Source: Deltaproteobacteria bacterium
Lineage (GTDB): Bacteria > JAEEML01
Direction of reading: 5' to 3'
Assembly: GCA_016283195.1 (NCBI GenBank)
Contig: JAEEML010000021.1
Span: forward strand, 1 to 35,777
Length of the DNA: 35,777 nucleotides
A program made the position numbers and the translations under genes. Below are positions 1 to 35,777 of this stretch, in pieces. The notes beneath the pieces were generated by a model, which saw nothing but the letters and a program-made list of their open reading frames with translations, was not told the origin of the DNA and searched no databases. Every line of letters starts with the position of its first letter. Within the stretch, counting starts at the first letter, position 1.

Positions 1-76
1 CTTCGTGAGTGCCGCAGCCGATAGCCAAAAAGAGGGCCAGCCCGGCAAAGAGGAAGATGTTTTTACATTTTTTCAT
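1..76 (-). CDS. Lipoprotein, N-terminus only (runs off the left edge)
   Basis: Read on the minus strand, ATG at 76 opens a frame that continues past the window edge (25 codons visible). It begins MKKCKNIFLFAGLALFLAIG followed by Cys: two Lys, a hydrophobic stretch and a lipobox A-I-G-C, so a type II signal peptide with lipidation expected at Cys21. AAGGAG lies 7 nt upstream of this ATG. A second ATG three bases earlier (79) is closer to the ribosome binding site and less likely. The mature domain is outside the window, so its function cannot be given. Confidence 0.7.
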   Translation of the reverse strand, partial: MKKCKNIFLFAGLALFLAIGCGTHE

Positions 77-153
77 CATATTTCTCCTTGGCGCATAAGC
101 GCATAATACACCGCTATTGGTGCAAAATTATTACAAAAATCATTATTTATGGA

Positions 154-182
154 TTGAGAAAATTTGGAATATATGTTATAAT
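154..182 (+). promoter_or_regulatory. Extended -10 sigma70-type promoter with no gene directly downstream
   Basis: TTGAGA (154-159), a 17-bp spacer and TATAAT (177-182), with TG at 174-175 making an extended -10. This is a near-perfect housekeeping promoter firing rightwards from about 189. The next rightward gene starts at 693, so the promoter either drives a long leader or a small RNA containing the stem-loop at 215-253. Confidence 0.6.
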
Positions 183-214
183 TAATTACCGCGACTGAAC
201 TGAACTTCATATAC

Positions 215-253
215 CTACCCTTAAAAGCCAAACAAAAACAAGGGGAAGGGTAG
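215..253 (+). other. Stem-loop just downstream of the orphan promoter
   Basis: CTACCCTT (215-222) pairs perfectly with AAGGGTAG (246-253) around a 23-nt A-rich loop. It begins about 26 nt after the predicted start of transcription from the 154-182 promoter, so it would form near the 5' end of that RNA. No T-run follows, so it is not an intrinsic terminator. Confidence 0.4.
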
Positions 254-312
254 CACGGCCATATATAGATAGCAAGATGAAAATATGACGGTCTATATTT
301 CAGCACTTTAGG

Positions 313-326
313 GCCGATATATCGGC
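313..326. repeat. 14-bp perfect palindrome
   Basis: GCCGATATATCGGC is its own reverse complement. It lies 22 bp beyond the stop codon of the broken winged-helix gene (minus strand) and has no T-run on either side. It could be a protein-binding dyad; role unknown. Confidence 0.45.
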
Positions 327-347
327 AGCTGATTCTGCACGGCTATT

Positions 348-547
348 TTAAGACCTTATATACCGCGTGCTCCGGCCGCTGCCCACTTTGCGCAGCTTAT
401 TCTTTTTAACCAGCCGGCCGAGCACCGCTTCGATGGGAGTGGCACTGAGGCAGAACTAGCGGTTTTTTCACGGGAAATGCCTTTTCTGCATAAAAAGAGC
501 ACTTTTATATGCAGAAAGTCAAATCTTATCTGCATAAAACCCGGCAT
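348..547 (-). pseudogene. Broken winged-helix DNA-binding gene, C-terminal remnant
   Basis: In one minus-strand frame, 455 to 348 encodes IEAVLGRLVKKNKLRKVGSG followed by RSTRYIRS and stop. This is a typical recognition helix plus wing of a winged-helix domain (leucine-spaced helix, then K-V-G-S-G-R beta-wing). That frame is closed by TAG at 458-456. The preceding part, which reads ISREKTASSA, lies in the next frame (open 547-356), so a single frameshift near 445-460 separates helix 2 from helix 3. Further upstream the reading runs into the inverted repeats at 481-561. The rest of the gene is missing. Similar C-terminal domains occur in ATPases and regulators, but the parent family cannot be named from this piece. 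Confidence 0.5.
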
Positions 548-561
548 TTTATATGCAGAAA
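481..561. repeat. Two tandem inverted repeats with the core TCTGCAT
   Basis: First dyad: TTTCTGCAT (483-491) against ATGCAGAAA (509-517). Second dyad: TCTGCAT (529-535) against ATGCAGA (553-559). In both, AAAA follows the left arm and TTTTAT precedes the right arm, so the two hairpins are copies of one element with centres about 45 bp apart. They lie where the broken winged-helix gene stops making sense. Possible operator pair or miniature repeat element. Confidence 0.55.
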
Positions 562-692
562 TGGTAGTGCAAAATGCTCAAAGCCTTGTGTTTAGTGGCT
601 TATAGCGGAAGCTGTAGTCTTGATGTAATGGAGCGTGTAATTTACCCTTGTTTGTGATACATTATAGGCAGCGGTGTTGAAGGAGGTCCAGG

Positions 693-905
693 ATGCGCTT
701 AATTACTAAAGAATATCAGGAGATGCTTAATCAGAGCGAAGCGTGGAAAATCATCAAGAATACGCCCCGGCCTGATTTTACGGAACTGAACCGTTTGTCA
801 AATGAATTTGAGCAGTGGATAAAAAAAGAGCATGAAAAAGATCGCCTCATTTTGCGGGAGGCGCCTTACCGGCCAAACAGGAGAAATTTGTTCAACGCCA
901 TGTAA
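693..905 (+). CDS. Small protein of unknown function, 70 aa
   Basis: I do not recognise this gene. It is supported by a perfect AAGGAGGT ribosome binding site 6 nt before the ATG and by protein-like composition: charged, predicted mostly helical, with no membrane segment and no Cys. The middle (about residues 25-50) is rich in Glu, Lys and Trp and could form one amphipathic helix. The C-terminus is basic (YRPNRRNLFNAM). It stands alone: the next gene downstream starts 236 bp further on, and a weak hairpin with a T-tract follows its stop. Upstream lies the repeat-rich, pseudogene-bearing gap. It could be a small regulator or an orphan member of a toxin-antitoxin pair, but no partner is visible. 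Confidence 0.6.
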   Translation: MRLITKEYQEMLNQSEAWKIIKNTPRPDFTELNRLSNEFEQWIKKEHEKDRLILREAPYRPNRRNLFNAM

Positions 906-935
906 AGCCCAAGTACGATGAGGGCTGCATTTTTA
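906..935 (+). terminator. Weak intrinsic terminator after the 70-aa gene
   Basis: AGCCC (906-910) and GGGCT (922-926) can pair around an 11-nt loop, followed by GCATTTTTA. The stem is short and the T-tract starts 3 nt late, so efficiency is doubtful. Confidence 0.3.
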
Positions 936-1141
936 TGTATCAGACTTTATAAATTGCCCGGAAAGTGCTTGTTCAATTGGCATATAGTTTACTTTTTAAG
1001 TTTGCCATAAACGGCCTGGGCCTATTTTGCTACTCTGCCGGGCGGTGATAAAAATCTTAAAAAAACGTCTACTGAAGCCGTAACGGGTTGAAAAATTTAT
1101 AAATCTATGCTACGAGGCCGCCTGGATAAGGAGGCAGAGAT

Positions 1142-4051
1142 ATGCCGGAAGAGAAGAAGATAAAAGACCGTTTCAGCTGGATAATAGAGCGGCGCCTGGC
1201 CATTATATTGTTAGTTATTGTCATGGCCGGAGTCGCCGTGTTGGCTCTGCCGCGCCTTAGAGTTGATGCCGACTTTTTTAATTATATGCCGACCGACCAC
1301 CCGGTGGTGCAAAAGTTTCAGCGCCTGACAGCCAATTTCAGCCGCGACAGCGCTATGCTGGTGATTGAGAGCGACAATCTTTTTAGCCGCGAAGGGCTCA
1401 CGGCGGTGTGGAATATTTCCAAAAAAGTGGAAGAACTTCCCGGCCTGGCCTCGCTCACCAGCCTCACCAACGTGGCCTCAATTAAGGAGATTGATGGCGG
1501 CATAGAAATAATGCCGCTCTTAAATAAAGAGACGCTCACCAAAGAAGAGCCCTATTATGCTGAACTGAAAAAAGAGGTGACAAATGACCCCCATTATCGC
1601 GGCGTTTTGGTTTCGCCCGATGGCCGTTACACGGTGATTGTTATTAATTTTAAGAGCGATGCCAAGCCCGACCAGGTGGCTCTCGATATTCGCCGCATTG
1701 CCATGGAAAACAAGGGTGCGGCCAAGGTGCATTTTGCCGGCACCCCCATGATGATGAACAGCATTGAGAAAATCCTTTGGGGCGATATGCGCTTTTTGGT
1801 GCCGCTCGTGATTTTGCTCTTGGTTCTCACCCTCTATCTCAGCTTTAAACGGCTTATTGGCATTCTTTTGCCGCTTTCCGCTGTGGGCATTGCCACGCTC
1901 ATGAGTATGGCCATTATGGCTCTTTGCGATGTGCCGCTCACCATTATCTCGGCCATTTTGCCCATTATTTTGCTCTCCAACGGCAGCGCTTACGGCATTC
2001 ATGTCTTGAGCGCCATTCGCCAAAAACAGTCGCGCGAGCCGGAAGCCGATAATAATGAAACTATTCTGGCCGCTGTAAAAAGAGTGGCTCTGCCAGTTTT
2101 CCTGGCTGCTCTCACCACTTTGGTAGGCTTTTTGTCCTTCATCTCTTCGCCGCTCTCCATTTTTAAGGAATTTGGCGTGGAAGTGGCTATAGGTATTATC
2201 TTTTCGCTGGTTTTGGCTCTCACCTTTATCCCGGCAGTGTGTAGCTTCTTCCCGCCGAAAAAGAAAGCTCAAAAAAATGCTGCTGAATCAGCTGAAAAAG
2301 CGGGAGCAAAAGCCCAAAAAAGTCACTGGATCGATGTGCTTTTGGGCGCTTGGGCCAATATTGTGGGCCGCCATTACAAGGCTATAGTTATTGCCGCAGC
2401 TCTGGTGGCGCTGGCCGCGGTGCCCGGTATTTTAAATCTTAAGAGCGGCCTGGATATGATGGGCCTTTTTGGCAAAAAAAGCGAAGTGCGGGTGGCCGAC
2501 GATATTATGAACGAAGCTTTTGGGGGCAGCCAGCCGGTTTTTGTCTCCATTAGCGCCGAAAGCGTGAAAAATCCTCTGGTTTTGCAAAAGATAAACCGCC
2601 TGACTAAAGAATTGCGCACTTTGCCGGAATTGCACCAGGTTAATAGTGTTTCCACCATTGTCGCCGAGCTCAATTATCACATCGATGAGGAGGAGCTCAT
2701 TCCCGAATCGGAGGCGGCTATCGGCAATTTGTGGATGATGGTGGCCGGTAATGAATCACTCAGCCAGATGGTGTCGGAAGATAGCAAAACAGCCATGATT
2801 GTGGGGCGCTCGCGCATGGCCAGCACCACTAAAACCGAACAGCTCATCAAAAAAATCGATAAACTTTTAGCGCCGGAAAACCACTTGGTAGCCCTTCCAC
2901 TTAAGGAACTTTCGCCAGAAAAACTGCCTAATATACAAGAAGATTTAGCGCTTGATATCGCCCAGGAACTTAAAGAAACGGCCCTCTATTACGGGGCCAA
3001 AGATTTTGATGTGGTTAAAGCTAATGAGCTCATTTTGGCGGCTATAAAAGCTCCCATGCCAATTTTGACCGCTGCTGACCGGGAAAATATTACCCGAAAA
3101 TATTTAACTTCACCGGATGCCGATTTGCTGGTGGAAGATGGCGCTTTAGTAGCTAAAATAGCCAAAGCGGTGGGAGAGAGCACAGCCAGTAGCGAGGAAG
3201 ATCTTAATGACCTTTTGGCTGATGCTGCCTCCGATATAGCTGGTGATGACCCAGACAGCATCTTTATGGCCGCCGGCAGCCTGGCTGACCTTTTGGCGCG
3301 CGGGCAAAAGAGCAAAAAAGTGGATAACCTTTTGGCCGCTTTACAAGAGGGCGGCCTTTTGCCCAAGAAGCTGGACCCGCTCTGCCGCCGGGAGGCCCAC
3401 GGCGCGCTGTTCCGCCTTTATAGCGCATCTTTTGCCGTGTCGCCGGAGCGTTACCAAGAGCTCACCGGCAAAGAAGCGGCCAAAGAGGCTATCGTGAGCT
3501 TTAAAGTGGAACAAACCGGTATGCACCTTGTCAACGTGGCTATCGGCGATCAATTGGCTTCCAGCCAGATATACAGCCTGGTATTGAGTCTCATTTTGGT
3601 TTTCTTTGCGCTACTTTTGCAACTGCGTTCCGCCAAGGGTTCATTAAGAGCTTTAGTGCCGGTGCTCTTTACTATTATTTTCATGTTTGGCCTCATGGGC
3701 TATCTGGGCATAAATATTGATATTGTAACCGCACTCATCGCCTCTTTGGCCGTGGGCATTGGCGTGGATTATTCCATCCACATCTCCTTTGCCATAAATA
3801 GAGCGGCCAAAGCGGGCGCTTCTTTAACGGAGCAGCTTGCCCAGTCGATTAACGGATCTGGCCAGGCGGTGCTCATCAATGCCAGTGCTGTTGTGGCCGG
3901 CTTTTTGGTCATCACCGCCTCTGAGATGCCGGCTCTTCGCACTTTTGGCGGCCTGGTGGCTCTTGCTATTGCCCTTAGCGCCTTTGGGGCGCTCACCCTC
4001 ATCCCGGCGCTCTATCTCACTTTTGCCCCCAAAAAATCACAGGATAAATAG
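1142..4051 (+). CDS. RND-superfamily exporter of the HAE3/MMPL type
   Basis: Inner-membrane proton-driven transporter of 969 residues with the duplicated RND plan: one membrane segment (about 19-37), a first periplasmic loop, five segments (about 218-370), a cytosolic Lys/Ala-rich linker, one segment (about 413-432), a second large loop (433-805) and five more segments to the C-terminus. The second half carries GIGVDYSIH near residue 873, the signature of HAE3/Patched-like transporters. The equivalent place in the first half reads SNGSAYGIH, lacking the acidic residue, so proton relay probably rests on the second half. Loop 2 is long and strongly helical (about 590-760), an insertion compared with usual 750-900 aa family members. 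Start: AAGGAGG 7 nt before the ATG. bioB follows after 9 bp, so the two are probably co-transcribed. Substrate unknown; relatives move lipids, hopanoids or drugs. Confidence 0.85.
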   Translation: MPEEKKIKDRFSWIIERRLAIILLVIVMAGVAVLALPRLRVDADFFNYMPTDHPVVQKFQRLTANFSRDSAMLVIESDNLFSREGLTAVWNISKKVEELPGLASLTSLTNVASIKEIDGGIEIMPLLNKETLTKEEPYYAELKKEVTNDPHYRGVLVSPDGRYTVIVINFKSDAKPDQVALDIRRIAMENKGAAKVHFAGTPMMMNSIEKILWGDMRFLVPLVILLLVLTLYLSFKRLIGILLPLSAVGIATLMSMAIMALCDVPLTIISAILPIILLSNGSAYGIHVLSAIRQKQSREPEADNNETILAAVKRVALPVFLAALTTLVGFLSFISSPLSIFKEFGVEVAIGIIFSLVLALTFIPAVCSFFPPKKKAQKNAAESAEKAGAKAQKSHWIDVLLGAWANIVGRHYKAIVIAAALVALAAVPGILNLKSGLDMMGLFGKKSEVRVADDIMNEAFGGSQPVFVSISAESVKNPLVLQKINRLTKELRTLPELHQVNSVSTIVAELNYHIDEEELIPESEAAIGNLWMMVAGNESLSQMVSEDSKTAMIVGRSRMASTTKTEQLIKKIDKLLAPENHLVALPLKELSPEKLPNIQEDLALDIAQELKETALYYGAKDFDVVKANELILAAIKAPMPILTAADRENITRKYLTSPDADLLVEDGALVAKIAKAVGESTASSEEDLNDLLADAASDIAGDDPDSIFMAAGSLADLLARGQKSKKVDNLLAALQEGGLLPKKLDPLCRREAHGALFRLYSASFAVSPERYQELTGKEAAKEAIVSFKVEQTGMHLVNVAIGDQLASSQIYSLVLSLILVFFALLLQLRSAKGSLRALVPVLFTIIFMFGLMGYLGINIDIVTALIASLAVGIGVDYSIHISFAINRAAKAGASLTEQLAQSINGSGQAVLINASAVVAGFLVITASEMPALRTFGGLVALAIALSAFGALTLIPALYLTFAPKKSQDK

Positions 4052-4060
4052 AGGAAAAAA

Positions 4061-5059
4061 TTGCATTTTAAAGATTTGGCCCGGGAAATAGTTGCCGGGC
4101 GCCGTTTGACAAGAGCTGATGACCTTTCACTGTTTTTGCAAGGAGACCTTAAAGAGCTCATGGCCGGAGCCGATTATATCCGCGCCGCACTCATGGGCAG
4201 TAAGGTAGATCTTTGCACCATTATTAACGGCAAGAGCGGCCGCTGTGGTGAAAATTGCCGTTTTTGTGCCCAATCGGCCCACCACCACACCGCTTGTGAA
4301 AGTTATCCCTTTTTAGATATAAAAACCATTTTGGCCGCAGCTAAAGCCAATGAAGCGGCCGGAGTGGACCGCTTTTCCATTGTTACTTCCGGGCGCACGC
4401 TCTCCGGGGCGGAATTTGCCGCCGCTATAGCCGCCTATAAGTGCTTAAAAGCAGAGTGCCGCCTTGAGCTCTGCGCCTCCATGGGCTTTTTAACGAGAGA
4501 TCAGCTAATTGCCCTAAAAGAGGCCGGAGTTACCCGCTATCACCACAATATTGAAACTTCGCGCCGCTATTTCCCAAAAATATGCACTACGCACACTTAT
4601 GACGACAAAATAGCCATGATTAAAGAGGCTCAGGCGGCCGGCCTTACTGTCTGCTCCGGCGGCATTATCGGCCTGGGCGAGAGTGGGGAAGATCGCCTGG
4701 ATATGGCTATTTCTCTGGCCGAGCTGGAAATAAAATCTATTCCCATAAATATTCTTATCCCGGTAAAAGGAACGCCTTTAGAGAATTTGCCGCCTTTAAA
4801 CGCAGATGATGTTTTGCGTGCGGTGGCCTTTTTCCGCTACATAAATCCCGAGGCCGATATCCGCCTGGCCGGCGGGCGCAAATTGCTTTTAAATAACGGC
4901 TGCGCGGCTTTTAGCGGCGGAGCCAGCGCGGCTATTACCGGCGATATGCTCACCACCAGCGCTTCTACTATTGCCGAGGATAAAAAAATGCTCCGGGAAA
5001 TGGGGCGCGACACCGAGCCGCGTTATGATACAGTTCCTTCTTGTAAGGGAAATAATTGA
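4061..5059 (+). CDS. bioB: Biotin synthase
   Basis: Radical SAM enzyme that inserts sulfur into dethiobiotin, the last step of biotin synthesis. The CxxxCxxC motif for the [4Fe-4S] cluster is C62-G-E-N-C66-R-F-C69. Family motifs around the second [2Fe-2S] cluster are present: ELCASMGFL, YHHNIETSRRYFPKICTTHT, TVCSGGIIGLGE and RLAGGRK. At 332 aa it has the normal family length. The start is the TTG at 4061, the only start that keeps the N-terminus complete; it has GAGG a few bases upstream, overlapping the end of the exporter gene. It lies 9 bp downstream of that gene, suggesting one operon. No other biotin genes (bioA, bioD, bioF) are in the window. It converges on the next gene, with only 7 bp between their stops. 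Confidence 0.95.
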   Translation: MHFKDLAREIVAGRRLTRADDLSLFLQGDLKELMAGADYIRAALMGSKVDLCTIINGKSGRCGENCRFCAQSAHHHTACESYPFLDIKTILAAAKANEAAGVDRFSIVTSGRTLSGAEFAAAIAAYKCLKAECRLELCASMGFLTRDQLIALKEAGVTRYHHNIETSRRYFPKICTTHTYDDKIAMIKEAQAAGLTVCSGGIIGLGESGEDRLDMAISLAELEIKSIPINILIPVKGTPLENLPPLNADDVLRAVAFFRYINPEADIRLAGGRKLLLNNGCAAFSGGASAAITGDMLTTSASTIAEDKKMLREMGRDTEPRYDTVPSCKGNN

Positions 5060-5066
5060 CGAAAAA

Positions 5067-5678
5067 TTACTGAATCCCTCTTTTGACATCTTCAAACATC
5101 TTGATATAGCGGGTGGAAGCAAAGCTGTTAATGGAAGCCGGATTGATGCGCATAAAGGCCGAGCGCCCCACTTTAGCGGAAAAAACAGTGGCATCGTTGC
5201 CGTTGACCGCCCAGAGCACTACTAAGGAAACTATGTGTCCGCCGGCTTTGACGGCCGCCGCCACATGACAGGCCTCTTTATCAAAATCGAGGGCATTAGC
5301 TGCCTGCCACTTGACAAAAAGCACCGCCTGTTCTGTCTCGGTGTTGATGGTGACCTCTTTAATGCGTCCTTTTAGGGGCGTTTTCTCGAGCTCTTCTTTA
5401 ACACCGGCTACAGTGCGCTCCTCAATACCGGCTGCTTTGACTTCGCCCTTGGCAATAGCCGCATCGAGCGCTCCCGGAGTGATATTGATACTGGCAGCTA
5501 TTTTAGCTCTTTTTTGCTTATCGCTAAGTTTGGCGAGCTTGGGGGCATCGCGCAAATTCATATATGTGCGATACTGAGTATATTCCTCAGCGGTCATTTC
5601 CACCGGGGCGGCAAAGGCACTGCCGGCAGCAAAAAGAGTCAAAGAGAAAGTTAAAAAAAGTTGCTTCATGGTGGTCAT
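5067..5678 (-). CDS. Secreted protein of unknown function, 203 aa
   Basis: Unrecognised. A type I signal peptide (residues 1 to about 23, Met-Lys start, hydrophobic core, SAFA-AP cleavage site) places it in the periplasm or outside. The mature part starts with a helical stretch with the character of an N-terminal helical hairpin (EEYTQYRTYMNLRDAPKLAK), a region with several Lys-Ile repeats, and then a mixed alpha/beta domain (from about residue 100: VTINTETEQAVLFVKWQA, a single Cys near 139, and HIVSLVVLWAVNG). The overall look is of a small ligand- or lipid-binding fold. Start: GGAGG sits 5 nt before the first ATG; the in-frame ATG at codon 4 is too far from it. It is divergent from the next gene and convergent with bioB, so it is probably monocistronic. 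Confidence 0.7.
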   Translation of the reverse strand: MTTMKQLFLTFSLTLFAAGSAFAAPVEMTAEEYTQYRTYMNLRDAPKLAKLSDKQKRAKIAASINITPGALDAAIAKGEVKAAGIEERTVAGVKEELEKTPLKGRIKEVTINTETEQAVLFVKWQAANALDFDKEACHVAAAVKAGGHIVSLVVLWAVNGNDATVFSAKVGRSAFMRINPASINSFASTRYIKMFEDVKRGIQ

Positions 5679-5856
5679 TTTTTCCTCCCCCGCCCTTTAG
5701 CGGACAGGTGAAGTCTATAGTAAAATGGCGCCTCCGGGCAAGAGGTTGGCAGCTTTTTTGCCAATTATTTAACTAAATGATACTAAAGCACAAGCTATGC
5801 TCCGTTTCTCTATTAAACGGAGCGCCCATAAGGGGTTTGGAATATTGGAGCTGTAA

Positions 5857-7560
5857 ATGGCCAAAGCTAAAAGATTTTCCGCCGCTATGCTGCTTGTCCT
5901 TTCTTGCCTGATGACGGGTTGTGCCAAAAAAGCGCCTGTTGCCGATATGCCTCCTGCCGATTTCCGCTTGCCCAAAGGCTTTGAACAGAAGATCACGGCG
6001 CAACGCGGCGAGGAGATATTGGTTCCGGAAGGACACACGATTTTACTTAATATAAAAGGGGTTTTTGCCAAGAACACGGCCTTTATGCAAGACCTTAGAC
6101 CTTTAGAAAGCGCTTTGACAGTAGCCGAAGTGCCGGCGGGTACGGAAGTGCGTTTTTTGCCGGAATACAGCAATATACGCAAGGTTGACAGGCGGGTAGA
6201 GAGCAGCGGTGTTATGCGGATAGATGTTATTAACTTAAGTGCCGGAGCCTCTTTTGACTTAAGCGGCAAGCAAATGCTGCGCGAGCGTTTTAGCAAAGAC
6301 AACGTATTAGAAGAAAAACCCTATAATTTTACAATTAAAATTGTGCCTTATGAAGCCACTTTGGAGATGATTAAAGACGACCGCGCCGCAGCGCTCTTTT
6401 ATGTGGAAAATTCCCTGCGCCAATATGACAAACTCACTAAAAACGGTCATGAAGTTCCTTGGGAACCGGCAGAAATCGAAAAGAAGCTGGCCGAACTTGA
6501 TGCTATGGAAGCAACCGGCCTCAAAAAGCTCCTTATCTCCCGCTTAAGAGCCGAGGAGGCCAGGCGCCATCTTTCCGTGGCGGCGCAAAACGGTTCCGGC
6601 GAAGTGGCGAGTGCGGCTAAAGATGCCTTGAAAGATGTTGATACCGCCTTTGAGCAGTGGAAAAATAAAGGCCTGGACAAAGAGAAAAAGGCCGAGAAAG
6701 TAGATCAGCTTTTTGCGGAAGATAAGCTGGATCGCCGTTATGCGCCGCTGGTTTTACCCAAAGAGGAAGGGTTTAATGCCAATATCGATTTGCCAACCAT
6801 AGCTCGCCCGTGGCTCACCCCCATTTCTATGGGCCTAGAGCTGGAAAGCCGCTTTGGCGCTGTGGGCAATGCTAATCGCCGCTCTACTGCTATTGTGGAA
6901 ACTCTTTCCGGCCAGCTGGCTATTCACCCCAGATTTTGGGTTGCTCTGCGCTTGCCGGTAGCTTTTATCAGGAGCCAGGCTTCCGGCAGTAAGTGGACTA
7001 CCGAGCTTTTGAATCCCGGTGTTACTCTCGGTACTGCCTTTGTGAATCGCGAGCATTGGCGCATTCGTTTGGAAGTGGAATATCTGCCTACTTTTTCCGT
7101 TGACGAAGATTTGCAGCGCCTGGAACTCGTGCTCACCGAGATGCCCGGCTCGGCCACCAAAGCCCATACTATTGGCATTAATCCCAGTGTGGAACTTGCG
7201 GCTTCGCAATTTACGCTGGCTGTTTTAACCGGTGTGCAACTGGCGATAAATACCGGCAATAACAAGACATCGGCTCTTGATGCCTGGTTCCGCTATGCTA
7301 TTGTCGGCGGTGTGTGGCTACATAAGCGCTTTGCTTTGCAACTGGATGGGCGGGGCCGTGTTTTGCTGAATGGTGACAACCACACATCTTACGGCTCCTT
7401 TGGCTTTTCCGGCCTTATCAATATTCACGATTATTGGAATCTTGAGCTTGGTTTAACTACCCCGCTCGGTGATGATTCCACCCTCTCCAGTATGCAGTTT
7501 TATATAACTATTGGCTGCGGCAAGTGGGGCGCGCTCACCGGCAAGAAAAAGAAAGATTAA
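5857..7560 (+). CDS. Outer-membrane lipoprotein with barrel-like C-terminal half, 567 aa
   Basis: Signal peptide II with lipobox M-T-G-C (Cys22), so the protein is lipid-anchored. Residues 25-165 look like a beta-rich domain; 165-300 are helical and highly charged (many Lys, Glu, Ala), suggesting a coiled coil or a peptidoglycan-facing spacer. From about 310 to the end the sequence alternates aromatic and polar residues in strand-length pieces (for example PRFWVALRLPVAFIRS and HWRIRLEVEYLP), as in outer-membrane barrels or porin-like MetA-pathway proteins. It ends in KKKKD rather than the aromatic residue typical of BAM substrates. A lipid anchor plus a barrel-like domain is unusual. Start: TTGGAG 6-7 nt before the ATG. 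The EGF-repeat gene follows after 124 bp. No named family recognised. Confidence 0.65.
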   Translation: MAKAKRFSAAMLLVLSCLMTGCAKKAPVADMPPADFRLPKGFEQKITAQRGEEILVPEGHTILLNIKGVFAKNTAFMQDLRPLESALTVAEVPAGTEVRFLPEYSNIRKVDRRVESSGVMRIDVINLSAGASFDLSGKQMLRERFSKDNVLEEKPYNFTIKIVPYEATLEMIKDDRAAALFYVENSLRQYDKLTKNGHEVPWEPAEIEKKLAELDAMEATGLKKLLISRLRAEEARRHLSVAAQNGSGEVASAAKDALKDVDTAFEQWKNKGLDKEKKAEKVDQLFAEDKLDRRYAPLVLPKEEGFNANIDLPTIARPWLTPISMGLELESRFGAVGNANRRSTAIVETLSGQLAIHPRFWVALRLPVAFIRSQASGSKWTTELLNPGVTLGTAFVNREHWRIRLEVEYLPTFSVDEDLQRLELVLTEMPGSATKAHTIGINPSVELAASQFTLAVLTGVQLAINTGNNKTSALDAWFRYAIVGGVWLHKRFALQLDGRGRVLLNGDNHTSYGSFGFSGLINIHDYWNLELGLTTPLGDDSTLSSMQFYITIGCGKWGALTGKKKKD

Positions 7561-7684
7561 TCAAAGCAATAACAATTTGTCACTAAGCGAAGGTTGACGC
7601 TAACAAGAGAAAAAAATAAAGTGCCATCCGCTAGACTGCAAATTTGGCAGTTAAGAGACTCTTTGGGGCCAGCGGAGGGATTTT

Positions 7685-10303
7685 ATGAGGAAGTTCAATC
7701 GTCTATCCTTTGTACTCGCTGTGGCGCTCTGCCTAAGTGGGTGCGGAACTAAACCAAGAGACAGTCATAAAGAAGAGCCAGCCAAAAATACGGATGCCCA
7801 AACCGACAAAACTCAAGATGCTAAAAGCGATGCCGGTAGCGATGATGCTAATACCGATTGCGCTGCCGGCTTCTTTGGCCCGGATTGTAAGCCCTGCACC
7901 TGCCAAATTGGCCAGTGCGATGATGGCAAAGAGGGTAATGGCAAGTGCCTCACCTGTGATGAAGGCTATTTTGGCGAAAATTGCCAAAATGAATGCGCTT
8001 GTGACGATGATGATGAAAACCAAATATGTGATGACGGTCCGGAGGGCTTTGGCTGTATATGTGCCAATAATAAAATAGGTGATAATTGCGATATAGAAAT
8101 TACCTGTAAGCATGGTGAATTAGATGTTTCTAACGGTCAGTGCAGCAGTTGTAACAGCGGCTGGGCTGGTGCTGATTGCGATGAATGTGCTTCCGGCTTT
8201 TTTGGCGGCAAGTGCGATCAAAAAATTACCTGTCAGCACGGCGAGGCCAGCTCCGGCCTAACCGGTAGCGGTAAGTGCATAAAATGTAACGGCAATTTTT
8301 GGGGCGAAAATTGTGATAAGGAGCCCTCTTGCCAACATGGTAAGCCCAGCATTGGCCCGGGCGGCAATGGCAAATGTCTCTCCTGTTACAACGGCTGGGC
8401 CGGTGATGGTTGTAGCGAATGTGCCCCGGGTTTTGATAGCAACGTTAATTGTGTGGATTGTCTTTCCGGCCACTTTGGCGCCGAATGTCTGGGTATTTGC
8501 CCCGGCGGTAGCGAAAACGAGTGTTCAAATAACGGGGAGTGCGATGATGGCATCGATGGCGAAGGTTTTTGTACATGCAATAATGACCTAGTAAGTAGCG
8601 ATTGCTCCGGTTGCCCGGCGGGTAAAACCAATTATCCCGCTTGTGATGAATGTATTCCCGGCTTTTTTGGCGGCAGTTGCGACCAAAAAATTACCTGCCA
8701 GCATGGCGAAGCCAGCCAAGGCGTAAACGGCAACGGCAAATGCCTCTCCTGCCATGACGGCTACTTTGGCGAAAATTGCCAAAATTATAAAACCTGTGTC
8801 AACGGCACCCCAAGTCTCGGTATTAACGGCGATGGCACATGTACAAAATGTAATGGTAATTACTGGGGCGAAAACTGCGACCAAACGCCATCTTGCGTAA
8901 ACGGCACCCCAAGTCTCGGCACTGACGGCAACGGCAATTGTACAGAGTGTCTTCCTGGCTTTTATGGTAGCGATTGTAACCAGGCGGTCATCTGTCAGCA
9001 TGGCGAGGCCAGCCAAGGCTTAAGCGGCAACGGTAAATGCCTCTCCTGCCATGACGGCTACTTTGGCGAAAATTGCCAAAAATATAAAACTTGCCTTAAC
9101 GGCACCCCGAGCGTGGGTCTTACCGGCAACGGTAAGTGCACGAAATGTAATGATAATTACTGGGGCGAGAACTGCGATCAAACGCCCAGTTGTGTAAACG
9201 GCAGACCCAGTCTTGGTATTAGCGGCAACGGTAAGTGCACAGAATGTATCGGTAATTACTGGGGTATCAATTGCAACAAAAAGTCCACCTGTGTGAACGG
9301 CACCCCCAGTGTGGGTATTAACGGCGATGGCAAATGTACAGAATGCCTGAGCAATTTTGTAGGTGAAAACTGCGATGAGTGTAAAAACCCCGACATGACC
9401 GGTACTAATTGCGACCGGGAAATTTTGTGTCAGCACGGCACTCTGGATACCCAAACAGGGCATTGTCTGAGCGGTTCTTGTACTTCTGACTTTACCGGGA
9501 TTGATTGCGATAAAAATACTCTCTGCCAGAACGGGACACTAGACACCCAAACAGGGCACTGCCTTAGCGATTCATGCGCTTCTGGCTTTACCGGGATTGA
9601 TTGCGATAAAAATATTCTTTGCCAACACGGCACATTGGACACCCAAACAGGGCACTGCCTGAGCGATTCTTGTATCCCCCATTCCGGCGGCCCAGATTGC
9701 GAGTGTGCTGAAAAATGGAGCGGAGATAACTGCGATGTCTGTAGCGGAGGCTTTGGGACTAATTGTGCTACCTATGGTTCCGTAACCGATGCTGATGGCC
9801 ACACCTATAAAACGCTCGTTATAAACGGCCTGGAATGGATGGCCGAGAATTATAAACGCCGGACCGGTTCTTGGTATTATCCCAATAATAAACCAATTAA
9901 CGCAGATACTTATGGCTTGCTTTATGCTTGGAATACAGCTAGTAGGAGCGGATTTTGCCCAAGCGGCTGGAGATTACCAACCAAGTCAGAATTTAATGCT
10001 CTCTTAAATGCTGCCGGTGGTAGCGAATCCGCCTCGCTCAACCTGCGGGCGACAAGTTTTGCCGGCGGCGCCGATAAATATGGCTTTTCTGCGCTTCCGG
10101 CCGGCGCCTACAACCCCGTGGCAATTTATAATCCCTACACTGATTTCGGGACAGCTGCCTACTTCTGGACAAGTTCGGTTTATGATGATTTTGATGCCTA
10201 TTACCTCTATTTGGGTAACGGTGTTGGTTCCGCCAATGCGTCCATACCCCACTATGACAAACCCACCGGCTTTTCGGTGCGTTGCGTCAAAAGCCAGTCC
10301 TAA
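7685..10303 (+). CDS. Large EGF-repeat lipoprotein with C-terminal FISUMP-type domain, 872 aa
   Basis: Cell-surface lipoprotein: signal peptide with lipobox L-S-G-C (Cys20), then a Lys/Asp-rich linker (about 22-57). About fourteen Cys-rich EGF/laminin-like modules (about 58-690) follow the pattern C-x-H/N-G-x(n)-G-x-G-K-C-x-x-C-x(n)-G-x-x-C. Residues about 697-872 form a domain of the FISUMP type (Fibrobacter succinogenes major paralogous domain): VTDADGHTYKTLVINGLEWM, then GLLYAWNTAS, CPSGWRLPTKSEF, YFWTSS and a final FSVRCVK. Such domains end adhesins or surface proteins of Fibrobacter, Bacteroidota and others. The repeats probably act as a disulfide-stiffened stalk presenting the domain. 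Start: GGAGGG 6 nt before the ATG. Repeats are also near-identical at DNA level, so repeat number may vary. Whether it binds Ca2+ is unclear; a clear cbEGF signature was not seen. Confidence 0.85.
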   Translation: MRKFNRLSFVLAVALCLSGCGTKPRDSHKEEPAKNTDAQTDKTQDAKSDAGSDDANTDCAAGFFGPDCKPCTCQIGQCDDGKEGNGKCLTCDEGYFGENCQNECACDDDDENQICDDGPEGFGCICANNKIGDNCDIEITCKHGELDVSNGQCSSCNSGWAGADCDECASGFFGGKCDQKITCQHGEASSGLTGSGKCIKCNGNFWGENCDKEPSCQHGKPSIGPGGNGKCLSCYNGWAGDGCSECAPGFDSNVNCVDCLSGHFGAECLGICPGGSENECSNNGECDDGIDGEGFCTCNNDLVSSDCSGCPAGKTNYPACDECIPGFFGGSCDQKITCQHGEASQGVNGNGKCLSCHDGYFGENCQNYKTCVNGTPSLGINGDGTCTKCNGNYWGENCDQTPSCVNGTPSLGTDGNGNCTECLPGFYGSDCNQAVICQHGEASQGLSGNGKCLSCHDGYFGENCQKYKTCLNGTPSVGLTGNGKCTKCNDNYWGENCDQTPSCVNGRPSLGISGNGKCTECIGNYWGINCNKKSTCVNGTPSVGINGDGKCTECLSNFVGENCDECKNPDMTGTNCDREILCQHGTLDTQTGHCLSGSCTSDFTGIDCDKNTLCQNGTLDTQTGHCLSDSCASGFTGIDCDKNILCQHGTLDTQTGHCLSDSCIPHSGGPDCECAEKWSGDNCDVCSGGFGTNCATYGSVTDADGHTYKTLVINGLEWMAENYKRRTGSWYYPNNKPINADTYGLLYAWNTASRSGFCPSGWRLPTKSEFNALLNAAGGSESASLNLRATSFAGGADKYGFSALPAGAYNPVAIYNPYTDFGTAAYFWTSSVYDDFDAYYLYLGNGVGSANASIPHYDKPTGFSVRCVKSQS
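8691..9112 (+). repeat. Long direct repeat (297-bp offset) inside the EGF gene
   Basis: About 125 bp at 8691-8815 recur at 8988-9112 with few differences, offset exactly 297 bp (99 codons), so the reading frame is kept. The copies encode CQHGEAS, GNGKCLSCHDGYFGENCQ and the start of the next module. This shows recent duplication of a three-module block. Confidence 0.7.
9428..9700 (+). repeat. Three tandem 96-bp repeats inside the EGF gene
   Basis: Units begin at 9428, 9524 and 9620 (CAGCACGGCACTCTGGAT and variants), period 96 bp or 32 codons. Each encodes a module with GTLDTQTGHCLS followed by FTGIDCDKN. The third unit diverges at its end. Slippage or recombination between units would change stalk length without changing frame. 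Confidence 0.75.
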
Positions 10304-10316
10304 CCGACCATCCTCT

Positions 10317-10350
10317 GGCAGGAAAAAGAAAGATTAATAAGGCAATAATT
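10317..10350 (+). repeat. Copy of the 3' end of the upstream barrel-lipoprotein gene
   Basis: The 34 bp at 10317-10350, just after the EGF/FISUMP gene, match 7540-7573, the last codons and trailer of the barrel-lipoprotein gene (GAAAAAGAAAGATTAAT shared exactly; about six differences overall). Here it is not part of any gene. This suggests a former duplicate of that 3' end, or insertion of the EGF gene by recombination at this sequence. Confidence 0.55.
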
Positions 10351-10386
10351 CTCAAATCCCCAAAAATTTCTTAACTGCGCTATAAA

Positions 10387-10521
10387 TTATTTTTCTGCTC
10401 TGCGAAGCTCCAGAAAATGTATATTCATCTTATCTCTCAGCGGCTTACTTGTTGCCAGGTCAACCATCTGGGTTTTGTGGTGGGGTTGGTCATCGGCGGG
10501 GAAGTGTGGGCTAAATGGCAT
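10387..10521 (-). pseudogene. Fragment resembling the end of an Rpn/PD-(D/E)XK transposase-family nuclease
   Basis: A 44-codon frame (ATG at 10521, TAA at 10387) starts 2 bp after the stop of the upstream gene and uses AAGGAG inside that gene's last codons as its ribosome binding site. Its second half, KPLRDKMNIHFLELRRAEK, resembles the conserved E-I-H-F-x-E-L-P stretch of Rpn-family (PD-(D/E)XK nuclease family transposase) proteins, which are normally about 280-320 aa. Everything else, including the nuclease core, is missing, so this is read as a decayed remnant. It could still be translated because of the coupled ribosome binding site. Family assignment rests on this one motif. Confidence 0.45.
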
Positions 10522-10523
10522 GA

Positions 10524-11321
10524 CTAGCTCCTTTGCATAGGATTATCCTTCTTGCTGTTTTGTTCAACTGTTGCGTTTTGTGCTGCCTTTTGAAACAAGT
10601 TAATAAATCTTTTTAGCTTGGTGGTTATTTTATTATTGTCGGCATTAGCTAGTGCTTCTTGTAACAATGGTACAATTTGCTCTGCATAGGCAACATATTG
10701 TTTTTCTTCGACCATTTGAAGCATTTCTGTCTTAGCATATTTGGGCAACTGCTTTTTGATAGCAGAATTTAATGGCCTAGCAAAGCTTTTATCCTCAATA
10801 CGTAGTAGAGAAATAATGGCATCAAGCAATAATTTACTGTTTTTGTTAGCCTTAAATATCTGACTTACATAGTTTGCGGTATATTCTTCGAATTTCTGGG
10901 GAAATGTTTTGTAACACTGCAAAATAAAAATATGTACAGGAGAATTATTGGCTTTTGCCGCATTTAAAACAAGTTTTTGGAAAAAGTCGCTATTTAATTG
11001 ACTGGGTGTAAAATAAAAAGCTGCTTCTGCCGTTGTTTTTGTGAGAATAGCGGCATATTTTTCGCTTTTGCTGCTATGCACTTTTAGTGCCTGGCTTAAA
11101 TTGTATAAAGTGCCAGGTGTTGAGTAACTATGGACAATTAAAGCAAAATCATTTATTTTGTCATATAATTCCGCCAACTTATTCTGGTTTAGCTCTGCGC
11201 ACTCCCCCGGTAATGGCAGTGTTTTGTCAATTTGGTGGAAAAGGGTAATTTGTGTGCTGACATCAAGATTGGTATCAGTAATGGCGTTAATAATAGTGCT
11301 TAATTCGCTCGGTGTTGCCAC
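10524..11321 (-). CDS. Unknown all-helical protein, 265 aa
   Basis: Unrecognised. No signal peptide or membrane segment, so cytoplasmic. The sequence is almost entirely helical with Leu/Ile/Phe spacing that suggests HEAT- or TPR-like helical pairs (for example ELYDKINDFALIVHSY and LLLDAIISLLRIEDKSF), followed by a basic C-terminal tail. It starts with GTG at 11321, 22 bp inside the 3' end of the membrane protein gene, so the two are translationally coupled and probably functionally linked. No good ribosome binding site is visible for the GTG, which fits coupling. The DNA is more AT-rich and the codon choice differs from the housekeeping genes nearby, suggesting an accessory gene. The stop at 10524 directly abuts the Rpn-like fragment. 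Confidence 0.6.
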   Translation of the reverse strand: MATPSELSTIINAITDTNLDVSTQITLFHQIDKTLPLPGECAELNQNKLAELYDKINDFALIVHSYSTPGTLYNLSQALKVHSSKSEKYAAILTKTTAEAAFYFTPSQLNSDFFQKLVLNAAKANNSPVHIFILQCYKTFPQKFEEYTANYVSQIFKANKNSKLLLDAIISLLRIEDKSFARPLNSAIKKQLPKYAKTEMLQMVEEKQYVAYAEQIVPLLQEALANADNNKITTKLKRFINLFQKAAQNATVEQNSKKDNPMQRS

Positions 11322-11860
11322 TGATAACCAGCTTTCAAAGAATAGCTGATGCTATGGATAAAGAGGTAAAGGCGCTCGATGGATTTTATCAGCAGCATAA
11401 TTATCAGGTAAAATAGTGAAATATGTACAAGGTAGTAATATATTATTAAAAATATTGCTACAAGCCATAAACTGGTGCCGACATAGCCGATAACCATGGG
11501 TAGTATAAGCCAATTGCTTTTATCCATGCCGCTCCTAAGGCGGCTGTGCATTTCGGCAAATGAAATGCAGAATACTTCGAATAAATATGCGTATAAAGGG
11601 CCTAAAATAATTACTTTGAACGCTTCGCCGTCTTTTACCGAGCGGTATTCAGATAACTTGGTGGCTTTATCGAAGGCGTCAGCGATGCAAACAATAGCAA
11701 ATATTAGACAAGTCACAAGGGTGATACCTCCTAGGGTGCCAAATATAATGGCAGCGTGGGCGGCTATAAAGCAAAAGAGCTCGTAGATACACCAGCCGAT
11801 GAGGATCACGATGGCTACTATAGCGACAAATCCAATAAGGGCGAATAATGATTCTTCCAT
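11300..11860 (-). CDS. Multi-pass membrane protein of unknown function, about 186 aa
   Basis: Unrecognised. About five hydrophobic segments: SLFALIGFVAIVAIVILIGW (residues 4-23), one near 30-60 with a Gly/Thr-rich stretch, one near 85-100, one near 115-135 and one near 140-165. The polar loop between segments 2 and 3 is rich in Lys and Glu. I start it at the ATG at 11860 because GAGG lies 6 nt upstream. A longer frame to 11923 has no ribosome binding site and would add 21 residues that spoil the N-terminal segment. The 3' end overlaps the next gene by 22 bp. The pair forms a small AT-richer operon between the EGF gene and rtcB. No domain points to a function. Confidence 0.6.
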   Translation of the reverse strand: MEESLFALIGFVAIVAIVILIGWCIYELFCFIAAHAAIIFGTLGGITLVTCLIFAIVCIADAFDKATKLSEYRSVKDGEAFKVIILGPLYAYLFEVFCISFAEMHSRLRSGMDKSNWLILPMVIGYVGTSLWLVAIFLIIYYYLVHISLFYLIIMLLIKSIERLYLFIHSISYSLKAGYQWQHRAN

Positions 11861-11930
11861 AGAAGACCTCGTGGAGCAAGAAATGCCAATGCTAATCCCT
11901 AACGCAGAGGTCAGAAAGAGCATATTTAGA

Positions 11931-11949
11931 GATTATGATAAACATAATC
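11931..11949. promoter_or_regulatory. Perfect dyad upstream of the membrane-protein operon
   Basis: GATTATG (11931-11937) and CATAATC (11943-11949) flank a 5-bp centre. It lies 70 bp upstream of the ATG at 11860, the right place for an operator controlling the two-gene unit. No regulator gene is adjacent. Confidence 0.4.
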
Positions 11950-12075
11950 ATACCGCATACCGGCATAGAATACGCTGAACTGAACATTACCAGCCCCTTA
12001 TGGCTAAAAACCGTAAAAAAATCTAGCGGATCGGAGTAGGGCTGTCAAGCGGAAAATTGCGCTGGGAGGAAGGTG

Positions 12076-12120
12076 CTTCTCGGCGCCGGCTAAGGCCGGT
12101 AAGGGGCAGTTCGTGAGAAG
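12076..12120 (-). other. Nested stem-loop downstream of rtcB
   Basis: On the minus strand CTTCTC (12120-12115) pairs with GAGAAG (12081-12076), enclosing a tight hairpin CCGGC-CTTA-GCCGG (12099-12086). A further 7-bp stem, TCTATGG with CCATAGA, spans the rtcB stop codon just before it. There is no T-run, so these may protect the mRNA 3' end rather than terminate. The 9-mer CCGGCTAAG here also occurs twice at 30235-30383. Confidence 0.4.
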
Positions 12121-12123
12121 TTT

Positions 12124-13395
12124 CTATGGTGTTTTTACCATAGATTTCTTTTTCTCCTTCTTCTCCCAGGGAGCGCTATCTCCGGCTTTAAAATTGTAAA
12201 TCGGTTTGATAATCTTGATAACCTCGGCGGTCGGCTCGATATTTTGCAAAATGCTCTCCAGCGGTTTATAGGCCATGGGCGCTTCGTCGATGGTTTCCAG
12301 GCCGATGGTCGAAGAATAAATTCCCGCCATTTCCTTTTGAAAATCATCTAGTTTTAATTCTCTTGCCGCCTGTGCCCGGCTCATGATACGCCCGGCGCCG
12401 TGGGGCGCTGAATAGTTCCAATCGGGGTTGCCCTTGCCCAGGCAGATGAGGCTGCCGTCGCGCATGTTGATGGGAATTAAGAGTTTTTCGCCTTTTTGGG
12501 CGCTTACTGCCCCTTTGCGCAAGATCATGGCTTTGGTATCAATATAATTATGAATGGTGGTAAATTGCTCCAAAATATCTTTTGGGGCAATATTCATGCC
12601 GGTGCAAATGGCTTCGATCATGGCCCGGCGGCTAAGGACGGCAAAATGCTGCATGATGCGCATGTCGCTAATATAATTATCAAATAGCTGCCCGCTCACA
12701 TAGGCCAGCTCGCGGGGAATTTTGGTAAGCACCTGGTTTTTCAGCCTTTTGAGCTCGCTTTCTATCTCTTTATCGCGCCCGGCGGCTTTGAGAGTGGCGA
12801 TTAAAGAAGCTCTATCGCTTTTTAAATTGCCGTTTAGCTGTTTCCAAGCCTCTTCCTGGTAAAAGCCGGCTATTTCCAGCCCGGCATGGCGGCTGCCGGA
12901 GTGCACCACAAAATAGAGATTGCCCTCATCGTCGCGGTCGGCTTCGATAAAGTGGTTGCCGCCGCCCAGAGTGCCCAGGCTGAGTTGGGCCCGCGCCTTG
13001 TTATAGTGGCCGCGGATATTATCCCACTCCACCGCGCTGGCTAGCGGGTGCGGGGTTTCTCTAATGGCAAACCCGGCGGGAATATTGGCTTTTATAACTT
13101 CATCCAGCTTCTTAGGGTCAAAATTCTGGCTTGCCGGAGCGGCGGCGTGAATGGCTATGGTCTCCATACCACACCCTATATCCACGCCCACCAAATTGGG
13201 GCAAATTTTGCCCTCTATGGTCATGGTGGTGCCGATAGTGCAGCCGGCTCCGGCATGAATATCAGGCATGAGGCGTATCTTGCTGCTTTCTACAAATGGT
13301 TGATCGCAAAGAGTTTTTACCTGTTTTAACGAAGTGTCGTCAACGAGGTCGGTATAAATTTTGGCACAGGCATAGCGGCCGCTGATTTCTTTCAT
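12124..13395 (-). CDS. rtcB: RtcB-type RNA ligase (3'-phosphate/5'-OH)
   Basis: GTP- and Mn2+-dependent ligase that joins 2',3'-cyclic or 3'-phosphate RNA ends to 5'-OH ends, as in tRNA repair after cleavage. Family marks are clear: GVDIGCGM with the metal-binding Asp72 and Cys75, SLGTLGGGNHFIE, VHSGSRHAG, and SAPHGAGR with His332, which carries the GMP. At 423 aa it belongs to the shorter RtcB forms. I start it at the ATG at 13395 because GGGGA lies 7 nt upstream and family proteins begin near here; the ATG at 13428 abuts a terminator T-run and has no ribosome binding site. The C-terminus is Lys-rich (KKEKKKK). No rtcA, archease, rsr or rtcR gene is seen. A sigma54 promoter, structured RNA and terminator lie upstream. 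Confidence 0.93.
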   Translation of the reverse strand: MKEISGRYACAKIYTDLVDDTSLKQVKTLCDQPFVESSKIRLMPDIHAGAGCTIGTTMTIEGKICPNLVGVDIGCGMETIAIHAAAPASQNFDPKKLDEVIKANIPAGFAIRETPHPLASAVEWDNIRGHYNKARAQLSLGTLGGGNHFIEADRDDEGNLYFVVHSGSRHAGLEIAGFYQEEAWKQLNGNLKSDRASLIATLKAAGRDKEIESELKRLKNQVLTKIPRELAYVSGQLFDNYISDMRIMQHFAVLSRRAMIEAICTGMNIAPKDILEQFTTIHNYIDTKAMILRKGAVSAQKGEKLLIPINMRDGSLICLGKGNPDWNYSAPHGAGRIMSRAQAARELKLDDFQKEMAGIYSSTIGLETIDEAPMAYKPLESILQNIEPTAEVIKIIKPIYNFKAGDSAPWEKKEKKKSMVKTP

Positions 13396-13428
13396 TGCAG
13401 ATTCCCCGGTCTTTGTAGATAAAGGCAT

Positions 13429-13455
13429 AAAAAAAGCCCGCTAAATTAGCGGGCT
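13429..13455 (-). terminator. Strong intrinsic terminator between the structured RNA and rtcB
   Basis: On the minus strand AGCCCGCTAATTTAGCGGGCT (13455-13435) folds into a hairpin of up to 9 bp and is followed by six T (13434-13429). It ends 33 bp before the rtcB ATG. It either ends a separate small RNA or acts as an attenuator that rtcB transcription must pass. Confidence 0.85.
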
Positions 13456-13725
13456 AAATTTTATATAAAATCTTGCGAAAAGCAAGACAGAAAAAACAGG
13501 GGGTAGGACTTGGAGTCCAAGGTTGCGGCATTTGCGCCGGGGAGATGTGAACAATACCCCACTCACAACCTTGGACTCCTAAGACAATAACCAATATAAA
13601 TATTGGTTATAAAATGATATGTCTATTGAAGGTAGGTCAGGTAAAATTTTTTTAAAAGATCCAACACAAAACTCTATTGAGAACCGTGCCAGCTCATTTC
13701 CAAGTCAGGCGCTCATGCGCAACGC
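13429..13725 (-). ncRNA. Hairpin-rich non-coding RNA or leader upstream of rtcB
   Basis: Predicted from the sigma54 promoter (start near 13725) to the terminator, about 297 nt with no convincing open frame. On the minus strand, in order: a perfect 10-bp hairpin (13610-13587, loop TTTA); a 14-bp perfect stem GGAGTCCAAGGTTG/CAACCTTGGACTCC (13579-13566 with 13525-13512), extended by CTT/AAG past one bulge; inside it a 40-nt insert holding CGGC-loop-GCCG (13539-13526) and GGGG/CCCC, giving a three-way junction; a hairpin TCTTGC-TTTTC-GCAAGA (13487-13471); then the terminator. The layout fits either a Y-RNA-like small RNA, as known next to rtcB in some bacteria, or a cis-acting leader. I see no match to 6S, SRP, tmRNA, RNase P or tRNA. 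Boundaries are inferred. Confidence 0.65.
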
Positions 13726-13732
13726 CCTTATA

Positions 13733-13756
13733 ATATGCAAGTTCCGTGCCAACTTT
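13733..13756 (-). promoter_or_regulatory. Full-consensus sigma54 (-24/-12) promoter facing rtcB
   Basis: The minus strand reads AAAGTTGGCACGGAACTTGC followed by ATAT, which matches every position of the consensus mrNrYTGGCACGN4TTGCWNNw. Transcription should start about 12 nt after the -12 GC, near 13725, and run into the structured RNA and rtcB. A second site, CTGGCACGGTTCTCAA (13692-13677), has a perfect -24 half but a spoiled -12 half. Sigma54 promoters need an AAA+ activator; in enterobacteria rtcBA uses RtcR. Confidence 0.85.
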
Positions 13757-13846
13757 TTGATACAAAGTATTGTTGAATTAAATCAATCAGTTACAGAAAT
13801 GCACCATTTTGTAAAAACTCTATGCATTACCAGTAATAGGGTAAAA

Positions 13847-13875
13847 TTACCACACGAAGCCACTACTTGTGGTAA
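13847..13875. promoter_or_regulatory. Dyad at enhancer distance from the sigma54 promoter
   Basis: TTACCACA (13847-13854) and TGTGGTAA (13868-13875) are perfect inverted arms whose centres are 21 bp apart, two helical turns. The centre lies about 125 bp upstream of the -12 element, a usual place for a bacterial enhancer-binding protein. Proposed binding site for an RtcR-like activator. Confidence 0.5.
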
Positions 13876-13887
13876 AATAGCCATAAA

Positions 13888-14904
13888 TTAACCCTTGTTG
13901 CCTCTTATAGCGGTCTGATAAGTTGCCGCTTGCCGGCAACGGGGCTGATAGGGGACATCGATCCCGCCGCCCATTTTCAGATTGAGTCCGAGACAAGGAG
14001 CACAAAACTGGCGCTTTTCACAGGAGTGGCAAGGAGTTGGCTTCTTCAATAATTCGCGGGCCTCTTGCATAACCGGGCCATTCCAGAGTTCTATAAAAGG
14101 CGCTTTGATTAATGATCCTGCAGCCTTAGGCCAGTTTATACAGGGCCAGAGCAGCGCCTCGGCATCAATAAAGGCGCTCATGGTGGCTGCACCGCAGAGT
14201 TCCGGGCCAATTTGCCTTTTGGCCATCCAGCCTATGAAAGAGGATTTTTGCCAATTTTCCCTATATTTCTCAATAGTTTTTAATGTTGGAACCTCAACTG
14301 GAGGTGCTTCCTTTAGGCGGTTTATAGGGTCCATAAAATAAATACCGGCACAGCTCGCGCCAACATCGCGGCATAATTGTTCGATCTCAGCTAATTCACT
14401 AATGTTTTCATCAAGGAGCATTACTTGCACTTTGCTCTTTATGCCATATTTGCGGAGCAATTTAAGAGCCATAGTGGTGGCGGCAAAGGCGCCTTTGTGG
14501 CCCACAAAGCGGTCATGTTTTTCCGCTGTGGCAAAGTAAAGGGAAGTGCGCACCAGGCGCACGCCGAGTTCTGCTAGAGCCGCAATTTGTTCTTCACTGG
14601 CCAAAGTCAGGTTGGAAATAAAGGTTACATCGAAATAGGCCTTTCGAGCATCACTAATGATATCAATGAGATCTGGATGAGTAAAGATTTCACCGCCGGT
14701 AAAAGTGAGCTCTAAAGTGCCGGCTTCTGCCAGCTGTGGCAAAATGTTTTGCCAGGTTTCGCGCGGCAGGCGCACGTTATCAAATTCTCCGTGATAGCAA
14801 TGGCGGCAGCGCAAATTGCAGCTTCTGATGAGCTCAATAGTAATTTTAAACGGGCGAGAGTTTTTTTGAGCTTTTTGCACCATTTCCTTAAAAATAGTGT
14901 TCAT
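13888..14904 (-). CDS. Radical SAM enzyme with SPASM domain
   Basis: Likely peptide- or protein-modifying radical SAM enzyme, 338 aa. C29-N-L-R-C33-R-H-C36 binds the radical SAM cluster, followed by the GGE motif (LTFTGGEIFTHPDL). The C-terminal part is a Cys-rich SPASM domain for auxiliary clusters: ELCGA, LWPCINW, then C-x2-C-x5-C-x2-C (TPCHSCEKRQFCAPC) and a last RCRQ. The start at 14904 makes an ATGA overlap with the kinase gene upstream, so the two are coupled. A longer frame to 15045 would lie inside that gene and is rejected. Relatives with HprK-like partners occur in RiPP maturation cassettes (for example SynChlorMet-type) and lack a fixed substrate. No PqqD-like domain is present. 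No clear precursor peptide is seen nearby. Confidence 0.88.
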   Translation of the reverse strand: MNTIFKEMVQKAQKNSRPFKITIELIRSCNLRCRHCYHGEFDNVRLPRETWQNILPQLAEAGTLELTFTGGEIFTHPDLIDIISDARKAYFDVTFISNLTLASEEQIAALAELGVRLVRTSLYFATAEKHDRFVGHKGAFAATTMALKLLRKYGIKSKVQVMLLDENISELAEIEQLCRDVGASCAGIYFMDPINRLKEAPPVEVPTLKTIEKYRENWQKSSFIGWMAKRQIGPELCGAATMSAFIDAEALLWPCINWPKAAGSLIKAPFIELWNGPVMQEARELLKKPTPCHSCEKRQFCAPCLGLNLKMGGGIDVPYQPRCRQAATYQTAIRGNKG

Positions 14905-15779
14905 AAAGTGCCCCGCAGAATTATCTCTTTGAGTGGCGCTTTTTGCTCCAAACCATTGCCAGTTAAGTAATAAGTGAGCTTTTTTATTGGATAATTTTCG
15001 GCTATGCGCCGCGATAGCGAGAGCATATCTTCGGCCTCTTGCCAAGCAATGCCCACACTATTTTCCAAAATAGCCTTCATCCTGGCGGCAACAGAAGGAA
15101 TGTCTGCCAGCGAATAAGGGCGGTGGCCATCTAAAAGATATATCTTTTCCAGCTGATAGCCATCAGGATAGCGCTCGATATAAGTTAGGTTATCGAGAAA
15201 AGTCGGCCAAATCATGAAGTTGCCCTCCGCAGTTTCCCCCAGCAAAGTTAAGTCGCCGGTTAAAGTATCGGGAGCAAAAAGTTCAGCTATGGTAGATTTA
15301 CCACGGCCAGACATCCCCATGAAAAGATAGCCTTTTTTATCAAAGCATAGGGCGGCTGAATGAATAAGCAGGCGCTTATAATGCGGAAGCCAGAGCATCA
15401 TCATCAGGCGTATTATATTGCAAATCGACATATAATAACCGGCACAGCGACCTTCGGCAAACTGCGGGTCGGCAATAGTAAAAAAGGCCAAGGGCTCTTT
15501 TAAGCTGTAATAGCCGTCGTAACTGCCGGAATGAAAGGCATAAATGCGATCTTCTAGGCGGTTAAAGCGCGGGATGCCGTGGTCGGTCATATATGGTTCG
15601 GCCACATGGCCCGGGGTAACAAAAATGCGGCAATGGGGCAGGGCGCCCTCTTTATGGCAGGCAAAATTATTATAACGCCTGCTGAAATCCTCTATTACCG
15701 CCTGGCTTTCGGAGCTGATTTGCCAAACTGTTTCGCCAAGAGTGCAAAAAAAGCTATATTCATTAGCCATTGTTGCCAA
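14901..15779 (-). CDS. HPr kinase-like P-loop protein
   Basis: Protein of 292 aa with a kinase core like HprK: Walker A GMSGRGKST (about residues 153-161) followed by an Asp-containing strand (LTGDLTLLGE), the place where HprK has its conserved Asp pair. It lacks the HprK N-terminal domain and instead has about 140 residues of mixed alpha/beta sequence. Such truncated HprK-like kinases are found with radical SAM peptide-modifying enzymes and PqqD proteins, where they may phosphorylate or present the peptide. It overlaps the radical SAM gene by 4 bp (ATGA) and follows the GH13 gene after 8 bp, so all three form one operon. Start: TTG at 15779 is nearer a weak GAGAAAG; the in-frame ATG at 15770 is equally possible and would shorten it by three residues. 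Confidence 0.78.
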   Translation of the reverse strand: MATMANEYSFFCTLGETVWQISSESQAVIEDFSRRYNNFACHKEGALPHCRIFVTPGHVAEPYMTDHGIPRFNRLEDRIYAFHSGSYDGYYSLKEPLAFFTIADPQFAEGRCAGYYMSICNIIRLMMMLWLPHYKRLLIHSAALCFDKKGYLFMGMSGRGKSTIAELFAPDTLTGDLTLLGETAEGNFMIWPTFLDNLTYIERYPDGYQLEKIYLLDGHRPYSLADIPSVAARMKAILENSVGIAWQEAEDMLSLSRRIAENYPIKKLTYYLTGNGLEQKAPLKEIILRGTL

Positions 15780-15787
15780 TATCTTTC

Positions 15788-17068
15788 TCAGCGCGCCGGC
15801 AGGAGGAGGGCGATTTCGGCTTTATCTAAAAGCAGCTCGCCGGAGCAGGGCGCGGTGCTGACTTTGCCAGTGCTTGAAATGCGCCAGAGGTTATGGCCGG
15901 CTGCTACGGCTTTTATCTCTTCGGCCGGGATTTTTTGCGGGTTATCCCAATCTTTATTGATAAGGGCTACCAATGTTTCACCGCTGGCGGCCCGTTTTTC
16001 AAGAAGCATAGTGGGGCGCTCAAAGGGAGTGAGCGGTTTTAGGTGGCCCTCGGTTTGCAAAAGCGGCTCAACCTGTTTAAGCACATTTACGCTCTTTATG
16101 AAGGGGCGAAAATCAAAATTAATCTCTTCCCTGTCGGCCGGTTTAGTAGTTACCACATTAAGCCTTTTGGTGAAGCCTAATTCAAAGCCCATGGGCATGA
16201 GGAGGCCTTCGGAGAAAATAGCCGCCAAAAGATAACGTTGGCATACCACTTGCGGCCTTCCTCCTACTTCGGCAAAGAGCCTTTCGGTATCATGCGATTC
16301 CGCAAAAGAGACGGAGGGGGCAATGCTACCGAATTGCTCATGCTGTGTAAGAGCCCAGGGGGCATCGAAGTTCCAATATTTTGAGCTGTTAAAAAGGTAA
16401 TCCATGCCGGCCTCTTTTAAGGCGCTCACCTCTTCCAGGCGGCAGCCCAAAGTTTCGGCAAAAAACTTGGTGCGCTCATCGCGCGCTTTGGCCTCTTTTA
16501 TAAGGCGGGCCCAGAGAGCTGCCGGTACCTTGTAGGCCGCATCGCAGCGAAAGCCCACAAAGCCCAGGCTTTGGGACCAGGCCAGGAGATCCGACCAATA
16601 GTTCCAGAGCGCCTCTTTCTCCGGCGAGGCGTTATTATCTATTTCGGCCAAATCGCCCCAAACGGTCACTTTGCGGGCATCGGCCGGGTCGATGGCGCTG
16701 GGGTGCACTATTTGGCCGTTTTCGTCATGCTGATACCAGGCCGGGTGCTCTTTTACCAGTGGGCTGTCTATAGCTGTGTGGTTGATAACTAAATCCATGA
16801 TGGGCAGAAGCCCCTCTTTTTGAAAGCCAGTTAGAACGGCTTTGAGTTCCCGCATATCGGCTCTGTCCTGGCCTTCCTTCACAAAATCCTGGCATAAAAG
16901 GCGATAATCGCGCACGGAGTAGAGGCTGCCGGAGAAGCCTGGCTGGCTGATGGGATTTAAATAAATCCAATTAAAACCCATAGATTTGGCCTCTTTGCCA
17001 AAATGGGCCCACTCGCTTACAGTCCCGGCCAGGCGGGGAAAAAGATTATAAATAATAGGTGCTGTCAT
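15788..17068 (-). CDS. GH13 (alpha-amylase family) enzyme
   Basis: Glycoside hydrolase or transferase of 426 aa acting on alpha-glucans, cytoplasmic (no signal peptide). The (beta/alpha)8 motifs are present: region I DLVINHTA, region II GFRCDAAYK with the nucleophile Asp, region III KFFAETLGC with the acid/base Glu, and region IV SFAESHDTERL with the third Asp. Regions I and II resemble the GlgE/GH13_3 maltosyltransferase group, but the protein is much shorter than GlgE (about 660 aa) and lacks its extra N-terminal domains. A short beta domain follows (about 345-426). Start: AAGGAGG 8 nt before the ATG. It is the first gene of an operon with the kinase and radical SAM genes. What links a glucan enzyme to them is not obvious; a glycogen-related role is possible. 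Confidence 0.85.
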   Translation of the reverse strand: MTAPIIYNLFPRLAGTVSEWAHFGKEAKSMGFNWIYLNPISQPGFSGSLYSVRDYRLLCQDFVKEGQDRADMRELKAVLTGFQKEGLLPIMDLVINHTAIDSPLVKEHPAWYQHDENGQIVHPSAIDPADARKVTVWGDLAEIDNNASPEKEALWNYWSDLLAWSQSLGFVGFRCDAAYKVPAALWARLIKEAKARDERTKFFAETLGCRLEEVSALKEAGMDYLFNSSKYWNFDAPWALTQHEQFGSIAPSVSFAESHDTERLFAEVGGRPQVVCQRYLLAAIFSEGLLMPMGFELGFTKRLNVVTTKPADREEINFDFRPFIKSVNVLKQVEPLLQTEGHLKPLTPFERPTMLLEKRAASGETLVALINKDWDNPQKIPAEEIKAVAAGHNLWRISSTGKVSTAPCSGELLLDKAEIALLLPAR

Positions 17069-17221
17069 GGCTAAATCCTCCTTCGCCGCTGCTTTTTTAA
17101 CACAACATAAGGTAGCTAAAAATGAAAAATCCGCTCTGATGCGCTTTTTTTCTTAGGCTATTCGCATAAATTTTGCTAGAAAGGGAAGCTGTCGCCAGAG
17201 CGGCGGCGCGGTGAGGATAAT

Positions 17222-17644
17222 ATGGATAATCTTCAAGAAGATGCTAGGCCCAAAACAGAAGCTAAAAACGCCCAGCCTATTGAATTAAAAGTTGAGTATC
17301 GCAAACTGAATACCTTCTTTTCCGATTATACCAAGAATATTCTGCATGGCGGTACTTTTATCAAAACTGATGTGCCTTTAAAAATCGGCACTAAGTTTCT
17401 TTTTAAATTGCTATTGCCGGTTGATATGCCCCCGCTGGAGATTAAAGGCGAAGTGGAATGGATTCGCCTGGCCAGTGAAGCTGAAGCCGCCCGCAAAGAG
17501 GGGCAGGAGAGCGACCCGGGGATGGGCATAAAGTATATTTACGATGATGATGCCCAACATAAAGCTTTTGATGATACGGTAGCCGGGCTGATGATCGATG
17601 CCCTCGGCGAGCGTATTTATAAAAAGCTGACCGCCAGCAAATAA
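17222..17644 (+). CDS. PilZ-domain protein (TIGR02266-like subfamily)
   Basis: Small cytoplasmic PilZ protein, 140 aa. The domain covers about residues 20-125: VEYRKLNTFFSDYTKNILHG, then GGTFIKTDVPLKIGT and EIKGEVEWIR, the layout of the PilZ subfamily common in myxobacteria. The classical c-di-GMP motif RxxxR...(D/N)xSxxG is reduced: only N-I-x-x-G-G is kept and there is no R-x3-R, so direct c-di-GMP binding is uncertain. The conserved motif GMGIKY lies near the end of the domain. Start: GAGG 5-6 nt before the ATG. The phosphodiesterase gene begins 22 bp downstream, suggesting co-transcription and a link between two nucleotide second-messenger functions. Confidence 0.8.
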   Translation: MDNLQEDARPKTEAKNAQPIELKVEYRKLNTFFSDYTKNILHGGTFIKTDVPLKIGTKFLFKLLLPVDMPPLEIKGEVEWIRLASEAEAARKEGQESDPGMGIKYIYDDDAQHKAFDDTVAGLMIDALGERIYKKLTASK

Positions 17645-17666
17645 AATAACATAAAGGGTTTATGTC

Positions 17667-20273
17667 TTGACGATATTTGATTTATTTCGTGCCAAAGATA
17701 AAAATGGCCAGCGTCTTGCCGACAATAGCCCGGCGCCGCGATCGGTAACCGAGGAAATAGCGAGTAGCAGCCGCTTTCGCCGCTGGTTTAGTGTTTATGG
17801 CGGCAAATATCTTTTGGTGATTTTTGCCGTTATCAGCTGCTCTTTTATTTTATCCATGAACAACGAGAGCGGCAGCTATGACCTCCATTTAAAAGAAGAA
17901 GATATCGGTAATCGGGTGGCCGAACAGGACATCAAAGCACCTAAGGACCTCTCTATTTTAGACCCGGAAATTACCAAACAGCGCCAGGATGAGGCGGCCA
18001 GCAAGGTTTATCCGGTTTATGATCACGACCCCAATGTTACCTCTGTTTTGGCTCAGCGCCTGGTGGATAGTTTTAGTTATATGCGCCAGGTGCTGCTGCC
18101 GCTTGATAAGCCAAAAGCCGCTAAAACAGCCGACGGTGCCAGCGAAAACGCCGATGCTCTTTCGGATAGCGCCGACAGCGATACCGATATCACCCGCCTG
18201 GCCCAGCGGCGGAATGAAATTTTAGAAAACAGCCGCCGGCAATTTGAGCAAAAATTGCAATCATCGGTAACCGACAGCGAATATGCGCTTCTTGCGCAAA
18301 CGAATTTTTCCAAAGACATTGAGCAGTTGGCTATAAACATACTTAAGCGCTCCATGACTATGTATGTGGTGGCCGATATTTCTATGATGGAAAACGAGTA
18401 TTCGAGCGCTTTTACCATTAAAAATACCGGTAGTTTAAGTGGCGGCGAGATTGTCCTCACCGACCTTTCCCGCGTGACAGAGCTCAAAACAGTGCGCGAT
18501 AAAGTTTCGGCTGTGAGCCAGGATTTAACGGCGCAAAGCAGCGGACTCAGCCCGGAACTAAAAGCGGCCGTTACCGAGATAGTGAAGCGCCTGGTTTGCC
18601 CCAATTTAACGCCCAATAATACCGAGACCAAAGAGCGGCGTGAAATCAGCGCTCACAACGTGCCCAATGTGATGATTGCCAAAAAGAAAGGCGAGATTAT
18701 CTGGCGCGGCGGCGAGCTTTTAAATGCCCAGCAATTTCTTATTTTGCAATATTTAGAGGCGGAAAATTCCAATAAATACAGTGGGCAGCTCTATTTTAGC
18801 ATTATTTTGCTTTCCCTCATGCTGGTGCTCATCTCCATTCAGTACTGGGAGAATATTTTTTGGAAAATTAATATATCTTATAAGGACTTATTGCTCCTTG
18901 CCATTATTCTGGCCTTTTCTATGGCCATGGTGCGCTTGGGGCAGGAGCTTGGCTCCTCTTTGCCTTTTAGTCCGCCGGAAACCTTTTATCTTTACCTTAT
19001 GCCCGTAGCCACCGGTGCTATGCTTTTGCGCTTTATTTTAGACCGCTCGCGGGCTCTTATGTTTACTATTATTCTCACTATGTCCACGGTGATTCTCTGT
19101 AACCGCCCGGTAGTTTATTGTTATTACATTCTTCTCAGCTGTCTGGTGGGCTCCTGGGGAATTTCGCACTCCAGAGAGCGCTCTTATATGTTTAAAACTT
19201 CGCTTTATATTGTGGGCGTAAACCTCGCTACCATTATTTCCATTGCCGGTCTTTCGCAGCGTATTTTTTCCATGGCCACCTTCTGGGAGGCTCTGGCCGG
19301 TATTATTTCCGGTTTTGTTTCCGTGCTTTTGATCTCAGCTCTGGCGCCGGTTATCGAATCGGTTTTCGGCTATATCACCGATTTTAAACTTTTGGAGCTG
19401 GGCAATCTTAACCACCCGATTTTGCGCAAATTATTAGTAGAAGCTCCGGGAACCCATCATCATAGCGTCATGGTGAGCCTTTTAGCCGAGCCGACAGCTC
19501 AGGCTATTGGCGCTAATCCCTTAAAAGTGCGCGTGATGGCTTATTACCACGACATCGGCAAAATGAAAAATCCCAAATATTTTGCCGAAAATCAGAGCGG
19601 CGAAAATCCGCACGATAAAATAGACCCCGCCCTCAGCGCCAGAGTTGTAAAACGCCATGTTACCGATGGCCTCAAAATGGCTCAGGAATATAAATTAGGC
19701 GAGATTATCGAGGCGGCTATTTTGGAGCATCACGGCACCTGCCTCACCGGCTTTTACGGCAAAGCCAAGCAACTGGAAACCCCGGAAAACCCGGTAAATG
19801 AGAGCGATTATCGCTATCAGGGGCGCAAGCCGCAGACTAAAGAAGCGGCGCTTATTATGCTGGCCGATAGTGTCGAAGCGGCAGTTAAGAGCTTGAAAGA
19901 TCCCAATCCCGACCGCATCATGGCCATGGTTTCTAAAATAATAAACGGCAAATTTACCGATGAACAGCTCAATGAATGCGATCTTACTCTTAAAGATTTA
20001 CACATTATTGCCAAGCAATTTACCGAGATACTAAAGGGCATGAATTATACACGGCCGGAATATGTCTCCACCAGTAATAATAATCGCCCCAAAGAGAAAG
20101 AGCCTAAAGAAAATAAAGAAGCCAAAGAGAGCAAAGAGGCTAAAGAATCCAAAGAGGTTAAAGAAAAAGAAAATGCAAATACTGATCAGAAACAAACGAA
20201 GCGCCCCGACAGTGTCCTCTACGTTGCTCCGTACAGCAGCCCGGAAGGCATTAAGCATCTTGGGCAAGTCTAA
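17667..20273 (+). CDS. pgpH: 7TM-HD phosphodiesterase (PgpH/YqfF family)
   Basis: Membrane phosphodiesterase expected to hydrolyse c-di-AMP. Order: cytosolic N-terminus, first membrane segment (about 49-66), large extracytoplasmic 7TMR-HDED-type domain (about 70-365), seven membrane segments (about 370-580) and a cytosolic HD domain with THHHSV (about 595), YYHDIGK (about 625-631) and LEHHGT. The last 65 residues are a Lys/Glu repeat (EAKESKEAKESKEVKEKE) plus a tail not typical of the family. Start: TTG at 17667 with AAGGG upstream. A two-codon ATG-TCT-TGA at 17662-17670 overlaps it in another frame. The 3' 98 bp overlap ybeY. The pgpH-ybeY neighbourhood is conserved in many bacteria, usually with phoH/ybeZ, which is absent here. 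Confidence 0.9.
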   Translation: MTIFDLFRAKDKNGQRLADNSPAPRSVTEEIASSSRFRRWFSVYGGKYLLVIFAVISCSFILSMNNESGSYDLHLKEEDIGNRVAEQDIKAPKDLSILDPEITKQRQDEAASKVYPVYDHDPNVTSVLAQRLVDSFSYMRQVLLPLDKPKAAKTADGASENADALSDSADSDTDITRLAQRRNEILENSRRQFEQKLQSSVTDSEYALLAQTNFSKDIEQLAINILKRSMTMYVVADISMMENEYSSAFTIKNTGSLSGGEIVLTDLSRVTELKTVRDKVSAVSQDLTAQSSGLSPELKAAVTEIVKRLVCPNLTPNNTETKERREISAHNVPNVMIAKKKGEIIWRGGELLNAQQFLILQYLEAENSNKYSGQLYFSIILLSLMLVLISIQYWENIFWKINISYKDLLLLAIILAFSMAMVRLGQELGSSLPFSPPETFYLYLMPVATGAMLLRFILDRSRALMFTIILTMSTVILCNRPVVYCYYILLSCLVGSWGISHSRERSYMFKTSLYIVGVNLATIISIAGLSQRIFSMATFWEALAGIISGFVSVLLISALAPVIESVFGYITDFKLLELGNLNHPILRKLLVEAPGTHHHSVMVSLLAEPTAQAIGANPLKVRVMAYYHDIGKMKNPKYFAENQSGENPHDKIDPALSARVVKRHVTDGLKMAQEYKLGEIIEAAILEHHGTCLTGFYGKAKQLETPENPVNESDYRYQGRKPQTKEAALIMLADSVEAAVKSLKDPNPDRIMAMVSKIINGKFTDEQLNECDLTLKDLHIIAKQFTEILKGMNYTRPEYVSTSNNNRPKEKEPKENKEAKESKEAKESKEVKEKENANTDQKQTKRPDSVLYVAPYSSPEGIKHLGQV

Positions 20274-20652
20274 AAGCGAACTCTCCATTTTGGTGGTTGG
20301 CGATGACAAAATGCAAAAATTAAATCTGGACTGGCGGGGCAAAGACCGCCCGACAGATGTGCTCTCTTTTCCTATGGAAGAAGGTGAAGATGCTTCTTCG
20401 GAACTGGCTGCCCAAAGCGGCGAGGAAAAAGCTGCCGAGTGCCTTGGGGATATTGTTCTTAATATGGATGCGGCCAAGCGCCAGGCTGATGAACTTGGTT
20501 TTTCGCTGGAAGAGGAGGCAGTGCGCCTTTTAGTGCACGGCCTGGCTCACCTTTTAGGCTACGACCACGAAAAGAGCGAAGAAGAAGCAATTAAAATGCG
20601 GGCCATAGAGAGCAACGTACTTAAAGAGCTTGGTGTTAATATAGAGCTATAA
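20176..20652 (+). CDS. ybeY: Endoribonuclease YbeY (16S rRNA maturation)
   Basis: Zinc-dependent RNase needed for 16S rRNA 3'-end maturation and ribosome quality control. The metal site HGLAHLLGYDH (H-x3-H-x5-H) and the preceding DRPTDVLSFP are diagnostic. I start it at the ATG at 20176 (MQILIRNKRS), which gives 158 aa, the usual length and a typical YbeY N-terminus. The open frame extends upstream to 20062, but those residues are only the out-of-frame reading of the Lys/Glu repeat of the gene before. This start lies 98 bp inside the phosphodiesterase gene, so ybeY translation is probably coupled; the A/G-rich AAAGAAAAAGAAA is the only ribosome binding site candidate. It converges with the next gene (9 bp between ends). 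Confidence 0.92.
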   Translation, partial: QILIRNKRSAPTVSSTLLRTAARKALSILGKSKSELSILVVGDDKMQKLNLDWRGKDRPTDVLSFPMEEGEDASSELAAQSGEEKAAECLGDIVLNMDAAKRQADELGFSLEEEAVRLLVHGLAHLLGYDHEKSEEEAIKMRAIESNVLKELGVNIEL

Positions 20653-20661
20653 AGAAGTTAG

Positions 20662-21594
20662 TTACGGTGTGAATTGCACTGCCACGCCGAGATAGACACC
20701 GTTAAGCTGGATATGTTTCATGAAATCGCCGGAAAGCCCAGAGAGCCAATAGCCGACGTGCGGCATAATAGTAAAATATGAGACAGGAATAGAAGCACCC
20801 ACCTGAGCTGAGAAGGAGCCGCTCACCATAATATCGCTCCTTTTATCAAGCTCGCTCTTGGCCAGCACTAAGGCGCCGGTGCCGGAAATATAAGGGCCGA
20901 TTTTATCCAAATCGCGGAACCAATAAGCCACTTTGGCACCGAAATTCGTGGTGTGAATTTTGAGATCATAAGTCATAGCGCTATAGACCGGTATTCTGGA
21001 ACCAAAGAAAGCATAGCCAAATTCACCGGCAACAAGGAGCTTGCCGCCCAGCGGGCGGGCGCCTAAAGAAATATTGATAAGTGGCGATGTGCGCCCGACA
21101 TGGCCGGTATCAATCAGCAGAGCGCCGGAAAGCATAAGGCTTAAATTATGAATTTTAGAGCCGTCGTTTTCTCTTGGCTCTCTTTTGGGCCTTTCTTTCT
21201 TTTCTTTTTTCTTTTTCTCTTTTTTAGCTTTCTTTTCTGCCGGTGCCGGAGCTGTTTCATCGCTTGAGCTATCAGCCTCTACGCTTAAAGGTGCCAGAGG
21301 CAGCAGATCGGTAACACTGTCGTCGGAGGTGGCATCGTTAGCTTTATCACTGGCGGCATCACCGGCAATATCACTGGCAGCATCGGCTTTTTCAGCTTCT
21401 TCGGCTGTAGGCGCGGCGGCAGGGGCACTTACGGCTGCGCTATCGGCTGTATTGGCCGGTGGCAGCGGGTCGTCGGGCAGAGCTAAATCCAGATCATCGT
21501 CAAGTAGCGGATCGTAATCCGCACCCTCCTGGGCAAAAACAGGAGCAGCACATAAAAGCAAAGCCGCTAAAAAAGATGTAAGTCTAAGGCGCAT
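20662..21594 (-). CDS. Outer-membrane beta-barrel protein with acidic and basic low-complexity linker
   Basis: Signal peptide I (1-21, PVFA-QE). Residues 22-120 are a disordered Ala/Asp/Ser-rich stretch; 120-143 are strongly basic (KKAKKEKKKKEKKERPKREP). From about 147 to 310 a small barrel follows, with alternating strands such as NLSLMLSGALLIDTG, GKLLVAGEFGYAFF and a final GVYLGVAVQFTP, ending near the aromatic residue expected for BAM recognition. The size suggests 8 strands. The charged linker may reach into the periplasm and touch peptidoglycan or another protein. Start: GGAGGAGT just upstream of the ATG. It lies 76 bp after ssb on the same strand. Family not recognised; OmpW/OmpX-like small barrels are the nearest type by shape only. 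Confidence 0.7.
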   Translation of the reverse strand: MRLRLTSFLAALLLCAAPVFAQEGADYDPLLDDDLDLALPDDPLPPANTADSAAVSAPAAAPTAEEAEKADAASDIAGDAASDKANDATSDDSVTDLLPLAPLSVEADSSSDETAPAPAEKKAKKEKKKKEKKERPKREPRENDGSKIHNLSLMLSGALLIDTGHVGRTSPLINISLGARPLGGKLLVAGEFGYAFFGSRIPVYSAMTYDLKIHTTNFGAKVAYWFRDLDKIGPYISGTGALVLAKSELDKRSDIMVSGSFSAQVGASIPVSYFTIMPHVGYWLSGLSGDFMKHIQLNGVYLGVAVQFTP

Positions 21595-21670
21595 CTAACT
21601 CCTCCCCATAAAGGCCCATTATTTGTACCACAGAGCGCCGCCGGTAACAAACTATAATTTAAGCTCCGGC

Positions 21671-22219
21671 TCAGAAGGGGTAATTATCCTCTTCATCGCT
21701 GGAAAAATCAGGTGCTCCGCCGGCCGGTTCGGCCATTGGCGGCGGTGCCGGTTGGCGATATTGATTTTGCCCGCCGTGCGGGGAGCTGCTGCCATACTGG
21801 CTATATTGATTGCCGCCGCCGTATTGGTTGCCATCGTCGTATTGGGCACCGCCGCCGGCGCGGTCGTAATCATCGCCGCCGCGAAAGCCGGAATTTAAAA
21901 AGACTATATCGCGGGCGTTTATTTCGGTGGTGTAGCGAGTATTGCCGCTGTTATCCTGCCATTGACGGGTTTGGATGCGCCCTTCGACATAGACTTGGCG
22001 CCCCTTGCTTAAATATTTGCTGCAAAGCTCGGCCAGCCGCCCAAAAGCCACAATGCGGTGCCATTCGGTGCGTTCCTGCTTTTGGCCGTCTTTATCGGTC
22101 CAGTTTTCGGAAGTGGCCAGCCGGAAGGTGGCAACCGGCTGGTTGCTGCCCTGGGTGTATCTGAGTTCGACATCGGCGCCTAAGTTGCCGATAATTATTG
22201 CTTTGTTGAGTCCTGACAT
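21671..22219 (-). CDS. ssb: Single-stranded DNA-binding protein
   Basis: Binds single-stranded DNA as a tetramer in replication and repair. The OB fold covers residues 1 to about 110 ([20 protein letters not shown], then [19 protein letters not shown] and [14 protein letters not shown]). A Gly/Asn/Gln/Tyr-rich disordered linker follows, then the acidic tip DEEDNYPF, a variant of the usual DDDIPF used to recruit partner enzymes. The 182-aa length is normal. Start: AAGGAG 7 nt before the ATG. It lies 18 bp downstream of the methyltransferase-TPR gene and is probably the distal part of that operon. Confidence 0.95.
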
Positions 22220-22237
22220 TGTTTACTCCTTTTATCT

Positions 22238-23875
22238 TTACGGCCTAGCCGCAAATTCAGTTAGTTTTATGGTTAAGTCTAAAATGCGTTCTGCCCAGCC
22301 GCTATCACCGGCTTCCTGGTGAGCGGCAGCCCGTTTTAAAGCGGCGGCAGCTTTATTTATATTTCCCTCGCTTATTTCGAGCTCAGTGAGATCCAAAAGA
22401 GAGCCCAGTGAGCCGGTATCGCCAATATTTTCTTCCCATGCTTCCCTGGCCAGGAGGCTTTTACCGCTCATGTAATAAGCCCGCCCCCGCATGGTGCCCA
22501 GTATGTTATCAAAAACAGTAAGTGATAACAATCTGATAACTTTTTTATAATCACCTTTTTTAAAATAATAGCCAGCCAGCTTTTCCAGCACTTCCCGGTT
22601 GTTTGGTGTTAGGTGGTAAAGCTCGCTAAGTGCTTTAAATTCAAGTGTATTTTGCCCGGATTTTTGAGCGGCGATAGCTATTTTCCTGAGTGCTTCCAAA
22701 AGGTATGGAGCTGCTTTTTTAGCCGCGCGATAATCTTTTACGGCGGCGCTGTATTCTCCGCACTCCAGGTGATATTCGCCCCAAAAATAGCGGCGCTCGG
22801 CTTTATTTTTAAAGCCGCCGATAAGATCACGGGCTTTTAAAAAATCCTTTTCGCGCAGTGCTATGTAAAATAACTGGCTCCTGGCTACGGTATTCTCTTT
22901 GTTCAAAGAGAGAGTAAATTCATAGGCTTTTTTAGCGGCCGCATAATCGCCGCGGCTATGGGCAATTGTGCCTAAATTTAAATTGGCCCACTCATGATTG
23001 GGAGCAATTTTTAGAGCCATATTAAGGGCTTCTTGCTGCTCTATATATTGCCCCAGCCTGGCTGCGCAAACGCCTTTAAAATTCCAATAATCGGCACTTT
23101 CCGGGCGGGCCGGCGCGCGCTTTAGCGTGCGCTCTATAGCTCCGACTTCCATTAAAATATTGGCTATTTTGTTATCTTTTGCCGGATCCGCTTGTCTTTC
23201 CAAATAGCTTACATAATCTTCTACCACCTTGGGGCAGATGTCCTGCTTTTTAAAGAGCTGCATGGTAAAAGTCCAGCCGGCTACTTCGTGGCGCAGATTT
23301 ATTAGCGGCGTCAAAGTGTGGCAAAACTGCAAAATGGCAGCTGGTTCAGGGTAATAGCGCAAATCATCAAGCTGAAAGACGCGGCTCTCCAGAAGGGCCC
23401 GGGCCGAGAGCAAATTAAAAGAGAGAGCCACTTTGGCAAAAGAGAACATACGATAAATCATGCGCCTCACGTAGCGCTCGTGATTATGCAGGCGCAAGGA
23501 GACGGAGCCGGATAAGAAGACATAATCAAAAGAATTTTCTTTATAAGGATTTTGCAAAATATCGCGTACTTCAAAAACGGCCTCAGGGTAGCGTCTTTGG
23601 CACTCTTTAATCATTTCAGGAGCAATATCAATGCCGGTGTAGTGGACTTTGTAACCTTCGCGCTTTAAAAAGTCATAGAGCGCGCCCAGGCCGCAGCCCA
23701 CATCGAGAATTTTGGCTGTGCCGGATTTTAAGTGCTCTTTGTTTAGGCTATCCAAAAGAGCAAAAAAGAGCAGTTCCTGCGCTTCTTCGCAGTTCCAATC
23801 AACGGCTAAGCCACCATCTTTATGTTTTTTAAGTTTTTTTTGGTAATAGTTGATGAGCTCTTCGTGCGTTTCCAT
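22238..23875 (-). CDS. SAM-dependent methyltransferase fused to TPR repeats
   Basis: 545 aa, cytoplasmic. Residues 1 to about 215 form a class I methyltransferase: motif I ILDVGCGLGALYDFL, the acidic end of strand 2 in YTGIDIAP, motif III/IV FDYVFLSGS. From about 235 to 530 there are roughly eight TPR-like helical pairs (for example ALNMALKIAPNHEWANLNLG and AAKKAYEFTLSLNKENTVA) that should bind a protein partner. The substrate is unknown; TPR fusions usually modify proteins or work on large complexes. It begins 3 bp after the lipA stop (TAAGCGATG), so the genes are coupled, and no strong ribosome binding site is visible. A link with lipoate-carrying proteins is possible but unproven. Confidence 0.82.
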   Translation of the reverse strand: METHEELINYYQKKLKKHKDGGLAVDWNCEEAQELLFFALLDSLNKEHLKSGTAKILDVGCGLGALYDFLKREGYKVHYTGIDIAPEMIKECQRRYPEAVFEVRDILQNPYKENSFDYVFLSGSVSLRLHNHERYVRRMIYRMFSFAKVALSFNLLSARALLESRVFQLDDLRYYPEPAAILQFCHTLTPLINLRHEVAGWTFTMQLFKKQDICPKVVEDYVSYLERQADPAKDNKIANILMEVGAIERTLKRAPARPESADYWNFKGVCAARLGQYIEQQEALNMALKIAPNHEWANLNLGTIAHSRGDYAAAKKAYEFTLSLNKENTVARSQLFYIALREKDFLKARDLIGGFKNKAERRYFWGEYHLECGEYSAAVKDYRAAKKAAPYLLEALRKIAIAAQKSGQNTLEFKALSELYHLTPNNREVLEKLAGYYFKKGDYKKVIRLLSLTVFDNILGTMRGRAYYMSGKSLLAREAWEENIGDTGSLGSLLDLTELEISEGNINKAAAALKRAAAHQEAGDSGWAERILDLTIKLTEFAARP

Positions 23876-23878
23876 CGC

Positions 23879-24745
23879 TTAATTCTTTCGCTTTAGAGAG
23901 AAAAAAACTTCTTCTGCCAAATAGGAGCTGCGCACCAGCGGGGCGGCAAAAACATATTTTAAACCCATTTCCCGGCCGGCGGTGGCAAATTCGGCAAATT
24001 CTTCCGGCGGCACATAGCGAGCGGCCGGGTGATGGCGCGGAGAAGGGGGCAAGTATTGGCCGATGGTGACGATATCCACGTTGCTATCGGCCAGAGTTTT
24101 AAGTAATTTAAGCACTTCATCATGACTTTCGCCAAGGCCCACCATAAAACCGCTCTTGGTCAAAAAGCCGTTTTCGGCTACCTCTTGCAAGATGGCAAGC
24201 GAGCGCTTAAAAGAGGCCCGTGGCCTAAGAGAGCTAAAGAGGCGCTCCACAGTCTCGATATTGTGGTTAATAACCTCTGGAGCTGCGGCCATAAGAGCCA
24301 GGAGTCCGCTAGCGGGAAAATCGGGAATGAGAGTCTCAATAGTGGGCTGCGGATTTAAGCGGCGGAGAGCGGCCACAGTAGCGGCAAAATGGGCGCCGCC
24401 GCCGTCATTAAGATCGTCTCTTGTCACCGAAGTGAGCACCACATGGTTAAGGTTTAGTTTTTGCGCCGCCGCGGCAATATTTTCCGGCTCTTTTTCGTTA
24501 AGCGCTTCCGGCGTGCCTTTAATAACCGCGCAATAGCGGCAAGCGCGGCTACACACCGGCCCCATGAGCAAAAAAGTGGCGCGCTTTTGAGCGAAACATT
24601 CACCTCTATTGGGGCAGGCAGCCGATTCGCAGACACTATTTAAAGAGCTTTTTTGGAGAAAAGCTTCAACATTTAAAGCTTCACCGCTTAGACAAACATT
24701 GCGCCGGAGCCATGCCGGCTTGGGCCCCGGCAGTACGCGGCTCAT
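23879..24745 (-). CDS. lipA: Lipoyl synthase
   Basis: Radical SAM enzyme that inserts two sulfurs into octanoyl groups on lipoyl domains. The auxiliary cluster motif C-x4-C-x5-C is CESAACPNRGEC (near residues 39-50), the radical SAM motif is CSRACRYC (near 65-72), and the closing RSSY Ser ligand is at about 271-274. At 288 aa it is complete. Its ATG overlaps the stop of the OmpA-like gene (ATGA), and the methyltransferase-TPR gene follows after 3 bp, so it sits in the middle of an operon. No lipB or lplA is in the window, so octanoyl transfer must be encoded elsewhere. Confidence 0.96.
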   Translation of the reverse strand: MSRVLPGPKPAWLRRNVCLSGEALNVEAFLQKSSLNSVCESAACPNRGECFAQKRATFLLMGPVCSRACRYCAVIKGTPEALNEKEPENIAAAAQKLNLNHVVLTSVTRDDLNDGGGAHFAATVAALRRLNPQPTIETLIPDFPASGLLALMAAAPEVINHNIETVERLFSSLRPRASFKRSLAILQEVAENGFLTKSGFMVGLGESHDEVLKLLKTLADSNVDIVTIGQYLPPSPRHHPAARYVPPEEFAEFATAGREMGLKYVFAAPLVRSSYLAEEVFFSLKRKN

Positions 24746-26100
24746 AGAGAGATTTCGCCGATATCGATATCAATACCGCCGGCTTCACCGGCTGATTCGC
24801 CCATATCTATGGTGATGCCGCCCTCATCGCTAGCCGGAGCTTCTGCCGGCTTTTCATTGGCGCCGCCGTAAGGTTTCACGGCCGGAATGGCATCTTTGGG
24901 GTCAACTTTTTTGGTCACTTCGATAACGAGGCGCGTTGATTTGCCGGCGAGCTTGCCTTTAGCCGGTTTCTTGTCGCCCATGGCTTCGGCTTTAATGCGC
25001 TTTTTAGCCACGCCCTTACCGGTTAAATATTTAATAATGACGCCCATTTGCTCTTTGGAAAGAGCCAAGTTTTTCTTCTTGTTGCCGCCGCTTGTGGTGT
25101 AAACCAGCATTTTTACTTGCTCTATTTCCTGATGATTGACGAGGAAAGAGGCCAGTTGATTGAGTACATCGGAATCAGCCGGTTTCAGAGCCGATTTCTT
25201 GGGCACAAAGGTTGGTTGTGCTTTGAGTGTTATCTCTTTCTTCACGAGAGACACCAAGGCTTTACCGCCTTTATCCGGGCAGCCGTCGCGGTCGTCTATG
25301 CCATTGATATTTTCCGGCTCATTCGGGCATTTATCTTTAGCATCCAAAATGCCGTCGCCGTCGTTATCGGGATCGGGGCAGCCGTCTTCGTCTTCATATT
25401 CGTCGATATCTTCAGGATGGAGTGGGCAGAGGTCGCCGTAATCGGGGATGCCGTCTTTATCGTTATCGGGTTCCGGACAGCCGTCATCATCTTCAAATTC
25501 ATCGAAATCTTCTTTTTCGTTCGGGCATTTATCGTCGCCATCCAAAATGCCGTCGCCGTCGTTATCGGGATCGGGGCAACCGTCTTCATCTTTGAAGCCA
25601 TCCATATCTTCCGGTTCGGTAGGACAGGCGTCCTGAGCATCAAGAATACCATCGCCATCGTTATCGGGTTCCGGGCAACCGTCTTCATCTTTGAAGCCAT
25701 CCATATCTTCCGGCTCATTCGGGCACATATCGTCTTCATCGGGGATGCCATCATTATCATTATCGGGATCGGGACAGCCGTCTTCATCCTGGAAGCCATC
25801 GATATCTTCCGCCTCATTGGGACATTTATCTTTCTTATCTTCTATGCCATCGTCATCGGCATCGTCGATGCGCTCACCCATATAGTAACCGGCGCGGGCA
25901 AAAACGCGCATTTTCGGTGAACCGTAGCCGGGCAGAAGGCCAAAGCCGATACCGCCACCAAAGAATATTTCGCCAAAGTGATAAACGCGAGTGTGGGTGA
26001 GGCCAATCATGGCTTCCATGGGGTTTTGGGCTTCGGCTTTTGAGGCATCTACCAGGCCAAAGGGGTTAAAGGCGGCAGTGTGGCCGTAAATCTCGGCCAT
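24742..26100 (-). CDS. C-terminal half of a split outer-membrane protein: TSP3 repeats plus OmpA-like domain
   Basis: 452 aa. Residues 1-75 are the last strands of a barrel (AEIYGHTAAFNPFG, GGGIGFGLLPGYG, MRVFARAGYYMG). Six Ca2+-binding thrombospondin type 3 repeats follow (about 77-280, DxDxDGIxDxxDxCPxxxED), then an OmpA-type domain (about 285-395). That domain lacks key peptidoglycan ligands: the usual TDNxG Asp is replaced in YTTSGG and the LSxxRA Arg is Gln in LSKEQMG, so diaminopimelate binding is doubtful. A tail with two copies of GGI(T/D)ID(M/I)GE ends it. There is no signal peptide; the preceding gene provides it, in the same frame, separated by TAG TAG. TAGGAAG could serve as a weak ribosome binding site for the ATG at 26100. 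It overlaps lipA by 4 bp. Confidence 0.8.
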   Translation of the reverse strand: MAEIYGHTAAFNPFGLVDASKAEAQNPMEAMIGLTHTRVYHFGEIFFGGGIGFGLLPGYGSPKMRVFARAGYYMGERIDDADDDGIEDKKDKCPNEAEDIDGFQDEDGCPDPDNDNDGIPDEDDMCPNEPEDMDGFKDEDGCPEPDNDGDGILDAQDACPTEPEDMDGFKDEDGCPDPDNDGDGILDGDDKCPNEKEDFDEFEDDDGCPEPDNDKDGIPDYGDLCPLHPEDIDEYEDEDGCPDPDNDGDGILDAKDKCPNEPENINGIDDRDGCPDKGGKALVSLVKKEITLKAQPTFVPKKSALKPADSDVLNQLASFLVNHQEIEQVKMLVYTTSGGNKKKNLALSKEQMGVIIKYLTGKGVAKKRIKAEAMGDKKPAKGKLAGKSTRLVIEVTKKVDPKDAIPAVKPYGGANEKPAEAPASDEGGITIDMGESAGEAGGIDIDIGEISL

Positions 26101-26109
26101 GACTTCCTA

Positions 26110-26856
26110 CTAAGCTTTTTCGGCGCCGAAATTGCTACCTACACCGACTTTGTAAAAGATTTCGTCATCAAGTTCCAAAGAGAGCACTTTAGCGCTCTTG
26201 GCCCGCCAGCGATAACCTAAATCAACAGCAAAACGCACCATATCGAAAGTGGAAGAGAGAGCGAGGTAAGGGGCTAAAACTACACCCGCTTCACCGGCAA
26301 AAGCCTTTTCGTTACCTGTCGGCAAAATGGTATTCATGGCAATGGCCAGAGAAAAACGGCCATCTTCCAAATTCACTACTCGCACTTTGGGAGTTAAGCG
26401 AATATCGCCAAAATTTACAGCTTGCAAGCTGTCGCTCTGGACGCCTATTTGTACCTGCGGGGTGGAAAGGCCGCTTTGAAAGAGTATTACCGGAATATCA
26501 ATAGCCAGTTCCACATAATTCCAAAAACCGATGGCGGCTACGATGTTGGCATCTAAGCGATGGGCCACCAGTTCACCGGCGCTGACTTTGGGCTTGGTGT
26601 TTTTATAAACCACAGCCAGTGGCGCCCAGGCATAATTAAAGTTTAAGCTGGCATTAACCTTAAGGTGTGGGTTGATATCGCCGGAATCAACGCTCATAAA
26701 GCCATACATATCACCGGCTACATGGAAATTTTGCACATCAACAGCGGTTCCCGAAGTGGAAGAGGCAATTTCCGCCTTAGCTTCCGGCTGCAAAGAGAAA
26801 AGAGATAAGGAAAGCGCTGCTATTGTTAAGGATAATCGGCTTTTCAACTTAACCAC
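26110..26856 (-). CDS. N-terminal half of the same split outer-membrane protein: signal peptide and barrel strands
   Basis: 248 aa. GTG start with GGAGG 6 nt upstream, signal peptide to about residue 28 (EAKA-EI), then barrel-type strands (NASLNFNYAWAPLAVVY, AIGFWNYVELAIDIPVIL, FSLAIAMNTILPTG, VRFAVDLGYRWRA). It ends ...YKVGVGSNFGAEKA-TAG TAG. Reading on past both stops gives EVMAEIYGHTAAF without a frame change, exactly what intact TSP3-OmpA proteins show at this place. So this is a single ancestral gene interrupted by two in-frame stops. The first half can be exported; the second cannot by itself. Either the gene is decaying, the two halves work by readthrough, or the assembly has errors. 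Confidence 0.8.
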   Translation of the reverse strand: MVKLKSRLSLTIAALSLSLFSLQPEAKAEIASSTSGTAVDVQNFHVAGDMYGFMSVDSGDINPHLKVNASLNFNYAWAPLAVVYKNTKPKVSAGELVAHRLDANIVAAIGFWNYVELAIDIPVILFQSGLSTPQVQIGVQSDSLQAVNFGDIRLTPKVRVVNLEDGRFSLAIAMNTILPTGNEKAFAGEAGVVLAPYLALSSTFDMVRFAVDLGYRWRAKSAKVLSLELDDEIFYKVGVGSNFGAEKA

Positions 26857-26860
26857 AAGC

Positions 26861-26874
26861 CACCTCCGGAGGTG
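26861..26874 (-). promoter_or_regulatory. Perfect palindrome that contains the ribosome binding site
   Basis: CACCTCCGGAGGTG is its own reverse complement and includes the GGAGG used by the GTG start at 26856. In RNA about five base pairs could form and hide the ribosome binding site. It may be an RNA switch, a protein-binding operator or chance. Confidence 0.4.
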
Positions 26875-27036
26875 TAAAAAACGTAAAAAGTGCCGATGAA
26901 AACTAGGTAAAAGCCGCTTTAGGCCAATTCTCGAGGCAAAAAACGAGCTTTTGCCACCGACACAGCATCACAATTTGTCACAAAAAGAGGTGAAGTTCAA
27001 TTATTTAATATGGCGCAATATAATAATCGCTGTTTT

Positions 27037-28425
27037 TTAGGCTAATAGGGTGAGGAGCAATTGGGTATTGGCGAGGTAAATAAGAATACCGGTAATATCA
27101 AGAACAGTGGTAACGAGCGGCCCGGAGGCGATGGCCGGGTCGGTGCCGATTAATTTAAAAAAGGAGGGCACGGCTACGCCCATTAGGGCTGCCGTTGTCA
27201 TGCTGATCATCATAGAGGTGCCGACAATAATCCCCACCAGCGGGGCGCCGTTATGAATGGCACCGATGGAACCGACCAAAATGCCGCATATAAGGCCGAT
27301 GGAGAGGCCAACCAGAAGCTCGCGGATAAAGGTGCGCGAAAGATTATGTAGTTGCACTTTGCCGAGGGCAAAGCCGCGAATGACAATAGTGGCGCTCTGA
27401 GATCCCATATTGCCGGCCATAGCGGTGATAACCGGCACAAAGCTGATTAAAATCATGGCATCGAGCAGTTTTATATTGTCGAATTTGGTGATTAAATAGC
27501 CGGTGATGAGGCCGCCCAAAAGGTTGGAGACCAGCCAAGGCAGGCGGCGCATGATGATGCTAAAAATTTTATTTCCATAGACGAGGTCTTCCGAAGAGGT
27601 ACCCACAAAGCGGAGCATATCTTCCGAAGCCTCTTCATCTAAAACATCAACTACATCGTCGATAAGAATACGGCCTAAAAGAACTTCGTTTTCATCGACA
27701 ACCGGCATACTGACGAGATCGTATTTGCGGAAGAGGCGGGCTACATCTTCCTGATCCAGCTGAGGCGGCACGGTGATGACGGCCGGCTCTTTGAGATCGT
27801 CCAGCGTGGTATCCTGATCGGCATAGAGCAGGCGGATAATGGGTACCAGGCCCAAAAATTTACCATCTTTGTCGGTGACGTAAATATGGCGCAGTTCTTC
27901 TATTTCCTGGTGCATTTCGCGGAGTGAAGCAATGGCCTCCCGCACGGTGAGCGTGCTCTCCATGGAGGCGAGTTCCGTCTGCATGATACCGCCGGCGGAG
28001 TCATCGGGGTAGGACATAAGTTGCTGAATATCTTCGGCATCTTCTTCGTCCATAGAGTGGAGAATGGTCTCAACCTGCTTATCCGGGAGCTCGGCTAAAA
28101 GGTCGGCGGCGTCGTCGGTATCCATTTCGCCGACAATGGCGCTAAGGCGCTGGGTGCTTAAAAAATGCACCATCTTTTGGCGTTGATGTTCCGGCAGCTC
28201 TTCCAAAACGAGGGAAGCATCTTCGTCATTAAGATATTTAATAACGCGCGGCCAGTCGTCTTCATCTGGCAGCAGCATTAAAAGCTCGGCAATATCGGCC
28301 GGGTGCAGCGGCTCAAGGTATTCTTTAAGCGCACCGTCGCTTTCATCGGCCAAAATGCGGGCTATCTCCTCTTTATCCGGCGGGGTGAGCCCCTCTTCAA
28401 CTTCGGTATTTTCTATCTCTTCCAA
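27037..28425 (-). CDS. mgtE: Mg2+ transporter MgtE
   Basis: Inner-membrane Mg2+ channel that closes when cytosolic Mg2+ is high. 462 aa in the family order: acidic N domain of helical repeats (about 15-140, LHPADIAELLMLLP, LVLEELPEHQRQKMVHFL), two CBS domains (about 145-270, GGIMQTELASM, VSMPVVDENEVLLGRI), then five membrane segments (about 295-462) with the pore motif TAMAGNMGSQSATIVIRG. The TTG at 28425 is the only start that keeps the full N domain; its ribosome binding site is weak (AGAGAAGAG). It stands alone, divergent from the 5'-nucleotidase gene, with 180 bp to the outer-membrane gene downstream. No Mg2+ riboswitch was recognised in the 159-bp upstream gap. Confidence 0.95.
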   Translation of the reverse strand: MEEIENTEVEEGLTPPDKEEIARILADESDGALKEYLEPLHPADIAELLMLLPDEDDWPRVIKYLNDEDASLVLEELPEHQRQKMVHFLSTQRLSAIVGEMDTDDAADLLAELPDKQVETILHSMDEEDAEDIQQLMSYPDDSAGGIMQTELASMESTLTVREAIASLREMHQEIEELRHIYVTDKDGKFLGLVPIIRLLYADQDTTLDDLKEPAVITVPPQLDQEDVARLFRKYDLVSMPVVDENEVLLGRILIDDVVDVLDEEASEDMLRFVGTSSEDLVYGNKIFSIIMRRLPWLVSNLLGGLITGYLITKFDNIKLLDAMILISFVPVITAMAGNMGSQSATIVIRGFALGKVQLHNLSRTFIRELLVGLSIGLICGILVGSIGAIHNGAPLVGIIVGTSMMISMTTAALMGVAVPSFFKLIGTDPAIASGPLVTTVLDITGILIYLANTQLLLTLLA

Positions 28426-28584
28426 CGTCTTATCTCTTCTCTAATCTTCTTTAGAAGCACCAAACTGCCGCCCCCTTAGTAACAGAATGAAATGGTGATT
28501 TCAATGATCTTTGGCAATTTTATGTGAATTACGGTAAAGCTCTTTTTTAAAAGTGGCCGCGTAGGCCGGATAAGGTGGATATAT

Positions 28585-30213
28585 ATGCAAAAGATATTGA
28601 AAACCCATGGTTTAATGTTTACTTTGGCTGCTCTTTTATTTTTGTGGGCTTGCAATACGGCTCCTGAACCTGTGCGGGTTTCCATTATTTCCACCAACGA
28701 TTTTCACGGGCGCATCGACGGCGGGAGCGATAGCGATTTGGGCTATCGGGCGCATGGCGGTTTTGGCTGGATTTTGGGCTATTTTAACGCCGTGCGCCAG
28801 GATAACCCGGACGGCGTGATTTTAGTCGATGGCGGTGATCTCTGGCAGGGCACTTTGCTCTCCAACATGACCAAAGGCCAGGCGGTGATAGACCTTTACA
28901 ACACTGCCGGTTACGATGCGGTGGCTCTTGGCAACCACGAGTTTGATTTTGGTAACGGCGGCGGTGAGAGTTCTGATTTGCGCCATGTTTTAAAAGAGCG
29001 CTTAAAAGAGGCTCACTTCCCCATGCTGGCGGCCAATGTTATTACGATAGAAGACCGTAAGCCACTGGAATTACCCAATTTTAAGCCTTATACCATTATC
29101 GAGCGCAAAGGGGTGAAAGTGGGTATAATAGGCCTCGCCACTCCCAATACCCGGCAGACAACTCTCACCAAAAATATTAAAGACCTCGATTTTACCGAGC
29201 CGGCGGCGGCAGTAATGCGCTATAGCGCCATTTTGCGGCAGAAGGGGGCCCAGGCGGTGGTGGTGCTCACCCATCTTGGAGCCACCTGGGATAAGGAAAA
29301 GCAGGAATGGAGCGGCGAACTTGTTGATTTAATAAAAGAAGTCGGTAGCGAAATAGACCTGGCCGTCGGTGCTCATACCCACACTATTATTAGTGAGCGC
29401 ATTAACGGCGTGCCTATGATGTCGGCCGGTTTTTACGGGCGCTCTTTTACGAGAGCCGATCTCCTGATTGACAGCCGCAAAAAAGGGCGTGATGCTCTTT
29501 TAGGTGTTGAGCTGGAAGGAGCCACCTTTTTCTTTCGTAAGAGCACTAGCGAGGCTCCGCCCACTTACCATGGCCGGCCAGTTAAACGTGATAGTTCGTT
29601 TGATGCTAAATATGCTGAATATTACAAAAAAGTAGCTGCTATTGTCGATGAGGTATATGGCGAGGTGCCGGTGGAAATATCTCGCGAGGGCGACTATGAT
29701 ACCCCGATGGGGCGCCTTGTGGCCGATGCTCTTTTAGCGGCCGCTCCCAAAGCCGACCTGGCTATGACCAATCGCGGCGGTGTGCGTACCGGCCTTAATG
29801 CCGGGAAAATAACTTATGGCGATATTTTTAAAGTAATACCTTTTGATAATGAGCTGATGGTGGTGAATCTTAGCGGGCAGCAGATTATAACGGCTTTGGA
29901 ACATGGGCTCAACACCTACTATTGGCCGCTGGAAATTGCGGGAATTATTGTTATATTTGATAAATCTCCCGGCGGTGATTCACGGGTGAAAAAGATAATT
30001 CTGCGCGATGGCAGCCTTTTGGCGCCCGCAAGTTCTTACCGGGTGGCCACCAACGATTTCCTCTTTGGCGGCGGCGACGGTTACGGCGCTTTTACCGGCG
30101 GTAGCGGCGAGCATACCAATATTCCGCTACGTGAGGCTCTGGCCCGTTATTTGCGTAGCCACTCGCCGATTGTAGCTCCGGAAGAAGCCCGCTATATTGT
30201 GGCTAACCCCTGA
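28585..30213 (+). CDS. 5'-nucleotidase/UshA-family lipoprotein
   Basis: Metallophosphoesterase that probably hydrolyses nucleotides or related phosphate esters outside the cytoplasm. Lipobox L-W-A-C (Cys23) predicts a lipid anchor. The calcineurin-like domain (about 30-310) has its metal ligands in STNDFHGRID, VDGGDLWQGT, LGNHEFDFG, LTHLGA and GAHTHT. The C-terminal nucleotidase domain (about 345-540) has AMTNRGGVRTGL and a Gly-rich substrate loop FLFGGGDGYGAF. At 542 aa it has the normal length. Start: AAGGTGG 6 nt before the ATG. It is monocistronic, followed by a repeat-rich gap. A role in phosphate or nucleoside scavenging fits the family. Confidence 0.92.
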   Translation: MQKILKTHGLMFTLAALLFLWACNTAPEPVRVSIISTNDFHGRIDGGSDSDLGYRAHGGFGWILGYFNAVRQDNPDGVILVDGGDLWQGTLLSNMTKGQAVIDLYNTAGYDAVALGNHEFDFGNGGGESSDLRHVLKERLKEAHFPMLAANVITIEDRKPLELPNFKPYTIIERKGVKVGIIGLATPNTRQTTLTKNIKDLDFTEPAAAVMRYSAILRQKGAQAVVVLTHLGATWDKEKQEWSGELVDLIKEVGSEIDLAVGAHTHTIISERINGVPMMSAGFYGRSFTRADLLIDSRKKGRDALLGVELEGATFFFRKSTSEAPPTYHGRPVKRDSSFDAKYAEYYKKVAAIVDEVYGEVPVEISREGDYDTPMGRLVADALLAAAPKADLAMTNRGGVRTGLNAGKITYGDIFKVIPFDNELMVVNLSGQQIITALEHGLNTYYWPLEIAGIIVIFDKSPGGDSRVKKIILRDGSLLAPASSYRVATNDFLFGGGDGYGAFTGGSGEHTNIPLREALARYLRSHSPIVAPEEARYIVANP

Positions 30214-30228
30214 GCATTTTCTTGACCT

Positions 30229-30383
30229 CAGCCCCCGGCTAAGCGGACCTCACCTCCTCAAGTACTGGAAATCATTGAAGTTCGCCCCTCTCCCAAGCGG
30301 CGAGGGGCTCCGCAAAATGTCAAAATGTAAAATAACTAGTTACCGAGCTCGGGCAGGGTGCCGGGGCAGCAGCCCCGGCTAAG
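30229..30383. repeat. Repeat- and palindrome-rich gap downstream of the 5'-nucleotidase gene
   Basis: This is the left part of the 618-bp gap 30214-30831. CAGCCCC(C)GGCTAAGC occurs at 30229-30244 and 30370-30384. A hairpin GCCGGGGC-AGCA-GCCCCGGC (8 bp, 30360-30379), a palindrome CCGAGCTCGG (30343-30352) and an inverted repeat GCCCCTC/GAGGGGC (30284-30308) are packed together. This looks like a cluster of REP-like elements. From 30488 to 30730 the DNA is purine-rich; an 80-codon frame there has no ribosome binding site and a Lys/Arg-dominated translation, and I do not call it a gene. Confidence 0.55.
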
Positions 30384-30739
30384 CCAGCCCCAGTTCAGAA
30401 GGCAGATCTCTAAAAGCAGGCAAAGCAGGTGGTACGGCAGAAAAAACGCAATAATCTGCCATCATTAGTAAATAATTCGCCTAGCTAATGACGGGGTTAT
30501 TAGGGGCAGAGCCCATAATTCGCGGGCGGAGGAAAGGGAGGGAGCGGGAGGGAAAAACAGAGCGCCTCGAAACAAGCGGGGTTTTCCCTCCCGCAAAGAA
30601 AAAACAGCATAAAATCAAGAAGAAAAATCGAGAAGAAACGGGCGTCGTAGTTAAGAAGAAAAGAGACCGCACCGTTAGCGGAGGTTTTCCCAAAAAAGAA
30701 AAAACAAGTGACGAAAACAGAGCGGACTAAAATTGCACT

Positions 30740-30766
30740 CCACCTATAAATAACGGTGGCTTTTTT
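30740..30766 (+). terminator. Intrinsic terminator in the gap before gdhA
   Basis: CCACC (30740-30744) pairs with GGTGG (30755-30759) and is followed by CTTTTTT. It would end rightward transcription from the 5'-nucleotidase gene or from something in the gap, 65 bp before the gdhA start. Confidence 0.6.
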
Positions 30767-30831
30767 ATTTTGATAGAGTAGAGTGACCTTTAATATTTTC
30801 GGCGGATGGTTCGCCGTTTTGGAGGTTCTCT

Positions 30832-32172
30832 ATGAATTCTTATGCAGCTCGTGTTCTCGATGATCTCAAAGCGCGTAATGGTTGGGAAAGTGAATTTTTG
30901 CAAGCCGTAGCCGAGGTTTTTGAATCACTTTCCGAAGTTCTGGACAGTGATTCCAGCTATGAAGAAGCCGGTATTTTGGAGCGCATTGTTGAGCCGGAGC
31001 GGGTGATAGAATTTAGAGTACCCTGGCGGGATGACCAAAATAAGCCGCGCGTCAATCGCGGCTACCGCGTGCAATTTAATAGTGCTATCGGTCCCTATAA
31101 AGGCGGCCTGCGTTTTGCACCAAATGTTACTCTTAGCACCATGAAATTCCTGGGTTTTGAGCAGATTTTCAAAAACAGCCTCACCGGCCTGCCCATGGGT
31201 GGCGGCAAAGGCGGTGCCGATTTTGACCCCACCGGCAAGAGCCAATATGAAGTGGAGCGTTTTTGTCAGAGCTTTATGACCGAGCTCTGTCGCCACATTG
31301 GCGCTGATACCGATGTTCCGGCCGGTGATTTGGGCGTGGGCGCCCGCGAAATTGGCTATATGTTTGGCCAATATAAACGTTGCCGCAATATTTTTGAGGG
31401 TGTGCTTACCGGTAAAGGCCAGACCTGGGGCGGCTCCATCATGCGGCCTGAAGCTACCGGCTTTGGCGTTATTTATTTTGTGCGCGAGATGTTAAAGCAC
31501 ATCGGCCAGGATATCGAAGGCAAGCGCATTGCCATCTCCGGCTTTGGTAACGTGGCCTGGGGCGTGGTGAAAAAAGCCACCGAACTGGGCGCCAAAGTAG
31601 TGACCCTCTCCGGCCCGGATGGTTACATTTTGGACGAAGACGGCTTTAACGACGAAAAGATCGACTATATGCTCACCATGCGCGCCTCCGGCCGCAATAA
31701 AGTCCAGGATTATGCCGATAAATTCCATGTGCCTTTCTATGCCGGTAAGCGCCCGTGGGAAGTGGCCTGCGATGTGGCTATCCCCGCCGCTTTGCAAAAT
31801 GAGCTCAATGAAGACAACGCCAAAGACCTCATCAAAGGCGGTTGCAAAATGGTTTGCGAAGCGGCCAATATGCCCTGCACGCCGGAAGCTATCAATGCCT
31901 TTATCGCTAATAAAATTGTTTATGCTCCGGGCAAAGCAGCCAATGCCGGCGGCGTGGCTACTTCCGGCCTGGAAATGACCCAAAACAGCATCCGCCTGCG
32001 CTGGACTAAAGAAGAAGTCGATGCCAAACTTTTAGGCATTATGCAAGGTATTCACCATAGCTGCCTGGAAGCCGCCGCCAAATATGGCCACCCGGGTAAT
32101 TACATGGTTGGCGCCAATGTGGCCGGCTTCCTCAAAGTGGCTACAGCCATGAAAGAACAGGGCCACTGCTGA
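30832..32172 (+). CDS. gdhA: NADP-type glutamate dehydrogenase
   Basis: Hexameric enzyme that makes glutamate from 2-oxoglutarate and ammonia. 446 aa, typical for the 50-kDa bacterial class. Substrate and catalytic segments are intact: IGPYKGGLRF (about 86-95), FEQIFKNSLTGLPMGGGKGG with the catalytic Lys (about 107-126), PAGDLGVGAREIGYMFGQ with the conserved Asp, and the Rossmann motif ISGFGNVAWG (about 236-245). Cofactor preference for NADP is inferred from overall similarity to this class, not from a single residue. Start: GGAGG 6 nt before the ATG. Codon choice is strongly biased (C-ending), in line with high expression. It is monocistronic; a 5-bp hairpin CCGCT/AGCGG follows at 32187-32206 without a T-run. 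Confidence 0.96.
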   Translation: MNSYAARVLDDLKARNGWESEFLQAVAEVFESLSEVLDSDSSYEEAGILERIVEPERVIEFRVPWRDDQNKPRVNRGYRVQFNSAIGPYKGGLRFAPNVTLSTMKFLGFEQIFKNSLTGLPMGGGKGGADFDPTGKSQYEVERFCQSFMTELCRHIGADTDVPAGDLGVGAREIGYMFGQYKRCRNIFEGVLTGKGQTWGGSIMRPEATGFGVIYFVREMLKHIGQDIEGKRIAISGFGNVAWGVVKKATELGAKVVTLSGPDGYILDEDGFNDEKIDYMLTMRASGRNKVQDYADKFHVPFYAGKRPWEVACDVAIPAALQNELNEDNAKDLIKGGCKMVCEAANMPCTPEAINAFIANKIVYAPGKAANAGGVATSGLEMTQNSIRLRWTKEEVDAKLLGIMQGIHHSCLEAAAKYGHPGNYMVGANVAGFLKVATAMKEQGHC

Positions 32173-32378
32173 TTAGTCTTTGAACACCGCTCCTAAAAAC
32201 TAGCGGAAATAATTGTATATCACCACCTCCAATTTTTCTCATTACTCTCCCTCACCACCTCCGTTACAGCTGGTTATTTTTTTAGCGTAAGTGGCAAAAA
32301 CAGGCGTTGCTTTAAAATCTAGCCATTGGTTATATTTGTTAGGGCAGGGTAATAAGCCCTGACAGAATGGAGGCAGCC

Positions 32379-34130
32379 ATGAAAAAAGCGGTTAAAAAAG
32401 CAATTTTGGGTCTTGTAACCTCTCTTTGTCTCCAAAGCTTTAATGCTTGTTGTGGGGGCAAACCTGCCGAACCCGAAACTCAGGAGGAAGGTAATGCCAG
32501 TAATAGTAATGTAAACGAAAGCTATCCTGATGTGCGCGTTGAAGAAAATAACCGCGCGATAGTGGATGAAACAAATTGTCTTGCCATTGATTTGGGGAGT
32601 CCTGAGGGCTCCAGCGATTATGATGTGAGCGTAAAGGCCGAAGAGGGCGCTCTTACAATTGATATTAAAGCCGCCGAAGCGCTTTGTTTAAAACTTTCCG
32701 GCACTTTTGACGGCGGGGTGAAGGTTAAAAACAGCAAAAATGTCGATGTCGATCTCATATTTGATAATATTTCTATCACCAGCGAGGCACATGACGGCTT
32801 TTTAAAACTAAATACCGCGGATGATAACAGCGGAGCTCTCTACCTGGTAAAACTGGTGGGCAACTCTTCCATCAGCGGCTCAGCAACTGAGGAAGCCAAA
32901 AAGGTGCTCTCCGCCCAAACGCATCTGAGCTTTACCGGCGACGGCGTACTTAATGTAAATGCTCAATATAAAACCGCTATTGCCTGCGACGATGTATTAA
33001 AAATCTATAGCGGCACCATCAATATCAATGTGGATAGAAAAGCAGCGGCAAAGATTGATGGCTATGCAGAAAAAGGCTTTGGAATAAAGGCACTTAACGG
33101 CTTTGTGCTGGCCGGTGGCGCCGTTAATATAAAGGCCGATGACAATATTACCTCCTATGAAGCGCGCGGCATTAAAGTAGATGGCAGCGACGAAGCGGCC
33201 TATAGTAGCGGCAAAGGTTATATCCGCATTGAGGGCGGCTCGCTCACCATTATTGCCGATGCCAAGGGGCTCACGGCCGGCTGGGATATCGACGAAGACG
33301 CCACTACGGTAGCGACCGATGATGACCCGCGCCCCGATGTCATCATCAGTGGCGGGAAGATTAATATTACCACTTTGGGCACGCCGCGCGAGGATGAGAC
33401 CAACAGCCTGAGCCCGGAAGGCATTGAAGGCAAACGCAATGTCACCATTTCTGGCGGCGAGATTATAGTAAATTCCACCGATGACGGCATAAATGCCGGT
33501 AAAAGAATTGCTATTGAGGGCGGTAAAGTTTTTGTTAAAGCCAGTACCAACGATGGCATGGATGCCAATAGTTCTATAATAATTTCCGGTGGTTTGGTCT
33601 TTACTTTGGGGGCCGGCGCGCCTGAAGCCGGGCTGGATGCCGATAGCAACAGCAATGTGGTTTATAAAGGCGGCACCCTTATAGCTATCGGCGGCGATAA
33701 TAATGTGCCGCAAGGTAGCGGCTCTTTTGTCTCGGCAGCTCTTAATATTACTGAAAGCAGCGGCGGCGCCGGCCCCGGCGGTAATCAGCCCGGTGGCATG
33801 GGCAATTCTGCAGCTCTTGCCGGGCACACCTTGGCGCTTACGGCCAAAGATTCCAGCCAGGTATTAGCAGCCGTAAAAGTACCAGATAATTATGTGGGCG
33901 GCACCAATGTGCTGTTTTTGGCCAGCGGGATAACTGCCGGTTCTTCTTATGTTATTCACGATAACCCGGCTTTCTCTGCCGCTGATTTAAGCTGGTTTAA
34001 TGCGGCTATTTTGGCGGGGAGCGCCACTTTATCAGCGGGGAGCGCGCTCACGGAAGTTACAGCCGGCCAGGCCAGCGGCGGCCAGGGTGGGCCCGGCGGC
34101 CCGGGTGGACCCGGCGGGCAGCCCTTCTGA
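32379..34130 (+). CDS. Lipoprotein with beta-helix carbohydrate-binding-type domain (DUF4353-like)
   Basis: 583 aa. Signal peptide with lipobox F-N-A-C. Residues about 45-470 are parallel beta-helix repeats with the recurring pattern ISGGxxxIxxxxDGIxA (for example VTISGGEIIVNSTDDGINAG and IEGGKVFVKASTNDGMDAN), as in the Cthe_2159 / carbohydrate-binding domain-containing (DUF4353) family, whose founder binds polygalacturonate. A Gly-rich hinge (about 465-480), a beta domain (about 485-565) and a collagen-like tail GGQGGPGGPGGPGGQPF follow. I start it at the ATG at 32379 because GGAGG lies 5 nt before it and the lysine-rich signal peptide begins there; the ATG four codons earlier overlaps that ribosome binding site. 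It probably acts at the surface in polysaccharide binding. Monocistronic. Confidence 0.85.
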   Translation: MKKAVKKAILGLVTSLCLQSFNACCGGKPAEPETQEEGNASNSNVNESYPDVRVEENNRAIVDETNCLAIDLGSPEGSSDYDVSVKAEEGALTIDIKAAEALCLKLSGTFDGGVKVKNSKNVDVDLIFDNISITSEAHDGFLKLNTADDNSGALYLVKLVGNSSISGSATEEAKKVLSAQTHLSFTGDGVLNVNAQYKTAIACDDVLKIYSGTININVDRKAAAKIDGYAEKGFGIKALNGFVLAGGAVNIKADDNITSYEARGIKVDGSDEAAYSSGKGYIRIEGGSLTIIADAKGLTAGWDIDEDATTVATDDDPRPDVIISGGKINITTLGTPREDETNSLSPEGIEGKRNVTISGGEIIVNSTDDGINAGKRIAIEGGKVFVKASTNDGMDANSSIIISGGLVFTLGAGAPEAGLDADSNSNVVYKGGTLIAIGGDNNVPQGSGSFVSAALNITESSGGAGPGGNQPGGMGNSAALAGHTLALTAKDSSQVLAAVKVPDNYVGGTNVLFLASGITAGSSYVIHDNPAFSAADLSWFNAAILAGSATLSAGSALTEVTAGQASGGQGGPGGPGGPGGQPF

Positions 34131-34298
34131 TTGTAAACCGTGCCGGCTTTGGGGCCAGAACAGGCAATTATTATTCATTAGCCCGATTATCTCCTGGTGG
34201 CTTTTTTGTAAGTTATAAAATGGCTTCTAGCCGGTTGAGAGGGAGGTGGCAAGTGAAAAACAGAGTAAAATATGGTAGTTAGTGCCCCGCGCCAAACT

Positions 34299-35291
34299 TT
34301 AAGCCTTATATAATTCTCCCATAGCGCTAATTTCCTCTTTAATTTCCCTGATGAGTTCCGGCGGCGCTAGAACACGCACTGTTTTCCCTTGGCCCAAAAC
34401 CCAGCGCTTTATTTCCGGGAGCTGGGTGGTTTTAAAGTGCACATCCACCGAACCATCAGCGTTGCGCGTGATTTGCTGGGTGGAATTCCACACCAATTCT
34501 TTGGCAAAAGCGGCGAGTTCCGGGATAACGCGCAAGGTGATTTCATAAGGCACGCGCTGCGAGGCCCAAACGCCGATTTCCGGGTCGATATAATCGCGGA
34601 AATTAAAGCTTTTTGGCACGCTAAAGTGGCGATTTTCCAGCTTTGTTTCGCGCATTCGGCTAAAAGTGAAGAGGCGCACATCATCTTTTAATGTATCGTA
34701 ACCGATGACATACCAGCGGCTTTTTTGGCACACCACATGGTAGGGGCGGATGGTGCGCTCTTTGTAATCCGGCTGCTCCATGGGGCGGTACAAAAAGGTG
34801 ATTTCCCGCTTTTCGCTGAGAGCGGTAAAGATATCTCTAAAAACAGCGGAATCAATAGGTGGCAGCGCTTCGGGGATAAAAGTAAGATTATTGAGCGGAT
34901 CCTCCTCCAGGATGGTCACTTTTTCGCTCAGGCTGGCCACAATTTTTCTGATAACGGCTCTAAGCTCGCCCTCGAGAGGTGTATTGCTGTAAGCCATGAG
35001 CAGTTTTTTGAGCAGCATGACACTGAAAAGCTCGTTTTTATCGAGGCTTATGTCTTTAATATAAAATGATTTTTCGGTGTAATAATAGCCGCTTTTGCTT
35101 CTGTCGAAGGCAATGGGAGCGTTGTAAAAGAGCTTTAGTTCCTCAATATCGCGGCTGATGGTGCGCACGCTGACTTCCAGCTTTTGGGCTAGAAAAGAGC
35201 TATTGGGGTAAGTATTTTTTCTCAGCTCGCTGTCGATGGCTTTTAAGCGGCGCAGAACCACTTTTTCCTGGGCCTTTTGCTGGCTTTTCAT
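34299..35291 (-). CDS. WYL-domain transcriptional regulator
   Basis: Cytoplasmic regulator of 330 aa. An N-terminal winged helix-turn-helix (about 8-62) has FLAQKLEVSVRTISRDIEEL as recognition helix. A WYL domain (about 135-235) has the ligand-contacting pattern in ITFLYR, TIRPYHVVCQKSRWYVIGYD and RLFTFSRM; the namesake W-Y-L reads W-Y-V here. A WCX-like C-terminal domain follows. WYL proteins sense nucleic acids or nucleotides in DNA-damage and defence settings. Start: GAGGA 6 nt before the ATG at 35291; a longer frame to 35312 lacks a ribosome binding site. Its target is not obvious: neighbours are the beta-helix lipoprotein and an unknown partial gene, each separated by more than 140 bp. 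Confidence 0.88.
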   Translation of the reverse strand: MKSQQKAQEKVVLRRLKAIDSELRKNTYPNSSFLAQKLEVSVRTISRDIEELKLFYNAPIAFDRSKSGYYYTEKSFYIKDISLDKNELFSVMLLKKLLMAYSNTPLEGELRAVIRKIVASLSEKVTILEEDPLNNLTFIPEALPPIDSAVFRDIFTALSEKREITFLYRPMEQPDYKERTIRPYHVVCQKSRWYVIGYDTLKDDVRLFTFSRMRETKLENRHFSVPKSFNFRDYIDPEIGVWASQRVPYEITLRVIPELAAFAKELVWNSTQQITRNADGSVDVHFKTTQLPEIKRWVLGQGKTVRVLAPPELIREIKEEISAMGELYKA

Positions 35292-35440
35292 AAAAATCCT
35301 CACTACTGCCAAAGTGTTTCATCTAAACCGAGTTATCTTTTACCAAAAAGGCGGCTCGGGTGCAATATGGTAAGAGGGAGAGGTGTGGGGGGCACTCTTG
35401 TCAAATACCTATGTTTTTGAGAGTGACTATTTGTATGTTT

Positions 35441-35777
35441 TTAGCGCATTTGGCGGATCTTATTAGCGGCTTTGACCGTACATTTATTTATCAGCTCAAT
35501 AAAATGATCGGTCTTATCATTGCCTTTTATGTCGTAGTACTTATTCTTTTGGGGATTATTATTATAAGTTCCCCAAAAACAGATATTTTTGCATTCTTTA
35601 TCGGCAATTTTATATGAGATACAACTATTTAACTGAATATCAGCTTGTTCGTCCTCAATGGCTTTAATAAGAGTCAGGCGCGTGCCGATGCGCTTCATAT
35701 AGGGTGAATCTTCGGCCTGATCCTGGGGATTATTCCGCAAATGGCTAAAAACCTTTTCCAGCCAGGCTTCAGTGGCC
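35441..35777 (-). CDS. C-terminal part of an unknown protein (open at the right edge)
   Basis: The frame is open from the window edge to the TAG/TGA-type stop at 35441, about 111 codons. The upstream part (35777 to about 35620) reads like a real soluble helical protein (EAWLEKVFSHLRNNPQDQ, then MKRIGTRLTLIKAIEDEQ). The last 60 residues are rich in Asn, Lys, Cys and Tyr and less convincing, so the true end may have been altered by a shift or insertion. The AT content rises in this last part. I do not recognise a family. A rightward frame over the same DNA with one hydrophobic stretch has no ribosome binding site and was set aside. Confidence 0.45.
   Translation of the reverse strand, partial: ATEAWLEKVFSHLRNNPQDQAEDSPYMKRIGTRLTLIKAIEDEQADIQLNSCISYKIADKECKNICFWGTYNNNPQKNKYYDIKGNDKTDHFIELINKCTVKAANKIRQMR

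Follow-up and report, generated by a model that had tools for sequence, protein, structure and literature searches.

Between rtcB and its upstream neighbour, a sigma54 promoter, a hairpin-rich non-coding stretch and a terminator follow one another on the minus strand, and the question raised by this locus is what the RNA made there would be for. The sequence-only reading had seen in it a reduced RNA-repair module built around rtcB. We analyzed the locus within the window (the whole stretch of DNA under study, 35,777 nucleotides long) and against other loci and genomes. The most economical reading of the sequence appears to be that a structured non-coding RNA of ~300 nt is encoded upstream of rtcB by a sigma54-dependent, independently terminated gene of its own, and we hold this reading with moderate confidence.

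The promoter and the sigma54 machinery of the genome

The -24/-12 element TGGCACGGAACTTGCA (13751-13736, minus strand) matches all fixed positions of TGGCACG-N4-TTGCA. It reads TGGCACG-GAAC-TTGCA and falls within 13756-13733, where a perfect sigma54 promoter had been claimed, and this claim was borne out. A simple scan of 13300-14000 for sigma70-type promoters gave none at the threshold. A second copy of TGGCACGG is found at 13685-13692, within the predicted transcript, and has no matching -12 element.

The dyad TTACCACA-N13-TGTGGTAA (13847-13875, minus strand), recognised by its sequence, lies ~100 bp upstream of the -24 element and is a candidate enhancer, that is, an activator-binding site. 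Its pattern has no second occurrence in the genome and a control pattern gave 1 match, which puts the dyad by itself at chance level and leaves its position as the suggestive feature. The dyad that had been reported at enhancer distance is thus indeed there, but its pattern is no rarer than chance allows. An alternative is that it weakly terminates transcription of the radical-SAM gene upstream, and this counts against the reading that we favour. TTACC...GGTAA (TTACCCTATTACTGGTAA, 13827-13844, minus strand) forms a second inverted pair and, from sequence only, a possible second activator site.

The sequence-only reading had made rpoN a check on the promoter; the gene is present in the genome, so the promoter is not undercut on that point. 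Seven full-length activators with a sigma54-interaction domain were identified (five response regulators, one FHA-GAF and one FHA protein). None of the seven carries an RtcR/CARF sensor domain, and the RtcR-type control that was sought genome-wide therefore found no candidate. Genome-wide, the strict pattern TGGCAC-N5-TTGC has 27 occurrences and its reversed-pattern control has 2. Eighteen of the 27 stand before genes or RNA and the other 9, which are probably there by chance, inside genes. Many sites precede genes of the kinds expected under sigma54 or in competence and pilus formation, among them two comEA-like HhH genes, comM, a type IV pilin and PDDEXK_2 transposases. The element upstream of rtcB is a perfect match, is intergenic and points the right way; taken with this genome-wide pattern and gene context, it very likely works as a promoter.

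Arrays of TGACACAC-like repeats precede the sigma54 promoters at L132 2001+, L157 2480-, L143 2286-, L135 3015- and L146 2001+, and the genes behind them are the two comEA-like HhH genes, comM and PDDEXK_2 transposases. This looks like a regulon for competence and DNA uptake under sigma54 control, in which the activator site is repeated. The TGACACAC arrays of these competence-type promoters are missing from the promoter upstream of rtcB, which consequently probably answers to a different activator. Near-identical sigma54 promoters at L133 308- and L142 2001+ are followed by AGAGAG runs (~3 versus ~13 units) and paralogous lipoprotein-like genes, possibly with a repeat-length, phase-variation-like leader. 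At L134, L135, L144 and L148 the contig ends soon after the same sigma54 promoter and the start of a PDDEXK_2 transposase gene, which suggests that the assembly broke at the copies of a repeated family.

Structure and distribution of the predicted RNA

The predicted transcript is ~298 nt long (13726 to 13429, minus strand), its start being placed by the spacing from the -12 element and its end by the U-tract. The region 13429-13740 folds at -101.7 kcal/mol (z = -6.5) and no shuffle equals it. When the terminator is removed z is still -5.5, due to the 13579-13512 stem and an A/U hairpin, and the first 95 nt, at the 5' end, fold no more stably than shuffles (z = -0.8). Inverted repeats should fold alike on both strands, and the two strands indeed fold about equally; it is the promoter and the terminator's T-run that favour the minus strand as the one that would be transcribed into the RNA.

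From its 5' end, the RNA is predicted to form a hairpin GGCGUU...AGCGCC (13726-13708), an imperfect hairpin that contains the second TGGCACGG (13692-13661), and a 10 bp A/U hairpin, AUAACCAAUA-UUUA-UAUUGGUUAU (13610-13587; z = -3.4 for the 49 nt around it). These are followed by a core stem (13579-13512; z = -5.4 for the 93 nt around it) in which a long helix of GGAGUCCAAGGUUG with CAACCUUGGACUCC closes two small hairpins. The linker CUACCCCCUGUUUUUUCU (13506-13489), C-rich then U-rich, is predicted to be single-stranded (mean unpaired probability 0.91) and is a possible pairing region. A first terminator-like hairpin, GUCUUGC-UUUUC-GCAAGAU followed by UUUAUAU (13488-13470), precedes the intrinsic terminator AGCCCGCUA-AUU-UAGCGGGCU with its U run (13455-13428, hairpin 13455-13435, -15.4 kcal/mol); all of these elements are on the minus strand. 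The strong terminator that had been noted before rtcB is thus confirmed, with a second terminator-like hairpin ahead of it.

No coding frame of note was found on the minus strand of the RNA region, and a 90-codon plus-strand frame across it has no Pfam match, so that the description of the stretch as ~300 nt of hairpin-rich non-coding DNA holds (z about -6). Searches of the RNA against Rfam gave no family at the gathering score and ARAGORN detected no tRNA-like gene in the region. With relaxed Rfam searching, GcvB reached 38.9 bits (cut-off 42) and aligned poorly outside the terminator; it was rejected, as were the Trp leader and the other relaxed matches, most of which have just the terminator in common with the RNA.

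The RNA stretch is single-copy in its own genome. To compare it elsewhere we used rtcB loci that come mostly from Clostridia and Treponema, all from phyla other than that of the source genome. No sigma54 promoter was found beside rtcB in the 41 homologous loci scanned; the best promoter-like site among them, TGGCGCAGGACTTGCA in Desulfosporosinus (L064), is 265 bp ahead of rtcB, lies inside an upstream open frame and was set aside as chance. A covariance model of the RNA core, which is weak because it was built from one sequence, found no homologue beside rtcB in 82 loci of other phyla and none in 20 further whole genomes, and matched just its own sequence and its reverse strand. The matches at L073 and L088 (E 0.28-8.5) are noise. 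BLAST of the RNA against 191 other genomes gave short A/T-rich matches in one genome only, and plasmids and phages gave short chance matches only. No conserved neighbour of rtcB was seen among the homologous loci. The expected conservation of the RNA and promoter upstream of rtcB was therefore not encountered in the homologues within reach (41 and 82 loci), a weak refutation as these belong to other phyla; the same holds for the covariance search that had been proposed, where a single-sequence model found the core in 0 of 82 such loci. As no homologue and hence no covariation was found, the structure is a predicted one, drawn from folding energies.

A second sigma54 RNA candidate was found in the same genome behind the promoter TGGCACGCTACTTGCA (L155 3015 minus, G000:C149). 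This RNA of ~125 nt (~2988-2860 minus, -45 kcal/mol) ends in an 11-12 bp terminator stem followed by U8, has no Rfam match and sits after a ribonucleotide-reductase-like gene, facing a convergent glycosyltransferase-like gene. Since no co-directional gene lies downstream of it, free-standing sigma54-driven RNAs seem to occur in this genome.

rtcB and the possible roles of the RNA

The downstream gene (12124-13395, minus strand) encodes a genuine RtcB, the RNA 3'-phosphate/5'-OH ligase, as judged by Pfam (PF01139, E = 2.6e-60). The longest frame given by the ORF finder starts at 13428, and the alignment of homologues and a GGGGA ribosome site ahead favour Met12 at 13395 as the likely start. The terminator lies ~33 nt ahead of this start codon on the same strand, in agreement with the 33 bp reported earlier. 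Alignment with homologues shows that Cys86, His159, His176, His293 and His343 are kept, which we take to be the metal- and guanylate-binding, catalytic residues. The upstream neighbour (13888-15045, minus strand, stop at 13888) is a radical SAM/SPASM gene. Within 13888-15779 the radical SAM/SPASM protein adjoins a protein weakly similar to HprK-related kinase B, possibly as a peptide-modification pair. Homologues of the rtcB gene in gut Clostridia and in MAGs of rumen Treponema share up to 70% identity with it. Because it resembles these while the best RpoN match in the sampled other genomes reaches 41% identity, rtcB may have been acquired by horizontal transfer, and if so an old partnership between the RNA and RtcB becomes less likely.

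The sigma54 transcript could be meant for rtcB itself, with a long 5' leader and a terminator that attenuate in response to a ligand, a protein or RNA damage; we consider this unlikely. The terminator is close to the likely start codon of rtcB, which has no other recognised promoter, and GACUUGGA, UCCAAG and CUUGGA are repeated, so that alternative pairings exist. Against this, the terminators stand in tandem, an arrangement that suggests firm termination in the predicted fold. A terminator arm pairs with upstream RNA at ~-12 kcal/mol at best, versus -15.4 for the hairpin, and would also break the upstream fold in doing so; a longer competing stretch reaches -19.2 versus ~-23.4 kcal/mol for both hairpins. 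By these energies no anti-terminator is clearly able to outcompete the terminator, and they lend no support to the attenuation first proposed. No regulator-like leader accompanies rtcB elsewhere (41 loci scanned for the promoter and 82 for the RNA core, other phyla). Nor does the RNA stand out in its pairing to the start region of rtcB, where 83 of 200 shuffled sequences did as well.

The repair module of the sequence-only reading, in which RtcB would have the RNA as its substrate, its guide or a partner, in a role like that of the Y RNAs in rsr-yrlBA-rtcBA, is in our view quite improbable. The RNA adjoins rtcB, and the locus shares a sigma54 theme with enterobacterial rtcBA (PMC7790460). The active-site residues of RtcB look intact and rtcA is present in the genome. 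This rtcA is on contig C104, outside the rtcB locus, and no sigma54 site of this kind lies ahead of it, so that the module is "without RtcA" at the locus but not in the genome. Ro60/TROVE gave no match in the genome, in a search that was positive in the control Deinobacterium, which agrees with the claim that Ro60 is absent; it also leaves the module without that partner, and no Y RNA family of Rfam was matched even at E <= 10. RtcR is not among the seven activators, and the arrangement of promoter and RNA is absent from the other rtcB loci (41 for the promoter, 82 for the RNA core, other phyla). Of the proposal, the sigma54 promoter, the structured RNA, the terminator and the lack of Ro60 thus stand, whereas there is no RtcR, rtcA is in the genome and conservation was not found. 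It is similarly doubtful that the RNA founds a new sigma54-induced structured family that responds to a stress or signal other than that of RtcR and, where Ro60 is lacking, partners RtcB as its substrate, its scaffold or a regulator. If true, RNA-repair loci would be seen to recruit non-coding RNAs even in the absence of Ro60, and a route to the natural substrates of RtcB would open. Least of all do we expect that the RNA has no function and is a plain leader behind a sigma54 promoter, its inverted repeats being remnants or accidental. The single genome with no homologue found, a 5' third that folds like shuffles and the like folding of both strands would fit such a leader, but z stays about -5.5 even without the terminator, and a single-copy stretch is not a repeated element.

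The reading of an independent sigma54-driven RNA gene draws on the promoter enrichment (27 versus 2), rpoN, the activators, a z of about -6, two terminator-like hairpins and the lack of a coding frame, as well as on the free-standing second sigma54 RNA candidate of this genome. Two further points speak against it: rtcB has no other recognised promoter, so that the leader could be meant to feed it, and a homologue of the RNA was found in none of the genomes searched. On this reading of an RNA gene, an NtrC-class activator, one of the seven of the genome and not RtcR, would bind near 13830-13875 and let the sigma54 polymerase start near 13726. The tandem hairpins ahead of rtcB would stop most transcripts, and a minority may read through to give a low, co-induced supply of rtcB. 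The RNA would most likely act in trans as an sRNA, through pairing of its C-rich linker or through protein binding. Precedents of sigma54-driven sRNAs are CrcZ/CrcY (PMC8657755) and GlmY (PMC7073468). As a plain sigma54 sRNA, the RNA would be an orphan in a phylum-level lineage sampled by this one genome, and a known class of sigma54-driven sRNA would extend to that lineage.

Comparison with known systems

Like attenuated 5' leaders and riboswitches, the locus has a structured leader with an intrinsic terminator near a start codon; unlike them, it shows no convincing anti-terminator and no known riboswitch family. In RtcR-controlled rtcBA the RtcR gene usually adjoins rtcB. Here the neighbours of rtcB are the radical-SAM gene and others, with no RtcR gene alongside. 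As in E. coli rtcBA with RtcR, rtcB lies downstream of a sigma54 promoter, but RtcR is lacking and a long structured stretch with a terminator separates the promoter from rtcB. With the Salmonella rsr-yrlBA-rtcBA operon the locus shares a sigma54 promoter, a non-coding RNA and rtcB downstream; it differs in that no Ro60/TROVE was found, RtcR is absent, rtcA is on another contig, and the RNA fits no Y-RNA model and terminates ahead of rtcB. As judged from the genes present, the locus thus echoes rtcBA and rsr-yrlBA-rtcBA in theme but fails their defining features.

Several sRNAs depend on sigma54 and an activator, namely CrcZ/CrcY/CrcX (CbrB), GlmY (QseF/GlrR) and the Qrr RNAs (LuxO). Unlike these, the RNA described here is without an Rfam match at the gathering score and lies directly upstream of rtcB. 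Like them, it has a -24/-12 promoter, a response-regulator-type activator available in the genome, a predicted structured non-coding transcript and an intrinsic terminator.
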